64,000 nt of DNA. It comes from Collinsella sp. An307 (lineage in GTDB: Bacteria > Actinomycetota > Coriobacteriia > Coriobacteriales > Coriobacteriaceae). The notes below the pieces were generated by a model. The model was not told the DNA's origin. It saw only the letters and a program-made list of their open reading frames with translations, and did no database searches. The stretch lies in the NCBI RefSeq assembly GCF_002161805.1, contig NZ_NFIP01000002.1, forward strand, positions 1-64,000. The letters are read 5' to 3'. Shown here one piece after another: positions 1-64,000 of this stretch; position 1 is the first letter of the stretch, and each line of letters starts with the position of its first letter. The position numbers and the translations under genes were made by a program.

Positions 1-64
1 GCTTCCTTCCGCTGTGCGGCCCTCAGGGCACGCGGTCCCCCGGGGCCGGCGGGCGCCGCCCACC

Positions 65-181
65 GGTCAGCGGCCAGAGCAGGGGTGGCACGCCCGGACC
101 CGTTCCGAACCCGGAAGCTAAGACCCCTCGCGCCGAGAGTACTGCGGGGTGAGCCCGTGGGAGGGTAGGGCGCCGCTGACC
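65..181 (+). rRNA. rrf: 5S ribosomal RNA
   Basis: The 10-nt ends at 65-74 and 172-181 pair to form helix I of 5S rRNA. Between them lies the conserved core around positions 98-112 (CGTTCCGAACCCGGAAG), typical of loop B/C. The length of 117 nt is normal for bacterial 5S. A terminator follows at 218-246, so this is the 3' end of an rRNA operon whose 16S and 23S genes lie left of the window. Bases 1-64 look like the GC-rich spacer before 5S; I see no gene in them. Confidence 0.95.
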
Positions 182-217
182 GGTGGACGGCACCGGGCCG
201 TCCGAACGAATGCATTG

Positions 218-246
218 AGAGCCTCTGGATTCCAGAGGCTCTTTTG
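218..246 (+). terminator. rRNA operon intrinsic terminator
   Basis: A 12-bp stem (AGAGCCTCTGGA / TCCAGAGGCTCT, arms 218-229 and 231-242) is followed at once by TTTT. It sits 37 nt after 5S and 58 nt before coaE, so it should end the rRNA transcript. Confidence 0.9.
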
Positions 247-303
247 CTATGTAGAGTATCTGTTTAGTATCCTTATACGGTTATCTGGTTTGAGGAGGCT
301 GGT

Positions 304-945
304 ATGTTCACGGCGTTCGTCATAGGCAACCTTGCTTCCGGCAAAAGTACAGCAACGTGCTACCTTGCTTCTCGTGGAGCTCGTAGCATTGACCTCGACC
401 GGCTTGCAAAAGACCTCTACGTTCCTGGCTCCGAGATTGTTGAGAGCTTGGTGGACGCGTTTGGTGCAGAAATCCTCGATGAGGGTGGCTACACTCGCAC
501 CAGGGTTCTCGCTGAGCGTGCGTTTGCCACGCCCGAGTCTGCCCACCAGCTTAATTCCATCGTCTTACCGGTGGTCTATGATCGACTGAACAATTTGCTT
601 CTTCCGTCAACGTGCACTGTTGAGGATGATGGGGCCACCTTTACCGTTGTTGAGGTCTCGCTTGCCCAGGAATTCACCTATGCCTTCAACCTTGCTGATG
701 AGATTATCGCTATCACGGCTCCCGCAGACATTCGCCGCATGCGCGCTATCGAGCGCGGCATGAGTGCCGAGGATTTTGACGCGCGCGCAGCGCTCCAGCC
801 TTCTGAGGAGGAGCTCTGCTCCCTGGCTTCGCTCGTGATTGACAATGCTGCGGGTGACGATTCGCTTTTCGCTGCTCTCGATGCCTGGATGGCCGACAAG
901 GGACTTCTTCCCGGTCAGATGAGTCTGGACGGTCTCGATGCCTAA
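304..945 (+). CDS. coaE: dephospho-CoA kinase
   Basis: A 213-residue cytosolic kinase that phosphorylates the 3'-OH of the ribose of dephospho-CoA, the last step of coenzyme A synthesis. The P-loop is GNLASGKST at residues 8-16, followed by the family's aspartate-rich motif IDLDRLAKDLY (residues 29-39), where other CoaE proteins read DxD. Length is normal for the family (about 200). The start is an ATG preceded by a GAGGAGG ribosome site. Its end overlaps the next gene by 8 bases, so the two are probably translated together. The first Walker glycines are less canonical than in E. coli CoaE, but the overall pattern is clear. Confidence 0.9.
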   Translation: MFTAFVIGNLASGKSTATCYLASRGARSIDLDRLAKDLYVPGSEIVESLVDAFGAEILDEGGYTRTRVLAERAFATPESAHQLNSIVLPVVYDRLNNLLLPSTCTVEDDGATFTVVEVSLAQEFTYAFNLADEIIAITAPADIRRMRAIERGMSAEDFDARAALQPSEEELCSLASLVIDNAAGDDSLFAALDAWMADKGLLPGQMSLDGLDA

Positions 946-1522
946 CCGTGTTCGTCTTCTCGCGTGGTATCGAATCGTTCCGCTTCTTATCATGGCTCTC
1001 ATTGGCGCCATCTCGTTTGTGTATATCTATGCGCCAGCTGCTCTCTTTCAGCTCATTTATCCGCTCGAATACACCGATTACATCAGTGCCTCAAGCGAGC
1101 GCCATGCAGTTGATCCGTTTTTGGTCGCGGCGGTTATAGAGACTGAGTCCAACTGGGATCCTGATGCTGTCTCGTCCAAGGATGCGCACGGACTTATGCA
1201 GCTCCTGCCGGCAACCGCGGAGGATATGGTGCGTTTGGGACTTGTGGATGCCATGCGCTTCGATCCCGAGAATCTGGACGACCCCGAGACTAATATCGAG
1301 TTCGGCAGCGCGTACCTCTCCTATTTGATTGACTATTTCAACGGCTCGACAGACCGCGCCATCGCGGCGTATAATGCCGGGCTCTCCCGCGTGAACGATT
1401 GGAGCGAGGTCGACACCGCGTTGCACAACGCGATTGCGTTCCCCGAGACCCAGGCGTATCTCTTTAGGGTTAACAACGCCTGGACGCGGTATAAGGAGCT
1501 TTACAGCAACGAGTTTCTGTAG
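938..1522 (+). CDS. membrane-anchored lytic transglycosylase (SLT domain)
   Basis: A 194-residue protein with one N-terminal membrane segment (about residues 12-32) and a soluble lysozyme-like SLT domain (about 45-180) outside the cell. The domain shows the signature VIETESNW (catalytic Glu, probably E70), HGLMQLLPATA and AIAAYNAG. This family cleaves the MurNAc-GlcNAc bond of peptidoglycan with formation of 1,6-anhydro-MurNAc. It overlaps coaE by 8 bases and is followed 40 bases later by uvrB. The same coaE-transglycosylase-uvrB order may be an operon, but the functions are unrelated. Confidence 0.88.
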   Translation: MPNRVRLLAWYRIVPLLIMALIGAISFVYIYAPAALFQLIYPLEYTDYISASSERHAVDPFLVAAVIETESNWDPDAVSSKDAHGLMQLLPATAEDMVRLGLVDAMRFDPENLDDPETNIEFGSAYLSYLIDYFNGSTDRAIAAYNAGLSRVNDWSEVDTALHNAIAFPETQAYLFRVNNAWTRYKELYSNEFL

Positions 1523-1562
1523 CGAATCCGCCTGATGGGGCACAGGTGACGAGGAGGCTTGC

Positions 1563-3818
1563 ATGGAGAAGTTTGAGGTCGAGCGCGTTGGCGGCGAGCT
1601 TAAGCGCTTCGGTGTTGCGGGCGATCCCGTCAAGTTTGAGGTCGTCTCTCCCTTTGAGCCGTCGGGCGACCAGCCCCAGGCCATCGCCTCGCTGGTGAAG
1701 GGCGTTGAGGACGGTGACCGCTACCAGGTTCTTCTTGGTGTGACCGGCTCGGGCAAGACCTATACCATGGCAAAGACCATCGAGGCGCTCGGCAAGCCCA
1801 CCCTCGTGATGGCACCCAACAAGACGCTCGCCGCGCAGCTCGCCAGCGAGCTCAAGGAGTTTTTCCCCCATAACGCGGTGGTCTACTTTGTCTCTTACTA
1901 CGACTACTACCAGCCCGAGGCTTACGTGCCGCAGAGCGACACCTATATCGAGAAGGACGCTTCCATTAACGAAGAGGTCGAGATGCTGCGCCATCAGGCG
2001 ACGGCGTCTCTGCTCTCGCGCCGCGACGTGATTGTGGTGGCGAGCGTCTCCTGCATCTACGGTATCGGTTCGCCGGAGGACTATGCCGGCCTTGCGCCCA
2101 ACGTGGACAAGAAAACTCCACTCGAGCGCGACGACTTCATCCACACCCTTATCGATATCCAGTACGACCGCAACGACTTTGACCTCGCTCGCGGCACCTT
2201 CCGCGTGCGCGGCGACGTGGTGGACGTCTATCCACCCTACGCCGAGCACCCGCTGCGCTTTGAGTTCTTTGGCGACGAGGTTGAGCTTATTGCCGAGATT
2301 GACGAGGTCACCGGAGAGATTCTGCGGGAATACGACGCGATTCCGGTTTGGCCGGCTTCGCACTACGTGACCGAGAAGCCCAAGGTGACCGCGGCTTTAA
2401 AGACGATTGAGGAGGAGTGCGAGCAGCGAGTGGCGGAGCTCAAAGCGGCCGACAAGCTGCTCGAGGCGCAGCGCCTGCAGCAGCGCACCGACTACGACCT
2501 CGAGATGCTCGAGACCATGGGCTTCTGCAACGGTATCGAGAACTACTCGCGCCATCTCGACGGCCGCAAACCCGGCGAGCCACCCTTCACGCTCATCGAC
2601 TACTTCCCCAAGGACATGCTCTGCATCATCGACGAGAGCCATGTGACAGTCCCGCAGATTCGCGGTATGCACGAGGGGGACCGCTCGCGCAAGGTGACGC
2701 TTGTGGAGCACGGTTTCCGTCTACCCTCTGCCCTCGACAACCGTCCCTTGCGCTTTGACGAGTTTGAGGCGCGCATCCCGCAGTTCATCTACGTCTCGGC
2801 GACGCCGGGTGACTACGAGCTGCGTGTGAGCCAAAACAACGTCGAGCAGATCATTCGTCCCACGGGACTCCTCGACCCCAAGATTGATGTGCGGCCCGTG
2901 CGCGGTCAGATTGACGACCTGCTGGAAGAGATTCGCGAGCGCACCGCGCGGCACGAGCGCGTGCTGGTGACGACGCTCACCAAGCGCATGGCCGAGGACC
3001 TCACCGACCACTTGCTCGATGCCGGTGTGAAGGTGAACTACATGCACTCCGACACCGCGACGATGGACCGCGTGGACATCCTGCGCGATCTGCGCCAGGG
3101 CAAGATTGACGTGCTTGTGGGTATCAACCTGTTGCGCGAGGGCCTCGACTTGCCCGAGGTCTCGCTCGTGGCGATTCTCGATGCGGACAAAGAGGGTTTC
3201 TTGCGCAACCGTCGCTCGCTCATCCAGACTATCGGCCGCGCGGCACGCAACGCCGACGGTGCCGTGGTGATGTATGCCGACACGATCACCGACTCGATGC
3301 GCGAGGCCATCGACGAGACCAATCGCCGCCGCGCAATCCAGATGAAGTTCAACGAGGACCACGGCATTGAGCCCAAGACCGTGCGCAAGGCCATCAACGA
3401 CATCTCGAGCTTCATTGCCGAGGCGACTGAGAACGTGGGCAAACGCGACCGAAGCCGCGGCGACACACTCGGGCACGGCGCGTTCTTCACACCGGCGGGG
3501 GAGCACGGTGCCGACGAGGCGCCCGCTTCGGCAGTCTCGGACGGGCAGCAGCTTGCCGAAGAGCTTGCCAACCTGCCCAAAGACGAGCTCGCCCGCATCG
3601 TCGCCACCATGGAAGAGGATATGCGCAGCGCTTCCGAGGCCATGGACTTTGAGGAGGCGGCGCGTCTGCGTGACGCGATTGTCCATTTGCGCGCCATCGC
3701 CGAGGGAACGAGTGAGGACGAGGTCATCGAGCTTCTGCGGCGCGACGCGCGCAAGGGGAGCGTGTTTGCCTCCGGCCGCAAGCGCCAGGGCGCTCGGGCA
3801 AAGCGCGCCAAGCACTAG
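1563..3818 (+). CDS. uvrB: excinuclease ABC subunit B
   Basis: UvrB is the damage-verifying helicase-like subunit of nucleotide excision repair. It is loaded on DNA by UvrA and then recruits UvrC. The 751-residue protein has Walker [11 protein letters not shown] (about residues 59-68), the beta-hairpin region [12 protein letters not shown] that clamps DNA, the Walker B-type IIDESH, superfamily 2 motifs through QTIGRAARN, and a C-terminal UVR motif ([16 protein letters not shown]) that contacts UvrC. It is longer than the usual 660-700 residues because of a charged linker before the UVR motif and a basic tail. GAGGAGG lies before the ATG. uvrA and uvrC are also in this window. Confidence 0.97.
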
Positions 3819-3895
3819 AGCCAGGGCCGATGGTATACTCAGGAGAGTGAAATCGCGCGGATGCCTGCCGCGCTCGGGGGAATAGAGGGGTCTCT

Positions 3896-4552
3896 ATGAA
3901 CGAAGAGTATATGCCCGAGTACCGACCCGTGGACACGAAGGGGCTGGCGGTCAGGCTCGCCGGCGCCAAGTGGAGCCTCATCGCTATGGCGGCGCTCTGC
4001 TTCTTCTGGGCGGTCTACATGTTCGTGACGGCGCCCGAGGGCGGCGCGGGCGGACTGTTGCCCACGCCTGTCGAGGGCCCCTCCGGCCTGGTTGCCCTGC
4101 TGCCCTGGTGGGCCATCGTCGCGGGCTTTGTCGGCTCCATCACCTCGCTCGCCACGCGCGCACCCCGCGCCCTCGGCTGGACGGAGCCCGTGCTTTGCAT
4201 CGTGCTTCTGCTCGCCGGCCTTTGGGGCATCTGGAATGAGCCGCTTCTGGGCTCGTTCTCCCAGATGCACACCATCACGGGCGTGTTGCTCGCTCTCTAC
4301 CTCGCCGCGGTGGCTCTTGAGCTTTATCGTCGAGATGAGGCCCTCTGGTTTGCTGAGCTCATCGTTGCTGCGGTCGTGCTCGTCATCTCGCTCGCCGGCG
4401 GCATGAACAACACCGTCGAGAGCGCGCAAGTCGGCTTCTTTGCCCTCGCCTTCTTTGTTGCCGCTTGGGGCTTTGTCTACGGCGCGATCAAGCTCGCCGC
4501 ACCTTCCGATGCGTGCAACGAGGCTCCTATCGCCGAGGCGGTTGCAGCCTAG
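3896..4552 (+). CDS. hypothetical multi-pass membrane protein
   Basis: A 218-residue protein I do not recognise. It begins with a short acidic cytoplasmic leader and then shows about six hydrophobic segments (near residues 28-45, 65-85, 98-116, 125-143, 152-172 and 178-198). No catalytic motif is visible. A TATACT -10-like hexamer lies at 3834-3839, after the uvrB stop, and the ATG follows a weak GAATAGAGGGG ribosome site, so it may have its own promoter. Confidence 0.7.
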   Translation: MNEEYMPEYRPVDTKGLAVRLAGAKWSLIAMAALCFFWAVYMFVTAPEGGAGGLLPTPVEGPSGLVALLPWWAIVAGFVGSITSLATRAPRALGWTEPVLCIVLLLAGLWGIWNEPLLGSFSQMHTITGVLLALYLAAVALELYRRDEALWFAELIVAAVVLVISLAGGMNNTVESAQVGFFALAFFVAAWGFVYGAIKLAAPSDACNEAPIAEAVAA

Positions 4553-4587
4553 CGGTGTGGGTATCATAAGCGGGTACTACAACTTCG

Positions 4588-4611
4588 AGAGCGCTTGCGG
4601 GCGCTCTCGAT
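4588..4611 (+). promoter_or_regulatory. 5' leader hairpin before the Mrp gene
   Basis: Arms of 9 bp (CGAGAGCGC / GCGCTCTCG) enclose a 6-nt loop, ending 19 bases before the ATG at 4631. There is no T-run, so this is not a normal terminator. It may stabilise or regulate the leader. Confidence 0.4.
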
Positions 4612-4630
4612 GCGTATGAAAGGACCATCC

Positions 4631-5476
4631 ATGGCAACATGTGAGCATGCGGTGGCGGCCGGCGGCAAGACGGCTCCCCAGCAGTTTGAAGAGAACAACC
4701 TCTCCGAGGCTAAGCGCGTAATCGCGGTGCTCTCGGGTAAGGGCGGTGTGGGCAAGTCGTTTGTGACGGGTTCGCTCGCCGTCGAGCTCGCCCGTCGCGG
4801 CAACAAGGTCGGTATCCTGGATGCCGATATCACGGGCCCTTCCATTCCCAAGATGCTCGGCATGAGCGGTCGCCACGCTAGCGGTATCGGCAACCTTCTG
4901 CTGCCCGAGGTATCCACGACCGGCATCAAGGTCATGTCGTCAAACCTTCTGCTCGCCAACGAGACCGATCCGGTGCTCTGGCGCGGTCCGGTCATTGCTG
5001 GCGCGATTCGTCAGTTCTGGAGCGACACCTCCTGGGGTCCGCTCGATTACCTGCTTGTCGACATGCCCCCGGGCACGGGTGACGTGGCGCTCACGGTTTT
5101 CCAGTCGCTGCCGGTTGATGGCATCGTTGTGGTTACGAGCCCGCAGGACCTGGTGTCCATGATTGTGGCCAAGGCCGTGAACATGGCAGACAAGATGAAC
5201 GTGCCCATCCTTGGCATCATCGAGAACATGAGTTACATCACCTGTCCCGACTGCGGCAAGAAGATTGAGGTCTTTGGCCCGAGCAAGCTCAATGAGGTTG
5301 CCGAGGGCTATGGCGTGAAGGTACTCGGCCGCCTGCCCATCGATCCGTCGCTCGCTCTTGCTTGCGACGCCGGCGCGATTGAGGAGGCCCTGCCTGCCGA
5401 CCTTCTGCCCGATGCGATTGCGGCCTGCGAGGCTGTGGAACCGCACGAGGGCGAGGTCGCGGGCGAGAACGCTTAG
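4631..5476 (+). CDS. Mrp/NBP35-family Fe-S cluster carrier ATPase
   Basis: A 281-residue cytosolic P-loop ATPase of the Mrp/ApbC/NBP35 group, which bind and hand on [4Fe-4S] clusters. It has the deviant Walker A SGKGGVGKS (about residues 35-43), DADITGPSIPKMLG, the DMPPGTGD motif and the paired cysteines CPDCG (about residue 204) expected to bridge the cluster in the dimer. The start at 4631 is chosen because GAAAGGA sits 6 bases upstream; an in-frame ATG 36 bases earlier lies in a hairpin and lacks a ribosome site. Confidence 0.9.
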   Translation: MATCEHAVAAGGKTAPQQFEENNLSEAKRVIAVLSGKGGVGKSFVTGSLAVELARRGNKVGILDADITGPSIPKMLGMSGRHASGIGNLLLPEVSTTGIKVMSSNLLLANETDPVLWRGPVIAGAIRQFWSDTSWGPLDYLLVDMPPGTGDVALTVFQSLPVDGIVVVTSPQDLVSMIVAKAVNMADKMNVPILGIIENMSYITCPDCGKKIEVFGPSKLNEVAEGYGVKVLGRLPIDPSLALACDAGAIEEALPADLLPDAIAACEAVEPHEGEVAGENA

Positions 5477-5564
5477 CTCTCGAATCCGAGAGGTCGTACG
5501 GAGGCGTGCTGCTTGCCGCGGCGCGCTCGCGCGTCCGCTGTCCGCTCAATGATGCTTGATGCTG

Positions 5565-5588
5565 GGAGGCCCTACGGGGCCTCCTTTA
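5565..5588 (+). terminator. intrinsic terminator after the Mrp gene
   Basis: GGAGGCCC (5565-5572), loop TACG, GGGCCTCC (5577-5584), then TTT. It lies 88 bases after the Mrp gene stop and separates it from the repeat cluster. Confidence 0.75.
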
Positions 5589-5667
5589 CGTGGATGCGAA
5601 CTGCTGCCACGCGCGGCGCCGGGGACGGGTCTTGCCGCCGCGGGCTGGACGCCGGCGCCGCGCGTCT

Positions 5668-5884
5668 TGCAAGAATTGAGGTAGTGAACCCTTGCCGCGG
5701 TTTTTGCAAGAATTGAGGTAGTGAACCCGGGTGGTGAACCCGAGAAAAAGCCGGCGAAGGAACCGCTGGTAGAGGTCCTGCAGAAATCGAGGTAGTGAAC
5801 CCGGTGCTGGGAAGGGCACCGAATCGCGCCTTTTCGGGTTCACTACCTCAATTTCTGCATGAAACACCGTCCGGGTTCACTACT
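5668..5884. repeat. cluster of ~24-bp repeats, direct and inverted
   Basis: Copies at 5668-5691, 5705-5728 and 5779-5802 run forward; 5836-5859 is inverted; partial copies lie at 5731-5741 (forward) and 5873-5884 (inverted). The shared core is TTGAGGTAGTGAACCC preceded by TGCA(A/G)(G/A)A. The first three start 37 and 74 bp apart, a 37-bp step. Copies 3 and 4 form a 24-bp inverted pair enclosing a small hairpin (GGTGC / GCACC). The gap 5477-6045 holds no convincing gene; a short frame that crosses the repeats on the minus strand only translates them. Candidate -35/-10 pairs with 17-bp spacing (TTGGCA/TAATTT at 5945 and 5968; TTGGCG/TACCAT at 5972 and 5995) lie before the next gene. Confidence 0.85.
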
Positions 5885-6045
5885 TTGCTTTTCGCCTGAA
5901 GCGCGCTCGAGGGCGCTCGAGATGCACGCCCAGGGCTCATGTCTTTGGCATTTGTTGGGCTCAAAGGTAATTTGGCGGCAAGGTAGAGGCCTGATACCAT
6001 CGATACGACAGTAGGGCGCAGCGGTTTGGGTAACGGGAGCAGGCC

Positions 6046-7344
6046 ATGGATGTGCATGCACAATACGACGTGGTGGTCATAGGCGGGGGAGCCTCGGGGC
6101 TTGCTGCCGCGCTTGCCGCTGCCCGCGAAGGCGCGCATGTGGTGATACTTGAGCGGGACGTCGCCTGCGGGCTCCCGATCTTAGCGACGGGAAATGGGCG
6201 CTGCAACCTTTCTGCCGAGCGCCTCGGCCCTGAGCACTATCGTCACCCCGACATCGCCCGAGCGGTGATGGGAGAGGAGCCGGAGCGCACGCTCGAAGCG
6301 TTTTTTGCGTCCGTGGGAATCTTGACCATGGCGGAGGAGGGGCGCCTGTATCCGTACAGCAAGCGCGCCGAATCCGTGCGGGATGCGCTTCTTGCCGCGT
6401 GCGAGCGGGAGGGCGTGGAGTTCAGACGCGGCTGCGATGTGGTTGCTTCGTGGCGCGACGACGCTGCTGGGGCGTGGGCCCTCACGCTCCGGGAACCCGT
6501 GAGTCCGTTGCGTGCAAAGCGCGGACGCGACGCTAAGGCGACGCTTCGTGCTGAGCGCCGAGCGCTCGAGGGGGCGGCGCGTCGCGAGGCAAAGATCTCT
6601 GCGCGTACCGTGGTGCTTGCGCCGGGCGGCCGCTCGGAAGGATTGTGCGAGCTCTTTGGCGTGCCCCACCTGCCCGAGCGCCCCGTGCTCTGCCCCGTCG
6701 CGGGATCGTTTGACGCCTCCCCGCACGCCCTCGAGAGGCTCGACGGTCTGCGTGCCGAAGCGCGCCTCTCGCTTGTCCGGGAGGGTGACACCGTTTGGCA
6801 GGAGGAGGGCGAGGTGCTCTTCCGTCCGTACGGGATCTCTGGCATCGTCTCCTTCGATGCGTCGCGTCGCGTGCGCGCGGGCGACAAGCTCGCGCTCGAC
6901 GTCTTTCCCGCCTATGAGGAGCGCGAGCTTGCCGCACATCTGGCGGCACGGGAAACGGTCCTTGGCTCCCTAGACGCTGCGTCGAGCCCCTGGTTTGACG
7001 GGCTTCTGGCACGCCCCCTGGCGGAGCTTGTCCTCGCGCAGGCGCGTGAGAACGATGGGGGGCATCCGAGCGTGTCCGCGATCGCGCACGCGGCGAAGCG
7101 CCTCGTGTTCACGGTCGAGGGTACAGCGGAGGAGCGCCAGGCGCAGGTGCGCCGGGGCGGCATCCCCTTTGACGCGGTGGACAGCGCGACCCTTGCCTGT
7201 GCCGAACCCCATCTTAGCGGCGTGTATGCCTGCGGTGAGGCGCTCGACATGGACGCCGATTGCGGCGGTTTCAATCTGGCGTGGGCCTGGACGTCGGGCT
7301 TGGTCGCGGGCTCTGCCGCGGCGCGCGAGGCTACAAGACAATAG
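6046..7344 (+). CDS. BaiN/HI0933-like NAD(P)/FAD-dependent oxidoreductase
   Basis: A 432-residue flavoprotein of the HI0933/BaiN family (annotated as aminoacetone oxidase or FAD-binding enzyme in many genomes; the true substrate is usually unknown). It has an N-terminal dinucleotide-binding motif VVVIGGGASGLAAALAA (residues 9-25), the family signature ATGNGRCN and a C-terminal GGFNLAWAWTSGLVAG that closes the FAD site. Members in gut Clostridia reduce bile-acid intermediates, which cannot be claimed here from sequence alone. GGGAG precedes the ATG. A second flavoprotein follows after 36 bases. Confidence 0.85.
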   Translation: MDVHAQYDVVVIGGGASGLAAALAAAREGAHVVILERDVACGLPILATGNGRCNLSAERLGPEHYRHPDIARAVMGEEPERTLEAFFASVGILTMAEEGRLYPYSKRAESVRDALLAACEREGVEFRRGCDVVASWRDDAAGAWALTLREPVSPLRAKRGRDAKATLRAERRALEGAARREAKISARTVVLAPGGRSEGLCELFGVPHLPERPVLCPVAGSFDASPHALERLDGLRAEARLSLVREGDTVWQEEGEVLFRPYGISGIVSFDASRRVRAGDKLALDVFPAYEERELAAHLAARETVLGSLDAASSPWFDGLLARPLAELVLAQARENDGGHPSVSAIAHAAKRLVFTVEGTAEERQAQVRRGGIPFDAVDSATLACAEPHLSGVYACGEALDMDADCGGFNLAWAWTSGLVAGSAAAREATRQ

Positions 7345-7380
7345 GGCCGGCGACAACGCAGCCGACGGGAGGACGAGAAC

Positions 7381-9066
7381 GTGCTCGAGATAACGGATAT
7401 CAGGCTTTCGCTCGATGAGGGACGCGATGAGGCGTCGTGCCTTGCCGCGCTGCGCCGCGCTGCCGCGAGCGCTCTTTCCTGCGAGCCTAGTGCGCTCTTG
7501 CAGGTTGAGCTCAGGCGCCGTGCGGTTGACGCGCGCCGCAAGAATGACGTACATCTCATCTGCACGGCGCGTGTGTCGACGGGCGATACCCGGGCGGATG
7601 AGGCGCTTCTCGAGGCCGTTCCTCCCGCGCGGCGGGCGCATATTCACCTTGTCGAGGACGCCGCGCCGGTGTTTCCCCACGCTACGTGCGGCTCGCTTAG
7701 CCATCGTCCCGTGGTGGTCGGCGCGGGGTGCGCGGGGCTTTTTGCCGCGCTTGCGCTTGCCGAGGCGGGGCTAGAGCCCCTCGTGATCGAGCGGGGCGAC
7801 AATGCCACCCGGCGCGCCGAGGCCATCGAGCACTTCCTGCGCACACGCGAGCTCGATACCGAGAGCAACATCCAGTTTGGGCTTGGCGGCGCAGGCACGT
7901 TCTCGGACGGCAAGCTGACGACGGGGACAAAGAACCCTGCGCATCGCCTCATCCTGGAGACCTTTGTTGCCGCCGGTGCCCCGCGGGAGATTCTCTGGGA
8001 CGCCAAGCCGCATATCGGCTCCGACCTGCTGCCTCGGGTCGTGGAGCATATCGCCGCCCGCATCCGCGAGCTCGGTGGTGAGGTGCGCTACCGGACCCGT
8101 TTGGTTGACATCGAGCGCGATGCAGCGGGCGCCGTCCGCGGCATCGAGGTCGAGCAGCGCGATCCCTCGTCGGCCGCCGGGCGTGGGGTAACGAGTGACG
8201 CGCCGGCATCGGTCGAGCGTATCGCTTGCGACCGCTTGGTGCTCGCCTGTGGGCACTCCGCGCGCGACGTGTTCGAGCTCCTCGAGCGGCGCGGCTTTCA
8301 CCTTGAGCGGAAGACGTTTGCCATGGGCGTGCGCATCGAGCATCCGCAGCGCCTCATCGATCGTGCGCAGTACGGCACGGCCGCCGGTCATCCGGCGCTC
8401 GGAGCGGCTCCCTACAAGCTCGTCGCCCATCCCAAGGGCGGGCGTTCGGTCTTTAGCTTCTGCATGTGCCCGGGCGGCATGGTCGTTGCGGCGGCCTCGG
8501 AGCCGCGCGGCGTTGTCACCAACGGTGCGAGTGAGTACGCGCGTGCCGGCGCCAATGCCAATGCCGCGCTGCTTGTGAACGTGAATCCCGGGGACCTGCC
8601 CGGGGATGACCCCTTGGCGGGAGTCGCGCTCCAGCGGCGCTGCGAGCGCGCCGCCTTTGACGTGGCGGGCGGCGACTATCGTGCTCCGGCGCAGCTGGTG
8701 GGCGAGTTTCTTGCCCGCACGCCGAGCACCGGCCCTGCCGATGTTGCGCCTACCTATCCGCTTGGCGTTACGTGGACCTCACTTGACGAGGTGCTCCCGC
8801 CCTTTATTGCCAAGGGACTCCGACGCGGCCTGCCCGAGCTCGGCCGCAAGCTCCGCGGTTTTGCGCGCGACGGTGCGGTGCTCACCGGTGTGGAGTCGCG
8901 CTCGAGTTCGCCGGTGACGGTTGTGCGCGACCGCGACTGCGTGGCGGATGGCGCGCCGGGCGTCTACCCGTGCGGCGAGGGTGCTGGATACGCGGGCGGC
9001 ATCATGAGTGCGGCGACAGACGGCATCCGCTGCGCGGAGGCGCTTATCGCAGGTTTGGGCGTGTGA
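7381..9066 (+). CDS. FAD-dependent dehydrogenase (COG2509-like)
   Basis: A 561-residue protein with an N-terminal domain of about 100 residues and then a Rossmann FAD-binding motif VVVGAGCAGLFAALALAEAG (residues 111-130), followed by DTESNIQFGLGGAGTFSDGK, a motif typical of the uncharacterised FAD dehydrogenase family. A second FAD contact is near YPCGEGAGYAGGIMSAATDG at the C-terminus. The GTG start is supported by GGGAGGA upstream. It is probably co-transcribed with the preceding flavoprotein (36-bp gap). Substrate unknown. Confidence 0.85.
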   Translation: MLEITDIRLSLDEGRDEASCLAALRRAAASALSCEPSALLQVELRRRAVDARRKNDVHLICTARVSTGDTRADEALLEAVPPARRAHIHLVEDAAPVFPHATCGSLSHRPVVVGAGCAGLFAALALAEAGLEPLVIERGDNATRRAEAIEHFLRTRELDTESNIQFGLGGAGTFSDGKLTTGTKNPAHRLILETFVAAGAPREILWDAKPHIGSDLLPRVVEHIAARIRELGGEVRYRTRLVDIERDAAGAVRGIEVEQRDPSSAAGRGVTSDAPASVERIACDRLVLACGHSARDVFELLERRGFHLERKTFAMGVRIEHPQRLIDRAQYGTAAGHPALGAAPYKLVAHPKGGRSVFSFCMCPGGMVVAAASEPRGVVTNGASEYARAGANANAALLVNVNPGDLPGDDPLAGVALQRRCERAAFDVAGGDYRAPAQLVGEFLARTPSTGPADVAPTYPLGVTWTSLDEVLPPFIAKGLRRGLPELGRKLRGFARDGAVLTGVESRSSSPVTVVRDRDCVADGAPGVYPCGEGAGYAGGIMSAATDGIRCAEALIAGLGV

Positions 9067-9223
9067 CATGCGATCGCGCGTCGGAATCGGGCGCTGGCGC
9101 CAATGGTGCTGTGCGAGGAATGCCGCCCCGCCGGCAAAAGGCGTTATTTAACCGGTGAGTGGCGCCTGACTTTTCCAACCGGTTACCTTGTCTTGCCATG
9201 TCGCTGCTTGCTCGCTATCCCTC

Positions 9224-9235
9224 CATACTGGTATC
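9224..9235 (+). promoter_or_regulatory. half-site identical to the sialate-operon palindrome arm
   Basis: CATACTGGTATC occurs here, 65 bases before the peptide-binding protein gene, and again as the left arm of the palindrome at 32185-32219. No second arm is present here. It may be a half operator or a coincidence. The rest of the gap 9067-9299 holds an inverted TAACCGGT/ACCGGTTA pair near 9148 and 9176 but no gene. Confidence 0.3.
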
Positions 9236-9299
9236 CGTCATATTCTGTGCGTTAACGTTATAAGGCGTTGACGCCGCTGTTAAGGGAGAGGAAAAGCGT

Positions 9300-10976
9300 A
9301 TGGGCATCGATACGAAGCAGGCTATCTCACGCCGCCAGTTTACCGCTGGCACACTTGCCGCGAGTGCGCTCGCCATGCTGGCGGGATGCAGCGGAGAGGC
9401 CGGTGCCGGTGCTGGTTCGGCGTCGTCGGGCTCCTCGTCCTCCGATAGGGTCTTCCGTTGTTACCTCAGCGAGCCTGCCTATATCGACCCCAACAACGCG
9501 CAGGAGACGCAGGGTGCCCTTGTGGTTCACGCGCTCTTTGATCCGCTTGTGACCTGGGACTGGTCGACCAACGCTGCCGTTCCGCTTGCCGCTGCCGAGC
9601 TGCCCTCCATCTCTGAGGACGGTCTCACCTACACCTTCAAGCTGCGTGAGGGTATGACGTTCCATAACGGCGACCCGGTAGACGCGGAGTCGTTCCGTCG
9701 CGGTTGGGAGCGCCTTGCCGATCCCAACCTCGCCACCCCCTCAGAGATTGGCTACCACCTCTCGCCGGTTCTGGGCTATGCGGAGATGGCGGCGGGCGAG
9801 GCGACGTCTATGGCTGGCCTTGCCTGCCCGGATGAGCTCACCTTCCAGGTGACGCTCATCGCACCTATGGCGGACTTCCTCGCCGTGTGCTGTCACCCGG
9901 GCCTCTCTCCTGTTCCCCAGGCGGCGCTCGACGATCAGGCATCCTTCCTCGAGGCGCCTATTGGCAACGGTCCCTTCATGATGGACGGTGCTTGGCAGCA
10001 CAACCAGTACATCAACCTTGTGCGGTTTGACGACTACTATGGCGAGGCGCCGGCAATCGAGGGCATCTACTTCGATATCAAGGCGGACCCCGATACTGCC
10101 TTTAGCGAGTTCGAGGCGGGGGATGTGGACTTTGCACCCATCCCGACTGGACGCATTCAGGACACCATTGATGCCTACGGCAAGTCTGAGGACGGCTACA
10201 CGGCGGAGAGTGGCAAGCAGGTGCTTACAGGCAGTCAGGCTAACACCTACTTCATCACGCTCAACATTAGCGATCCGATTCTCTCTGATGTGAACGTGCG
10301 CCGCGCCCTGTCGCTTGCCATCAACCGCCAGAACATCGTCGACACGCTCTATGAGGGTACACGTGCGGTGGCAACCTCTATTTTCCCACCCGTTATCGAC
10401 GACGACCCCGAGGATGCTTGGGAGTATTGCACCTACGACACCGAGCGCGCGGGGCAGCTGCTCGATAAGGCGGGCTATCCGGCGGACGAGAACGGCAAGC
10501 GCAACCTTACGCTCACGCTGAGCTACGACGGCGGGCGTGGGCATGAGGACATCATGTCCTCCATTCAGGCAGACCTTGCTAACATTGGCGTCACTATCGA
10601 ACAGGAGTCGCTCGAATGGGCGGCGCTGCTGCCGCGCCTGGGCGATGCCCAGTTCCAGATGGGGCGCAGCGGCTGGACTGCCGATTATCCCACGATGGAC
10701 AACTTCCTCTACCCGAATTTCTATAGCACGGCGAACGATAACTCGTCTACGTTCAACAATCCTGATATCGACGCCGCCCTCGATGCGGCGCGCCAGATTA
10801 CCGATGACGAGGACCGCAAGGTGGCATATCGTCAGATTTGTCACGCTATCGGACAGGACGTACCGGTGATTCCAATCATGCACGCTGCCCATAACTATGT
10901 GGTCTCGGAGCGAGTGAAATCGTTCATGTTCGACGCGCAGTTGCTCGGCGATTTCAAGAACGCCGAGATCGCGTAG
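9300..10976 (+). CDS. peptide ABC transporter substrate-binding lipoprotein
   Basis: A 558-residue extracytoplasmic solute-binding protein of family 5 (OppA/DppA type). The N-terminus carries a twin-arginine signal (SRRQFTAG, residues 10-17) running into a lipobox LAGC with Cys30, so it should be Tat-exported and lipid-anchored. The family motif appears as YTFKLREGMTFHNGDPVDAESF. It is strikingly similar along its length to the binding protein at 43722-45380 (same ISEDGLTYTFKLREGM and WTADYPTMDNFLYPNF segments), so the two are paralogues. No permease is adjacent; it may serve the opp transporter downstream. GGGAGAGG precedes the ATG. Confidence 0.92.
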   Translation: MGIDTKQAISRRQFTAGTLAASALAMLAGCSGEAGAGAGSASSGSSSSDRVFRCYLSEPAYIDPNNAQETQGALVVHALFDPLVTWDWSTNAAVPLAAAELPSISEDGLTYTFKLREGMTFHNGDPVDAESFRRGWERLADPNLATPSEIGYHLSPVLGYAEMAAGEATSMAGLACPDELTFQVTLIAPMADFLAVCCHPGLSPVPQAALDDQASFLEAPIGNGPFMMDGAWQHNQYINLVRFDDYYGEAPAIEGIYFDIKADPDTAFSEFEAGDVDFAPIPTGRIQDTIDAYGKSEDGYTAESGKQVLTGSQANTYFITLNISDPILSDVNVRRALSLAINRQNIVDTLYEGTRAVATSIFPPVIDDDPEDAWEYCTYDTERAGQLLDKAGYPADENGKRNLTLTLSYDGGRGHEDIMSSIQADLANIGVTIEQESLEWAALLPRLGDAQFQMGRSGWTADYPTMDNFLYPNFYSTANDNSSTFNNPDIDAALDAARQITDDEDRKVAYRQICHAIGQDVPVIPIMHAAHNYVVSERVKSFMFDAQLLGDFKNAEIA

Positions 10977-11772
10977 CCGCCCGCGCAGCACTCTCTGCCA
11001 CGAGTGCCTGGAAGAAGCGGTTCATAGGCGCTGTAGTGCCAAAGTACTCCGGGTGCCATTGCACCGCCACAATCGGGCTGCCGTCTTCTGCCTCTACGCC
11101 CTCGACAACGCCGTCGGGGGCGTAGGCCGTGGCGCGGAGCGCGGGTGCTACGGCGCGCGCCGCCTGGTGGTGAAGCGAATTCACGGCGAGCTTCTCGGCA
11201 TCGAAAATGTGTGCGAGCTGAGAGCCTTCAGCAAAGGTGACCGTGTGACAGAGCCGCTCGCCATCATAGTCGCCCTCGGGTGTATGGGCATTGTGCTCGC
11301 ATAGGGCCTCGTCGTTTTGCGGCGAGAAATCTCTCGGCAGGTCCTCGTAGAGGGTACCGCCAAAGAAAGCGTTTAAGACCTGTAGGCCGCGGCAGATGCC
11401 ATAGATGGGCAGATTGTGCGTGATGGCGTAAGCAACAAGGCGCCATTCGACCGCATCGCGAAGCGGGGTAATATCCGGCTCACTGTCCGTGCCGAACGTG
11501 TTGGCGCGGGTGGAATTGGGTGCTTCCCCGCGGGTGTCATCACGATGCGGGTCGCTCCAGCGCACAGGGTCCACATCGTGGCCGCCAGTAAGCAGCACGC
11601 CGTCCAGAAGGGGAAAGAGCTGTGTGTAGGTGGTCTCGTCCTCGGTGAGGGGCAGGATGAGCGGCGCGCCTCCTGCGGAAATCACTGCGTCGGCATAGTT
11701 GCAGGCAAGACGTATGTCACCTACAGCGGGCAGGTGCGTAGGTACGATGCCAATGACGGGACGTGCGTGCAT
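10954..11772 (-). CDS. class I glutamine amidotransferase-like peptidase (C26 family)
   Basis: A 272-residue cytosolic enzyme of the gamma-glutamyl-gamma-aminobutyrate hydrolase (PuuD)/peptidase C26 group. The nucleophile is Cys127 in YGICRGLQ; His and Glu of the triad are in VQWHPEYF near residue 244; LLTGGHDVDP forms the oxyanion region. These enzymes hydrolyse gamma-glutamyl amides. Its 3' end overlaps the convergent peptide-binding protein gene by 23 bp. A TATAAT -10 hexamer lies at 11844-11849 on this strand, and AAGGA precedes the ATG. The physiological substrate is not shown by context. Confidence 0.88.
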   Translation of the reverse strand: MHARPVIGIVPTHLPAVGDIRLACNYADAVISAGGAPLILPLTEDETTYTQLFPLLDGVLLTGGHDVDPVRWSDPHRDDTRGEAPNSTRANTFGTDSEPDITPLRDAVEWRLVAYAITHNLPIYGICRGLQVLNAFFGGTLYEDLPRDFSPQNDEALCEHNAHTPEGDYDGERLCHTVTFAEGSQLAHIFDAEKLAVNSLHHQAARAVAPALRATAYAPDGVVEGVEAEDGSPIVAVQWHPEYFGTTAPMNRFFQALVAESAARAATRSRRS

Positions 11773-11892
11773 GGGGTTCCTTCTTGTCGAGCCTTCTCGC
11801 TGCGGACATTGGTGGAGCCACAGCGCGGTGGTGTTCTTGAGAGATTATATGTCGGCAGACGCCTGCGTTCATGACGTGCAAGGTCGCCGGGC

Positions 11893-12795
11893 GTGCTAGA
11901 GGCACGTGAGGTAGTGCTCTGCCTCCGCATGGGAGCGAAAGGTGAAGAGCTCGATGCCCGTGGGGCGATTGTCGAGAAGGGAACGGAGAAGCGGCGCCTG
12001 CTTCTCGGGAAAACGCTTGATATAGGCGGTGAACTCTGGGTCCAACTTGTCCTCCTGCCATGGGAGGTCTTCGCGGGGAGAACCGATGCGTGCCGCTGCC
12101 CCTGCAAGGCATTCTTCGACGCGGCGGCGGTTGCGGGGGACTGGTCCATGCTCCTCACACCCGCGCGCCCGGTGCCGCGTGACTGGCTCTTTGCCGATAT
12201 GCGTGGGCGGCGCGTGCTCGGCCTCGCTGCGGGTGGCGGTCAGCAGATGCCGATCTTTGCGGCGATGGGAGCCGTGTGCACAGTGCTCGACTATTCCGAG
12301 CGCCAGATTGCCTCGGAGGAACTCGTCGCCCGGCGCGAGGGATATGAGATCCGGGCAATCCGCGCCGACATGACGCGACCCCTGCCCTTTGCAGACGAGG
12401 AGTTCGACCTCATCTTTCATCCGGTTTCCAACTGCTACGTTGAGGACGTCGGCGCTATCTGGCGCGAATGCGCGCGCGTGCTGCGCCCGGGCGGCCGCTT
12501 GCTTGCGGGGCTCGACAACGGCGTCAACTACATTGTCGACGACGATGAGGAGCGCATCGTGCAAGGGCTTCCCTTCAACCCGCTCAGGAACCCAGGCTTG
12601 ATTCCCGCTGAGGAGCTCGACGAGTGGGGCATGCAGTTCTCGCACACGCTCGACGAGCAGATCCGCGGACAGATCCAAGCGGGTCTCTCGCTCATCGACC
12701 TATATGAAGATACCAACGGGGGAGAAAGCCGGCTGCATAAGCTCGGCATCCCGACGTTTTGGGCGACCTGCGCGGAGAAGCCGGCCGACGCGTGA
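11893..12795 (+). CDS. SAM-dependent methyltransferase with abnormal 5' end
   Basis: From about 12118 onward this is a clear class I methyltransferase of unknown substrate: GDWSMLLTP, the SAM-binding motif VLGLAAGGGQQMP, then ADMTRPLPF, FDLIFHPVSNCYVEDV and RVLRPGGRLLAG. Relatives have a tryptophan-rich N-terminus of about 45 residues ending in a His-Glu-Phe motif. Here that part is missing, and the upstream open frame (first possible starts GTG 11893, GTG 11914, ATG 11929) is unlike the family, lacks a good ribosome site and lies opposite a plausible small minus-strand gene. The gene is therefore probably 5' truncated or frameshifted near 12080-12120. Confidence 0.6.
   Translation: MLEAREVVLCLRMGAKGEELDARGAIVEKGTEKRRLLLGKTLDIGGELWVQLVLLPWEVFAGRTDACRCPCKAFFDAAAVAGDWSMLLTPARPVPRDWLFADMRGRRVLGLAAGGGQQMPIFAAMGAVCTVLDYSERQIASEELVARREGYEIRAIRADMTRPLPFADEEFDLIFHPVSNCYVEDVGAIWRECARVLRPGGRLLAGLDNGVNYIVDDDEERIVQGLPFNPLRNPGLIPAEELDEWGMQFSHTLDEQIRGQIQAGLSLIDLYEDTNGGESRLHKLGIPTFWATCAEKPADA
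11896..12045 (-). CDS. possible small protein, DUF1801-like start, TTG initiation
   Basis: A 49-residue frame that looks like true coding sequence: AGGAGGA sits 4 bases before a TTG at 12045, and codons have the G/C third positions of the neighbours. It starts (L/M)DPEFTAYIKRFPEKQAPLL, reminiscent of the first helix of DUF1801/YdhG iron-chaperone-like proteins, then ends early. The frame stays open further upstream, so it could also be the remnant C-terminus of a longer gene. It lies antisense to the odd 5' part of the methyltransferase frame, so at most one of the two is really coding there. Confidence 0.4.
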   Translation of the reverse strand: MDPEFTAYIKRFPEKQAPLLRSLLDNRPTGIELFTFRSHAEAEHYLTCL

Positions 12796-12827
12796 CCGTA
12801 GTTGCGCTCGCCGCGCTTGTCTCGCTG

Positions 12828-13928
12828 CTAGCAGGGGACGCGGTAGATGAACATGCCCTCGGGGAGGCCTTCGTAATCGTTGGCGCTGCGCCAGTGCTCC
12901 GCGGCGCGCTTGAGGCCGAGGTGGTCGTAGAAGCCCCAGTTGCAGTCGGTGTCGGTAAAGAGGAACGCGCCCGGCGCCCCGGCTTTGCGGAGGCGTTCGA
13001 CCGCGCGGGTGATAAGGGCGCGGCCGATGCCGAGGCCGCGGGCGCGGGGCCCGATGGCGAGAAGAACAATCTCCGCTTCGTGTGTGATGCCGGCATCTGC
13101 GATAAGTCCTTTGTTGACGACGTAGCTCGCGTCGAGGTAGGCGCGGTAGCGCGCCGCGGCGACCGGGTCCGTCTCCTGCAGGCGCAGCTCGACCTCGTCA
13201 CGCTGCTCGCCCCAGCGCTCAAAACTCCCGTTTCTCCGGTTCGCGCCGGTGTTCGCGCAACAAATGCCCGCCGTCTCGCCATCCACCTCGGCAACAATCG
13301 CAAAGGTGGACCAGCTCAGGCAGTCGAGCACGTCATGCAGCGCCTCAAGCGCGGCGTACTCCTCGGTGGGGGTATCCGTGTGCCAAAGGCCGCGGAGAAT
13401 CTCGGCGAGCGCGGGCAGGTCTGATTCATCGACGGGGCGGTAGGCGATTGAGCGCTCAGCTGCGGGGACGCGCCCTTGCAGCCGCATGTAGAGCAGCGGG
13501 TAGGGACGATCCTCTTCGTCGAAGTCGGTTCGCTTATAGGTTGCAAATCCCATGTGCTCGTAGAAACCCACGGCGTTAGGGTTTTGCTCGTTCACGGTGA
13601 GCTCTCTCACGCCGAGGCGCTCGATACCGTACGTGAGGAGCCTCCGACCAAGGCCCTGTCCGCGCACGGCAGGATCGAGAAAAAGCATCTCAAGGCGACC
13701 CGCCTCCACGCCCATGAAGCCTACGGGCGCTCCATTGCGCTCGGCTACGACAAGCTCGCCCACGCCCTCGATCGCCTGCGGGACGAAGGGCTCAATCTCG
13801 ACGATCTCTGCATCTGAGAGAAACGTATGCGTTGCGCGCACGGAGCGCTCCCATACAGAGACGAGTTGCGCCGCGAGTTCCGGTGTGCGGTTCGTAGCAG
13901 AGAGGATCTGAATGTCGTTGACGGGCAT
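12828..13928 (-). CDS. tandem GNAT-family N-acetyltransferase
   Basis: A 366-residue protein made of two acetyl-CoA-binding GNAT domains. Domain 1 (about residues 1-155) has the pyrophosphate loop AVRGQGLGRRLL and NPNAVGFYEHMGF. Domain 2 (about 160-366) has RARGLGIGRALI and DCNWGFYDHLGL. Domain 1 resembles stand-alone small-molecule acetyltransferases; the fused second domain resembles unassigned GNATs. Substrates cannot be read from sequence. The ATG follows GAGGAG. The gene ends 32 bp from the convergent methyltransferase. Confidence 0.85.
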   Translation of the reverse strand: MPVNDIQILSATNRTPELAAQLVSVWERSVRATHTFLSDAEIVEIEPFVPQAIEGVGELVVAERNGAPVGFMGVEAGRLEMLFLDPAVRGQGLGRRLLTYGIERLGVRELTVNEQNPNAVGFYEHMGFATYKRTDFDEEDRPYPLLYMRLQGRVPAAERSIAYRPVDESDLPALAEILRGLWHTDTPTEEYAALEALHDVLDCLSWSTFAIVAEVDGETAGICCANTGANRRNGSFERWGEQRDEVELRLQETDPVAAARYRAYLDASYVVNKGLIADAGITHEAEIVLLAIGPRARGLGIGRALITRAVERLRKAGAPGAFLFTDTDCNWGFYDHLGLKRAAEHWRSANDYEGLPEGMFIYRVPC

Positions 13929-14114
13929 GGGGCTCCTCGGCCGGCAGTTGACGCTGATTGCGCCACAGCATAACGCAGCCGTTATGCGCGGGGCAAACGG
14001 CCACGCTGCGCTTTCTCGTGCTTTACGTGGGCCTCACGTTATGTAGAGCCGAAGTGGGAATAGAATGGTGCTCTGAACATAGGGGATATAAGGACGTCGA
14101 GAGAGGAGCGTGCC

Positions 14115-14627
14115 ATGGAGTTTCGACCCATGCGCCGTCATCGTCAGGAGCTTTCGCCCGAAGCGTGCCGGGAGGTGCTCGAGCGGGCGACGTCGGGCGT
14201 GCTTGCCCTTGTGGGTGACGAGGGCTATCCCTACGCGGTGCCGCTGAGCTACGCCCTTGACGGCGATAGGATTATCTTCCACAGCGCGCGCGAGGGGCAC
14301 AAGATCGACGCAATCGCGCGCTGCCCCAAGGCTTCGTTTTGCGTGGTCGACCAAGACGACGTTCATCCTGCTGAGTTCACCACGTACTATCGGAGCGTCA
14401 TCGCTTTCGGGCGGATGCGCGTGATTGAAGACGACGTCGAGAGACGTGCCGCGGCAGAGCTTCTGGGGCGGCGGTATGGGCCCAATCTGCCGGATACCGC
14501 CTGCGAAGAGGAGATCAACCGGTTCTGGTCAGGGTTCTGCATGTTGGAGCTGCGCATCGACCACTTGAGCGGCAAGCAAGCGAGGGAGCTCATGCCGCCA
14601 CGTGCGAAAATATATGCGTTCGCATAA
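14115..14627 (+). CDS. Nim-like pyridoxamine 5'-phosphate oxidase-family flavoprotein
   Basis: A 170-residue FMN-binding split-barrel protein of the group that includes the NimA 5-nitroimidazole reductases. The N-terminal RRHRQELSPEACREVL, then GVLALVGDEGYPYAVPLSYA and the phosphate-contact region IFHSAREGHKIDAI, fit the family closely. Such proteins reduce small nitro or quinone compounds; whether this one gives drug tolerance is not shown. Its last codons form one of two related palindromes (see the next entries). GAGAGGAG lies before the ATG. Confidence 0.87.
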   Translation: MEFRPMRRHRQELSPEACREVLERATSGVLALVGDEGYPYAVPLSYALDGDRIIFHSAREGHKIDAIARCPKASFCVVDQDDVHPAEFTTYYRSVIAFGRMRVIEDDVERRAAAELLGRRYGPNLPDTACEEEINRFWSGFCMLELRIDHLSGKQARELMPPRAKIYAFA

Positions 14628-14672
14628 TACACGGCTGGCCACAGCGCGGTTTATGCGAACGCATAAACCGCG
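14613..14672. promoter_or_regulatory. pair of related palindromes TATGCG-NN-CGCATA
   Basis: Site 1 (14613-14626) is TATGCGTTCGCATA and overlaps the stop codon of the Nim-like gene. Site 2 (14645-14672) is a perfect 13-bp inverted repeat with an AA centre whose middle is TATGCGAACGCATA. Both share the half-site TATGCG at a 2-bp centre; the centres are 39 bp apart. Site 2 could fold as a hairpin but has no T-run. A pair of operator sites is the simplest reading; which regulator binds is unknown. Confidence 0.55.
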
Positions 14673-15108
14673 GCGGTAAGATGATGCTCCCCAGTTTTAC
14701 ACCTCGCCCATCGAATAGAAGCCCTATGTCGCGAGGGCGATCTTTCCTGCTCGAATTGAGTGAAACGTCGCTGTGCCCCCGTGAGGTTCATCGTGGTCAC
14801 CTTGCAAAATCGTGTGTTGTAATCGGCTAAAAATCGATCGTTGCATGGCAAACGCATAGAGAAGCGAAAATGGGCTGTCGGTATGTTTCCGACATGTTGA
14901 GAGGTCGTTTCCCGCATGCGACCGTCTGCTTTCCCGTCGGTTGCGAGGGCGTTTCCGATGTTTCGAGTCCATTGTGGGACGGTAAAACGCCCCCTGTGCG
15001 AGCCTCCGGGGGTTAATCGCGCTCCTACCATGACTGTGTTCCGTCCCGTCGCAGGCGCCGCGGCGGGGGCGGTCAAGTTAGGTACGCGCTATTTGGGAGG
15101 CGACGCGT
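14673..15108. other. gene-free amt upstream region with 22-bp-spaced TTTCC motifs
   Basis: No convincing coding frame was found. The motif TTTCC recurs with its first base at 14886, 14908, 14930 and 14952, exactly 22 bp apart. The copies sit among short inverted repeats (GTCGG/CCGAC around 14877-14892, GGTCG/CGACC around 14903-14923). The region may be the long leader or control region of amt, which has GGGAGG before its ATG at 15109. Confidence 0.6.
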
Positions 15109-16383
15109 ATGTTCGATACGGGTTCGACCGCGTTCATGATGGTGAGCAGCATGCTCGTCCTGTTCATGACGCCGGGTCTGGCATTTTTCTACGGTGGACT
15201 GTCACGACGCAAGAACGTGATCAACACCATGCTCATGAGTTTTGCGGTGATTGGCATCGTGGGGCTCACGTGGGTGGTCGCGGGATGGTCGATTGCCTAC
15301 GGGGGCGACGGCACCAACCCTATCATCGGCGGGTTCGATCAACTGGGGCTCGCGGGTACGGTTGCGGGCATGCTTAAGGAGGCCGCCGCGCCGGGCGATG
15401 CCACGTATCCCGGTGTGGTGGACGTCACGTTCCAGATGGCATTTGCGCTCATCACCTGCGCCATCGTGACCGGGTCCGTGGCAGGGCGCATGCGCTTCGG
15501 TGCGCTGGCGGCGTTTATCGCGGCGTGGTCGCTCGTGGTCTACGCGCCGCTCGCCCACATGGTCTGGGGTGGCGAGCATTCGTTCATCGGCGGGATCATC
15601 GGCGCACTCGACTTTGCGGGCGGTGATGTGGTGCACATCAGCTCCGGCCTCACCGGCCTTGCGCTTTGTTGCGCACTCGGTGCCCGTAAGGGGTTTGGTA
15701 TCAAGACCTACCGGCCCCACAACGTGCCCTTCGTGGCGCTCGGCGCTGGGCTTCTGTGGCTCGGTTGGTTTGGTTTCAACGGCGGATCGGCCTTTGCGGC
15801 AGACGGCATCGCGGCGCTTGCGATTTTGAACACCGTGGTCTCTAGCGCCGCCGGCTTGGCCTCGTGGATGATCGTCGAGCGCCTGGCCACGGGCAAGCCC
15901 ACGCTCGTGGGCGCCTGCACCGGTTTGGTGGCGGGGCTCGTCGTGGTGACGCCCTCGGCGGGCTTCGTCGAGCCGTGGGCCGCGGTCATCATGGGCCTTA
16001 TGGTCTCGCCGGTCTGCTACTTCGCTATTTCGCACCTTAAGACGCGTTTTGGTTACGACGACGCGCTCGATGCGTTTGGCTGTCACGGCATCGGCGGTAT
16101 TTTGGGCGGCATTCTCACGGGCATCTTCTGCGTGCCGGAGCTCTCGTGGACGGAGTACGGCGGGCTCATCTACACCGGTGACGCGACGCTTCTCGCGAGC
16201 CAGGTTTTGGGCATCGTGGTGACGGCGGTGCTGGTACTCGCGCTGGACGCGCTGCTCATCATCGTCGTCCGAGCCCTCTTTGGCGGGCGGTTGCGTGTGA
16301 CGGATGCCGAGGAGGCGCTCGGTCTCGATGTCGCCGCCCACGGTGAGAGCGCTTACCCCGCCTATACCGGCCTGGACGTGTAG
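15109..16383 (+). CDS. amt: ammonium transporter
   Basis: A 424-residue polytopic membrane protein of the Amt/MEP/Rh family that conducts ammonium into the cell as a trimer. It shows about 11 membrane segments, the N-terminal MTPGLAFFYGGLSRRKNV signature, and the two pore histidines in DVVHISSG and DAFGCHGIGG. The C-terminal cytoplasmic tail follows FGGRLRV. It is directly followed by a PII gene (60 bp), the classic amtB-glnK pairing in which PII blocks the channel when nitrogen is plentiful. Confidence 0.96.
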   Translation: MFDTGSTAFMMVSSMLVLFMTPGLAFFYGGLSRRKNVINTMLMSFAVIGIVGLTWVVAGWSIAYGGDGTNPIIGGFDQLGLAGTVAGMLKEAAAPGDATYPGVVDVTFQMAFALITCAIVTGSVAGRMRFGALAAFIAAWSLVVYAPLAHMVWGGEHSFIGGIIGALDFAGGDVVHISSGLTGLALCCALGARKGFGIKTYRPHNVPFVALGAGLLWLGWFGFNGGSAFAADGIAALAILNTVVSSAAGLASWMIVERLATGKPTLVGACTGLVAGLVVVTPSAGFVEPWAAVIMGLMVSPVCYFAISHLKTRFGYDDALDAFGCHGIGGILGGILTGIFCVPELSWTEYGGLIYTGDATLLASQVLGIVVTAVLVLALDALLIIVVRALFGGRLRVTDAEEALGLDVAAHGESAYPAYTGLDV

Positions 16384-16443
16384 AACGATTAGATGCGCGG
16401 GCGTCCGCTTGAGCTGCGGTGCCCGTTGGGAGGAATGATTCTG

Positions 16444-16782
16444 ATGAAGCAGATTACGGCAATCGTGCGCCCGGAAGTGCTCGAGCCCTTGAAGGATGCG
16501 CTTTCCGAGGCCGGGGCGTCGGGCATGACAATCTTCGAAGTTCAGGGCTTTGGCCACCAGCATGGCTGGAAGGAGTTCGTGCGCGGCTCGGAGGTACTGC
16601 TCACGATGGTGCCCAAGGTCGAGGTGATGCTCGTAGTTGACGACGGCGAGGTCGAGTCGCTCGTCGAGCGCATCTGCACCGTTGCCCGCACCGGCGAGGT
16701 GGGCGATGGCAAGATCTTCATCACGCCGGTCGATGACGTGGTGCGGATTCGCACCGGCGAGCGCGGGGCAACGGCTCTGTAG
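16444..16782 (+). CDS. PII-family nitrogen regulatory protein lacking the T-loop tyrosine
   Basis: A 112-residue PII signal-transduction protein that senses ATP/ADP and 2-oxoglutarate and should regulate the adjacent Amt. Family motifs are EVQGFG, the B-loop TGEVGDGKIF and the C-loop VRIRTGERG. The T-loop reads GWKEFVRGSEVLLT where uridylylated PII proteins have TELYRGAEY, so the modifiable tyrosine (position 51 in E. coli) is replaced by valine. The start is ATG 16444, 10 bases after GGGAGG; the ATG at 16435 is too close to it. Confidence 0.93.
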   Translation: MKQITAIVRPEVLEPLKDALSEAGASGMTIFEVQGFGHQHGWKEFVRGSEVLLTMVPKVEVMLVVDDGEVESLVERICTVARTGEVGDGKIFITPVDDVVRIRTGERGATAL

Positions 16783-16814
16783 GATCGGCGTGGGCGCTGT
16801 CGCCGAGCGTTTTT

Positions 16815-16940
16815 CAGCTATTCAACAATCTCAAGCGAGACTTCGGGCAAGGGTGCTGCAATCGCAGACAAAACCGCAGGATTTGAATCTCAGCAATCCC
16901 TGCCTACTTGAAGGGTCTGCGCCGGATTGTTGAATAGCTG
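16815..16940. repeat. 126-bp element with 16-bp perfect terminal inverted repeats
   Basis: CAGCTATTCAACAATC at 16815-16830 recurs inverted at 16925-16940, with 94 bp between. It lies between the convergent PII and phosphatase genes. No coding frame is inside. It may be a miniature inverted-repeat transposable element or a very long bidirectional stem; there is no T-run next to the stem. Confidence 0.65.
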
Positions 16941-16960
16941 CATTTTTGCTTGCGGAGGCT

Positions 16961-17560
16961 TTAATCGTTGGGGTTGATGAGCTCGAGCGCCTCGAACTGC
17001 GCCGTGGCAGGATCGAATTCGTAGACGGTGATGCCGCAGTTGCCGATGCGGCGCCCGTCGCCGCGCAGACGCTGCTCCGCCTCGGGGCCCTGCGCGCGCA
17101 AAAACTGCGCGACCGCCGCACCGTGGCTTGCCATGAGGACGCGCTCGTGGCCGGGGCGCCGCATGAGCTCGGTGATGGTCTCGACGAGGCGCGCGCGGAA
17201 CGCCATCTCGCCCTCGCCGCTGAAGGGCACGTAGAAGTCGCCGTAGGGAAGCGGCGGGTTCACGTCCTCGGTAAGGCCCTCGAACGAGCCGAAGTTCCAC
17301 TCCTTGAGACCCTTCACACGCTCGTAGGCGAGGTCGCCTTGGCCGCTCTCGGCGAGCACGAGCTCGAGCGTGTCGACGGCGCGCTCGGAGGTGGAGCTGT
17401 AGGCATGGTCGAACGTCACGCCGTGCTCGGCAAACCAGCGGCCGGCGCCTTGCGCCTGCTCGATGCCGAGTTCGGTCAAGGGCGAGTCGCACCAGCCCTG
17501 CTTGCGCTTGAGCACGTTGAAGAGGGTCTGGCCGTGGCGCATGAGATAGAGCTTTGACAT
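16961..17560 (-). CDS. histidine phosphatase family protein
   Basis: A 199-residue protein of the phosphoglycerate mutase-like histidine phosphatase superfamily. The catalytic motif is LMRHGQTLFN (His9), with Arg and Glu contacts in AYSSTSERAVDT and LKEWNFGSFEG, and the second catalytic His in MASHGAAVAQF. It probably dephosphorylates a small metabolite. The true glycolytic mutase in this genome segment is the unrelated gpmI. GAGGAAC precedes the ATG. Confidence 0.85.
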   Translation of the reverse strand: MSKLYLMRHGQTLFNVLKRKQGWCDSPLTELGIEQAQGAGRWFAEHGVTFDHAYSSTSERAVDTLELVLAESGQGDLAYERVKGLKEWNFGSFEGLTEDVNPPLPYGDFYVPFSGEGEMAFRARLVETITELMRRPGHERVLMASHGAAVAQFLRAQGPEAEQRLRGDGRRIGNCGITVYEFDPATAQFEALELINPND

Positions 17561-17602
17561 GTGGGTTCCTCATTGTCGTCGGGATTGCGTACTGCTTTGC
17601 AC

Positions 17603-17977
17603 CTAGTATACGAGTGCGGCGAACGAGAAGGTGACGAGCCTCCACGCATCGCCCTCACGATGGTAGACCTCGGTCACGGCGAAGTGGTGCGCGGTCTCCT
17701 GTCCGTCGAGCAGCAGCGCGTAGTCGCAGTCGGTGATGACCACGCCGGTGTCGCCAAAAACACTCGGCGTCTGGTTGTGGAAAAGGATGTTCGTTGGTTT
17801 GAAGGCGCCCGAGGTGTAGAACTCGATCTCCTGGTCGAGCGGGGCGGTGATGCCGATGTGCACGAAGGTGCAGGCGGGGTCGGCGATGGCACGCATGCCA
17901 GCCTCGTCGGCGTGCTCCATAGCGTCCCAGAAGCACTTGCTGGTCTCAATCAGTTGATCGTTGAGCTGGTCAAACAT
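17603..17977 (-). CDS. SnoaL/NTF2-like protein (DUF4440 type)
   Basis: A 124-residue single-domain protein with the cone-shaped NTF2-like fold, suggested by the pattern of an N-terminal helical part (LNDQLIETSKCFWDAMEHAD), a DPACTFVHIG strand and the final VYHREGDAWRLVTFSFA. Such proteins range from small enzymes to binding domains; no specific function is visible. AGGAGGG precedes the ATG. It lies 42 bp upstream of, and in the same direction as, the phosphatase gene. Confidence 0.75.
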   Translation of the reverse strand: MFDQLNDQLIETSKCFWDAMEHADEAGMRAIADPACTFVHIGITAPLDQEIEFYTSGAFKPTNILFHNQTPSVFGDTGVVITDCDYALLLDGQETAHHFAVTEVYHREGDAWRLVTFSFAALVY

Positions 17978-18049
17978 TGGTTACCCTCCTGTTGCGTGAC
18001 GGGGTTGAAGGCGCGCTTCGGAGGCGCATGGACCTTACATCTCGTCTGA

Positions 18050-18928
18050 TTAGTACAGCGTGCCACCACCGAGCTGCTGCTTTTTCACGAGTTCGCCGAG
18101 CATCCAGCCCACGGTGTTGGGGTCGAAATGGTCAAAGATGCGCGGGAAGGTTGGATCCTCCAGTGTGGCGAACGCGGCCATGTCGGCATCATCGAGGGTG
18201 AAGTCGAAGACGTCGAAGTTCTGCTCCATGCGGTCACGATGCGTGGACTTGGGGATGACGACAACACCCTTCTGGATGAGGGCGCGCAGTGCCACCTGCG
18301 CCGCCGTCTTGCCATGCTTGGCGCCGATCTGGGCGAGCACGTCGTTGGTGAAGATGCCGTTCTTGCCCTCGGCGAAGGGACCCCAGGCCTCGTGCACCAC
18401 GCCGTAGCGCGCCATGACCTCGTGCGCGGCGTCTTGCTGACGGAAGGGGTGCGTCTCGATTTGGTTGACGGCGGGCGCCACCTCGGTCAGGCTACAGAGG
18501 TCCACCAAGCGCTCCGCGTAGCAGTTGGAGACGCCGATGGCGCGGATCTTGCCCGCCGTGTATGCGTCCTCCATGGCGCGGTAGGCGCCGGGGTAGTCGC
18601 CCATCATCTGGTGGAGCAGCATGAGGTCGATGTAATCGGTTCCGAGCTTTTTGAGTGTCTCATCAATCGAGGCGGTGGCACGCTCGTAGTTCATGTTGGA
18701 AACCCAGACCTTGCTGGTGATGAAGACCTCATCGCGCGGCACACCGCTCTTGCGGATGCCCTCGCCCACGCCCTCTTCATTGCCGTAGGCCTGGGCGGTG
18801 TCGATGAGGCGGTAGCCGACCTCAAGGGCCTCGGCGACGCAGCGTGCCGTCTCCTCCGGCGGTGTCTGAAATACGCCGTACCCGAGCATGGGCATCTCAA
18901 TGCCGTTGTTCAGCTTTACAAACTCCAT
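18050..18928 (-). CDS. aldo/keto reductase
   Basis: A 292-residue NADPH-dependent aldo/keto reductase (TIM barrel, 2,5-diketo-gluconate reductase-like). The catalytic tetrad is visible as Asp and Tyr in LIDTAQAYGNE, Lys in ITSKVW and His in LMLLHQMMG. The cofactor site is IPKSTHRDRMEQN near the C-terminus. The start at ATG 18928 follows AAGGGAAC; the frame is open 69 bases further but without a ribosome site. It is the second gene of a two-reductase unit; the first lies 37 bp upstream. Confidence 0.92.
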   Translation of the reverse strand: MEFVKLNNGIEMPMLGYGVFQTPPEETARCVAEALEVGYRLIDTAQAYGNEEGVGEGIRKSGVPRDEVFITSKVWVSNMNYERATASIDETLKKLGTDYIDLMLLHQMMGDYPGAYRAMEDAYTAGKIRAIGVSNCYAERLVDLCSLTEVAPAVNQIETHPFRQQDAAHEVMARYGVVHEAWGPFAEGKNGIFTNDVLAQIGAKHGKTAAQVALRALIQKGVVVIPKSTHRDRMEQNFDVFDFTLDDADMAAFATLEDPTFPRIFDHFDPNTVGWMLGELVKKQQLGGGTLY

Positions 18929-18965
18929 GGTGGTTCCCTTCTTGTTGTCGACCCTGCCGAACGAG

Positions 18966-19835
18966 TTACGCCTGCTTGGAATAATCGTTAGTCGCAAGCA
19001 CGAACGCCGGCGGCTCCTCGGGCACCTGGTAGTAGGGGTGCTGGGGCAACGCGTTTATGCGCGCCATCTCGTCCTCGGTCAGCTCAAAGTCGAAGATGTC
19101 GATGTTGTCGGCCATGTGCGCGGGGTTCAGCGTCTTGGGGAACGTGACGTTGCCTTCCTGATAGCTCCAGCGCAGGATGATCTGCGCAGTGCCCTTGCCG
19201 TACTTCTGGGCAAGCTCGGTAAAGATTGGCTCAGTCATGAGGTTGGCATCGCCGTGGCCGAGCGGGTACCAGCCCTCGAAGACCACATCGAAGAGACCGC
19301 GCTCGGCAAGCGCTGCCTTGAGCTCGTGTTGGTTGCTGTAGGGGTTGATTTCCACCTGGAGCACGGCCGGCTTGATCTCAGCGACGGCCAAGATCTCATC
19401 AATCTTGTGGATGGGGAAGTTGGAGAGGCCGATGGCGCGCACCTTGCCCTCGCGCACAGCCTCCTCCATCGCCTTCCAACCGCTTACGTAGTCGCCGTAG
19501 GGCTGGTGGAAGAGCAGCAGGTCGACGTAGTCCGTGTCGAGGCGCTCGAGCGTGGCGTCGATGTCCGCCTTGCACTTCTCGTAGGGGTAGCTCTGCGGGA
19601 AGAGCTTCGTCGTCACGAAGAGGTCCTCGCGCGGAACGCCTGCGTCCTTGATCGCGCGCCCGACGGCGACTTCGTTGAAGTAGGCATTCGCGGTGTCGAT
19701 GTGCGTGTAGCCGAGCTCGAGGGCCTCGGGCAGGTGCTTCTCGACCTCGGCGGAGGTCATCATATACACACCATAGCCGATGGCGGGAATCTCGGTGCCG
19801 CTCGTTAACGGAAGGGTGGGGATTTTGATACCCAT
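18966..19835 (-). CDS. aldo/keto reductase
   Basis: A 289-residue aldo/keto reductase, paralogous to the gene after it. Tetrad residues appear in HIDTANAYFNE (Asp, Tyr), VTTKLF (Lys) and LLLFHQPYGDY (His). The C-terminal phosphate-binding motif is FPKTLNPAHMADN. AAAGGA precedes the ATG. A LysR-type regulator is divergent 166 bp away, so it is likely to control this pair. Confidence 0.92.
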   Translation of the reverse strand: MGIKIPTLPLTSGTEIPAIGYGVYMMTSAEVEKHLPEALELGYTHIDTANAYFNEVAVGRAIKDAGVPREDLFVTTKLFPQSYPYEKCKADIDATLERLDTDYVDLLLFHQPYGDYVSGWKAMEEAVREGKVRAIGLSNFPIHKIDEILAVAEIKPAVLQVEINPYSNQHELKAALAERGLFDVVFEGWYPLGHGDANLMTEPIFTELAQKYGKGTAQIILRWSYQEGNVTFPKTLNPAHMADNIDIFDFELTEDEMARINALPQHPYYQVPEEPPAFVLATNDYSKQA

Positions 19836-20001
19836 TATCGTTCCTTTCTCTTGTATAGCATTTTCATCTCATGCATAGAATTACATGGTATAGAGCTGGT
19901 GTAAAATGCACCTAGCAGTCAATTGCATGCATGTAGCGCATATAGCGCCTAGAATGCTCGCGGCGATTGTGGGCATCAAATTCGAAAGGTGAGAGGTAGC
20001 T
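19836..20001. promoter_or_regulatory. divergent promoter region between reductases and LysR gene
   Basis: An AT-richer 166-bp region with several short dyads: GCATGC with ATGCAT-like flanks near 19925, and GCGC-ATATA-GCGC near 19937-19949. LysR-type regulators bind imperfect dyads (T-N11-A) in such places. I cannot assign exact -35/-10 boxes. Confidence 0.45.
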
Positions 20002-20853
20002 GTGGAGTTTGATCAGATGCGTCAGCTCGACGCCATAGAGCGTTTGGGCACCATGTCATCGGCTGCCGAGGAGCTGCACATATCCCAGCCGGCTCTTAGC
20101 CGTTCTATTCAGCGGCTTGAGGCCGAGCTGGGCTGCACGTTATTTGACCGCGCGGGCCGCCGCATCGAGCTCAACGATGCCGGTCGTGCGGCGGTCGAGG
20201 GGGCACGGGCCATCTTGCGTGACGAGAAGGTGCTCCGGGTGAATGTGGCGGCGGCAGTAGAGCGCGCTCGCGCCCTGCACGTGGCCACGGTCGCGCCGGC
20301 GCCGCTGTGGCGCCTGACCGCTCTTGCGATGGAGCGTTTTCCCCAGGAGACGCTCATCTATGAGACGGTGGATGAGCGCGAGGCGCTGCGGCAGGTGGCT
20401 TCCGGCGCAAGCGACTTTGCCATAACGTGCGCGGACCCGCATCGACCGGGCCTTCAGGCGTGCGAGCTCATGCACGAGAATCTCTTTGTTACGCTGCCGC
20501 CTAACCATCCCTTTGCCGCTCGCAAAGCTGTGGCGTTCGCCGACCTTGCAAACGAGACGTTCCTCATCATGACGAATATCGGTTTCTGGCGCGGCCTGGT
20601 CGACCGTGCAATTCCAGGCGCCACCTATATCGAGCAGAACGATCGCATGGTCTTTTCGCAGCTGGCGCGCTCAACTCCGCATTGCACGTTCATCACCGAC
20701 GCACCGTTTCAACGTGACGCTACGCCGGGTCGCGCCATCGTTCCCATTTCCGACCCCGCCGCCCATGCGGTGTTCTACCTCGTGACGCGTTCGGATGCGA
20801 AGGGCATTGCCGGCGCGCTTTTTTCCTGGGCGCGCGAAGAGGGGCGCGCCTGA
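20002..20853 (+). CDS. LysR-family transcriptional regulator
   Basis: A 283-residue LysR-type regulator with an N-terminal winged helix (residues 1-60: AIERLGTMSSAAEELHISQPALSRSI read as two segments) and a C-terminal substrate-binding-like effector domain (about 90-283). The GTG start follows GAGAGG. It is divergent from two aldo/keto reductase genes, the usual arrangement for control of the neighbours in response to a metabolite, which is inferred. The effector is unknown. Confidence 0.93.
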   Translation: MEFDQMRQLDAIERLGTMSSAAEELHISQPALSRSIQRLEAELGCTLFDRAGRRIELNDAGRAAVEGARAILRDEKVLRVNVAAAVERARALHVATVAPAPLWRLTALAMERFPQETLIYETVDEREALRQVASGASDFAITCADPHRPGLQACELMHENLFVTLPPNHPFAARKAVAFADLANETFLIMTNIGFWRGLVDRAIPGATYIEQNDRMVFSQLARSTPHCTFITDAPFQRDATPGRAIVPISDPAAHAVFYLVTRSDAKGIAGALFSWAREEGRA

Positions 20854-20979
20854 TGGGCGGCCCCGCGCCCTAACCGTTCGCGGAAAGCCTTCGAGCACGT
20901 GGTGTCGGTTGAGAGAAAATAACAACTCGGCTATCGATTCGACGTGCGCCCCGGCGGGCGCCAGCAGAAAGGACCTTAT

Positions 20980-21342
20980 ATGAAAATCGCTATTCCAACC
21001 ATGGGTGCCGGCGGACTTGATTGCGAGCGCTCCGGTCACTTTGGCCATTGCGACTGCTTTACGGTGGTGACCGTCGAGGACGGCAAGATTGTCGCAACCG
21101 ACATCATCGACAACCCGCCCCATGAGGAGGGCGGCTGCCTGCGTCCCGTAGGAATCCTCGCCAATGCCGGCATCGACGCCATCGTTGCCGCAGGCATGGG
21201 CATGCGGCCCATGATGGGCTTTGCTGAGGCAGGCATCACGGTGCTCTACGATGCCGAGACCCCGCGCGTGGGCGACGTTGCGGAGAAGACCGCCGCGGGC
21301 GCGCTGCCTGTGATGGGCGAGGAGCATGCCTGTCATCATTAA
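20980..21342 (+). CDS. NifX/NafY-like dinitrogenase iron-molybdenum cofactor-fold protein
   Basis: A 120-residue single-domain protein of the NifB/NifX C-terminal family, often found with Mrp-type ATPases in anaerobes. Motifs: MKIAIPT, ERSGHFGHCDCF and the glycine-rich AAGMGMRPMMGF. It ends in a metal-ligand-rich tail EEHACHH. No nitrogenase genes are present, so a role in metal or Fe-S handling is more likely than in nitrogen fixation. The start at 20980 follows GAAAGGA. Confidence 0.88.
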   Translation: MKIAIPTMGAGGLDCERSGHFGHCDCFTVVTVEDGKIVATDIIDNPPHEEGGCLRPVGILANAGIDAIVAAGMGMRPMMGFAEAGITVLYDAETPRVGDVAEKTAAGALPVMGEEHACHH

Positions 21343-21383
21343 TCGGATTGGCGTAGGGTAACGGCAATTTGCGAGGAGGGCAT

Positions 21384-21914
21384 ATGAAGGAGCACATCGA
21401 CGTCATCGAGCGCGCGGGCGACATCTTGGGCGCACTTACGCCCGGGGCGCTGTTCACGGTATGCGTGGACGGCGAGGTGAACACGATGACCATCGGCTGG
21501 GGCATGCTCGGTATCGAGTGGCGCAAGCCCGTCTTTATCGCCTATATCCGCAACGACCGCTACACGCACGAGCTGCTCGAGCGCGCCGACTGTTTCACTG
21601 TTAACGCTCCTGTACCAACAGGAGACGCCGAGGCGGATGCGCGCGTGCGCCGCGCCCTCGGCTTCTGCGGCTCAAAGAGCGGGCGCGACCTCAACAAGAT
21701 AGACGGGCTCGGCCTTACACTCGTCGAGGGCGAGCAGGTGGACGCTCCGGCTATTGCCGAGCTGCCGCTCACGCTCGAGTGCCGCATCATCTACCGTCGC
21801 GATCAGGACACTGCGCTTATGCCTGATGAGCTCCGCCAGAGCGTGTACGGCGGCGCACCGGTCTACCACACCGCCTATTACGGCGAGGTCGTGGATGCCT
21901 ACATCGTGAAATGA
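21384..21914 (+). CDS. flavin reductase-like FMN-binding protein
   Basis: A 176-residue split-barrel flavoprotein of the flavoredoxin/flavin reductase family. NTMTIGWGMLGIEWRKPVF is the flavin-contacting segment and YTHELLERADCFTVN the second conserved block. It probably passes electrons via bound FMN. The ATG at 21384 has GAGGAGGG 5 bases upstream. It follows the NifX-like gene by 41 bp and precedes the broken DUF389 gene by 1 bp, suggesting one transcript. Confidence 0.85.
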   Translation: MKEHIDVIERAGDILGALTPGALFTVCVDGEVNTMTIGWGMLGIEWRKPVFIAYIRNDRYTHELLERADCFTVNAPVPTGDAEADARVRRALGFCGSKSGRDLNKIDGLGLTLVEGEQVDAPAIAELPLTLECRIIYRRDQDTALMPDELRQSVYGGAPVYHTAYYGEVVDAYIVK

Positions 21915-21915
21915 G

Positions 21916-22921
21916 ATGCGCATGACCAGTCTGAGCAAGATTCTGCTTGGCGGTAGGCTCGAACCCGGAGTGGTGGCGGATGCCGAGCGAGCCAGCTTTG
22001 TGAAGGTGGATGATCCCTGGCACCAGTACACCGCGTTTTTTCTGCGACTTGTTGCCGCAACGGTCGTTGCTACCGCGGGAATCGCCGCAGACTCCGCAAC
22101 CGCCGTCATAGGCGCCATGCTCTTGGCGCCACTCATGTCCCCCATGCTCGGTGCTGCGCTCGCCACGGCGCTCGGTCGGCCCGCAAAGACGCTCCAGACG
22201 CTCGCGCTCACGCTCGTTGGCATGGCGGCGGTCATTGCTGTGTCCGCCTGTGTGACGGCCATCGTTCCCGTGGCGATTGACCTGAGCACTAACGCCCAGA
22301 TTCTGGCTCGCATATCTCCACGGCTTGTCGACCTTATCATCGCTCTCGCTGCCGGCTTCATGGCGGCGTTCGCCTCGATCCGCCGCGATATTCCCGGCAC
22401 GGCGCCCGGTATCGCGCTTTCGGCATCTATTGTTCCGCCGCTCTGCGTGACGGGCGGCGCTCTTTGAGGGAGCGCCCGATGCCGCTCTCGGGTTCTTCCT
22501 ACTCTTTGTGACCAACTACGTCGCTATCCAAATTGCCGGTACAGCGGTATACCTCGCCGCAGGGCTTGGGGCTCGGAAGTTCTCGGTTATCGAGGGCGAG
22601 GCGCGCGAGCTCTGGTACATCAGCGTGGGAATCGCCGCGGCGGTCGTCGTGGCGCTGCTGGCTACGACGAGCATGGGCATCGTCCATGAGAACGAGCAGC
22701 TGCGCATCGCCCAAGACGAGGTGGGGGCATGGATTGAGGGGAGTGACTACCGCGTTTCACGATTCGAGCTTGAGGACGGTGAACTGAGGCTCGAGATTGC
22801 GGGCTCGGAGCACGTGCCCTCTGCAGAGCGGCTGAACAGGGCGCTCTTTGACGCGGGCCTTCACCTAGATGAGCTTTCCATCGCCGTGGTGGACGAACGG
22901 CGCATCGTGAATACGTCGTAA
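21916..22921 (+). pseudogene. DUF389 membrane protein interrupted by a frameshift
   Basis: The first frame (21916-22467) gives a DUF389 membrane domain: ADSATAVIGAMLLAPLMSPM, RRDIPGTAPGIALSASIVPP, then stops right after CVTGGAL. The other frame (open to 22921) carries on with the expected next segment, APDAALGFFLLFVTNYVAIQ, a membrane segment and a soluble tail. Removing one T from the run at 22463-22465 joins them as GALEGAPDAALG. This is a +1 frameshift, real or from a base-calling error. The restored protein would be about 335 residues. The function of DUF389 proteins is not established. Confidence 0.85.
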
Positions 22922-23059
22922 GCACCTGGATCGGCTTGGAGCCGGCGCGATTGCCTCTTTTTCCAACAATATCAACAAACGGTTGAATATTTTCCTCTTC
23001 ACGGTGCGCACCGGGCTCGCCACAATAGGTATGAGTGAGGCGAGGGGAATGAGACCCGT

Positions 23060-23403
23060 ATGGCAGCACCGGCAACACCGGGCAAGGGCGCGTTATCGCG
23101 ATCATTTTGCTCGTGATCTTTTTGGCGATCGGCTTTGTGTTCTTCGATCCTCTGGGCAGCAAAAATCCTGAGGGCGTGGACACCGATGCCTTTGAGCTCC
23201 GCAGCGTGACGATGTCGGGCGACGACTATGAGGTCGTCACCTACGACGATGACCTGTTTGTGCTCTCGGCAGATAACGTCGAGGTACTCGGGCTTGAGGA
23301 CAGTGGTCGCGACTTTATGTCACGCGACGAGAGCACCCTCTGGCTCAAGCCGGATACCGCGGAGCGCCTAGGCCTTGCCGGCGAGATTGATATGGTCAGC
23401 TAG
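23060..23403 (+). pseudogene. small membrane-anchored protein with probable frameshift
   Basis: An ATG at 23060 (GAGGGGA upstream) starts MAAPATPGKG in one frame. From 23089 another frame runs RVIAIILLVIFLAIGFVFF and then about 85 soluble, acidic residues to 23403. Together these read as one N-in membrane anchor with an outside domain; joining them needs one extra base near 23088. Without that, the only start in the long frame is TTG 23107, inside the membrane segment and with no ribosome site. I do not recognise the soluble domain. Confidence 0.6.
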
Positions 23404-23460
23404 GGCGCACCTCAAAGCCACAATCGAACAAGGATTGAATATCCCGTGACGGACGGGTGG

Positions 23461-23476
23461 TCGAACACCTGTCCGC
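23461..23476. promoter_or_regulatory. candidate LexA/SOS box upstream of uvrA
   Basis: TCGAACACCTGTCCGC matches the actinobacterial/Bacillus-type LexA consensus TCGAAC-N4-GTTCGA in 10 of 12 fixed positions. It lies 90 bases before the uvrA start. uvrA is SOS-controlled in many bacteria. No such site was seen before uvrB or uvrC. Confidence 0.4.
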
Positions 23477-23565
23477 CATCGGTGGCGCTAAACTGAACTG
23501 TTAGCCGGTAGTTGCCGGCGCAATTCCCATACGTTTCGCACCTGGTCCACCGAAAGGGGTTCTCA

Positions 23566-26442
23566 GTGGCAGATACATCCATCCGCATCCGCGGGGCGCG
23601 CGAGCACAACCTGCGGGATATCGATGTCACAATCCCGCGCGACAAGCTCGTCGTTATCACCGGCCTCTCGGGCTCTGGCAAGTCGAGTCTCGCGTTTGAC
23701 ACCATCTATGCCGAGGGCCAGCGTCGCTACGTCGAGTCGCTCTCCAGCTATGCGCGTCAGTTCCTAGGGCAGATGGACAAGCCCGACCTCGACTCCATCG
23801 ACGGTCTTTCGCCGGCAGTGTCCATCGACCAGAAGACGACCTCCAAGAACCCGCGCTCCACGGTGGGCACGGTGACCGAGATCTACGACTACCTCCGCCT
23901 GCTCTTTGCGCGTATCGGCACGCCGCATTGCCCTGAGTGCGGTCGCGTTATCGAGCGCCAGACCACCGACCAGGTGGCCGACAAGATCCTCGAGGCGGGG
24001 GAGGGCCGGCGCGCCTTTGTGCTTGCCCCGGTTGTCACGGACCGCAAGGGCGAGTTTGCCAAGCTTCTCGACGACCTGCGCCGCGAGGGCTTCTCCCGCG
24101 TGCGTATCGACGGCGAGGTGCACTCGCTCGACGATCCCATCGAGCTCGACAAGAAGTTCCGCCACACCATCGAGGTTGTGGTGGACCGCATCGTCATCCG
24201 CGAGGGGTCCGTCGGCCGTATTGCAGAGGCCGTCGAGCAGGCGACCAAGCTCGCGCACGGTCGTGTTGCCGTGTACCTGCTGCCCGACCGTGACGCCCCC
24301 GAGGGCACGGCCGGCGAGCTTTTGACCTACTCGCTCGCGCTTGCCTGCCCGGAGCACGGTCACTCCATCGACGACCTGCAGCCGCGCGATTTTTCGTTCA
24401 ACGCCCCGTACGGCGCCTGCCCGGAGTGCGACGGCCTCGGCTTCAAGAAGGTTGTGGACGCCGAGGCACTCATTGAGGACCCGTCGCTCTCCGTTGAGGA
24501 CGGCGTCTTTGGCAGCTTCTTTGGCAAGTCGAACTACTACCCGCAGATCTTCCGCGCCCTCGCCAAGCACCTCAAGGTCGATCCCGCCACCCCGTGGCGC
24601 GACCTGCCCGCGCGCGTGAAGAAGGTGTTTCTCGACGGCCTTGGCGACAAGAAGATGCGCGTCGACTATCACACACAGGACGGGCGCGATACCCACTGGT
24701 TCACCAAGTACTCGGGTGTGCGCAACATCCTGTACGAGCGCTACATCGAGACCACCAACGAGAACACCAAGGCGCGCCTCGAGAAGTACATCCGCGAGGA
24801 GCCCTGCCGTGCCTGCCACGGCGCGCGCCTGCGTCCCGAGATGCTCGCCGTCACGGTCGGCGACAAGTCCATCTACGAGGTGTGCTGCATGAGCTGCCGT
24901 GATTCGCTCGAGTTCTTTGAGGAGCTTACGCTCACCGAGCGTCAGCAGTTCATTGGCGGCCGCATTGTGAAGGAGATCGTGGAGCGCCTGCGCTTCCTTG
25001 TCGACGTGGGTCTTGACTACCTCACCCTCGACCGTGCTTCTGCCACGCTCTCGGGCGGTGAGGCACAGCGCATCCGTCTGGCGACGCAGATCGGCGCGGG
25101 CCTCATGGGCGTCCTCTACATTTTGGACGAGCCTTCAATTGGTCTGCACCAGCGCGACAACGAGCGTCTTATTGCCACGCTCGAGCGCCTGCGCGACCTC
25201 GGCAACACGGTGATTGTGGTCGAGCACGACGAGGACACCATCCGCGCCGCGGACTACGTGATCGACATGGGTCCGGGTGCGGGCGAGAACGGCGGACACG
25301 TGGTGTGCGCGGGTACGCCTCAGGAGGTTATGGCCTGCAGCGACTCGCTTACGGGCCAGTATCTCACCGGTTCGCGCATGGTGGAGCTGCCCGCCGAGCG
25401 CCGTCGCCCCGGGCGCGGCGCCCTCACCATCACGGGTGCCAAGGCAAACAACCTCAAAAACGTCACGGCAAAGATCGAGTTCGGCACCTTTACCGTCGTC
25501 ACGGGCGTATCGGGCTCTGGCAAGTCGAGTCTTGTGACCGACACGATCGCCCCTGCCCTCACGAACGCCATTCATCGCTCGGGCCGCCCCGTCGGTCCGT
25601 ATAAGAAGCTCGAGGGTGTTGAGGAGATCGACAAGGTCATCGATATCGATCAGTCGCCGATCGGCCGCACCCCGCGCTCCAACCCCGCGACCTACATTGG
25701 GCTCTGGGATGATCTGCGCGCGCTGTTTGCGAGCGTGCCGGAGTCCAAGGCGCGCGGCTACTCGCCCGGGCGCTTTAGCTTCAACGTCGCGGGCGGCCGC
25801 TGCGAGGCCTGCAAGGGTGACGGCCAGATCAAGATCGAGATGCACTTCCTGCCGGACATCTACGTGCCGTGCGAGGTCTGCGGCGGCAAGCGCTACAACC
25901 GCGAGACGCTTGAAGTCACCTACCGCGGCAAGAACATCTCCGACGTGCTCGATATGAGTGTGACCGAGGCGCTCGCCTTCTTTGGCAACATCCCGCAGAT
26001 CAAGCGGAAGCTCCAGACGCTCTACGACGTGGGCCTGGGCTACGTTCGCCTGGGCCAGCCGGCGACGACGCTCTCGGGCGGTGAGGCGCAGCGCGTGAAG
26101 CTCGCCAAGGAGCTCCACCGCAAACAGACGGGCCGCACGTTCTACATTTTGGACGAGCCCACCACGGGTCTGCACTTTGAGGACGTCCGCCAGCTCATCG
26201 ACGTGCTGCAGCGCCTGGTTGATGCGGGCAACACCGTGCTTGTTATCGAGCACAACCTCGACGTCATCAAGGTGGCCGACCGCATCATCGACCTTGGCCC
26301 CGAGGGCGGCTCGCGCGGCGGGCGCATCGTGGTCTCGGGCACGCCCGAGCAGGTCGCGGCCTGCCCGGAGAGCTACACGGGACGCTTCCTCGGCCCCATC
26401 CTCGAGCGCGACCGCGCGCGCATGGAGGCGCGAGAGGCTTAA
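23566..26442 (+). CDS. uvrA: excinuclease ABC subunit A
   Basis: UvrA is the ATP-dependent DNA damage sensor that dimerises and loads UvrB. The 958-residue protein has two ABC ATPase modules with Walker [10 protein letters not shown] (near residue 35) and GVSGSGKSS (near 650), ABC signatures [12 protein letters not shown] and [12 protein letters not shown], and zinc-binding cysteine pairs ([27 protein letters not shown]). The start is GTG 23566 with AAAGGGG 6 bases upstream; reading further upstream gives non-family sequence. Length is normal. Confidence 0.97.
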
Positions 26443-26562
26443 AAGGTGCACGCAACGGCCCGCGTGGCCTCGCCGCGCGGGCGTTGTGGAGTGTGTTTGG
26501 GTGCCCGTGGAGCCTGCTATCATGGTAGGCATACGTTTCTGCCCCTCGGGAAGGCATCAGAC

Positions 26563-27843
26563 ATGAAGCTCAACCATACCGTTGCATGCCTTGCGCGCGC
26601 CGGCGCCGTCCGGCGGGCGGTCGCTGCGGGCCTTGCGCTCTCGCTTGCCGGGGCGAGCGTCCTGGCGCCGCTCTCTGCGGCGGCCGCGCCCTCTGACAGC
26701 CTGGAGGCTCAGGTCACTGAAGCCCAGGAAAAGCTTGCTGACCTTACCTACGAGCTCGAGCTTGCCCAGGCCGAGGCGGACACCACGGCGCTCGATCTCG
26801 CCGACACCCAGGACCGCATCGCGGAGCTCGAGACGCAGGTGGCCGAGACCTCCGAGCAGCTCGACGCTGCCCAGGCGGATTTGTCGAGCAAGGCGGCCCA
26901 ATCGTACAAATCTGGTGCGGTCACCCTTATCGACATCATCTTCTCCTCATCGAGCTTTGACGAGCTCGCAAGCCGTCTGTTCTACGCGAACAAGGTCGCC
27001 GAGGCGGAGGCCGACCGCGTGTCGACCGTTCGTGAGCTGCAAGAGAGCCTCGCCGCCCAAAAAAGCGAGCTCACCTCGCGCGAGGACGAGCTGACCGGGC
27101 TTCTGGCCGACCAGTCTGCCGATGCCGCCGCGCTCGAGGCCGCGCGCAACGAGACGTCGAGCTACGTCAACGGTCTCTCCGGCGAGCTTGCGGAGGCCCT
27201 TGCGGCCGAGCGTGCCGCCGCAGCGGAGGTCGTGCACGAGAGCGAGGAGAACTCGGCACCCGCAACCGATAACGGTGGCTCCACTCCTGCAGACGATGAG
27301 GGGAGTGCCGAGGGCTCGGGCAACGAGGACAACGGCAACAACGGCGGCGCTGGCAACGGCGGCGCCACGACCCCGAGCGCGCCCTCAACTGACCCGGACC
27401 CCGCGCCGAGCACGCCTGATCCCGACCCTGCGCCGAGCGTGCCCGCCGGTAGCGGCAACCTGAGCCAGGGCCAGCGCTCTACCATCATCGCCGCCGCGCG
27501 CAGCCAGCTCGGCTGCGCCTACGACTACGGCACCATGATCCCGGGCGTCTCGTTCGACTGCTCGGGCCTTACCACCTACTGCTACAGCTTGGCGGGCGTC
27601 TCCATCCCGCGATCCTCAGCTACCCAGTACCGCACCGTCAAGAACGCCGGCAACCTCAAGACCGACGCATCCCAGCTCGTTGCGGGCGACCTCGTCTTCT
27701 ATCAGACGGGCGGGACCATCCGCCACGTCGCCATCTATATTGGCGGCGGCAACGTCATCCACGCGAGCGACTACAGCACGGGCGTCATCACCTCGGGCCT
27801 TTACTACAGCTCGGGCTTCTGCGGTGGCGGCAGCCCCATTTAA
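26563..27843 (+). CDS. secreted coiled-coil NlpC/P60 peptidoglycan hydrolase
   Basis: A 426-residue secreted cell-wall endopeptidase of the RipA/CwlO type. It has a signal peptide with a hydrophobic core ending around AAAAPSDS (residue 45), a long coiled coil (about 46-230), a low-complexity linker rich in Asn, Gly, Ser, Pro and Asp (about 232-310), and a C-terminal NlpC/P60 domain. The catalytic Cys is in SFDCSGLTTYC and the His in RHVAIYIGGGNVIHAS. It is expected to cut stem peptides during cell separation. The start at 26563 follows GGGAAGG. Confidence 0.93.
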   Translation: MKLNHTVACLARAGAVRRAVAAGLALSLAGASVLAPLSAAAAPSDSLEAQVTEAQEKLADLTYELELAQAEADTTALDLADTQDRIAELETQVAETSEQLDAAQADLSSKAAQSYKSGAVTLIDIIFSSSSFDELASRLFYANKVAEAEADRVSTVRELQESLAAQKSELTSREDELTGLLADQSADAAALEAARNETSSYVNGLSGELAEALAAERAAAAEVVHESEENSAPATDNGGSTPADDEGSAEGSGNEDNGNNGGAGNGGATTPSAPSTDPDPAPSTPDPDPAPSVPAGSGNLSQGQRSTIIAAARSQLGCAYDYGTMIPGVSFDCSGLTTYCYSLAGVSIPRSSATQYRTVKNAGNLKTDASQLVAGDLVFYQTGGTIRHVAIYIGGGNVIHASDYSTGVITSGLYYSSGFCGGGSPI

Positions 27844-27857
27844 GCGCGAGGCGGTTC

Positions 27858-28352
27858 ATGGGGGCAGCGGTAAAGAAGACAAATGCCATGCGCGAGCTCG
27901 AGGTAGCGGGCATCGCTTACCGTGTGCATACCTACGAGCACGTCGAGGGCGATTTCTCGGGCGTGCATGTGGCCGAGCAACTTGGTGAGGACCCCGACCA
28001 GGTCTTCAAGACGCTCGTATGTGCGGCCCCGTCCGGTGCCCATGTGGTCTGCTGCATTCCCGTCGACCAGGAGCTTGACCTCAAGCGCGCGGCGCGCGCT
28101 GCCGGGTGCAAGGCGCTCTCGATGCTGCCCTTGCGCGATCTCACCGCGGTGACCGGCTACGTTCGCGGCGGCTGCTCGCCCGTGGGCATGAAAAAGCCGT
28201 TCCCCACCATCATCGACGAGACCTGCCAGCTGTTCGACACCATCATGGTTTCTGGCGGCAGGCGGGGCATCCAGCTCGAGCTCGATCCTGCGGAGCTCGT
28301 ACGCATCACCAAGGCGCAGATGGCAGACATCTGCATGGAGGGCAAAGCATGA
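27858..28352 (+). CDS. ybaK: Cys-tRNA(Pro)/Cys-tRNA(Cys) deacylase, YbaK/EbsC family
   Basis: A 164-residue trans-editing enzyme that hydrolyses mischarged aminoacyl-tRNA, mainly Cys-tRNA(Pro). The YbaK fold is shown by YRVHTYEHVEGDFSG, the conserved lysine in DQVFKTLVC, and GYVRGGCSPVGMKKPFPT containing the GGxSPxG loop. Its TGA overlaps the ATG of murJ (ATGA), so translation of the two is likely coupled. Confidence 0.93.
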   Translation: MGAAVKKTNAMRELEVAGIAYRVHTYEHVEGDFSGVHVAEQLGEDPDQVFKTLVCAAPSGAHVVCCIPVDQELDLKRAARAAGCKALSMLPLRDLTAVTGYVRGGCSPVGMKKPFPTIIDETCQLFDTIMVSGGRRGIQLELDPAELVRITKAQMADICMEGKA

Positions 28353-30064
28353 GTGACGAGAAGCGCCGCGAGGGCGCGCATTTCAAGGGTGCCGAGGGCG
28401 CTGTCGAGCCGACTTCGCCTGCTTCGGCGGCGGACGATGACTTCTCCACGTCGGGAGATTACGCAAATGTAGGGCGCTCCGCCGGCCTCATGACGCTGCT
28501 CATCATCATCTCGCGCCTGACCGGCTTTGCGCGCACGTGGTTCATGGGCATCGCCTTTGGCGTGTCGCTGCTCGCTTCGTCCTACAACATCGCCAACAAC
28601 CTCCCCAACATGCTCTACGAGCTTGTGATGGGCGGCATGCTCGTCACGGCGTTTCTGCCCGTCTACATGGACGCGCGCCGGCAGGGCGGGCGTGAGGGCG
28701 CCAACGCTTATGTGGGGAACCTCCTGTCGATCCTGCTCATCATCTTGGGCGGCGTCTCGGTCATAGCCTGCGTATTCGCCCCGGCGCTCATCTGGACGCA
28801 GTCGTTTTTGAGCGACGGTTCCGAGATGGAGACGGCGGTCTACTTCTTCCGCTTCTTCGCGTTCCAGATCCTGTTCTACGGACTTGGTTCGGTGTTTTCC
28901 GGCGTGCTTAACGCACACCGCGACTACTTCTGGAGCAACGTCGGACCCATCTTGAATAACGTGGTCGTGATCGCGAGTTTCGCGGCGTTTCCGGCAATCG
29001 CCGGCGTGAGCGAGGCGGCCGCGATCACGGTGCTCGCCGTAGGCACCACCGCCGGCGTCTTTGTGCAGATGGCCTGCCAGATCCCCGCGCTTGCGCGCCA
29101 CGGCATCCACCCGCGCCTGCACGTGGACTTGCACGATCCGCTCCTCAAGAAGACCGTCTCTCTTGGCGTGCCCACGGTGATCGCTACGCTCTGCACGCTC
29201 GTTACGAGCTCGGTCATGAACTCAACGGCGCTCGCCGTCCAGCCGGGCACGGGCTCGTCGGTCATCGCGTATGCGCGCCTGTGGTACACGCTGCCCTACG
29301 CCCTTCTTGCGGTCTCGCTCAACACCGCGCTCTACACTGAGCTCGCGCGCGACGCCACGGTGGGCGACGACGATGCGGTGCGTGACGGCCTCTCCCGCGG
29401 CATTGCCCAGCAGTTCTTTGTGCTCATCCCCTTTGCACTCTACCTCATGGCGTTCAGCTTCCCGCTCAACATGGTCTACTGCGCCGGCGCGTTTGACATC
29501 GAGGGCGTGGGGCTCGTCTCGGAGTACCTGTGCTTCCTCGCGCCGTCGCTGCCGCTTTATGGCGTGTGCATGCTCATGCAGAAGGGCTGCTCGGCGCTGC
29601 GCAACATGAACCCCTACGCCGCGTTCATGCTCATCGGCGCCGTGGCCGAGATTGCCTTCTCGCTCACCTTCGCGGTGGGCGCCGGGTTTGGCATGCCGGC
29701 CATCGCGCTTTCCATGACGGCGTCCTACCTTGCCTCAGACATCGGCGCGTTCTGGTGGATGCGCCGTCGCCTGCGCGGCCTTCGCACGGCAAAGATCGCG
29801 CACGGCATCGTGGGCGGCCTTGTGCTCGGCGGCCTCGGCGCCGCGGCGGGCGCGGGCGTGGTTGCCGCGCTCGAGACCTTCGTGAGCCCGCTCATCAGCT
29901 ACCTGCCCGACGGCAGCGTCGTCACGGCGGGCATGGCGCAAACGTTTGCCTACATCGTCGCCGGCGGCATCGTCGCGCTCATCGTCACCTTTGCGCCGGC
30001 CATCGTCCTCAAGTTCCCCGAGGCGGAGATGTTCCGCTCCATTCTGCGCCGTGTGAAGCGGTAG
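28349..30064 (+). CDS. murJ: lipid II flippase MurJ / MviN family
   Basis: A 571-residue polytopic membrane protein of the MOP exporter superfamily. MurJ flips lipid II across the membrane for peptidoglycan synthesis. It has about 14 membrane segments after a 45-residue charged cytoplasmic leader, with the family sequence SRLTGFARTWFMGIAFG, NLLPN-like NNLPNMLYELVMGGM, and the conserved AFLPVYMD. The start at 28349 (ATGA overlap with ybaK) is chosen over an upstream frame that lies inside ybaK. Confidence 0.92.
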   Translation: MSDEKRREGAHFKGAEGAVEPTSPASAADDDFSTSGDYANVGRSAGLMTLLIIISRLTGFARTWFMGIAFGVSLLASSYNIANNLPNMLYELVMGGMLVTAFLPVYMDARRQGGREGANAYVGNLLSILLIILGGVSVIACVFAPALIWTQSFLSDGSEMETAVYFFRFFAFQILFYGLGSVFSGVLNAHRDYFWSNVGPILNNVVVIASFAAFPAIAGVSEAAAITVLAVGTTAGVFVQMACQIPALARHGIHPRLHVDLHDPLLKKTVSLGVPTVIATLCTLVTSSVMNSTALAVQPGTGSSVIAYARLWYTLPYALLAVSLNTALYTELARDATVGDDDAVRDGLSRGIAQQFFVLIPFALYLMAFSFPLNMVYCAGAFDIEGVGLVSEYLCFLAPSLPLYGVCMLMQKGCSALRNMNPYAAFMLIGAVAEIAFSLTFAVGAGFGMPAIALSMTASYLASDIGAFWWMRRRLRGLRTAKIAHGIVGGLVLGGLGAAAGAGVVAALETFVSPLISYLPDGSVVTAGMAQTFAYIVAGGIVALIVTFAPAIVLKFPEAEMFRSILRRVKR

Positions 30065-30070
30065 GCGCCC

Positions 30071-32059
30071 ATGGCATCGCAACAGTGGCACGACGCGCAG
30101 CCGTCTGCCGAGCGTACCGAGCATATCGACGAGACCCTCATAGCACCGGCGCCCGGCATCGAGCCGAGCCTGGCCGAGCAGGTCGCGCGCGTCCCCACGA
30201 GTCCGGGCTGCTACCTGTGGAAGGACGCCGAGGGTACGGTCATCTACGTGGGCAAGGCCAAAAACCTGCGCGCCCGCATGCGCCAGTACGTGCAGCTCAC
30301 CGACGAGCGGCAGAAGATCCCGCTCATGATGCAGCTCGTACGCTCCTTCGACTACCTTGTGGTGGAGAGCGAGCACGAGGCGCTTGTTTTGGAGCGCAAC
30401 CTCATTGGGCAGTACCACCCTTACTTCAACGTCGACTTCAAAGACGACAAGAGCTACCCCTTCATCGCGCTCACCAAGGGTGACCTCTTTCCGGCTATCA
30501 AGTACACGCGCGAGCGGCACCGCCCCGGTACGCGCTACTTTGGCCCCTATACCGACAGCCGCGCCGCGCGCGACACAATCGACACCATCCGTAAGGTGAT
30601 TCCCATCTGCATTGCCACCTGCGCGGAATGGAAGCGCTGCCGCCGCCTTGCCGAGGCGCATAAAGGGGACGAGGGCATCCTCGGCCTCATCATGGCGGAG
30701 AAGGGGCGCCCCTGCTTTGACTATCACGTGGGGCGCGGCCCCGGGGCTTGCGTGGGTGCGATTTCGCCCGAGGAGTATGCCAAAAACGTGCGTCGGGTGG
30801 AGCGGTTCCTCTCGGGCAAGCGCAGCGAGGTCACCGGCGAGCTTAAGGCGGAGATGGCAGAAGCCGCATCCGAGCTCGATTTCGAGCGCGCCGCCCGCAT
30901 CAAACGCCGCCTCGAGGTGATCGACGGGCTCGACGACCGCCAACAGGTCGTGTTCCCCTCGCGGGTGGACATCGACGTCATCGGTTTCTACCGCGAAGAG
31001 ACCATCGCCGGTGCCTGCGTATTCGCGGTGCGTGAGGGGCGCACGGTCAGAAGCTGCGAGTTCATCCTCGACAAGGGCCTTGATGTGGACGAGGAGGAGC
31101 TCGTCGCCGGTTTCATCAAGCGCTACTACGACGAGACCGCCGATATTCCCGCCGAGGTCGATGTGGCGGTGGAGCTCGCCGATGCCGAGGTGATAGGGGA
31201 GTGGCTTGCCGAGAAGCGCGGCCGCGCCTGCCAGATCCACCGGCCGCAGCGCGGCGAGAAGCGCCGCCTGATGGAGATGTGTGAGCGCAACGCCCGCCAC
31301 GCGCTCATGCGCTACATGATGCGCACCGGCTACGCCGACGACCGCACCAACCAGGCGCTCCTCGAGCTCGAGAGCGCCCTTGCGCTGCCGGCGCCTCCGC
31401 TACGTATCGAATGCTTCGACATCTCGACCATCCACGGTCGCTTCACCGTGGCGTCCATGGTGGTCTTCACCAACGGCAAGCCGGACAAGTCGCAGTACCG
31501 CCGCTTCAAGGTGAGAAGCGTCACCGGTGAGGCCAACGACTTCCTCTCCATGCAAGAGGTGCTCGGGCGCCGTTACGCGCCGGAGCGTATGGAGGACGAG
31601 CGCTTTGGCTCACGGCCCGATCTGCTTGTGGTCGACGGTGGCAAGCCGCAGCTCACGGCGGCCTTGACGCAGCTTGAGGAGCTTGGGCTCGATATTCCCG
31701 TATGCGGTCTTGCCAAGGCGGACGAGGAGGTCTTTGTCCCTTGGGATGACACGCCGGTTGTGCTGCCCAACGGATCGGCCTCGCTCTATCTCATCAAGCA
31801 GGTCCGTGACGAGGCGCACCGCTTTGCCATCACCTTCCACCGCGAGCTTCGCGACAAAGCCATGACGGTGTCGGTCTTGGACGAGGTGGAGGGCGTGGGC
31901 CCCACGCGCAAAAAGGCCATCATGAAGCATTTCGGTTCGCTCAAGCGTCTGAAGCAGGCTCGTGTGGAGGACATCGCCGCTGTAAAGGGCGTGCCGCGTG
32001 ATGTGGCTCAGGCGGTATACGATACCCTGCGCGCTTGGGACGCTGAGCGCAACAGCTAA
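30071..32059 (+). CDS. uvrC: excinuclease ABC subunit C
   Basis: UvrC makes both incisions in nucleotide excision repair. The 662-residue protein has an N-terminal GIY-YIG nuclease (SPGCYLWKDAEGTVIYVGKAKNLRAR, quoted in part: YVGKAKNLRAR) for the 3' cut, a UVR motif (SELDFERAARIKRRLEVI) that binds UvrB, an RNase H-like endonuclease V-type domain (IECFDISTIHG, DLLVVDGGKPQL) for the 5' cut, and a C-terminal helix-hairpin-helix (VEGVGPTRKKAIMKHFGS). It starts 6 bp after murJ with a weak ribosome site. Confidence 0.96.
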   Translation: MASQQWHDAQPSAERTEHIDETLIAPAPGIEPSLAEQVARVPTSPGCYLWKDAEGTVIYVGKAKNLRARMRQYVQLTDERQKIPLMMQLVRSFDYLVVESEHEALVLERNLIGQYHPYFNVDFKDDKSYPFIALTKGDLFPAIKYTRERHRPGTRYFGPYTDSRAARDTIDTIRKVIPICIATCAEWKRCRRLAEAHKGDEGILGLIMAEKGRPCFDYHVGRGPGACVGAISPEEYAKNVRRVERFLSGKRSEVTGELKAEMAEAASELDFERAARIKRRLEVIDGLDDRQQVVFPSRVDIDVIGFYREETIAGACVFAVREGRTVRSCEFILDKGLDVDEEELVAGFIKRYYDETADIPAEVDVAVELADAEVIGEWLAEKRGRACQIHRPQRGEKRRLMEMCERNARHALMRYMMRTGYADDRTNQALLELESALALPAPPLRIECFDISTIHGRFTVASMVVFTNGKPDKSQYRRFKVRSVTGEANDFLSMQEVLGRRYAPERMEDERFGSRPDLLVVDGGKPQLTAALTQLEELGLDIPVCGLAKADEEVFVPWDDTPVVLPNGSASLYLIKQVRDEAHRFAITFHRELRDKAMTVSVLDEVEGVGPTRKKAIMKHFGSLKRLKQARVEDIAAVKGVPRDVAQAVYDTLRAWDAERNS

Positions 32060-32184
32060 GCGCCGTTTCGTAGCTGCAGCTGTCTTACGAGGCAACCGCG
32101 CATTTTGGCATCATTTGTGCATCTAGCAGGTCAAACACACCGTGTCAAGATGATGTGTGCTCCAACTGGCCTTACCATTGCGAT

Positions 32185-32219
32185 ACATACTGGTATCACA
32201 CTTGTTGATACCAGTATGT
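32185..32219. promoter_or_regulatory. 14-bp perfect inverted repeat, probable operator of the sialate genes
   Basis: Arms ACATACTGGTATCA (32185-32198) and TGATACCAGTATGT (32206-32219) are perfect complements around a 7-nt spacer. The site is 109 bases before the lyase start. The half-site TGGTATC/GATACCA resembles the GGTATA repeats bound by E. coli NanR and other GntR-type sites. It could also fold as a hairpin, and TTTT overlaps its right end, so termination after uvrC is an alternative. The gap 32060-32327 contains no gene. Confidence 0.6.
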
Positions 32220-32327
32220 TTTGTCAATAAAAAAATAGGGATAACCTGCGATTACCGTTTGCCACGTGGTTGTGACCTCTCGCCGAGAACAGTCTCTGTT
32301 AAGTGGTTGTACCGTGAAGGAGCAATT

Positions 32328-33248
32328 GTGGAAAACAAGAGATTCAGCGGTGTCATTCCTCCCGTGGTGGTGCCGCTTACCCAGGACCGCAAGCTTGATG
32401 TGCCCTCGTTCGAGCGCAACATCAACCGCATGATCGAGGCGGGCGTTGACGGCCTGTTCATCCTGGGCTCTTCCTCCGAGGTCGTGTTCTCGACCGATGA
32501 GCGCCGTACCGAGATCATCGAGAACATGGTGCGCATCGTCGACCATCGCGTGCCGGTTCTTGCGGGCATCATCGATACCGAGACCGAGCGCATGATCGAG
32601 CACGGCAAGCGTGCCGAGCAGATGGGTGTCGACGCGCTCGTGGCCACCTGCCCGTTCTACGCGCTCCAGGGCATCAATGAGATTGAGTGGAGCTTCCGCT
32701 GCCTGCACGATGCTCTCAACCTGCCCATCTTTGCCTATGACATTCCGGTGTGCGTGCACAACAAGCTCGATGTGGACATGCTCATCCGCCTTGGTGTCGA
32801 CGGCGTACTCGCCGGCGTGAAGGACTCCTCGGGCGATGACGTGTCGTTCCGCCGCCTCATCCTCAAGAACCGCGACGCGGGCCATCCGCTGCAGCTTCTT
32901 ACCGGCCACGAGGTCGTGGTCGATGGGGCGTATCTCGGCGGTGCCGACGGCTCGGTGCCGGGCCTCGCCAACGTCGAGCCCTACGGCTACATCCGCCAGT
33001 GGAAGGCTGCGCAGGCCGGCGACTGGGAGGCCGTCCGTGACGAGCAGGATCGCCTTGCCCGCATCATGGAGATCACCTCGGTGACCTCCGGTGTTCAGGG
33101 CTTCGGTGCCGGCGTCGGCGCTTTCAAGACGGCCCTTCAGCTCATGGGCGTGTTTGAGACCAACCAGATGCCGCGTCCCGTTCACTCGCTCAAGGGCGAG
33201 AACGTCGAGGCAATCCGCCGCGTCCTTGTGGACAACGGCCTTCTGTAA
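32328..33248 (+). CDS. dihydrodipicolinate synthase/N-acetylneuraminate lyase family protein
   Basis: A 306-residue class I aldolase. The Schiff-base lysine is in GVKDSSGD and the conserved Tyr in FAYDIPV. The substrate loop reads GSSSEVVFS, where NanA has GSTGE and DapA GTTGE, so it is a divergent member. Its neighbours, a ROK kinase and NanE, point to N-acetylneuraminate lyase: sialic acid to N-acetylmannosamine plus pyruvate. The start is GTG 32328, with AAGGAG 6 bases upstream. Substrate choice is inferred from context. Confidence 0.8.
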   Translation: MENKRFSGVIPPVVVPLTQDRKLDVPSFERNINRMIEAGVDGLFILGSSSEVVFSTDERRTEIIENMVRIVDHRVPVLAGIIDTETERMIEHGKRAEQMGVDALVATCPFYALQGINEIEWSFRCLHDALNLPIFAYDIPVCVHNKLDVDMLIRLGVDGVLAGVKDSSGDDVSFRRLILKNRDAGHPLQLLTGHEVVVDGAYLGGADGSVPGLANVEPYGYIRQWKAAQAGDWEAVRDEQDRLARIMEITSVTSGVQGFGAGVGAFKTALQLMGVFETNQMPRPVHSLKGENVEAIRRVLVDNGLL

Positions 33249-33257
33249 ACCATGAGA

Positions 33258-33290
33258 GGGGCGGGCGCACGAGCCCGCCCCTGCTGTTTT
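33258..33290 (+). terminator. intrinsic terminator between lyase and kinase genes
   Basis: GGGGCGGGC (33258-33266), loop GCACGA, GCCCGCCCC (33273-33281), then TGCTGTTTT. Placed inside a presumed operon, it may lower expression of the kinase and epimerase relative to the lyase. Confidence 0.75.
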
Positions 33291-33344
33291 GCGGTACGGT
33301 GCCGCTTGGTGCCGACGCTGCTCAGCTGGGCGATAGGGGAGACT

Positions 33345-34316
33345 ATGGAGAACACCGACCGTTTCGTTTGCGCCGTCGATATCGGCGGTACCAAGATCGC
33401 CTGCGCCATCATGGCGTTTCCCGCAACGGGGGAGCGCCCGCACCCGGTCTATGAGGCAGAGGTTGCCACCGGCGCCTCCGAGGGCGGCGAGGCGGTTTAC
33501 GCGCGCGTTGAAGATGCGGTGTGTACGGCGCTTGCCTCCTTTGACGGGGGAGAGGTGCTCGGCGTGGGCGTAGGGTCTGCCGGTGTGGTTGACCCAAGGA
33601 CCGGCTGCATCGCCTATGCGAACGAGATCATGCCCGGGTGGGGCGGCATTGCGCTCGGTCCGCGCCTGGCAGAGGCGCTCGGTCTTCCCGTTGCGGTGAC
33701 GGGAGACGTTCATGCCCACGCGCTCGGTGAGGCACGCTGGGGCGTTGGCAGGGGGTACGACTCGGAACTCTGCCTAGGCATCGGCACGGGCATTGGCGGA
33801 GCCTTTGTTGTCGATGGCCGCGTCATGCGCGGTTCTCACGGTGCCGCCGGCCACATGGGCCACATCGAGAGCACGGCTGCTACGGGCATCCCCTGCGCGT
33901 GCGGGCGCTCGGGCCACCTTGAGTCAGTCGCCTCGGGCACCTCTATCGGCCGCGTGTTTGAGGAGCGCTACGGTCGCGTCGACCCTGCGCGCCCGACGGT
34001 CGGCCGCGACGTCAACGACCTTGTTGCCGCAGGAGACGAGCGTGCGATCTCGGTCGTGCGCGAGGCGGGGCACGCCCTCGGCGCGAGCTTGGGGTCGCTC
34101 GCCAACGTTCTCGACCCCGCGGTCATCGTGCTTTCGGGCGGCGTCATCCACGAGGGCACGGGCTGGCGCAGCGAGACCTGGCGCGCCTCGGTTGCAGAGG
34201 GCTATCGCTCCCAGGCGCTCGACCCCCTGCAGGATACGCCCATCCTCATCGGCGAGCTCGAGGGTGAGGCCCCGCTCATCGGTGCTGCGGAGAATCTGCT
34301 CGATACCCTGAAATGA
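33345..34316 (+). CDS. ROK-family sugar kinase (probable N-acetylmannosamine kinase)
   Basis: A 323-residue ROK protein with the ATP-binding motif AVDIGGTKIACAI near the N-terminus (residues 10-22), the sugar-contact ESTAA/GH region, and a zinc motif CACGRSGHLE, in which the usual third Cys position reads His. There is no helix-turn-helix, so it is a kinase, not a repressor. Between the lyase and NanE, phosphorylation of N-acetylmannosamine is the likely role; glucokinase activity cannot be excluded. Start ATG 33345 after ATAGGGGAG. Confidence 0.85.
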   Translation: MENTDRFVCAVDIGGTKIACAIMAFPATGERPHPVYEAEVATGASEGGEAVYARVEDAVCTALASFDGGEVLGVGVGSAGVVDPRTGCIAYANEIMPGWGGIALGPRLAEALGLPVAVTGDVHAHALGEARWGVGRGYDSELCLGIGTGIGGAFVVDGRVMRGSHGAAGHMGHIESTAATGIPCACGRSGHLESVASGTSIGRVFEERYGRVDPARPTVGRDVNDLVAAGDERAISVVREAGHALGASLGSLANVLDPAVIVLSGGVIHEGTGWRSETWRASVAEGYRSQALDPLQDTPILIGELEGEAPLIGAAENLLDTLK

Positions 34317-34385
34317 GTCGCGCGGGGCGGGTACATCTGAGGCTAGGTGCCCCCAACCTCGCTGCTTTTCCAGAAAGGAAGACCC

Positions 34386-35072
34386 ATGACCGTCGATCCG
34401 ATCATCCAATCGCTTAAGGGCAAGCTCATCGTGAGCGTCCAGGCCTACCAGGGCGAGCCCCTGCGCCGCCCCGAGATCATGGCGACCATGGCACGCGCCT
34501 GCGAGCTCGGCGGCGCGGCTGCTATCCGCTGCCAGGGACTCTCCGACATCGCCGCCATCAAGGGCCGTGTCGAGGTTTCCGTCATCGGTCTGTGGAAGGA
34601 GGGCCACGAGGGCGTCTACATCACGCCGACGCTGCGCCATGCGCGTGCCTGCGTCATGGCGGGTGCAGATATCGTGGCGATCGACGCCACCGACCGCCCG
34701 CGTCCCGATGGAAAGACCGTCGCCGACACCCTGGAGCCGCTTAAGGCCGAGGGCGTGCTCACCATGGCGGACTGCATGACCATCGACGACATCCGCCGCG
34801 CGGTCGAGATGGGCTTCGACATTGTCTCGACCACCCTCTCCCACGGTGTCGCCGCCATCGACTGCACCATGGCGGACGGCCCCGATCTGCCGCTTCTGCG
34901 CCAGGCCGCCGAGGAGTTCCCCGGCTTCCCTGTGATCTGCGAGGGCCGCGTCCATACGCCCGAGGAGGCTCGCGCCGCCATCGACGCCGGCGCCTGGGCG
35001 GTTGTGGTGGGCACCGCGATCACGCATCCCACAAGCATCACCAGCTGGTTCAAGGCTGCGCTCGACGCGTAA
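34386..35072 (+). CDS. nanE: N-acetylmannosamine-6-phosphate 2-epimerase
   Basis: A 228-residue TIM-barrel enzyme that converts N-acetylmannosamine-6-P to N-acetylglucosamine-6-P, linking sialic acid breakdown to amino-sugar metabolism. Family motifs: LIVSVQAYQGEPL, the Lys/Glu pair in IGLWKEGHEGVYITPT, IVAIDATDRPRP and a C-terminal AWAVVVGTAITHPTSIT phosphate site. GAAAGGAAG precedes the ATG. It follows the ROK gene by 69 bp. Confidence 0.95.
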   Translation: MTVDPIIQSLKGKLIVSVQAYQGEPLRRPEIMATMARACELGGAAAIRCQGLSDIAAIKGRVEVSVIGLWKEGHEGVYITPTLRHARACVMAGADIVAIDATDRPRPDGKTVADTLEPLKAEGVLTMADCMTIDDIRRAVEMGFDIVSTTLSHGVAAIDCTMADGPDLPLLRQAAEEFPGFPVICEGRVHTPEEARAAIDAGAWAVVVGTAITHPTSITSWFKAALDA

Positions 35073-35132
35073 GGCGCCGTGGCACGCAGGTTGGTGCCAA
35101 CGGGCGTTGCGGCGCATGTCCGCGCGCACCGC

Positions 35133-35195
35133 TATACTGAATAGAGACGAGCGATCGGGGGCAACGCGGCGGTCGTCGCGCCCCCGATGTCTTTT
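35133..35195 (+). promoter_or_regulatory. rapZ promoter -10 and terminator-like leader hairpin
   Basis: A TATACT hexamer (35133-35138) is followed by a stem ATCGGGGGC (35154-35162) / GCCCCCGAT (35180-35188) and GTCTTTT. Transcription from the hexamer would place nearly the whole 5' leader in this hairpin, directly before the AGGAGG of rapZ. It could be the terminator of the nanE transcript, an attenuator, or both. Confidence 0.5.
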
Positions 35196-35208
35196 AGGAG
35201 GTGCGCTC

Positions 35209-36144
35209 ATGGCGAGCGACGAGGCCATCAGAACGCGGGAAAACGCCGAGCGCGTGCCCGACATCGTGATTATCACCGGCATGTCCGGGTCCGGCCGCAC
35301 GCAGGCGATGCACGTGTTCGAGGATATGGGCTACTTCTGCATCGACAACCTGCCGCCGCGCCTCATCCAGCAGCTTGCCGAGCTCGTGGGCATCAACGCG
35401 GGCGTGGGCAGGCATCTCGCCGTGACGTGCGACCTGCGCAGCCAAGGGCTTTTCGACGAGCTCCTCGACGTGGTGACTGCCCTCGAGGAGCACGAGATGT
35501 CGGTCGATGTCGTCTACCTCGACGCCTCGGACGAAGTGCTCATGCGCCGCTACAACGAGAACCGCCGTCGCCACCCGCTCGCGCAGACGGGCGAGAGCAC
35601 CGCAGACGCCATCGCGCGGGAACGCCAACAGCTCGCCGCCATCCGCGACCGCGCGGACATGATTATCGACACCTCGCACCTTTCCACCTCATCGCTTCGC
35701 GCGATGCTGAGAAGCGCTTTCTCTGAGCTCACCGACCAGCAGCTCATGGAGGTGCGCGTCTTCTCCTTTGGCTTCAAGCACGGGCTCCCCGCGGAGGCCG
35801 ATATCATGATCGACGTGCGCTTTTTGCCCAATCCCTTCTACGACCCCGAGATGCGCCGCCTGACGGGACTCGACGAGAAGGTCTCGACGTTTGTGCTCGA
35901 CCACCCCAAGACCGAGGCGTTCTGGCGCGCGTGGTGCCAGTTGCTCGACGCGGTCATGCCGGGCTACATCGCCGAGGGCAAGCCGCAGCTCTCCATTGCA
36001 GTGGGCTGCACGGGCGGCCAGCACCGCTCGGTGGCTATTGCCGAGGCTACGGGTCGCTACCTTGCCGGGCAGGGCTATCACGTGGCGGTGTCGCACCGCG
36101 ATCTTTCGCGCGCCAACCTCACGCCTACGGGCGAAGCCCACTGA
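35209..36144 (+). CDS. rapZ: RNase adapter RapZ / YvcJ-family nucleotide-binding protein
   Basis: A 311-residue P-loop protein. In E. coli RapZ controls the small RNA GlmZ and amino-sugar synthesis; in Gram-positives YvcJ hydrolyses GTP and its role is less clear. The P-loop is TGMSGSGRTQA, with Arg in place of the usual Lys, as in actinobacterial homologues. Other motifs: FEDMGYFCIDNLPPRL, DVRFLPNPFY and the C-terminal GCTGGQHRSVAIAE. AGGAGG precedes the ATG. whiA follows 12 bp later. Confidence 0.93.
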   Translation: MASDEAIRTRENAERVPDIVIITGMSGSGRTQAMHVFEDMGYFCIDNLPPRLIQQLAELVGINAGVGRHLAVTCDLRSQGLFDELLDVVTALEEHEMSVDVVYLDASDEVLMRRYNENRRRHPLAQTGESTADAIARERQQLAAIRDRADMIIDTSHLSTSSLRAMLRSAFSELTDQQLMEVRVFSFGFKHGLPAEADIMIDVRFLPNPFYDPEMRRLTGLDEKVSTFVLDHPKTEAFWRAWCQLLDAVMPGYIAEGKPQLSIAVGCTGGQHRSVAIAEATGRYLAGQGYHVAVSHRDLSRANLTPTGEAH

Positions 36145-36156
36145 TAGGGGAGAGCG

Positions 36157-37080
36157 ATGTCGTTTACCGCTGAGGTGCGCGACGAGCTGTCGCGCTGCGA
36201 ACCCGCGTGCGAGTACTGCAACCTCGCCACGCTGGCGGCGCTCGTGCGCGTGAGCGGAACCCTCTCCATCACCGGTGAGGGGCGCCGGCTCACCGTTGCG
36301 ACGGAGACGGGCGCGGTGGCGCGCACCATGATCAACCTCACGCACACCGTGCTCAAGCTCAAGACCGAGCTCACCCCGCGCCGTTCGGTCCTCCACAAGG
36401 TCCGCAACTACCTCATCACGCTGCCCGAGCAGCCGGGGCTCGACAAAGCCCTCGTCCTGCTCGGTATCCTCGACCGCAAGGGACGTCTTGTGGCGGGGGT
36501 TCCCCGGCACGTGGTCGCGCGCCCGTGCTGCAGGCTCGCTTACCTGCGCGGTGCGCTCATCGCGGGCGGCTTTGTGGCGGACCCCAAGGGGGACTTCCAC
36601 CTCGAGATCGCCGTCTCGGGCGAGGAGCTTGCCGAGGGACTCGCGCAGCTCATCGAGCAGGTGGGAGTCCACGCCCGCGTGAACCGCCGGCGCGGCGCCT
36701 TTGCCGTCTATATCAAGAGCGCGGAGGATATCTGCCAGCTGCTCGATGCGGTCGGCGCTAAGCGCAGCGTTGCGAGCGTGCGCGACGCGCGCGCCATGAA
36801 GCACGTCAAGAACAATGTGAACCGCCGGGTGAACGCCGAGTTTGCTAACCAGTCGCGCACCGCCGACGCCGCTCAGCATCAGGTCGAGCTCATCGCCCGC
36901 GTGCATGCCGAGGGGCTGTACGAAACGCTCCCCGAGGCCCTGCGCACCTTTTGCGACCTGCGCGAGGCCCACCCCGATCTGTCACTGCGCGATCTGGGCG
37001 CGCTCGTCGACCCACCGCTCTCCAAGTCCGCCCTCTATCATCGGGTGCTCCGCTTAGAGAAGCTTTTCGGCGAGCACTGA
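36157..37080 (+). CDS. whiA: DNA-binding protein WhiA
   Basis: A 307-residue WhiA protein: an N-terminal degenerate LAGLIDADG homing-endonuclease fold (about residues 1-210, including YLRGALIAGGFVADPKG) and a C-terminal helix-turn-helix (about 220-307, including SLRDLGALVDPPLSKSAL). In Streptomyces WhiA controls sporulation division genes; in Bacillus it affects division and chromosome segregation. It follows rapZ by 12 bp. In many Gram-positives yvcK lies between them; it is not here. Confidence 0.94.
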   Translation: MSFTAEVRDELSRCEPACEYCNLATLAALVRVSGTLSITGEGRRLTVATETGAVARTMINLTHTVLKLKTELTPRRSVLHKVRNYLITLPEQPGLDKALVLLGILDRKGRLVAGVPRHVVARPCCRLAYLRGALIAGGFVADPKGDFHLEIAVSGEELAEGLAQLIEQVGVHARVNRRRGAFAVYIKSAEDICQLLDAVGAKRSVASVRDARAMKHVKNNVNRRVNAEFANQSRTADAAQHQVELIARVHAEGLYETLPEALRTFCDLREAHPDLSLRDLGALVDPPLSKSALYHRVLRLEKLFGEH

Positions 37081-37234
37081 GGATGTGCGTGCAAACCGGT
37101 ATGCTGTGCACCAAAATGAACTCTCCGCAGCTAAGGCAGGGTGTCAGATAATCAAGTGACCCACCGTCCACCGATGAACATCAGCTTTCGGTCAAAAACT
37201 CGCCATTGACGCGAATGCAATTTTGAAAAAACGG

Positions 37235-37293
37235 TACACTGAGTAAGTGGTTTGTCTGTGGACCTCGACTGCGGGCACCCGTCCGCGGAGGTC
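37235..37293 (+). promoter_or_regulatory. gap leader: -10-like hexamer and 5' hairpin
   Basis: TACACT (37235-37240) may be a -10 box, though no good -35 is at 17 bp; TTGACG lies 23 bp upstream of it. The leader then folds GACCTC (37261-37266) with GAGGTC (37288-37293) around a GC-rich inner stem, ending just before the GAAAGGAG ribosome site. The rest of 37081-37234 shows no gene. Confidence 0.4.
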
Positions 37294-37311
37294 TAACGAA
37301 AGGAGACACGA

Positions 37312-38337
37312 ATGGCAGTAAAGGTTGCGATTAACGGCTTTGGTCGCATCGGTCGTCTCGCGTTCCGTCAGATGTTCGGGCACGAGGGTTCCGAGATCGT
37401 CGCCATCAACGACCTCACCTCCCCTGACATGCTTGCTTACCTGCTGAAGTATGACTCCACGCAGGGTAACTACAGCCGCGATCACGAGATCACCGCTGGC
37501 GAGAACTCCATCACCGTCGACGGCAAGGAGATCACCATCTACAAGGAGGCCGACGCTAACAACCTCCCGTGGGGCGAGCTCGGCGTCGACGTCGTTCTCG
37601 AGTGCACCGGCTTCTACACCAGCAAGGACAAGGCTCAGGCCCACATCAACGCTGGCGCCAAGAAGGTCGTCATCTCCGCTCCTGCGGGCAACGACCTCCC
37701 CACGATCGTCTACAACGTTAACCATGAGAGCCTGACGGCTGATGACAACATCATCTCCGCCGCTTCCTGCACCACCAACTGCCTCGCTCCGATGGCCAAG
37801 GGTCTCAACGACTTCGCGCCCATCGTCTCCGGCATCATGACCACCATCCACGCCTGGACCGGCGACCAGATGCCGCTCGACGGCCCGCAGCGCAAGGGCA
37901 ACAAGCGCCGCAGCCGCGCTTGCGCCGTCAACATCGTCCCGAACTCCACCGGTGCTGCTAAGGCCATCGGCCTGGTGCTCCCCGAGCTCAACGGCAAGCT
38001 GATCGGTGCCGCCCAGCGCGTTCCCACCCCGACCGGCTCCCTCACCAACCTCTACGCCGTCGTTGACAAGAAGGTCACCGTCGACGAGGTCAACGCCGCT
38101 ATGAAGGCTTACGCCGAGACCATCCCGGAGACCTTCGCCTACAACACCGACGACATCGTCTCCACCGACATCATCGGCGAGACCCACGGCTCGATCTTCG
38201 ACGCCACCCAGACCATGTGCTCTGACCTCGGCAACGGCCAGACCCTGGTTCAGGTCGTCTCTTGGTACGACAACGAGAACTCCTACACCTCGCAGATGGT
38301 CCGCACCATCAAGTACTTCGAGAAGTTCGTCGCCTAA
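37312..38337 (+). CDS. gap: glyceraldehyde-3-phosphate dehydrogenase
   Basis: A 341-residue glycolytic enzyme that makes 1,3-bisphosphoglycerate with NAD+. The NAD motif is [15 protein letters not shown] (residues 7-21) and the active-site Cys lies in [17 protein letters not shown]. Codon use is strongly biased to C-ending codons, as expected for a highly expressed gene. A strong terminator (38377-38420) separates it from pgk, so it is regulated apart from the genes that follow. Confidence 0.97.
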
Positions 38338-38376
38338 GTGCCGCTTCGCGAGCTTGAACGCAGTTAGCGTCTGATA

Positions 38377-38420
38377 GGGGCGCGGCCTTTGGGCTTGGGC
38401 CCGAAGCCGCGCCCCTTTTC
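38377..38420 (+). terminator. intrinsic terminator after gap
   Basis: GGGGCGCGGC (38377-38386) pairs with GCCGCGCCCC (38406-38415), followed by TTTTC. A 10-bp all-GC stem with a 19-nt loop that contains a second small stem. Confidence 0.85.
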
Positions 38421-38484
38421 GATGGGACGCGCCGCCCCATCGTCAGATAGGTAAGTACCCGTAACGCTAGAAAGGTAGATGCAC

Positions 38485-39681
38485 ATGGCTTTCACCAAGA
38501 AGACCGTCCGTGACATCGACGTCGACGGTAAGCGCGTTCTCATGCGCGTTGACTTCAACGTGCCTCTGAAGGACGGCGTCGTGACCGATGACACGCGCGT
38601 ACGCGCCGCCATCCCCACGATTCAGTATCTCAAGGAGCACAACGCCAAGATCATCCTCATGAGCCACCTCGGCCGCCCGAAAGGCGACGGTCCCGAGCCC
38701 GAGCTTTCGCTCAAGCCGGCCGCCGACAAGCTCGCTGAGCTCACCGGCTACGACGTGAAGTTCGTGGATGACACCTACGGCGAGAAGGCCAAGGCCGCCG
38801 TCGACGCTCTCGAGCCGGGCGACATCCTCGTTCTCGAGAACGTCCGCTTCGTCAAGGCCGAGAAGAAGAACGACCCCGAGATCGCCAAGATTCTCGCCTC
38901 CTACGGCGACATCTTCGTGCTCGACGCCTTCGGCACCGCCCACCGCGCCCAGGGCTCCGTGGTCGGCCCCGCCGCCTACCTGCCCGCCGTCGCCGGCTTC
39001 CTGCTCGAGAAGGAGGTCGACACCCTGACCTCCATTTTTGCCGAGCCCGCGCGTCCCTTCGTCGCCATCGTCGGCGGCTCCAAGGTGTCCTCCAAGATCG
39101 GCGTTCTCGATCACCTCATCGACTCTGCTGACACCCTCATCATCGGTGGCGGCATGGCCTACACCTTCTTCCTCGCCAAGGGCTACACCGTCGGTACCTC
39201 CCTCCAGGAGCCCGACTGGGTCGAGCGCGCCGGCGAGATGCTCAAGAAGGCCGAGGACAAGGGCGTCAAGATCCTGCTCCCGATCGACAACATCGTGACC
39301 GATCACTTCGGCGAGGACGCCGTGGGCGAGGTCGTCGACTCCGATAAGATCCCGGCAGACCGCATGGGTATGGACATCGGCCCCAAGACCGAGAAGCTCT
39401 ATGCCGACGCCATCGCTGAGGCCAAGACCGTCTTCTGGAACGGCCCCATGGGCGTTTTCGAGATGGATCAGTTCGCGCACGGCACCCAGGCTGTCGCCGA
39501 GGCAGTTGCCGCCAACGAGGGCTGCACCTCCATCATCGGCGGTGGCGACTCCGTCGCAGCTGTCAACAAGTTCAACCTGGCCGACAAGATGTCCTGGATC
39601 TCCACGGGTGGCGGCGCCTCCATGGAGCTCGTCGAGGGCAAGGCCCTTCCTGGAGTGGAGGCTCTGAACGATGCCGAGTAA
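38485..39681 (+). CDS. pgk: phosphoglycerate kinase
   Basis: A 398-residue enzyme forming ATP from 1,3-bisphosphoglycerate. Signature segments: RVLMRVDFNVPL (substrate arginine), HLGRPKG, and the C-terminal nucleotide-binding FWNGPMGVFE and GGGDSVAAV. The start at ATG 38485 sits 9 bases after AAAGG; an ATG 6 bases earlier is too close to it. Its last 11 bases overlap tpiA, and gpmI follows directly, so pgk-tpiA-gpmI form one operon. Confidence 0.97.
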   Translation: MAFTKKTVRDIDVDGKRVLMRVDFNVPLKDGVVTDDTRVRAAIPTIQYLKEHNAKIILMSHLGRPKGDGPEPELSLKPAADKLAELTGYDVKFVDDTYGEKAKAAVDALEPGDILVLENVRFVKAEKKNDPEIAKILASYGDIFVLDAFGTAHRAQGSVVGPAAYLPAVAGFLLEKEVDTLTSIFAEPARPFVAIVGGSKVSSKIGVLDHLIDSADTLIIGGGMAYTFFLAKGYTVGTSLQEPDWVERAGEMLKKAEDKGVKILLPIDNIVTDHFGEDAVGEVVDSDKIPADRMGMDIGPKTEKLYADAIAEAKTVFWNGPMGVFEMDQFAHGTQAVAEAVAANEGCTSIIGGGDSVAAVNKFNLADKMSWISTGGGASMELVEGKALPGVEALNDAE

Positions 39682-40438
39682 GCGTACCCGCCTCATCGCA
39701 GGCAACTGGAAGATGAACAACGACGTCCCGGCCGCCAAGGAGCTCGCCGAGGCGCTCGTCGAGCAGGTTCCGGCTTCCGACTCCGTTGAGGTCGTCATCT
39801 GCCCGCCCACCATCGACCTTGCGTGCACCTCGCACAAGGTCGCCGATTCCGCTATCAAGCTAGGCGCCCAGAACGTCTACTGGGAGGCCTCCGGTGCCTA
39901 CACCGGCGAGACCTCTTGCGACATGCTGAAGTCCGTCAACGCCGAGTACTGCATCATCGGTCACTCCGAGCGTCGCGACTACTTCCATGAGACGGACGAG
40001 GACGTCAACAAGAAGGCCAAGGCCCTCATGGCTGCCGGCATCGTGCCGATCAGCTGCTGCGGCGAGTCCCTTGAGGTCCGCGAGGCCGGCAAGCACGTCG
40101 AGTTCGTCGTCGACCAGATCAAGAAGGACACCGAGGGCCTCGAGATCACCGACCCCAGCAAGTACGTGGTCGCCTACGAGCCCATCTGGGCCATCGGCAC
40201 CGGAAAGACCGCCACGGCCGATGACGCCCAGGAGGTCTGCGGCGCCATCCGCGCCACGCTCACCGAGATCTTCGGCGAGGAGACCGCGGCTGGCATCCGC
40301 GTCCTGTACGGCGGCTCCGCCAAGCCCGAGAACATCGCTGGCTTCCTCGAGAAGGAGGACGTCGACGGTGCGCTCGTGGGCGGTGCTTCGCTCAAGGCCG
40401 ACAGCTTCGCTGCGATGGTTGAGAAGGCGGCTGAGTAA
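39671..40438 (+). CDS. tpiA: triosephosphate isomerase
   Basis: A 255-residue TIM barrel that interconverts dihydroxyacetone phosphate and glyceraldehyde 3-phosphate. Active-site residues are visible: Lys in AGNWKMNN, His in IIGHSERR and Glu in AYEPIWAIGTGKTA, plus the phosphate loop LYGGSAKPEN. It overlaps pgk by 11 bases and shares one base with the gpmI start (TAATG). Confidence 0.97.
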   Translation: MPSKRTRLIAGNWKMNNDVPAAKELAEALVEQVPASDSVEVVICPPTIDLACTSHKVADSAIKLGAQNVYWEASGAYTGETSCDMLKSVNAEYCIIGHSERRDYFHETDEDVNKKAKALMAAGIVPISCCGESLEVREAGKHVEFVVDQIKKDTEGLEITDPSKYVVAYEPIWAIGTGKTATADDAQEVCGAIRATLTEIFGEETAAGIRVLYGGSAKPENIAGFLEKEDVDGALVGGASLKADSFAAMVEKAAE

Positions 40439-42003
40439 TGGCAGAGAACAAGCGTCACCTTCCGGCGCTCCTCGTGATCATGGACGGCTTCGGCCTCGCT
40501 CCCGCGGGCGACAACAACGCCGTCTACAAGGCGAACAAGCCGTTCCTCGACAAACTCTGGAACGAGTATCCGCACACCACGCTCGGCGCTTCGGGCGAGG
40601 ATGTGGGTCTGCCTGACGGCCAGATGGGCAACTCCGAGGTCGGCCACCTGAACATCGGCGCCGGCCGCATCGTGTTCCAGGAGCTCAGCCGCATCAACAA
40701 CGCCATCAAGGACGGCTCCATCCAGGAGAACGCTACCCTCGCCAAGGCTATGGACGACGTGGCCAAGAAGGGTGCGACCCTGCACCTGCTCGGCCTCGTC
40801 TCCCCGGGTGGCGTCCACTCCATGCAGCGCCACGGCGAGAACCTCGCCGCCATCGCCGCCATGCACGGCGTGGAGCGCGTGCGCTTCCACTGCTTCATGG
40901 ATGGCCGCGACGTAGACCCGCACTCCGGTGCCGGCTACATCGAGACCCTGAAGGAGAACCTCGAGGCGCTCTCCAAGTACACCGGCGTCGATGCGCGCAT
41001 CGCCACCGTCTCCGGCCGTTACTGGGCTATGGACCGCGACAACCGCTGGGAGCGCGTCGAGCGCGCCTACGACGTGGTCACCCTGCCTTCCGACACCGAG
41101 TGTGACCCGGTCGAGGGCGTCAAGGCCTACTACGAGAAGGATGAGCGTGGCGACGAGTTCGTCGAGCCCTTCGCCTGCCACAACGAGGGCGTTGCAGACG
41201 GCGATGCGATGGTGTTCTTCAACTTCCGTCCCGACCGCGCCCGCGAGATGACCCGCGCCTTCACCGAGGCCGATTTCGACGGTTTCGAGCGCAAGGTCGC
41301 GCCGAAGCTCAGCCACTTCGTCACCATGACGGAGTACGACGACACCTTCACCAACGTGGAGGTCGCGTTCCCCAAGACCTTCCCGGAGAACGTGCTCGCC
41401 GACGTCATTGCCCAGAACGGGCTCAAGCAGCTTCATACCGCCGAGACCGAGAAGTACGCCCACGTGACGTTCTTCCTGAACGGCGGCGTCGAGGAGCCCA
41501 AGGAGGGGGAGGAGCGCGTGCTCGTTCCCTCGCCCAAGGTTGCTACCTATGACCTGCAGCCCGAGATGAGCGAGCCGGAGGTTACCGAGAAGCTCGTCGA
41601 GGCTATCAACGAGGATCGCGCCGATTTCTACATCGTGAATTACGCGAACTGCGACATGGTCGGCCACACCGGCGTCTTCGACGCTGCCGTCAAGGCGGTC
41701 GAGGCCGTGGACGACGGCCTGTCGAAGGTCATCCCGGCGATTCTCGCCAAGGGTGGTTTCGCGCTCATCACGGCTGACCACGGCAACGCCGACCACATGT
41801 ACGACGAGGACGAGTCGGGCGAGAAGCACCCCTTCACCGCCCACACGACCAACCGCGTGCCCTTCATCGTGGTCGATCCGGCTGCCAAGCTCACCGGTAT
41901 CGAGGATGGGCGTCTTTCGGACACCGCTCCGACGATGCTCACGCTCGCCGGTCTCGAGCCCTCTGCCGAGATGACCGGTCGCGTGCTCGCCGTCGAGGAG
42001 TAG
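40438..42003 (+). CDS. gpmI: 2,3-bisphosphoglycerate-independent phosphoglycerate mutase
   Basis: A 521-residue metal-dependent mutase that converts 3- to 2-phosphoglycerate. It belongs to the alkaline phosphatase superfamily: the metal-binding MDGFGLAP, the phospho-acceptor serine in MGNSEVGHLNIGAGR, FMDGRDVDPHS, NYANCDMVGHTG and ITADHGNADHM. It is the third gene of pgk-tpiA-gpmI and ends before a REP-rich stretch. Confidence 0.97.
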   Translation: MAENKRHLPALLVIMDGFGLAPAGDNNAVYKANKPFLDKLWNEYPHTTLGASGEDVGLPDGQMGNSEVGHLNIGAGRIVFQELSRINNAIKDGSIQENATLAKAMDDVAKKGATLHLLGLVSPGGVHSMQRHGENLAAIAAMHGVERVRFHCFMDGRDVDPHSGAGYIETLKENLEALSKYTGVDARIATVSGRYWAMDRDNRWERVERAYDVVTLPSDTECDPVEGVKAYYEKDERGDEFVEPFACHNEGVADGDAMVFFNFRPDRAREMTRAFTEADFDGFERKVAPKLSHFVTMTEYDDTFTNVEVAFPKTFPENVLADVIAQNGLKQLHTAETEKYAHVTFFLNGGVEEPKEGEERVLVPSPKVATYDLQPEMSEPEVTEKLVEAINEDRADFYIVNYANCDMVGHTGVFDAAVKAVEAVDDGLSKVIPAILAKGGFALITADHGNADHMYDEDESGEKHPFTAHTTNRVPFIVVDPAAKLTGIEDGRLSDTAPTMLTLAGLEPSAEMTGRVLAVEE

Positions 42004-42007
42004 CGCA

Positions 42008-42037
42008 TTTGGGGACGGGTTCGTTTTGACCCATCCC
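42008..42037. repeat. REP-like hairpin with TTTGGGGACGGGTTC core
   Basis: TTTGGGGACGGGTTC (42008-42022) begins 5 bases after the gpmI stop; GGGACGGGT pairs with ACCCATCCC (8 of 9). The same 15-mer recurs inverted at 43006-43020 and, with two changes or fewer, at 42124 and 42169. Confidence 0.7.
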
Positions 42038-42083
42038 AATATACGGGGTGGGGCGCCTGAGCGTCCCGCCCCGCAGAACAACC

Positions 42084-42118
42084 AAAGACCATCTGCTGTT
42101 TTCGGCGGATGGTCTTTT
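42084..42118 (+). terminator. intrinsic terminator of the pgk-tpiA-gpmI operon
   Basis: AAAGACCATC (42084-42093) pairs with GATGGTCTTT (42108-42117), followed by T; a T-rich loop lies between. It lies between two REP-like sequences. Confidence 0.75.
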
Positions 42119-42123
42119 GCGTA

Positions 42124-43020
42124 TTTGGGGACGTGCTCAAAACGTGCACGTGGACGCACGTTTGCACGTTTGGGGACGGGGTCGAAATATGCGGGTATGG
42201 GACCGCGTGCAAAAGGAGGAACCGAAATGCCGAGAACGTCACGCATCCGTTCCGAATCCGGGTTCTATCACGTCATATTCCGCGGCAACGGAAAGCAGCT
42301 GCTATTCGAAAGCGACGAGGACCGAGTGTGTTTCCTCAGCTTACTAAAGGAAAAGGTCTTGGGTCAGGGCATTTCCCTTATCGCGTGGTGCCTCATGAGC
42401 AACCATATTCATCTGCTGCTCGATGATCTGCAAAACAATCTGAGCCACGCCATGCATGCGCTGGCAACCGCCTACGCGCGTCACTTCAATGATGCGACCG
42501 GTCATGTAGGAGCGGTCTTTCAAGGCCGCTTCACCAGCGTTCCCATCAAAGATAACGAACAACTACTGCAAGTCGTTCGCTATATTCATGACAATCCCGA
42601 AAAGGCAGGGATTGCGCCGTTCCGGGAATACCGTTGGAGCAGCTATAGGGAGTACCTGAGCGGTGCGCACCTTATCAACGACAAGCTGGTTCTTGAGCTG
42701 ATCGGGGGCAGGGAGCACTTTGAGGAGTTCAGCCGCAGCGAGCGGTATTCTGGGTACTATGTGCGGTCGGGCAAACGGGTCTCCGATGAAGATGCGATGC
42801 TTGCGGCGCGCAACGTGTTGGGCGATGTCACTCCAACGGACGTGAAAGGGATAGAAAAGGCTCGCCGAGACGATGCCTTGCGCGCTTTGCGGCAAGCGGG
42901 CCTTACCCGCAAGCAGATTGAGCGCCTGACGGGCATCGGTGCGAGCGTCATTTCTCGCGCAACCGCGCGCTGAAGGTCCCCAATCGTGATGCAATTGCAC
43001 GTTTTGAACCCGTCCCCAAA
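42124..43020. mobile_element. REP/RAYT element with 25-bp terminal inverted repeats
   Basis: The left end at 42124-42148 (TTTGGGGACGTGCTC, then AAAACGTGCA) matches the reverse complement of the right end at 42996-43020 in 23 of 25 positions. A nested hairpin (AAACGTGCA / TGCACGTTT with CGTG-GACG-CACG inside) follows the left end, and another REP core at 42169-42183. The interior carries one gene, a REP-associated tyrosine transposase. These transposases act on REP sequences near their own genes. No target duplication was seen. Confidence 0.8.
42227..42973 (+). CDS. REP-associated tyrosine transposase (Y1/HUH family)
   Basis: A 248-residue single-strand DNA transposase of the IS200-like Y1 family, RAYT branch. 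The N-terminal GFYHVIFRGNGKQLLF, the HUH metal motif in WCLMSNHIHLLL and the catalytic Tyr in VVRYIHDNPEKAG are all intact. The C-terminus (about residues 195-248) is a helix-turn-helix-like addition (LTRKQIERLTGIGASVISR). AAAGGAGG precedes the ATG. It looks functional; its flanking REP-like repeats are probably its substrates. Confidence 0.93.
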   Translation: MPRTSRIRSESGFYHVIFRGNGKQLLFESDEDRVCFLSLLKEKVLGQGISLIAWCLMSNHIHLLLDDLQNNLSHAMHALATAYARHFNDATGHVGAVFQGRFTSVPIKDNEQLLQVVRYIHDNPEKAGIAPFREYRWSSYREYLSGAHLINDKLVLELIGGREHFEEFSRSERYSGYYVRSGKRVSDEDAMLAARNVLGDVTPTDVKGIEKARRDDALRALRQAGLTRKQIERLTGIGASVISRATAR

Positions 43021-43078
43021 TGAGCTTGCGGCGTAAAGCGAGGTTGCGCTAAAGTATCGAACGATATGTCTTTCGAGG

Positions 43079-43109
43079 GACAGCGATTCATAATCGCCTG
43101 TCCCCAAAA
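43079..43109. repeat. REP-like hairpin before secG
   Basis: GGACA-GCGATT (43079-43089) pairs with AATCGC-C-TGTCC (from 43093), and the right side continues as CCCCAAAA, an inverted form of the TTTTGGGGAC REP core. It ends about 20 bases before the secG ATG, so it is part of the secG leader. Confidence 0.55.
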
Positions 43110-43126
43110 CCAACGAGGAGTGACCC

Positions 43127-43381
43127 ATGGGTCCGTTCCAGATCATTATCTTCATCGTGTGGGCGCTGTCTGCTCTCGCTCTCATCGCGCTCGTGCTTAT
43201 GCACTCCGGCAAGGGCACCGGCGTCTCCGACATGATTGCGAGCTCGCTCTACAACGCGAGCGCTGCCACTGGCGTTATGGAGAAGAATCTCGACAAGCTC
43301 ACCATCATCGTTTCCGTGGTGTTTGCGGTGTGCGTGGTCCTCTGCATGTTCTTCTTCCCGCAGGGCATTGTCGGCATCTAA
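43127..43381 (+). CDS. secG: preprotein translocase subunit SecG
   Basis: An 84-residue protein with two membrane segments (about residues 4-24 and 57-78) joined by the conserved loop MHSGKGTGVSDMIASSLY. SecG assists SecYE in protein export. In many Actinobacteria secG directly follows the glycolytic genes; here a transposase element separates it from gpmI. CGAGGAG precedes the ATG. Confidence 0.92.
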   Translation: MGPFQIIIFIVWALSALALIALVLMHSGKGTGVSDMIASSLYNASAATGVMEKNLDKLTIIVSVVFAVCVVLCMFFFPQGIVGI

Positions 43382-43412
43382 GCTGCCGTTACGCAACAAG
43401 CGGATTTGTCAG

Positions 43413-43466
43413 GGCCCTCGCGCTCTTGGGGACGTGTCGTTCCCGTGAGCGCGAGGGCCTTTTTTC
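43413..43466 (+). terminator. secG terminator with REP core in the loop
   Basis: GGCCCTCGCGCTC (43413-43425) pairs with GAGCGCGAGGGCC (43447-43459), followed by TTTTTT. The 21-nt loop is TTGGGGACGTGTCGTTCCC plus GT, nearly the REP core found around the transposase 0.4 kb upstream. Confidence 0.9.
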
Positions 43467-43673
43467 GGTTTGCGAGAAACACGCTTGAAACAATATGCAT
43501 CGGTGAGCGGTTCCTATGAGATAACAACCAGCGTAATAGCAGGAACACTCCAGCGTGCCAAAGAGTGTCCAGCGCGTTTACCGAAATAGTTTGCACGCGG
43601 GCGGTAAAAATCGGGTACTGTTATACAGAACGTCAGCATCCTGAGCACAATTCTGTGTCTTTGGGGTGAAGAC

Positions 43674-43707
43674 GATGTAAGGGGCGTGCAAGGCGCACGC
43701 CTACATC
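43674..43707 (+). promoter_or_regulatory. 5' leader hairpin before oppA
   Basis: GATGTA (43674-43679) pairs with TACATC (43702-43707) and GGCGTGC (43683-43689) with GCACGCC (43695-43701), with a three-base bulge. It ends 4 bases before the AGGAGG site, so it could affect ribosome access or RNA stability. A TTATAC hexamer at 43621-43626 is the best -10 candidate. The gap 43467-43721 holds no gene. Confidence 0.45.
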
Positions 43708-43721
43708 TGAAGGAGGATTGC

Positions 43722-45380
43722 ATGGCAGACTTCAACATGAATCGTCGCCAGTTCGTGGGCAGCGCCCTCGCGGCGAGCGCCCTCGCTGCTCTGGCGGGTT
43801 GCACCAACAACGGTGGCGGCACCGGTTCCGGCTCCGCTTCCGCGGCTGCTCCCACGGTTGGCGACAACTACATGAACTTCTACCTCTCTGAGCCTGCGTA
43901 CATCGACCCGTACAACGCTCAGGAGAACCAGGGCACCGCGGTCGTCCGCGCCTGCTTCGATGGTCTGGTCACCTGGGACTGGAGCGTTAACGAGGCTGTG
44001 CCGGTCTGCGCCACCGAGCTCCCCACCGTCTCTGAGGACGGCCTCACCTACACCTTCAAGCTTCGCGAGGGCATGAAGTTCCACAACGGCGATCCGGTCG
44101 ATGCCGAGTCCTTCAAGCGTGGTTGGCAGCGCCTTGCTGATTCCACCATGGCTTCTCCGTCCGAGATCGGTTACCACCTCGCGCCGGTCGCCGGCTATGC
44201 CGAGATGGCCGCTGGCGAGGCCGAGGAGATTTCCGGCCTCACCGTCGTGGATGACCTCACCTTCCAGGTGACCCTCACCGACCCCATGGCTGACTTCGTC
44301 GCCGTGTGCTGCCACCCGGGCCTCGTGCCCGTGCCGCAGGCCGCCATCGACGATCCGGCGTCCTTCCTCGAGAAGCCTATCGGCAACGGCCCCTTCATGA
44401 TGGCCGATGCTTGGCAGCACAACCAGTACATCCTGCTTGAGAAGTTCGCCGACTACTACGGTGAGGCTCCCAAGATCGACGGCGTGTACATGTCCATCCA
44501 GGCCGACCCCGACACCGCGTTCCGCGCGCTCGAGGCGGGCGATATCGACTTCGCCATGATTCCGGCTGGCAAGATCCAGGAGACCGTGGACGCCTATGGT
44601 CTCTCCGACGACGGCTTCACCGTCACCCCGGGCAAGCAGACCCTCACCGGCACCGAGCTCTCCACCTACTACCTCGTGGTGAACCTCGAGGACGAGGCGC
44701 TCTCCGACGTGAACGTCCGTCGCGCCATCTCCCTCGCCATCGACCGTCAGGCCATCGTCGACACCCTCTACGAGGGCTACCGTGAGCCGGCTAACTCCAT
44801 CATGCCGCTCTCGATCGACGACAACGAGCAGAACGTCTGGGAGTACTGCGCCTACGATCCCGAGCGCGCCAAGCAGATCCTCACCGATGCTGGCTACGCC
44901 GAGGGCGACATCTCCGTCGAGCTCAACTACAACGGCGACGGCGGCCACGAGGAGCTCATGAGCGCCGTCCAGGCCAACCTCGAGGCCATCGGCATCACCG
45001 TTACCCAGGACACCACCGAGTGGGCTACCTACCTCAACAACCTGTCCGACGGCAACTACAAGCTCGCCCGTCTTGGTTGGACCGCTGACTACCCGACCAT
45101 GGACAACTTCCTCTATCCGAACTTCTTCTCCACGGCTGACAACAACTACGGTGGTTACAACAACCCCGACGTCGACGCCGCGCTGCTGGCTGCCCGCCAG
45201 ATTCAGGACGAGGAGGAGCGCAAGAACGCTTACCGCGCCATCTGCCACCAGATCGGCGAGGATATGCCGGTCATCCCGATCGTGTTCTATGCGCACAACT
45301 ACGTCGGTACCGAGCGTCTCGCCAGCTTCAACTACGACGCTCAGACCATCCCGCACTTCGAGACCGCTGAGCTTGCGTAA
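43722..45380 (+). CDS. oppA: oligopeptide ABC transporter substrate-binding lipoprotein
   Basis: A 552-residue family 5 solute-binding protein with a twin-arginine signal NRRQFVGSALAASAL and lipobox LAGC, so it should be exported by Tat and anchored outside the membrane. It delivers peptides to the OppBCDF complex encoded just downstream. The strongly C-ending codon use suggests high expression. It is closely similar to the binding protein at 9300-10976. The start follows AGGAGG. A strong terminator after it implies a large excess of binding protein over the transporter. Confidence 0.93.
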   Translation: MADFNMNRRQFVGSALAASALAALAGCTNNGGGTGSGSASAAAPTVGDNYMNFYLSEPAYIDPYNAQENQGTAVVRACFDGLVTWDWSVNEAVPVCATELPTVSEDGLTYTFKLREGMKFHNGDPVDAESFKRGWQRLADSTMASPSEIGYHLAPVAGYAEMAAGEAEEISGLTVVDDLTFQVTLTDPMADFVAVCCHPGLVPVPQAAIDDPASFLEKPIGNGPFMMADAWQHNQYILLEKFADYYGEAPKIDGVYMSIQADPDTAFRALEAGDIDFAMIPAGKIQETVDAYGLSDDGFTVTPGKQTLTGTELSTYYLVVNLEDEALSDVNVRRAISLAIDRQAIVDTLYEGYREPANSIMPLSIDDNEQNVWEYCAYDPERAKQILTDAGYAEGDISVELNYNGDGGHEELMSAVQANLEAIGITVTQDTTEWATYLNNLSDGNYKLARLGWTADYPTMDNFLYPNFFSTADNNYGGYNNPDVDAALLAARQIQDEEERKNAYRAICHQIGEDMPVIPIVFYAHNYVGTERLASFNYDAQTIPHFETAELA

Positions 45381-45424
45381 GGCGTGTTCCTGCGAGTGTG
45401 ACGACGTCCGCTAGGACGGCGAGG

Positions 45425-45460
45425 GGAGGGGCGCTGACTTTTCGGCGCCCCTCCTGTTTT
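45425..45460 (+). terminator. intrinsic terminator between oppA and oppB
   Basis: GGAGGGGCGC (45425-45434) pairs with GCGCCCCTCC (45445-45454), followed by TGTTTT. Partial termination here is a common way of making more binding protein than membrane complex. Confidence 0.88.
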
Positions 45461-45538
45461 GTGCATCGGTCCAATAAGGAAGGCTCATCTGGCAGCGGCG
45501 GTGCACGATATGCGTTATTTCGAGCATTTTCGCTATGG

Positions 45539-45559
45539 TACCGGCGTTTCCGGTATACT
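45539..45559 (+). promoter_or_regulatory. oppB promoter -10 overlapped by a dyad
   Basis: TATACT (45554-45559) is a good -10 box, 60 bases before the oppB start. It is overlapped by TACCGG-CGTTT-CCGGTA (45539-45555), so a repressor could bind there. No clear -35 is present. Confidence 0.45.
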
Positions 45560-45618
45560 AGCGCTTTACGGTCATAAAGCGACTGAGTTGTATAAGCCAG
45601 ACAAGGGAGGGTATCGCC

Positions 45619-46656
45619 GTGGTCAAGTATATTGCCAAGCGAATCCTGCAGTTCATCCCTGTCTTCCTCGGCGTGACGCTGATTCTCTTTATCATGCAGA
45701 ACGTTGTGCCGGGCGATCCCATCAAGCTGATCGCCGGTGAAAGGAAGCTCGATCCCCAGGTGGAGCTGAACCTGCGCGCCACCCATGGGTTCATCGAAAC
45801 GGATGCCGACGGCAAGATTATCTACGATGAGAACGGTGACACGATCGACACGCCGCTGTGGAAGCGCTATGTGGTCTATCTCACCAACCTGCTCCAGGGT
45901 GACCTGGGCACGTCGTATCAGCGCGGCACCGAGGTGACGGCCATCATAGTGCAGAAGTACCCCTATACGGTGCAGCTTGCGTTGGTCGCCATCGTGATCG
46001 AGGCGATCGTGGGCATCGGCGCCGGCATCATCTCGGCCATCAAGCGCTACTCGTTCTGGGACATCTTGGTCACGCTCGTGACGTCCCTTCTGGTTGCCAT
46101 GCCCGCCTTCTGGTTCGGCATGCTGCTCCAGCTCATCTTTGGCATCTGGCTGAAGGACCTTACCGGCGGCGCCATCGCGCTGCCCATCTCCGGCGTTGCC
46201 GGCCCCATCTCCAAGTATCCCGCTTGGACCTACTACATCCTGCCCGCTTGCACGCTCGCCGCGGTCTCCACTGCCTACACCGCGCGCATTATGCGTTCGC
46301 AGCTGCTCGATGTTATGAATCAGGACTACATCCGCACCGCTAAGGCCAAGGGCCTTTCCAAGGGTGCGATCATTCGCAAGCACGCGCTCAAGAACGCCCT
46401 CATCCCCGTCGTTACGTACGTGGGCATGGACTTTGGCGCGATGCTCGCCGGCGCCATCCTGACCGAGACGGTCTTCAGCTGGCCCGGCATCGGTCGTGAG
46501 ACCTACATCGCGATTACGCAGCGCGACTGGCCCATCGTCATGGGCACGGTCACGGTGATCGTGTGCGTCGTCATGATCATCAACCTTATCGTCGACGTGA
46601 GCTACGCCTTCCTGGACCCGCGCATCCGCCTCGGCAGCTCCAAGAACGAGGGCTAG
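45619..46656 (+). CDS. oppB: oligopeptide ABC transporter permease
   Basis: A 345-residue inner permease with six membrane segments, the N-terminal signature of OppB/DppB proteins (KRILQFIPVFLGVTLILF) and the ABC permease EAA loop around KAKGLSKGAIIRKHALKNAL, which contacts the ATPases. The periplasmic loop after the first segment is long, as usual. The start is GTG with AGGGAGGG upstream. It is the first gene of oppBCDF. Confidence 0.93.
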   Translation: MVKYIAKRILQFIPVFLGVTLILFIMQNVVPGDPIKLIAGERKLDPQVELNLRATHGFIETDADGKIIYDENGDTIDTPLWKRYVVYLTNLLQGDLGTSYQRGTEVTAIIVQKYPYTVQLALVAIVIEAIVGIGAGIISAIKRYSFWDILVTLVTSLLVAMPAFWFGMLLQLIFGIWLKDLTGGAIALPISGVAGPISKYPAWTYYILPACTLAAVSTAYTARIMRSQLLDVMNQDYIRTAKAKGLSKGAIIRKHALKNALIPVVTYVGMDFGAMLAGAILTETVFSWPGIGRETYIAITQRDWPIVMGTVTVIVCVVMIINLIVDVSYAFLDPRIRLGSSKNEG

Positions 46657-46668
46657 GGAGGAACGCAC

Positions 46669-47625
46669 ATGATTTATCCGTCACCGACTCAAAACATCGG
46701 TATGCAGGCCAAGGCTGAGTCCACTGTTGCCGCCAAGGCCAACGCTGGCGACAGCAGCGCTTCCCGCACCCTGTGGGGCGATGCCTTCAGCCGTCTGAAG
46801 AAGAACAAGCTCGCCATCATCGCGGCTGTGTGGATTATCTTCATCATCCTCATCGCTATCACCGCGGACCTTTGGGTTCCCCAGACGCTCGGCGATCCCA
46901 CGGCCACGGCTGCGAACATGGCTGAGTCCTCGCGCCTCGCGCCCTCGCTCGAGCATCCCTTTGGCACCGATACCCTCGGCCGCGACGTGCTCTCCCGCGT
47001 CATCTACGGTGCGCGCATCTCGCTCACCGTCGGTGTGGTCGCCACGGGCATCTCGACCATCCTCGGTCTTATCATGGGCGCTATCGCCGCGTACTACGGC
47101 GGCATCTGGGACACCATCATCATGCGCCTTGCTGACATCTTCCTGGCGTTCCCCTACACGCTCTTCGTCGTCGCGATGATCGCAGTCATCGGTAACGGCA
47201 TCCAGAACGTGTTCATCGCCATCGGTATCCTCGGCTGGCCGTCGATCGCGCGCGTCTTCCGCTCGGCGATCCTCTCGGTCAAGGAGAACGACTACGTGGA
47301 CGCGGCTCGTGCCATGGGCGCCTCCGACGTCCGCATTGTGGCGCGCCACATCTTCCCCAACTCCGTCGCCTCCATCGTGGTCTACGCCACGATGAACATC
47401 GGTGGCGCCATCCTCACCGAGAGCGCGCTGTCGTTCCTCGGCATGGGCGTCGTGCCCCCCAACCCGTCGTGGGGCACCCTCATCCAGGACGGTCAGCAGT
47501 ACCTGCAGACCGAGCCCTGGCTGATGATCCTGCCGGGTCTCGCGATCCTCTCCACGGTGCTCGCCTTCACCCTGCTCGGTGACGGCTTGCGCGACGCTCT
47601 CGACGTCAAGATGAAGGATGCATAA
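46669..47625 (+). CDS. oppC: oligopeptide ABC transporter permease
   Basis: A 318-residue permease with a cytoplasmic leader of about 45 residues and six membrane segments. OppC/DppC signature elements are FGTDTLGRDVLSRVIYGARI and the EAA loop AARAMGASDVRIVARHIFPN. It pairs with OppB to form the peptide channel. AGGGAGGA precedes the ATG. Its stop overlaps the oppD start (ATAATGG). Confidence 0.93.
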   Translation: MIYPSPTQNIGMQAKAESTVAAKANAGDSSASRTLWGDAFSRLKKNKLAIIAAVWIIFIILIAITADLWVPQTLGDPTATAANMAESSRLAPSLEHPFGTDTLGRDVLSRVIYGARISLTVGVVATGISTILGLIMGAIAAYYGGIWDTIIMRLADIFLAFPYTLFVVAMIAVIGNGIQNVFIAIGILGWPSIARVFRSAILSVKENDYVDAARAMGASDVRIVARHIFPNSVASIVVYATMNIGGAILTESALSFLGMGVVPPNPSWGTLIQDGQQYLQTEPWLMILPGLAILSTVLAFTLLGDGLRDALDVKMKDA

Positions 47626-48752
47626 TGGCTAAGCACGCTAAGAACTACGTCGACCTAAAGGAGCAGCCCATCCCCGAGGGGAGCCATCTGCTCGAGGTCG
47701 ATAACCTCAAGATGTACTTCCACACCCAGGACGGCGTCGTGCACGCGGTTGACGGCGTGAGCTACACGCTCGACCGTGGTGAGACTCTGGGCGTCGTGGG
47801 CGAGTCGGGCTCCGGTAAGTCCGTCACCCACATGACCATCATGGGCCTCATCGAGATGCCCCCGGGTAAGATCGAGGGCGGCGACATCCGCTACCGCGGT
47901 CGCTCCATTCTGGAGATGACCGAGGAGGAGATGCAGCACGTCCGCGGCAACGATATCGCCATGATTTTCCAGGACCCCATGACGAGCCTGAACCCGGTCT
48001 ACAAGATCGGCCGTCAGGTGGGCGAGGGCCTGCGTCTGCACCGTGGTTACTCCAAGCAGGAGGCGCTCAAGCGCGCCACTGAGCTTCTGGACCTCGTGGG
48101 TATCCCCGAGCCCGAGAAGCGCGTGAACGAGTACCCGCACCAGTTCTCCGGCGGTATGCGCCAGCGCGTTATGATCGCCATGGCACTCGCCTGCGACCCG
48201 GACATCCTCATCGCCGACGAGCCCACCACGGCTCTTGACGTGACCATCCAGGCGCAGATCATCGAGCTCATGCAGAAGATGCAGGAGGAGAACGGCAACG
48301 CGATCATCATGATCACCCACGACCTCGGCGTCGTTGCCGATATGGCCGACAAGATCATGGTCATGTACGCCGGTCGCCCCGTGGAGTTCGGCACCGCCGA
48401 GGAGATCTTCTACGATCCGCGCCATCCTTACACCTGGGGCCTCATCCGCTCCATCCCCGATCACGGTATGGACGAGAAGAAGGAGCTCACGCCCATCGCC
48501 GGCAATCCGCCGTCGCTCGTGAACCTTCCCACCGGTTGCCCCTTTGCTCCGCGCTGCCCGTATGCGGTCGACATCTGCCACGAGAAGCTGCCCCAGCACA
48601 TCACCACCGAGACGGGTCATTACTCGGCATGCCACTTTGCCGACGACCCCGCGTTCCTCAAGTTCGCTCCCGAGAACTCGCGTACCCGCGCCGACCTCGC
48701 TGTGCGCAAGGCCGCTGGCCAGGGTGCCTCGTCTGAGAAGAAGGAGGCGTAA
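47625..48752 (+). CDS. oppD: oligopeptide ABC transporter ATP-binding protein
   Basis: A 375-residue ATPase: Walker [11 protein letters not shown]-loop [13 protein letters not shown], signature [15 protein letters not shown], Walker [15 protein letters not shown]-loop ITHDLG. The C-terminal extension has the cysteine motif [14 protein letters not shown] found in oligopeptide transporters, where an Fe-S cluster may bind. It acts with OppF as a heterodimer under the permeases. Confidence 0.95.
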
Positions 48753-49772
48753 ATGGCTACGAAAGAGCCCTTGCTCAAGGTTGAGCACCTCTCTAAGGAG
48801 TTCCCTGCGGAGTCCGGCATGCTCATGAGCCGCTTCGCCAAGAAGGTCTCCGCCGTAAACGACGTGAGCTTTGAGATTTATCCGGGCGAGACGCTCGGTC
48901 TGGTCGGTGAGTCCGGCTGCGGCAAGTCCACCACCGGCCGCTCCATCATGCGCCTCACGCGTCCCACCGCTGGCCATGTCTATTTTGAGGGCCGCGATGT
49001 GGCGAAGATGAGTCACAAGGAGCTCAAGAGCCTCCGCCGCGAGATGCAGTTCATCTTCCAGGATCCGTACGCGTCGTTGAACCCGCGTATGACCATCGGC
49101 GAGATCATCTCCGAGCCGCTGCAGATTCACGGTGACGGCAGGACCGCGAGCGAGCGCAACAAGTACGTTCGCGAGCTCCTCGACGTCGTGGGCCTGAACC
49201 CCGAGCACATCAACCGCTACCCGCACGAGTTCTCCGGCGGTCAGCGCCAGCGTATCGGTATCGCCCGCGCCTTTGCCCTGCATCCCAAGCTCATCATCTG
49301 CGACGAACCGGTCTCGGCACTCGACGTGTCGATCCAGGCCCAGGTGCTGAACCTGCTCAAGGACCTGCAGAAGCAGTTCGGTACGGCGTACCTCTTCATC
49401 GCCCACGACCTGTCGGTTGTCCAGCACATTTCCGACCGTGTCGCGGTCATGTACCTCGGCAAGATCGTCGAGCTTTCGGACTGGAAGACCCTCTACGCCG
49501 AGCCGCAGCACCCCTACACGCAGTCGCTGCTCTCTGCTGCCCCGATCCCCGATCCGGACATCCAGAAGAGCCGCAGCCGCATCATCCTCGCCGGCGATCC
49601 GCCGTCGCCGATCGATCCGCCGAGCGGTTGCCGCTTCCATACGCGCTGCCCGATCGCGCAGGGTGTCTGCTCCGAGCAGCAGCCCGAGTTCCGCGAGGTC
49701 GAGCCGGGTCACTTCTGCGCCTGCCACTTTGCGGCGCCGTTCCCCATCAAGGAGTCGAGCATCGAGCTCTAG
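48753..49772 (+). CDS. oppF: oligopeptide ABC transporter ATP-binding protein
   Basis: A 339-residue ATPase, partner of OppD. Walker [11 protein letters not shown]-loop [14 protein letters not shown], signature [15 protein letters not shown], Walker [14 protein letters not shown]-loop IAHDLS, and the C-terminal cysteine motif [14 protein letters not shown]. It starts immediately after the oppD stop, completing oppBCDF. No other ATPase gene for the two extra binding proteins is in the window. Confidence 0.95.
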
Positions 49773-49781
49773 GCTTGGGAG

Positions 49782-49880
49782 AGGCCCTGCACGAAACCCT
49801 TCGGGCGTGGTCCTCGCTGCGGGGGTGCGCTTCGCGCCCCGCGGCTGCGGGAAACGCTCTGCGGGTTTCGTACGGGGCCT
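49782..49880. repeat. 99-nt imperfect palindrome after oppF
   Basis: AGGCCC (49782-49787) and ACGAAACCC (49791-49799) pair with GGGTTTCGT (49863-49871) and GGGCCT (49875-49880), with a 3x3 internal loop. A second GC-rich stem lies inside (CGGGG-TGCGC around 49820 with GCGCCCCG around 49834). No gene is inside. It may be a structured RNA, an old transposon end or a processing element. Confidence 0.6.
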
Positions 49881-49928
49881 TTGCAAGATAGGTGCTCGTG
49901 CGTCGAGGGGCAAACAAAGTTAATTGAG

Positions 49929-49951
49929 GACCCTGCGGGGTCCTTTTTTGT
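49929..49951 (+). terminator. intrinsic terminator of oppBCDF
   Basis: GGACCC (49929-49934), loop TGCG, GGGTCC (49939-49944), then TTTTTT. Confidence 0.88.
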
Positions 49952-50056
49952 TGCCGTGGGGATTGCGCAGGGGATGGGTGCCTGTGGTGGACGCGCGCGG
50001 TAGGTTGCCGTATCGTCTAGGCAATCACGCAACTCTTAGCCTCTAAAGGAGCTTGC

Positions 50057-51739
50057 ATGGCTACAGTCTCCAACGCGTTGCCACTCATAAGCAGGCGGGG
50101 CCTGATCGGCGCGACCTGTCTTCTCACCTCCGCTCTCATGGCGGGCTGTGCACAGGACGGTGCACCCGCAGGTGATGCCGAGAATCTCGAGGGCATCCTC
50201 TCCGTCGGCATCCTGCGCCCGGTCTCCCTCGACCCGTTTGCGCTCGTGGGAACGTCCGCCGAACAGGTCGCTTCGCAGATCTTCGAACCGCTCGTGCGGT
50301 TTGACTACACTTCAGGTGAGCTTGTGGGGGCGGCGGCAGAGCGCTTCGACGTCTCGGAGGATGCGCGCATCTTCACGTTCCATCTTCGCGAGCGCGTGTT
50401 CCACGACGGTAGCGCGGTGACGGCGCGCGATTTCAAGCGCGCATGGGAGCGCCTCGTGAACCCCGCAAGCGCGGCTGCCGCCGAGCTCGGCGCATCGCCC
50501 AACGCCTATCGTCTTGCGGTCGTCGAGGGCTACGATGCGCTTGCCGCAGGAGACGTGAGCGCGCTCTCTGGCGTCAGCTGCCCCGATGAGCGCACACTCG
50601 AGATTCATCTGGTCGAGCCCTATGCGGGCTTTGCGTCCGTGCTCGCCCATCCCTCGCTGGCTGCCGTGCCAGCGTCCGCTGAGGAGGACGTTGCCGCGTT
50701 TGGCTCGAGCCCTATCGGCGCCGGCCCGTTTCGCATGGAGGGGTCGTGGGGCAAGAACTCCACGGCGGTCAGGCTCACACGCTTTGACGGCTACACCGGC
50801 GATGCCCCCGTGCTCGCGGGCGCGCGTTTCCAGGTGTTCTCAGACACCGTGAGCGCCTATCAGGAGTTCCTGACCGGCTCGCTCGATATGGCGGCGTGTC
50901 CTGTCGATGAGCTCGAGGGTGCCATCGCCCGCTACGGTCGCGCGGTGGACGGCCTTACGGTGGGCCCCGGCGCCCATCTTGTGCAGGCGCCCGACCTTGC
51001 GACGAGCTACCTTGCCCTCAATGTCGCTGCGGCGCCCCTCGATAACGCCGACGTGCGCCGCGCGCTCTCGCTTGCCGTCGACCGCCAGGGCCTTGTGGGC
51101 CGCGTGTACCGCGATACGCATCTTGTGGCGGACGGTATCGTGCCGCCGTTTGTCTCGGGTTATCGAGACGCCGCATGGCCCTATACCGTGTACGACCCGG
51201 CGCGCGCCCGGGAGCTGCTCGACGCTGTGTACCCTGCAAACGACGAGGGCGTGCGCGGCGAGCCCTTCAGTCTTATCTACACGGGCAGAGGAGGCAACGA
51301 GAACGTCATCGAGCAGATTGTGGAGGACCTTGCTGCCGTGGGTATCGAGTGCGAGCCCGAGGAGCTCGAGGAGCAGGTCTTTTACGAGCGCGTGCGCTCC
51401 GGGGACTATCAGATCGCGCGCTTGGACGTGGTGACGGAGCGCCCGGTTACAGAAAGCGTGCTCTTCCCGCTGTTCCATTCCCGTTGCCGCGGCGGCTCGA
51501 ACGTGAGCGGTTTTGCAAGCGAGGAGGTCGACAGCCTGATCGATCAGGCGCGCACCGCTCGCGACGACATATCGCGCGAGGCACTGCTTGCCGAGGCCGA
51601 TACGCTCATAGGGGAGGAAGCGCCCGTCATCCCGCTTACCTATCCCATGCATGCCTTCGCCTGCACGGCCAAGGCAAACGGCCTTGTCATCGACCCTGCG
51701 GGCGTACCCCGCTTGGCGGAGATTCCCCCTGAGGAGTAG
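50057..51739 (+). CDS. peptide ABC transporter substrate-binding lipoprotein
   Basis: A 560-residue family 5 solute-binding protein, more divergent than the other two in this window. Its signal has SRRGLIGATCLLTSALMAGC, a twin-arginine-like start and a lipobox ending at Cys31. The family block reads FTFHLRERVFHDGSAVTARDF. It lies downstream of oppF behind a terminator, so it probably has its own promoter but uses the same transporter, which is inferred. The ATG follows AAAGGAGC. A hairpin GCGCCGGC/GCCGGCGC (51753-51760 with 51785-51792) followed by a T-rich run may end its transcript. Confidence 0.88.
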   Translation: MATVSNALPLISRRGLIGATCLLTSALMAGCAQDGAPAGDAENLEGILSVGILRPVSLDPFALVGTSAEQVASQIFEPLVRFDYTSGELVGAAAERFDVSEDARIFTFHLRERVFHDGSAVTARDFKRAWERLVNPASAAAAELGASPNAYRLAVVEGYDALAAGDVSALSGVSCPDERTLEIHLVEPYAGFASVLAHPSLAAVPASAEEDVAAFGSSPIGAGPFRMEGSWGKNSTAVRLTRFDGYTGDAPVLAGARFQVFSDTVSAYQEFLTGSLDMAACPVDELEGAIARYGRAVDGLTVGPGAHLVQAPDLATSYLALNVAAAPLDNADVRRALSLAVDRQGLVGRVYRDTHLVADGIVPPFVSGYRDAAWPYTVYDPARARELLDAVYPANDEGVRGEPFSLIYTGRGGNENVIEQIVEDLAAVGIECEPEELEEQVFYERVRSGDYQIARLDVVTERPVTESVLFPLFHSRCRGGSNVSGFASEEVDSLIDQARTARDDISREALLAEADTLIGEEAPVIPLTYPMHAFACTAKANGLVIDPAGVPRLAEIPPEE

Positions 51740-51791
51740 ATGCGCGGCGGGGGCGCCGGCGGACGGCCCGATCGGCGACCTCGCGCCGGCG

Positions 51792-51842
51792 CAAACTTTT
51801 TCAAAATTCCCTCTTGCGCTCACCCGGGGGTATGGGTATTAT
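51792..51842 (+). promoter_or_regulatory. tRNA-Leu promoter with AT-rich upstream element
   Basis: -35 TTGCGC (51814-51819), 17-bp spacer, -10 TATTAT (51837-51842). Upstream is CAAACTTTTTCAAA (51792-51805), exactly repeated before the tRNA-Val promoter and with one change before the tRNA-Gly promoter, consistent with an UP element bound by the RNA polymerase alpha subunit. Confidence 0.75.
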
Positions 51843-51858
51843 TCTTCTTGCTGCTTTT

Positions 51859-51948
51859 GTCGGAGTGGCGGAATTGGCAGACGCGCTAGCTTGAGGTGCT
51901 AGTGACCACATCTCGGTCATGCGGGTTCAAGTCCCGCCTCCGACACCA
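51859..51948 (+). tRNA. tRNA-Leu (GAG)
   Basis: Acceptor arms GTCGGAG/CTCCGAC close a 90-nt cloverleaf with encoded CCA. The D-loop region is GGCGGAATTGGCAGACGC, the anticodon loop TTGAGGT gives GAG, a long variable arm follows as in class II tRNAs, and the T arm is GCGGG-TTCAAGT-CCCGC. Confidence 0.95.
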
Positions 51949-51959
51949 TCGAATACACG

Positions 51960-51981
51960 AGCCTCTTCGGAGGCTTTTTTC
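51960..51981 (+). terminator. tRNA-Leu terminator
   Basis: AGCCTC (51960-51965), TTCG loop, GAGGCT (51970-51975), then TTTTTC. Confidence 0.88.
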
Positions 51982-52062
51982 TTACCGATTGGTTCTGTGC
52001 ACGGTGGCGCCCGTTCGGGGTATACCGAGGACATCTGTCTTTGCGCGCAGGGGAGGGGTAGC

Positions 52063-54414
52063 ATGGCGAGCGACGCGCACGAAGATCTGCCCAAGATCTC
52101 GCAGCTGGTCGAGCTGACGAGCGATGCGGTTGCCGTATGCGGCCTCGACGGCTCCATCGGCCATGTGAACCAGCGCTTTTGCGAGCTCTCCGGCAAGAAC
52201 CGCCGGACTCTTGTGGGGTCCGACATCAAGGACCTCCTGTTCTCCGATGCGTTCGAGCGCGCGCAAGACCATCATCTGCCCTTTCCGCTCAAAGGCGAGC
52301 CGACCACGCTCAGGCTCAAGCTCAACGACGGGTCCTTCATTCCCGTCGAGGTCCGCGCGACCTCGCCCTCGGCACGCTCCAGTGATATCCGCCGCAAGAT
52401 CGCCCGCCGTCTCGCACCGCGCGAGCGCGTGCTCGTGGTGGTGCGCAGCCTCGCCGAGCAGTATGCGCGCGACCGCCAGATGCGCCGCGTCCTCTCGGAG
52501 CTCCAAACGGCCAACAAGCGCCTTTCGGGCACGCTTTCGGTCATCATGGCCACCGTGGGCGCCGAGGACCTCTCAGGGCTTCTCGATTCGGTTCTGAACA
52601 AGCTCGTCGATGCGCTCGATGTAGACGGCTCGACCATGTACTTTGCCGAGAACGGCGGCTTCAAGCTCCGCGGCATCTCGCAGAGCCTCACGCGCTCCTT
52701 CGTGCCCGAGTTCATCCCCTTTGGCGCGGGAATTCCCACCTACGTGCTGCGCGAGGCGAGGGCATGCCGCATCTCGGTCGTGCCGGCGGAGGAGGGGATG
52801 GCCTCGAGCGGTGTCTTTTACGACATCGACCACCGCGAGACGCGCCCCCTGCGCGTGCAGGACGTACCGCCCTTCAAGACGCTTATCGCCGTGCCGGTCT
52901 TTTTTGGTCGTCAGATCATGGGCATTATGGAGCTCGGCTGGGGCCGTCCGTGCCGCCCGCGCGACTACGACGTCAACGTGCTCGAGGTGATCTGCGACTA
53001 CCTCTCCATCGAGCTCGTGAGTCTCATCACGAGTATGCGGTCGCGCCGCTCGGCCGAGCTCACGCGCTCGCTCAACAACGTTCGCGACACCGTCTTTACC
53101 CTCGAGGGCGACCGCACGAGCGCCTGGGCCGAGATCTCGGCCGAGGTGCGGCGCGTCCTCGCCTGCCATATCTGCCCGGTCGTCTTTGATGCGGAGCGCG
53201 GCTGCTACGTGCTCGATTACGAGGGCGGCAGCCAGGTGGCGCTTCCCGGCGGCTCCGAGTGGCTCGGCGGCGGGAGCACCGCGCCGGCAGCCAAGGTGAG
53301 CCCTGTGGTGAGCGACTACTTTGCCGCGGGCGCCCCCGATGAGGACGGGCTCGAGTTCGCACGCGTCACCCGTATCGACCGACTCTCCCATGCGGGGGAG
53401 TGGCTGCTTGCGCACGGGCTGCCCAACCAGGGCGTCTTCATCGAGTTCGCGCCGGACAGCACCGCTTCAGACGAGGGCGAGGAGCCGGATACCGGCGCGC
53501 TTGCGCTCGCAGCGCCCAGGTCCCCCTCTGCTATGACGCCGCTCGTTCTGCTTTTGCGCGATGGGACCCAGGAGCCCATCGACGATGTGGAGTACGACTA
53601 TCTCGTCCGCCTCACCCACGAGTTCGAGCTCCTCTTCCGCCGCGAGGAGCAGAAGAGCGAGGACCGCCATATCGCGCAGGCCCTCCAGAGCGGCATGCAG
53701 AGCTCGCTCGGCGTCGTGCCGGGTATCACCACAGACGCGCTTTACTCCTCCGCCACGCGCCAGGCGCTCGTGGGTGGAGACTTCTACACGCTTATCCGCC
53801 TGCCCGACGACCGCGCCGTCATGATTCTGGGCGATGTATCGGGCAAGGGCGTCGAGGCGGCCTCCATGTCGGCCCTGGTCAAGACCGCGCTCACGGCCTA
53901 CGCGTGGGAGGGGGCGAGCCCGGTGCACATGGTGCGCTCGCTCAACAGCATGCTCATGAGCTTCTCGCGCGTGGAGACCTTCGCCACGATGTTTGTTGCC
54001 AAGATCGACCTGCGCTACCGCAGTGCCCTTTACTGTTCCGCCGGACATCCCCCTTCGATGCTCGTGCGCAGCCATACCCTGGGTGCCGGCGGAGAGACCC
54101 ATACCCAGGCGACCGAGGTCGAGCTTTTGAGCACGCAGTCGGGTGTGGTCGGCGCTTTTGAAGGCATGGCTTTTCGCAGCGGGTCGTTCCGTTTCGATTC
54201 GGGCGATGTGCTCTTCATGTACACCGACGGCGCCATCGAGGCGCGCAACGCCGCGGGCGAGTTCTTTGGCGAGCAGCGTCTGCGCGACGTGGTGATCTCC
54301 TCGGTGGGGCAGGGGGTCGACGGCCTGTGCCAGCGCGTCCTCGGCGAGCTTGACGCCTTTACCGACTCTGCGCTCGAAGACGACATCGCCATGGTCGCCC
54401 TACGCTTTGACTGA
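52063..54414 (+). CDS. PAS/GAF-sensing SpoIIE-type serine phosphatase (RsbU/RsbP-like)
   Basis: A 783-residue signalling phosphatase. Order: PAS domain (about residues 8-115, DAVAVCGLDGSIGHVNQRFC), a short helical linker, a GAF domain (about 160-330, LDVDGSTMYFAENGGF and TLIAVPVFFGRQIMGIM), a second less clear sensor region (about 345-530), and a C-terminal PP2C/SpoIIE domain (about 545-783). Metal-binding Asp residues appear in VGGDFYTL, ILGDVSGKGVEAASMSALV, MYTDGAIEARN and DDIAMVALRF. It should dephosphorylate a STAS-domain antagonist, most likely the protein encoded next door. Start ATG 52063 after GGGGAGGGG. Confidence 0.92.
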   Translation: MASDAHEDLPKISQLVELTSDAVAVCGLDGSIGHVNQRFCELSGKNRRTLVGSDIKDLLFSDAFERAQDHHLPFPLKGEPTTLRLKLNDGSFIPVEVRATSPSARSSDIRRKIARRLAPRERVLVVVRSLAEQYARDRQMRRVLSELQTANKRLSGTLSVIMATVGAEDLSGLLDSVLNKLVDALDVDGSTMYFAENGGFKLRGISQSLTRSFVPEFIPFGAGIPTYVLREARACRISVVPAEEGMASSGVFYDIDHRETRPLRVQDVPPFKTLIAVPVFFGRQIMGIMELGWGRPCRPRDYDVNVLEVICDYLSIELVSLITSMRSRRSAELTRSLNNVRDTVFTLEGDRTSAWAEISAEVRRVLACHICPVVFDAERGCYVLDYEGGSQVALPGGSEWLGGGSTAPAAKVSPVVSDYFAAGAPDEDGLEFARVTRIDRLSHAGEWLLAHGLPNQGVFIEFAPDSTASDEGEEPDTGALALAAPRSPSAMTPLVLLLRDGTQEPIDDVEYDYLVRLTHEFELLFRREEQKSEDRHIAQALQSGMQSSLGVVPGITTDALYSSATRQALVGGDFYTLIRLPDDRAVMILGDVSGKGVEAASMSALVKTALTAYAWEGASPVHMVRSLNSMLMSFSRVETFATMFVAKIDLRYRSALYCSAGHPPSMLVRSHTLGAGGETHTQATEVELLSTQSGVVGAFEGMAFRSGSFRFDSGDVLFMYTDGAIEARNAAGEFFGEQRLRDVVISSVGQGVDGLCQRVLGELDAFTDSALEDDIAMVALRFD

Positions 54415-54496
54415 CGCCGCACCGCCTGCGCCGCCGGGCACCTCCGTTTGGCGGTGCGGGTGATTAAGCGGCGCCCGCGGCGGGAACCATGAGCGT

Positions 54497-55231
54497 ATGC
54501 GTGAATGGATGGACATAGCCGTTTTGGCGCCCGTGAGCGATATCGATATCGCAACGGTGCCCGGTCTTCGCAGCGAGGTGGATTCCCTTATCGCCGCGGG
54601 GACGAGGCGCATCCTGCTCAATTGCGAAAACGTAACCTTCATCGATTCAACCGGGCTTGCATTTCTGCTCTCCCGTGCGCGGCGGCTCATACAGGAGGGC
54701 GGCATGCTCTCGCTCGTGAACGTCTCCGCCGAGGTGTCGCGCTTTCTCCAGATCGCCCGCCTCATCAGCGTGCTGCACGTGACGGCACGCGACCGCCCGC
54801 CCGTGCCCGTGCTCTCTCCGGGGACGCTCCCGGTGTGGAGCCGCAGCATCTCGGTTGCGGAGGGCATCGAGCACCTCGGCCTGTACCGGCACCGCGTGGT
54901 GGAGCTGTTGGAGACGCTACCCCTGGGGCGCGACGCGGTGTACGACACGGCGCTCGCGGCGGGGGAGGCGCTCGGCAACGCGTACGACCACGCGGGCGCT
55001 GCCGGCTGCATGCTCAACGTGCGCGCCTACGAGGACCGGGTCGTCATCGAGGTATGCGATTGCGGCGGCGGTTTTGAGATCGCGCCCGACGAGGACGTTG
55101 CCGAGTCCGAGGAGCGCGGCCGCGGCATCAAGCTCATGAGGATGCTCGTCGATAGCGCCGAGGTCAAACGTCGCGCGGACGTGCAGGGCACCATGGTCCG
55201 CCTCATCAAGCTGTTCGCACCCGCCGCCTAA
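54497..55231 (+). CDS. fused STAS antagonist - HATPase anti-sigma-type kinase
   Basis: A 244-residue protein joining two partner-switching modules. The N-terminal STAS domain (about 1-100) resembles RsbV/SpoIIAA, with the phospho-serine site in NVTFIDSTGLAFLL. The C-terminal GHKL ATPase (about 115-244) resembles RsbW/SpoIIAB, with N-box GEALGNAYDHA, G1 DCGGGFE and G2 ERGRGIKLMRMLVD. Normally these are separate proteins that bind each other. The upstream phosphatase is the natural partner. No sigma factor gene is near. The ATG follows a weak GCGGGAA site. Confidence 0.9.
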   Translation: MREWMDIAVLAPVSDIDIATVPGLRSEVDSLIAAGTRRILLNCENVTFIDSTGLAFLLSRARRLIQEGGMLSLVNVSAEVSRFLQIARLISVLHVTARDRPPVPVLSPGTLPVWSRSISVAEGIEHLGLYRHRVVELLETLPLGRDAVYDTALAAGEALGNAYDHAGAAGCMLNVRAYEDRVVIEVCDCGGGFEIAPDEDVAESEERGRGIKLMRMLVDSAEVKRRADVQGTMVRLIKLFAPAA

Positions 55232-55442
55232 CCGGCGACGCGTGCCGTCCCGATGAGGCTCAAGTCGATCATGAGCGTATTCATGGGCACTCCCCGTCGA
55301 CACGTCAGTCTAGCGAAGCGATTATCTGGGCAAATCGTGCATTTTTTGCATTCGTGTGCGGCATGAAACCCGGCACACCTCAGTTTTACGCTCATAAACG
55401 ACTTGAGCTTGGGATGTTGTGGCTCGGTGGCCGGGGCGGTAA

Positions 55443-55470
55443 CGAAAAGGGCACCGTTGCCGGTGCCCTT
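55443..55470 (-). terminator. tRNA-Cys terminator
   Basis: On the minus strand AAGGGCACC (55470-55462) pairs with GGTGCCCTT (55455-55447), then TTCG. It ends the minus-strand tRNA unit. The rest of 55232-55442 shows no gene. Confidence 0.8.
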
Positions 55471-55479
55471 ACGATGCGA

Positions 55480-55553
55480 TGGAGGCGACGCCCAGATTCG
55501 AACTGGGGGTAAAGGCTTTGCAGGCCTCTGCCTTACCACTTGGCCACGTCGCC
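55480..55553 (-). tRNA. tRNA-Cys (GCA)
   Basis: Acceptor arms GGCGACG/CGTCGCC, anticodon loop CTGCAAA giving GCA, T arm CCCAG-TTCGAAT-CTGGG and encoded CCA; 74 nt. Confidence 0.95.
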
Positions 55554-55556
55554 GAT

Positions 55557-55588
55557 GAAAAAGGCCGAATGTATTCATCCGGCCCTTT
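55557..55588 (-). terminator. terminator between tRNA-Gly and tRNA-Cys
   Basis: On the minus strand GGGCCGGATG leads into a short loop and then CGGCCTTTTTC. It may be partly read through, since tRNA-Cys has no clear promoter of its own in the 43-bp gap. Confidence 0.6.
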
Positions 55589-55596
55589 ACATGCGA

Positions 55597-55672
55597 TGGA
55601 GCGGACAACGGGGCTCGAACCCGCGACCCCAACCTTGGCAAGGTTGTGCTCTACCAACTGAGCCATGTCCGC
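55597..55672 (-). tRNA. tRNA-Gly (GCC)
   Basis: Acceptor arms GCGGACA/TGTCCGC, D arm GCTCAGTTGGTAGAGC, anticodon loop TTGCCAA giving GCC, T arm GCGGG-TTCGAGC-CCCGT and encoded CCA; 76 nt. Confidence 0.95.
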
Positions 55673-55684
55673 TTGCAAGGAGAT

Positions 55685-55744
55685 ACTATACGGGACTCTC
55701 CAAAGGAATGCAAGCATTGTTTTGAAAAAATTTGCTGGGGTAGA
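55685..55744 (-). promoter_or_regulatory. tRNA-Gly/Cys promoter with AT-rich upstream element
   Basis: On the minus strand: -35 TTGCAT (55713-55708), 17-bp spacer, -10 TATAGT (55690-55685). CAAATTTTTTCAAA (55744-55731) lies upstream, differing at one base from the elements before tRNA-Leu and tRNA-Val. Confidence 0.75.
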
Positions 55745-55809
55745 ATAAACCCTACGTTGACACAGTGTCTGCGCAGGTAGGGCGCGCAGCTTAAACGAAA
55801 AGGACGCAC

Positions 55810-56730
55810 GTGCTCACCATCTCGCTCTTCATCATACTGGCCTTTCTTCTGGCTCGTTTTGTGATCGGGAGCGTTCAGCGCTATCTCGAGGGCAGGGCGC
55901 GGGGCCGCGCGTTCAAGCGCATGCTCACCCAGGGCAGGCTCGAGGCGGGGGTCTACGCCGACGCCCTCTGGTCCGCCACAACCTCCGGGGCGCGCAGGGT
56001 GCGCTCCCGCATCTCCAACGAGCAGCGCAACGCGATTCTGCAGGCGCGCCTGGAGATGCGCGAGGACTTCCTCGACGACACGGTGCCGGGGCTCTACCAA
56101 TACATCATTATCTTTCTCGTTTCGTCGGTCCTGGGTCTTGTGATAGAGACGATCTACACCTTTGTGGTCTTTGGCATCTGGGAGAGTCGTGTGGGGCTCG
56201 TATGGGGTCCGTTCTCGCCGCTCTACGGTGCGGGCGCGGTTCTGCTCACCATGGTGCTCTGGCGCCTGCGCAAAGAGTCGGTCTGGAAGGTCTTTCTCAT
56301 CTCCGCGGTGCTGGGGAGTGCGCTCGAGCAGGTGTCCGGTTGGAGTATGGAGCACTTTGCCCACTTGCAATCGTGGACCTATCTGGGGTTGCCGGACCAT
56401 ATCACCCAATGGGTAGCGTGGCGTTTTGTGGTTATGGGGGGCATTCTGGGCGTGGTGTGGTGCCGCGTCATCATGCCCGAGATGATCTACCGCATCGGGG
56501 AACCCACGTCGCGCCGCCAAGTGATCTTGGTGACGCTTCTGGCGGCGTTCATCGCCCTGGACGTGACGATGACGGTCGCCTGCTTCTGGCGCGCCGGCCA
56601 GCGGTTTGAGGGCGTGCCGCCGCGCAACAGTTTTGAGATGTATGTCGATACGCATTTTGACGACCGCTTTATGGCGGAGACGTTTGAGAACATGAGGATC
56701 GGTGAGGACATTCCGCCTGCCGCAAAGTAG
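55810..56730 (+). CDS. CmpB-like putative ABC-type permease membrane protein (PF06541 type)
   Basis: A 306-residue membrane protein. After an N-terminal membrane segment and a long basic cytoplasmic stretch (about residues 20-90), it has about five further segments with the family signature VGLVWGPFSPLYGAGAVLLT. Members are called putative ABC permeases, but no ATPase accompanies this one and the function is unknown. The GTG start follows AAAAGGA. Confidence 0.8.
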   Translation: MLTISLFIILAFLLARFVIGSVQRYLEGRARGRAFKRMLTQGRLEAGVYADALWSATTSGARRVRSRISNEQRNAILQARLEMREDFLDDTVPGLYQYIIIFLVSSVLGLVIETIYTFVVFGIWESRVGLVWGPFSPLYGAGAVLLTMVLWRLRKESVWKVFLISAVLGSALEQVSGWSMEHFAHLQSWTYLGLPDHITQWVAWRFVVMGGILGVVWCRVIMPEMIYRIGEPTSRRQVILVTLLAAFIALDVTMTVACFWRAGQRFEGVPPRNSFEMYVDTHFDDRFMAETFENMRIGEDIPPAAK

Positions 56731-56794
56731 CGCGTGGGGAGAGCTGCGGGGCGGCTCCGACTAGCGTCTGCGAGCAGGATATCGGCAGCGGTTC

Positions 56795-56844
56795 CAAACT
56801 TTTTCAAACTTTTGCTTTACAGGTCGCGCGGGCTTCGGTATATT
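56795..56844 (+). promoter_or_regulatory. tRNA-Val promoter with AT-rich upstream element
   Basis: -35 TTTACA (56816-56821), 17-bp spacer, -10 TATATT (56839-56844). Upstream is CAAACTTTTTCAAA (56795-56808), identical to the element before tRNA-Leu. Confidence 0.75.
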
Positions 56845-56874
56845 ATCCCTTGCGCTTGCGAGCGCACCCTGAAC

Positions 56875-56949
56875 GGGCGTTTAGCTCAGGGGGAGAGCGC
56901 TTCCCTGACACGGAAGAGGTCACAAGTTCAAATCTTGTAACGCCCACCA
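56875..56949 (+). tRNA. tRNA-Val (GAC)
   Basis: Acceptor arms GGGCGTT/AACGCCC, D arm AGCTCAGGGGGAGAGCG, anticodon stem CTTCC/GGAAG with loop CTGACAC giving GAC, T arm ACAAG-TTCAAAT-CTTGT, encoded CCA; 75 nt. Confidence 0.95.
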
Positions 56950-56960
56950 CGCATTGTAAG

Positions 56961-56986
56961 GCCAGAGCTTCGGCTCTGGCTTTTTT
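56961..56986 (+). terminator. tRNA-Val terminator
   Basis: GCCAGAGC, TTCG loop, GCTCTGGC, then TTTTTT. Confidence 0.9.
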
Positions 56987-57065
56987 CGTATCGAGTCTAC
57001 TGCTCAAGACGGTGCGGTGCCCCCCGACTCCGTCTAGCGCTCTAGGGCAAATAAGCAGCTGCCCA

Positions 57066-57695
57066 TCATGGTGTTTGCGATTTAGATAGCTGCTCGGCAT
57101 CAGTCTCCAAACAGAGCAGGGCACGCTTGCGGTCAAGACCGCCGGCGTACCCGGTGATTGATCCATCGGCCCCGATCACGCGATGGCACGGCACGATGAC
57201 CGATATGGGGTTGCGCCCCACTGCGCCGCCGACGGCGCGGGCAGAGACGCGGATCGCAGAAGGGCCCTCGCCGCGCGATGTGGCCTCGGCGCGCTTTGCG
57301 GAGGCGAGCTTGCTGGCGATGGCGCCGTACGTCGTGGTCTCACCGTAGGGAATCTCTATGAGCCTCGCCCACACCGCGCACTGGAAGGCGGACCCCATGA
57401 GGTGCAGCGGCGGCAGGGCGCCGGGGTCGCGCCCGGAGAAATAAGCGTCAAGCCACGTTTTGGCCGCGTCGAGAGCCAGGCGGGCGGAAGAGACATCCCT
57501 AGGGGAGAGCTGGGTTTGCGATGGGCCTTCAGCGTGCGTGCTCATATCGAAGGCGATGCCTGCCGATCCGACGGAGCCGTAGTGCTTCTGGCGCTCGAAC
57601 CATGCACCAATGAGCCCTTCGGTATCTGCCGCGAGCGTTAACTCGCCAAGGGGCGAGGGGTAGTTTTCGATCAACGACGGTATTAAGCGTTTCAC
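57066..57695 (-). CDS. ogt: methylated-DNA--protein-cysteine methyltransferase
   Basis: A 209-residue suicide repair protein that removes alkyl groups from O6-alkylguanine. The acceptor Cys lies in VIVPCHRVIG; the helix-turn-helix recognition part includes FQCAVWARLIEIPYGETTTYGAIA, quoted here as IPYGETTTYGAIA. About 20 extra residues (AKRAEATSRGEGPSAIRVSA) are inserted between that helix and the RAVGGAVGRNP arginine-finger segment. The start is GTG, overlapping the glycosylase stop (GTGA), so the two repair genes are coupled. Confidence 0.93.
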   Translation of the reverse strand: MKRLIPSLIENYPSPLGELTLAADTEGLIGAWFERQKHYGSVGSAGIAFDMSTHAEGPSQTQLSPRDVSSARLALDAAKTWLDAYFSGRDPGALPPLHLMGSAFQCAVWARLIEIPYGETTTYGAIASKLASAKRAEATSRGEGPSAIRVSARAVGGAVGRNPISVIVPCHRVIGADGSITGYAGGLDRKRALLCLETDAEQLSKSQTP

Positions 57696-58366
57696 GCGGT
57701 TTTCTCCCCGGTCCTGTTTTTGCTTGCCATTCTATTGGGCGCCCAGTCGCGCATACCGGGGATCGCCCCGCCGGCGATGGCCCACAGGTACAGGCTCGCC
57801 GTGCTGCCGTAGGGGCTGTAGCGCCGCCGGTACTTGGCGAACAGCTCGGGCGTGATGCAGCGATGGTGGTAGAGCATGCGCATACCGCGCTGGATCGCCA
57901 AGTCGTCCCACGAGAGCACGTTTGGGCGCTCGAGGCAGAACAGTAGAATCATCTCGGCGGTCCAACGGCCGATGCCCGGGAGCTCGTCGAGGGCGCGGAT
58001 GGCCTCCTCGTCCGGCATGCGCGCGACGGACGCAAGGTCGAACGCGCCCGTCTCGATCCGCCGTGCGAACTCCATGAGATAGCCCGCCTTGCGAAATGTC
58101 ATGCCGAGTGCCTGCAGCTCGCCCTCACCCGCGGCAAGTACCGTCTCGGGCGTGACCTCGCCCAAGCGTTCGCACATGCGCCTCCAGATGGTCGCCTGCG
58201 CCTTGGTGGAGATCTGCTGGCCGATGATGTGGTGTATGACCGAGGAGAATAGGTCGGGGTCGATTTCGCGCTCGACAGGTCCTATCTGCTCGATGGCATC
58301 GCCGAGCCGAGGGTCGCGCGAGGCGAGCCATGATGTCTCAACCTCTCCGTAGCGAAACACCGCCAT
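57692..58366 (-). CDS. DNA-3-methyladenine glycosylase II-like (HhH-GPD)
   Basis: A 224-residue base-excision glycosylase of the AlkA branch of the HhH-GPD superfamily, without the N-terminal TBP-like domain of E. coli AlkA. Motifs: VIHHIIGQQISTKAQATIW, the helix-hairpin-helix LPGIGRWTAEMILLF, and the catalytic Asp in SWDDLAIQRGM. It removes alkylated purines. AAGGAGG precedes the ATG. It is translationally coupled to ogt, a small alkylation-damage operon. Confidence 0.92.
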   Translation of the reverse strand: MAVFRYGEVETSWLASRDPRLGDAIEQIGPVEREIDPDLFSSVIHHIIGQQISTKAQATIWRRMCERLGEVTPETVLAAGEGELQALGMTFRKAGYLMEFARRIETGAFDLASVARMPDEEAIRALDELPGIGRWTAEMILLFCLERPNVLSWDDLAIQRGMRMLYHHRCITPELFAKYRRRYSPYGSTASLYLWAIAGGAIPGMRDWAPNRMASKNRTGEKTA

Positions 58367-58499
58367 GGCGATCCTCCTTCATCACGTTCGGTTTTCTATC
58401 ACATATGATATCTGCGTTGGGAGGAGAGAGCGCAACCTGCTTTGGAGAAAAGTCGGCATGAGTGATTCTGCGAGTAGTTCTGTTGTTTGGAGAGGCGCC

Positions 58500-58964
58500 A
58501 TGAGTGTTCGGCTCCGTACTATCAATCGAACTGAGATGCCCCTGCTTGAGCCGCTCTATCTCGAGTTGGCGCGGCACCACAATGAGGTCTCGGCACATTT
58601 CAGAGGTAGCTACCCTTCTGTTTCTGTTGAAGACCAGATAAAGGAGTGCGTCGAAGATATCGCTGCCGGCAAATCTTTTGTTGCGGTCGCCGAGCAGGGC
58701 GGCGGGATTGTGGCGTTTTGCAAGGTGGACATCGTTGGTGACCGAGGTTATCTCGAAGAGTTGGTGGTAAAGCCGGAATACAGAGGGCAGGGAATAGGCT
58801 CGAAACTCATGGATTGGGCCGACGGCGTCTTCCTCGAGCACGGGGTTCGCCAAGTGGAGCTGTTGGTTGTTGTGGGCAATGAAGATGCGCGCCGCTTCTA
58901 TGAGCAGCGTGGGTTCCTGCCCTCGGTGCTAGAGATGAAGAGAGTCCAACCTACAGGTTGCTGA
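58500..58964 (+). CDS. GNAT-family N-acetyltransferase
   Basis: A 154-residue single-domain acetyltransferase: DRGYLEELVVKPEYRGQGIG with the acetyl-CoA loop YRGQGIGSKLM, then NEDARRFYEQRGF. The start at 58500 is 7 bases after GGAGAGG; an in-frame ATG at 58458 has a poorer site. It is divergent from the alkylation-repair pair. Codon use is less biased than its neighbours. Substrate unknown. Confidence 0.87.
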   Translation: MSVRLRTINRTEMPLLEPLYLELARHHNEVSAHFRGSYPSVSVEDQIKECVEDIAAGKSFVAVAEQGGGIVAFCKVDIVGDRGYLEELVVKPEYRGQGIGSKLMDWADGVFLEHGVRQVELLVVVGNEDARRFYEQRGFLPSVLEMKRVQPTGC

Positions 58965-59013
58965 CGTATCTTGATGGGCAAACGAGTGCCTATGCGCTTC
59001 ATGTGCAGTGCTA

Positions 59014-59199
59014 TGGTCAAATCACCCTTTGAGAGGGCATCTGGAGACAGCCGCGAACGTATGGTGATGCGATTCGGACGGTCGCCGGCGGGGGAGAATG
59101 GGGCTTTTGGCGCGTTGGATGGCGTAACGAGCGTCCGCAGCTGCTGCCATCGCCGCCTGTGGCCTTCCGTGTTCGCCCCCTCGCAGGGTGATTTGACCA
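59014..59199. repeat. 186-bp MITE-like element with near-perfect terminal inverted repeats
   Basis: TGGTCAAATCACCCT (59014-59028) recurs inverted at 59185-59199 without mismatch; extending inward, 22 of 25 positions pair (AGAGGGC against AGGGGGC). Inside lies GC-rich sequence with no convincing gene, although frames are open on both strands. This accounts for most of the 434-bp gap 58965-59398. Confidence 0.7.
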
Positions 59200-59398
59200 C
59201 ATCGGCAATCGCGAACAGCGAGAAAGGCTGCGATGTGGGAGCAGAAGCCCTATCAACCTCGCCGGTGTTTTTGATAAGAAGATCAAGCCTCTTTCCAAGG
59301 TTGCTGCTGCACTATAGCGCTCTTTGTCCTGCACGGTTCACACGGCATTTGGGCGGGTAGCATCTCAGTGAAGGCGGACAGGGCGGGAGGTGTCCGGA

Positions 59399-59812
59399 AT
59401 GAGGATGTGGCTAGGGCGTGCCGGCAAGGCGGTATCGACCGCAGTCGTCGTCTATCTTCTTCTTTGGCTGGCGTGCATCCTGTGGTTCTGGATGAGTCTA
59501 CCGTTTTCCGGCGGCGGCATCTTTGCGTACACCCTCATTGCGTATTATCTGACGCTGCCCGGTGCGGCGGCAATTATTTGTGCCCTGATCGGATGGTGTG
59601 CAGAGCTTGGGCGCGTTCGCTGGTTTGCACCGCTTGCCGGCGCACTGCTGTATGTTGCGGCGCTGCTGCTAACCTTCAGCTTGTCAACGGCGCTAGGTAT
59701 CGCAAACATTGCGCCCGTTGGCCTTGCGGCGTTTCTGGCGGGGCTAGCGCCCGGCGCCATCGGCTTCTTGTGCGGATGGCTGCTGAGGAGATTTAGGGAC
59801 AGCCGCCGTTAA
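59399..59812 (+). CDS. hypothetical four-helix membrane protein
   Basis: A 137-residue protein with a basic start and four hydrophobic segments (about residues 12-34, 42-62, 72-92, 98-128), ending RRFRDSRR. I do not recognise the family. The ATG at 59399 lies 8 bases after GGGAGG; a GTG 9 bases upstream overlaps that site and is rejected. It converges on the XRE/DUF2975 unit. Confidence 0.65.
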   Translation: MRMWLGRAGKAVSTAVVVYLLLWLACILWFWMSLPFSGGGIFAYTLIAYYLTLPGAAAIICALIGWCAELGRVRWFAPLAGALLYVAALLLTFSLSTALGIANIAPVGLAAFLAGLAPGAIGFLCGWLLRRFRDSRR

Positions 59813-59851
59813 CGTGAGGTCGCGTAGCGAAGCAGCTTCGCTTGTCTCACG
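59813..59851. terminator. hairpin between convergent genes
   Basis: CGTGAG (59813-59818) pairs with CTCACG (59846-59851), enclosing AGCGAAGC/GCTTCGCT (59826-59833 with 59835-59842). No T-run on the plus strand, so termination is only likely, not certain. Confidence 0.45.
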
Positions 59852-59897
59852 ACCATCTGACGGCCCAGTTGGTAGCGTTGTGATCGCTGGGGTGTCG

Positions 59898-60107
59898 TTA
59901 CTCCTCGTCTGGTTCGTAGTCCAGAATATCTCCTGGCTTACAGTTGAGTTCGCGGCACAGGGCATCGAGTGTCGAGAAGCGAACGGCAACGACTCTGCCG
60001 GTCTTGATGCGCGAGAGGTTCGTCTCCGAAAGGCCTACGCGCTCTGCCAAGTCTTTCGAGCGTATTTTGCGGTCCGCGAGGACCCGGTCGAGACGAAGGA
60101 CGATCAT
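59898..60107 (-). CDS. XRE/Cro-type HTH regulator (YozG-like)
   Basis: A 69-residue protein consisting of one helix-turn-helix domain: MIVLRLDRVLADRKIRSKDL, then AERVGLSETNLSRIKTGR as the recognition part and LDALCRELNCKPGDILDYEP, the standard end of this family. GAGGAG precedes the ATG at 60107. It follows the DUF2975 gene by 7 bp, a common pairing in Gram-positives, and probably controls the pair. Confidence 0.92.
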   Translation of the reverse strand: MIVLRLDRVLADRKIRSKDLAERVGLSETNLSRIKTGRVVAVRFSTLDALCRELNCKPGDILDYEPDEE

Positions 60108-60114
60108 GGGCTCC

Positions 60115-60615
60115 TCAAATCGTTCCATCATCTTGCTGCTGCAGGATGCACCCGTATTCGAATACTTTAGAGGTAGCGAGGATGAGGCAGCCGCAGGCGG
60201 TCGCGGGGATGTTCACCATAGTGCCAATATAGGCTCCGCCTAAGAGATGGGCAATGAGGAAGCCGAATGGCGCCGAGGCAATACCTGCTCCCAGTACGAG
60301 AAACGATATGAGCTTGAGGTCGCGCGTGTTCTCTGGGCGAAATGGATCGCCCGTACGGCTAACCCTTCCAAGTAGATTCTGTCCGATAAACATCGCAACC
60401 GCCGTTATGCCGGCGAATAAGATACCCTCCGCTACACCACCGATGCCCTTTGTAAGTTCAACGGACACTCCCGGTGTCGGATATAGAGCCATGTAGAAGG
60501 TGATGGCAATAGGGGCGAGGAGAAGAACAAACATGAGTAGCAAAACGATGCGCGCTAGGGTGCAGGTGAACTTAATGTTCTGGCGTGCCGGCTTTCGTTC
60601 GTTGATGAGCGACAT
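60115..60615 (-). CDS. DUF2975 membrane protein
   Basis: A 166-residue membrane protein with four hydrophobic segments (about residues 18-42, 60-82, 100-122, 132-152) and the family motif FRPENTRDLKLISFLVLG. DUF2975 proteins are almost always paired with a small XRE regulator, as here. Their function is not known. GGAGG precedes the ATG at 60615. Confidence 0.85.
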   Translation of the reverse strand: MSLINERKPARQNIKFTCTLARIVLLLMFVLLLAPIAITFYMALYPTPGVSVELTKGIGGVAEGILFAGITAVAMFIGQNLLGRVSRTGDPFRPENTRDLKLISFLVLGAGIASAPFGFLIAHLLGGAYIGTMVNIPATACGCLILATSKVFEYGCILQQQDDGTI

Positions 60616-60653
60616 GTTGGCTACCTCCACTGCCCTTGGATTCCACAACATTA

Positions 60654-60686
60654 ATTGTAAGCCCGATAATTGTCGATAATCGACAA
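60654..60686 (-). promoter_or_regulatory. DUF2975/XRE promoter with TTGTCGA dyad
   Basis: TTGTCGA-TTA-TCGACAA on the minus strand (60686-60670) is a perfect 7-bp inverted repeat; a second ATTATCG half follows it. TACAAT (60659-60654) is a likely -10. The XRE protein is the obvious candidate to bind the dyad. The region 60616-60767 has no gene. Confidence 0.55.
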
Positions 60687-60767
60687 ATAATCATCGTTAA
60701 TCGGCAGTTGGTCGAGATGATGGGATGAGCGGCTCTACCGTAGAGAGGAACTGTTTTATATGCGGCG

Positions 60768-62078
60768 CTAGCAGCCTGTGACGTCGGTTTTACCAATCAT
60801 GATGTTCAGGATCTCGACGTCGGTGGGCTTCATGCCAACGCGTCCCACATAGCCCATACTCGCGATGGTCTCCTCGAGCGAGCCACGCACCAGGCCCTCG
60901 CCGGCGTGGAAACCATGCCCCGCGCGCGCCATTTCAAGTCCCACGAGTGCGGCGTCCACCGCGGTTGCGATCTTGGCGGCGCAGCTTGACTTGGCGCCGT
61001 CGCAGACGATGCCGCCTACGTTGCCGAGTGTGTTGACGATGGTGCCAGCAACCTCCTCATAGGTGCCCCCGTCCATCCAGCAGATGGCGGCGCCGGCGCC
61101 CGCGGCGGCGCACACCACGCCGCAAAAGGCCGAGAGGCTGCCGATGTAACTCTTGAGGTGAACGGCGGTGAGGTCGGAGACGGCGAGTGCGCGCAGCAGG
61201 CGCTCATGGTCGACGCCGAGTGCCTCGGCATATTCCAATACGGGCAGGGCGCAGGTGATGCCCTGGTTGCCACTTCCGCAGTTGATCACAACCGGCTTAG
61301 GGCAGCCGTTCATGCGCGCGTCGGACCCTGCGGCGGCGCGCGCCCGGGCGCGCACAGCGTGGCTCTCGCCAAAACGCGCAAGGAGCGTCCGGCCCACCTC
61401 GGCGCCCCAGGGGTGCTCAAGACCCTCGCGCGAGATGGCGTCGTTCAGCTCAAGCTGGCGCTCGAGCGCGGTGCGCGCCGCGCCCAGGTCGGCCCGGTCG
61501 GCAAAGTCGAGAATGCCCTCGATGGTGAGCAGGTCGTTTGTCACTTGCGCGTCCGCGACGGCGTCATCTGCGGAGGCAGCGCCGGCGCTGTGCACGGTTT
61601 TGCCGTCGAGTTCGACGAGGGCGACGTCGGTATGGTGCTCGGCGATGACGACGCGCGCCGTGTGGCCGCCGCCGGTGGCCGTCACGTCGATATAGAGGTT
61701 GGGCACGTCCTCCACGAGCTCGACGGTGCAATACGCCGGCTCGGCGAGAAGCTCGCGCGTGCGCGCGATGTCCTGCTCGGTCACGCTCTCGAGCGCCTCG
61801 AGGGCACTCTCGGCGTTGCCACCCACGGCGCCCAGCGTCGCCGCGGCCTCGATACCGTGCATGCCGTCTGAGTTGGGTACGGTCACGCTCTTCACGTTTT
61901 TGATGATGTTGCCGGAGCAGCCGGCGCGCAGATGCTCCGGCTCGCAGCCAAGCGTCTTGCGCGCGAGGGCGGCGGCGTAGGCGACGGCGATGGGCTCGGT
62001 GCAGCCGAGGGCGCAAACGAGCTCCCGCATGAGGATGGCGCGGTATGCTCGGTAGATGTTCTCGGTCTGCTTGCCCAT
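60768..62078 (-). CDS. L-cysteine desulfidase / CyuA (UPF0597) family enzyme
   Basis: A 436-residue enzyme of the L-serine dehydratase alpha-like family that includes archaeal cysteine desulfidase and E. coli CyuA/YhaM. Cysteines expected to hold a catalytic [4Fe-4S] cluster occur in ALGCTEPIA (Cys25), INCGSGNQG and VCDGAKSSCAAK. The likely reaction is L-cysteine to pyruvate, ammonia and sulfide, useful in an anaerobe that grows on amino acids; the substrate is inferred. GAGGAGG precedes the ATG. Confidence 0.87.
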   Translation of the reverse strand: MGKQTENIYRAYRAILMRELVCALGCTEPIAVAYAAALARKTLGCEPEHLRAGCSGNIIKNVKSVTVPNSDGMHGIEAAATLGAVGGNAESALEALESVTEQDIARTRELLAEPAYCTVELVEDVPNLYIDVTATGGGHTARVVIAEHHTDVALVELDGKTVHSAGAASADDAVADAQVTNDLLTIEGILDFADRADLGAARTALERQLELNDAISREGLEHPWGAEVGRTLLARFGESHAVRARARAAAGSDARMNGCPKPVVINCGSGNQGITCALPVLEYAEALGVDHERLLRALAVSDLTAVHLKSYIGSLSAFCGVVCAAAGAGAAICWMDGGTYEEVAGTIVNTLGNVGGIVCDGAKSSCAAKIATAVDAALVGLEMARAGHGFHAGEGLVRGSLEETIASMGYVGRVGMKPTDVEILNIMIGKTDVTGC

Positions 62079-62410
62079 GGGTCCTCCTCGGTGTGCCGTC
62101 GCCGGTATCTTGGCCTAGTCCGCGAAAGAGTATCCCATATCGTTGCGGTTCGGGGCAAAGGCACTCGGGTGGAAGGGCTTGGGGCTAGGGCTCAAGGGCT
62201 CGGAACAAGGATCCGGAGCCCTGCTCGCAAGGGGAAGAAGCGTTTCATAAGAGGGCGAGGGTCCTGCAGTCGCTCGGTCTTTTATCAACTTGTTCTGACA
62301 AGTTTGCGAATTGCTTGAATATACGTACTGATAGGTTCACTATGCTGCGACGGGGCGGAAGTAACCGACCCGCTCTGCTATAGACAAGTTGATTATGCCG
62401 AGGGGACGGT
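62079..62410. other. gene-free region upstream of MFS gene with ACAAGTT motifs
   Basis: No coding frame was found in these 332 bases. AACTTGT-TCTG-ACAAGTT (62287-62304) is a 7-bp inverted repeat, and ACAAGTTGAT (62384-62393) is the exact inverse of ATCAACTTGT (62284-62293). These sites lie in the likely promoter area of the MFS gene. Confidence 0.5.
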
Positions 62411-63628
62411 ATGCAATCGCTTCAGCTGCGCTACGGCGCCCTGCAGTTTTTCTACTACATAGCTACCTGCGCCGCATGTGCGTTCGTGACGGTGGTGTTG
62501 CAGTATCGAGGACTCGATAACACGCAGGTCGGCATCGTGACGGCATCGGCGTGCGTCCTCTCTGTTCTCGCTGGCCCGGTGCTCTCGCGCGTGGCGGCGC
62601 GCTTCTCGCTTGCCCAGGTCGCCCGGCTTTTTGATGTCGAGTTCATCGCGCTGGAGGTGCTCTTTGCGGCGATCATCGTGGTGCCGCTTCCCATTCCTGC
62701 GGTTATGATCGCCTACATTCTGCTCTACGGCGCGATCATGATCTCATCACCTCTTACCTCGCAGATCGCGATTGACTACCTGCGTGCCGGCAAGCCCATC
62801 AACTTTGGTCTCGCACGCGGCATGGGTTCGGTAAGTTACGCGATATGCGCTGCCCTGGCAGGGCAAGGGGTAAACGTGCTGGGGCCTGCGGTGCTCCTTC
62901 CGGTGTTTGTCATCTCTGCTGCGGCATTTCTTATATCTATGCATGCCCTGCCGCCTATCGCTCCCCGCGAGGCGGAAGGCACGCCGCCGACCGCCCCGTC
63001 TGCGCCGGCACGCGGTAGGGGAGTGGCCGCCTTCGTTGCGCGCTACCGGCTCCTCATGCTCATCCTCGTGGGCTTTGGCTTTGCCTATTCGGCGAGCTCA
63101 TGCCTGTCGACCTACCTCATTAACATCGTCACCTCGCTCGGTGGCGACGTGTCGCTCTACGGTATCGGCATCTTCTTGAATGCCATGAGCGAGCTGCCGT
63201 TCATGGCGCTTGTCCCGCGCCTGCGTCGGCGTTTTGGCACGGGTGCGCTGCTTATGGTTGCGGCCGTGGCCTACCTTGCGCGGAACCTTTTGATTTCGTT
63301 CGCGCCGTCGTTGCCGGTGGTGTTTTTGGGCCTTGCCTTCCAGGGCCTCAGCTTCGGTACGCTCACCTCGCTTCTCACCTATTACGTGGGCGAGACCTGT
63401 GAGGAGGCCGATGGCATGCTCGGCCAGACCCTCATTGCGATTATGACCTCGGGCTTTGGCTCCATGGCGGGCAACTACCTGGGCGGCAGGCTGCAGGACA
63501 CGCTCGGTCTCGACGCCATGTTTGTCTACGCCGCCGCGTGCACGGTGATAGGCGTTGCGTTCCTCATAGCGGGCGGCGTGCTCGAGCGCCGGCGCGCATC
63601 GGTGGCTGCAGCGCGCCGTGCGGCCTAG
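62411..63628 (+). CDS. MFS transporter (MFS_1-like)
   Basis: A 405-residue major facilitator with 12 predicted membrane segments and a central cytoplasmic loop near residues 178-205 (PREAEGTPPTAPSAPARGRG). It resembles the PF12832/LacY-nucleoside permease-like group by its N-terminal LRYGALQFFYYIATCA. The cargo cannot be told. GAGGGGA precedes the ATG. Confidence 0.82.
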   Translation: MQSLQLRYGALQFFYYIATCAACAFVTVVLQYRGLDNTQVGIVTASACVLSVLAGPVLSRVAARFSLAQVARLFDVEFIALEVLFAAIIVVPLPIPAVMIAYILLYGAIMISSPLTSQIAIDYLRAGKPINFGLARGMGSVSYAICAALAGQGVNVLGPAVLLPVFVISAAAFLISMHALPPIAPREAEGTPPTAPSAPARGRGVAAFVARYRLLMLILVGFGFAYSASSCLSTYLINIVTSLGGDVSLYGIGIFLNAMSELPFMALVPRLRRRFGTGALLMVAAVAYLARNLLISFAPSLPVVFLGLAFQGLSFGTLTSLLTYYVGETCEEADGMLGQTLIAIMTSGFGSMAGNYLGGRLQDTLGLDAMFVYAAACTVIGVAFLIAGGVLERRRASVAAARRAA

Positions 63629-63652
63629 GCTGCGCCCTCGAGCGGGCTCGCG

Positions 63653-64000
63653 CTAGGCGATGCCCTTGGCCGCGAGGATGGCGTCGATGAGGACGGCGAC
63701 GCCGCGGTCGTTGTTGCTCGGCAGCTCAAAGTCGGCGTGCGCGCGCATGTCGGGCGTGGCGTTGGCAACGATAAAGCTGTGACCCGCGGCATCGAGCATC
63801 TCGGTGTCGTTGTAGGTGTCGCCCACCGAGGCGGTCTGCGCAAGGTCGACGCCCAGAAGCTCGCAGAGGTGCGCGAGCCCCGCGCCCTTGTTGACACCGG
63901 GATTCATGAAATCGATCCACTCCACACCCGCGCACGCCACGCATAGGCGCTCGCCAAAGGCGGGCGAGAACACCTCGTCAAAGAGGCGCTTGCTCTCGTT
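63653..64000 (-). CDS. HAD-superfamily hydrolase (Cof type), 5' end outside window
   Basis: The C-terminal part of a Cof-type phosphatase. Visible are the conserved Lys region NPGVNKGAGLAHL and motif IV SVGDTYNDTEMLDAAG with its metal-binding aspartates, then VANATPDMRAHAD. The frame is still open at the window edge, so the catalytic DxD motif and cap domain lie beyond it. Such enzymes dephosphorylate sugar phosphates or similar metabolites. Confidence 0.88.
   Translation of the reverse strand, partial: NESKRLFDEVFSPAFGERLCVACAGVEWIDFMNPGVNKGAGLAHLCELLGVDLAQTASVGDTYNDTEMLDAAGHSFIVANATPDMRAHADFELPSNNDRGVAVLIDAILAAKGIA

Follow-up and report, generated by a model that had tools for sequence, protein, structure and literature searches.

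In the SigF switch of Mycobacterium smegmatis, RsbW1 binds SigF as an anti-sigma factor and has no kinase activity, and RsbW2 is a kinase with N, G1 and G2 motifs that phosphorylates RsfB and does not bind SigF (PMC7693655, PMC10950880). The rsfB and rsbW2 genes form one operon, and the PP2C phosphatase RsfR, encoded alongside, resets RsfB (PMC7693655, PMC10950880). In Mycobacterium tuberculosis, Rv1364c carries PAS, PP2C, GHKL kinase and STAS modules in one polypeptide, the phosphatase-kinase part of which has been solved (3ke6). Our search of the open-access literature, with most subscription journals outside its scope, found no study of the arrangement described below, or of a stress sigma factor, in Coriobacteriia (Collinsella, Atopobium and relatives).

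Here, we analyzed two genes in the window (the whole 64,000-nucleotide stretch under study, from the gut bacterium Collinsella sp. An307) that lie on the same strand, 82 bases apart, and encode a phosphatase, P0001, and a STAS-HATPase fusion, P0002 (Table 1). We consider it likely that the pair supplies the kinase and phosphatase for the input side of a SigB partner switch whose parts are divided between loci.

Table 1. Coordinates of the phosphatase gene, the fusion gene and the repeat between them, in positions of the window.
Feature	Position	Strand	Evidence
P0001 gene, PAS-GAF-SpoIIE-type PP2C phosphatase, 783 aa	52063..54414	+	Pfam domains
PAS domain, residues 12-101	52096..52365	+	Pfam PAS_8 4.1e-5 over residues 12-65
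GAF domain, residues 169-318	52567..53016	+	Pfam GAF 9.7e-10
SpoIIE-type PP2C catalytic domain, residues 581-782	53803..54408	+	Pfam SpoIIE 6.5e-45
Inverted repeat CCGCACCGCC...GGCGGTGCGG, 10-bp perfect arms, between the two genes	54417..54459	+	RNA fold -48.4 kcal/mol, z -2.1
P0002 gene, STAS-HATPase fusion, 244 aa	54497..55231	+	Pfam; AlphaFold2 pLDDT 85.8, pTM 0.83
STAS domain, anti-sigma-antagonist type, residues 6-94	54512..54778	+	Pfam STAS 8e-16; TIGR00377 7e-19
Ser51 codon, predicted phospho-acceptor in FIDSTGL	54647..54649	+	Invariant in 41/41 homologues
SpoIIAB/RsbW-type HATPase domain, residues 125-238	54869..55210	+	Pfam HATPase_c_2 2.4e-16; fold matches
N-box E157...N161...H165	54965..54991	+	E157, N161 and H165 invariant in 41/41
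G1 box D188-x-G190-x-G192	55058..55072	+	Invariant in 41/41
G2 box G208-R209-G210	55118..55126	+	Invariant in 41/41

The preliminary description had read the STAS and HATPase domains as one polypeptide, and its coordinates and domains were right: both domains of P0002 scored above their Pfam cut-offs in a single frame with no intervening stop, and relatives are full-length. The N-terminal half belongs to the antagonist family (TIGR00377, 67.7 bits against a cut-off of 53.45) and carries the invariant Ser51. The C-terminal half has the GHKL fold of RsbW and SpoIIAB, as judged by Foldseek matches to 6m37_A (1.5e-7), 1th8_A (1.6e-6) and 3ke6 (2.9e-4), and contains the N-box Glu and Asn, the DxGxG of G1 and the glycines of G2. 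In the AlphaFold2 model, which is confident, two domains are seen whose halves match structures of SpoIIAA, SpoIIAB and RsbW, and the kinase domain of Rv1364c. P0002 stayed below the curated equivalog cut-offs for RsbW (27–29 bits vs 145–155) and SpoIIAB (23.7 vs 135); judged by these scores, its kinase half is a relative of, and is not filed as, RsbW or SpoIIAB proper.

Among the 41 aligned homologues, T232 of the ATPase is also invariant, the short linker contains a conserved W114 and P112, and the residues past Ser51 are highly variable. As far as an alignment can tell, such invariance is what one would see for a functional kinase and an acceptor site that is in use. The strict constraint on the ATP motifs and Ser51 argues against a dead kinase, which is unlikely with motifs invariant in 41 homologues, and against a serine that is never phosphorylated, the two possibilities that the preliminary description had set against itself.

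P0001 was described as a PAS/GAF-SpoIIE phosphatase upstream of the fusion, and both its domains and its position were borne out. Its aspartates D573, D591, D722 and D773/D774, which from general knowledge of the fold we take to be candidate PP2C metal-site ligands, did not vary in an alignment of 16 homologues; together with the SpoIIE domain they place P0001 among SpoIIE/RsbU-type PP2C phosphatases. A second GAF-like alpha/beta region (residues ~351–526) was hinted at by a low-confidence model only (pTM 0.37). The phosphatase gene lies directly 5' of the fusion on the same strand in every distant locus with sufficient upstream sequence, and likewise in 38 of 39 named loci. The sole exception is Collinsella sp. 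An7 (L056), whose genome has a SpoIIE phosphatase on a different contig. At distant loci from other orders (L092–L105), the phosphatase partner is ~1,070–1,150 aa long. Its N-terminal region shows no match to the corresponding part of P0001, so the input signal in these orders probably differs, with the output pair retained.

We also looked for local regulatory elements. The intergenic inverted repeat is partly kept in a 98% identical relative (L053) and absent from more distant loci; it was rejected as a conserved regulator since it is lost beyond the nearest relative. No SigB-type promoter (GTTT-N12-18-GGGTA) was found at useful positions before the phosphatase or RsbW gene, so this motif was dropped as proof of feedback. 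A single promoter-like match, GTTTTGAAAAAATTTGCTGGGGTA at 55719–55742, lies upstream of a membrane-protein ORF at 55810 and is at chance level (0.65 expected). An anti-phage role was rejected after PADLOC returned no match.

Next, we surveyed the distribution of the fusion in Coriobacteriia, as the preliminary description had proposed. It is full-length and single-copy in 67/67 genomes of the family, and the query was matched in 207 genomes of a class sample of 300, with strong matches (E below 1e-20) in ~196. An origin by frameshift or misassembly is ruled out by these full-length copies, and a fusion unique to this window is rejected by its class-wide occurrence. The nearest relatives of the window are 98% identical sequences labeled 'uncultured Collinsella', and named relatives bearing the fusion belong to Collinsella, Enorma and Atopobium. 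One family of the same order (f3, probably Eggerthellaceae) is without it. In matches spanning both domains from outside the class, a stop almost always separates the two; the ones inspected proved to be neighboring genes, rsbV followed by rsbW. This order, unfused in other classes, is also that of the M. smegmatis rsfB-rsbW2 operon, and the fusion probably arose by the joining of adjacent rsbV-rsbW genes. Confinement of such fusions to Coriobacteriia was rejected upon finding two in-frame STAS-HATPase polypeptides (260 and 273 aa) in another actinobacterial family (G584 and G557; L191 and L192). These resemble the Coriobacteriia fusion in being in-frame STAS-HATPase polypeptides but form their own fully supported branch (100/100), and no phosphatase gene with the same orientation was detected immediately 5' of them. 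By their placement in the tree, they look like an independent fusion event.

The preliminary description had noted no sigma factor nearby and had suggested a partner encoded elsewhere, perhaps not a sigma factor. The first observation holds for the window, and indeed for the whole contig that carries it (C10), where Sigma70_r2 matches are absent, but not for the genome. Three Sigma70_r2 matches were found, two on contig C1 and one on C16. One C1 gene (416879–417691) encodes a SigB/F/G-type sigma factor (TIGR02980, 281 bits, cut-off 234), which fits a partner encoded elsewhere; the other, the strongest Sigma70_r2 match, is presumably the housekeeping sigma factor, judging by size and score. The C16 gene is SigI-like and is followed by a probable membrane protein resembling an anti-SigI partner (L012, 1432–2963). 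SigI is best known from Firmicutes.

At 38 sigB loci, an RsbW-like ORF of ~125 aa ends near, or overlaps, the start of sigB. All 38 of these RsbW genes lack the N-box Asn, which is replaced in EEAFVYA, as well as G1 and G2. Their kinship to RsbW was assessed by profile searches: 35 of 37 members match RsbW models, and their profile matches B. subtilis RsbW at 2.4e-13 and M. tuberculosis UsfX/RsbW weakly, at ~1e-3. The Bacillus form, in which the sigB-adjacent RsbW is an ATP-dependent kinase, was not found at any of the 38 loci; on the loss of these motifs, the protein appears closer to mycobacterial RsbW1/UsfX. Within the window's genome, no protein other than the fusion scores above the HATPase_c_2 cut-off. 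Four weaker matches exist, and the three that were read look like ordinary histidine kinase tails. Because the degenerate RsbW lacks the motifs and no other HATPase_c_2 protein exceeds the cut-off, the fusion would be the only ATP-competent RsbW-type kinase found in this genome.

Lastly, contig C17 encodes a free RsbV-type STAS protein. Free STAS proteins have a textbook RsbV loop (DSTGIGVLVG or DSSGLGVLVG) with a serine invariant in 21/21. The C17 gene lies directly 5' of a tatA-like gene (L151, 3709–4876), an order also seen in some relatives (L200, L204). The parts of a SigB-type partner switch are all present in this one genome, spread over contigs C1, C10 and C17.

Across the 300-genome class sample, SigB was detected in 198 genomes, the degenerate RsbW in 198 and the free RsbV-type STAS in 190, in near-identical genome sets. 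By hand count from these searches, fusion and SigB occur together in 192 genomes, the fusion alone in four, SigB alone in six and neither in 98, and the discordant genomes are mostly incomplete or fragmented. Fisher's exact test gave p = 5.6e-66, a value that ignores relatedness and is not a count of independent events; the pattern is dominated by one large group (f3) that lacks every component, so that independent events are few. Adjacency of fusion and sigB was not seen in any Coriobacteriia locus examined. A genome of another class (G661, L190), by contrast, carries on one strand a degenerate RsbW, SigB, RsbV, a second degenerate RsbW, a STAS gene and an intact kinase. The kinase has a long branch and groups, at moderate support (90/79), with those of the fusions; the first RsbW clusters with the degenerate RsbW of the class (100/97, on long branches). 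The second RsbW-like gene (2754–3161), between RsbV and the second STAS, is highly divergent. Because of the co-occurrence with SigB and the degenerate RsbW, and of the G661 cluster, we take SigB to be the probable target of the pair; the same observations speak against the suggestion of a target other than a sigma factor.

The divided switch that we favor would work as follows. The small RsbW-like protein encoded before sigB, having lost its ATP site, would be a pure anti-sigma factor, and the HATPase domain of the fusion would be the system's dedicated serine kinase, acting on its own Ser51, on the free RsbV-type STAS from C17, or on both. On a signal, the PAS/GAF-PP2C phosphatase would strip the phosphates from the STAS proteins, which could then bind the degenerate RsbW and free SigB. 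We infer the enzymatic steps, the direction of switching and the binding partners by analogy with described switches. Viewed in this way, the fusion most likely corresponds to RsfB and RsbW2 joined in one chain and P0001 to their phosphatase, with the degenerate RsbW and SigB as distant targets.

In a variant of the SigB circuit, the role of the fused STAS may be to gate its own kinase and not to act as an antagonist, because the textbook RsbV loop is found in the free STAS and the fused STAS varies after Ser51. Unphosphorylated, it would block the kinase of its own chain or of its dimer partner; phosphorylated, it would let the kinase act on free RsbV, and the phosphatase would reset it. We advance this only tentatively; it is a version of the divided switch, and its share of confidence overlaps with that of the whole. 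The difference between the loops would be expected were the true ligand of RsbW the free STAS; the domains are joined by the short linker with W114 and P112; and in Rv1364c the kinase is reported to phosphorylate the STAS of the same protein (PMC7693655, PMC10950880). Against this, the STAS-kinase order is that of the rsfB-rsbW2 operon, in which the STAS protein is a true antagonist. If there is a gate, most Coriobacteriia could possess a self-contained on/off module of phosphatase and self-gated kinase, its output being phosphorylated RsbV read by a distant kinase-dead anti-sigma factor, a possibility that we regard as somewhat doubtful.

It is unlikely that fusion and phosphatase act on a non-sigma target, such as another transcription factor or an enzyme, with SigB co-occurring through shared ancestry. 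Among STAS proteins, some do have outputs that are non-canonical or unknown, for example BtrV/BtrW (PMC8256260), and the window has no sigma gene. Moreover, one genome from the Atopobium-containing family (G178; L149, L210) keeps the fusion, the phosphatase and RsbV, its strong SpoIIE-type phosphatases numbering five, while SigB and the degenerate RsbW were undetectable in it, possibly reflecting a rewired or other output, or an assembly gap. Nevertheless, the nearly one-to-one occurrence of the fusion together with SigB and with an RsbW devoid of ATP motifs, the presence of the same modules beside sigB in G661, and the failure to find a further ATP-competent RsbW kinase in the genome all speak against such a target. 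Very unlikely, lastly, is a fusion HATPase that itself binds SigB as the anti-sigma factor, inhibited in cis by its own STAS as a built-in antagonist: its fold does match the sigma-binding SpoIIAB and RsbW, but a separate RsbW-like gene immediately precedes sigB in every locus examined and the corresponding M. smegmatis kinase, RsbW2, fails to bind SigF (PMC7693655).

The divided SigB switch would wire the stress sigma factor of Collinsella, Atopobium and their relatives in a specific way that experiments can test. It also suggests that the division of labor between anti-sigma factor and kinase, established in mycobacteria, goes further back and is more widespread in Actinomycetota. The fusion is also a natural covalent joining of a kinase to its predicted substrate, in which switching in cis or in trans can be addressed by point mutants.

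Compared with the described systems, the Coriobacteriia arrangement is like the M. smegmatis SigF switch in that a STAS is followed by a kinase with a PP2C gene close by, at a locus apart from the sigma factor; in having an anti-sigma factor that, judging by its lost motifs, would lack kinase activity, together with a specialized kinase whose N, G1 and G2 are intact; and in encoding a second STAS antagonist elsewhere. Unlike in M. smegmatis, STAS and kinase are here one polypeptide, likened to RsbW2 by analogy rather than by direct sequence comparison, and the phosphatase, upstream on the same strand, has PAS/GAF domains where RsfR has a receiver domain. Rv1364c shares the same four kinds of module and a kinase joined to a STAS, and its kinase domain was recovered by our fold search; it is, however, a single protein in the order PP2C-kinase-STAS, whereas here there are two proteins and the STAS precedes the kinase. 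With the B. subtilis SigB switch (RsbU or RsbP, RsbV and RsbW), our locus has in common a SpoIIE-type PP2C, a STAS acceptor serine and a GHKL serine kinase, as well as a SigB-type sigma factor whose gene is overlapped or abutted by an rsbW-like gene. B. subtilis RsbW combines anti-sigma factor and kinase; in Coriobacteriia these roles appear to be split, with the kinase fused to a STAS, and control appears to be divided between distant genes in a manner so far known only in looser form from mycobacteria.
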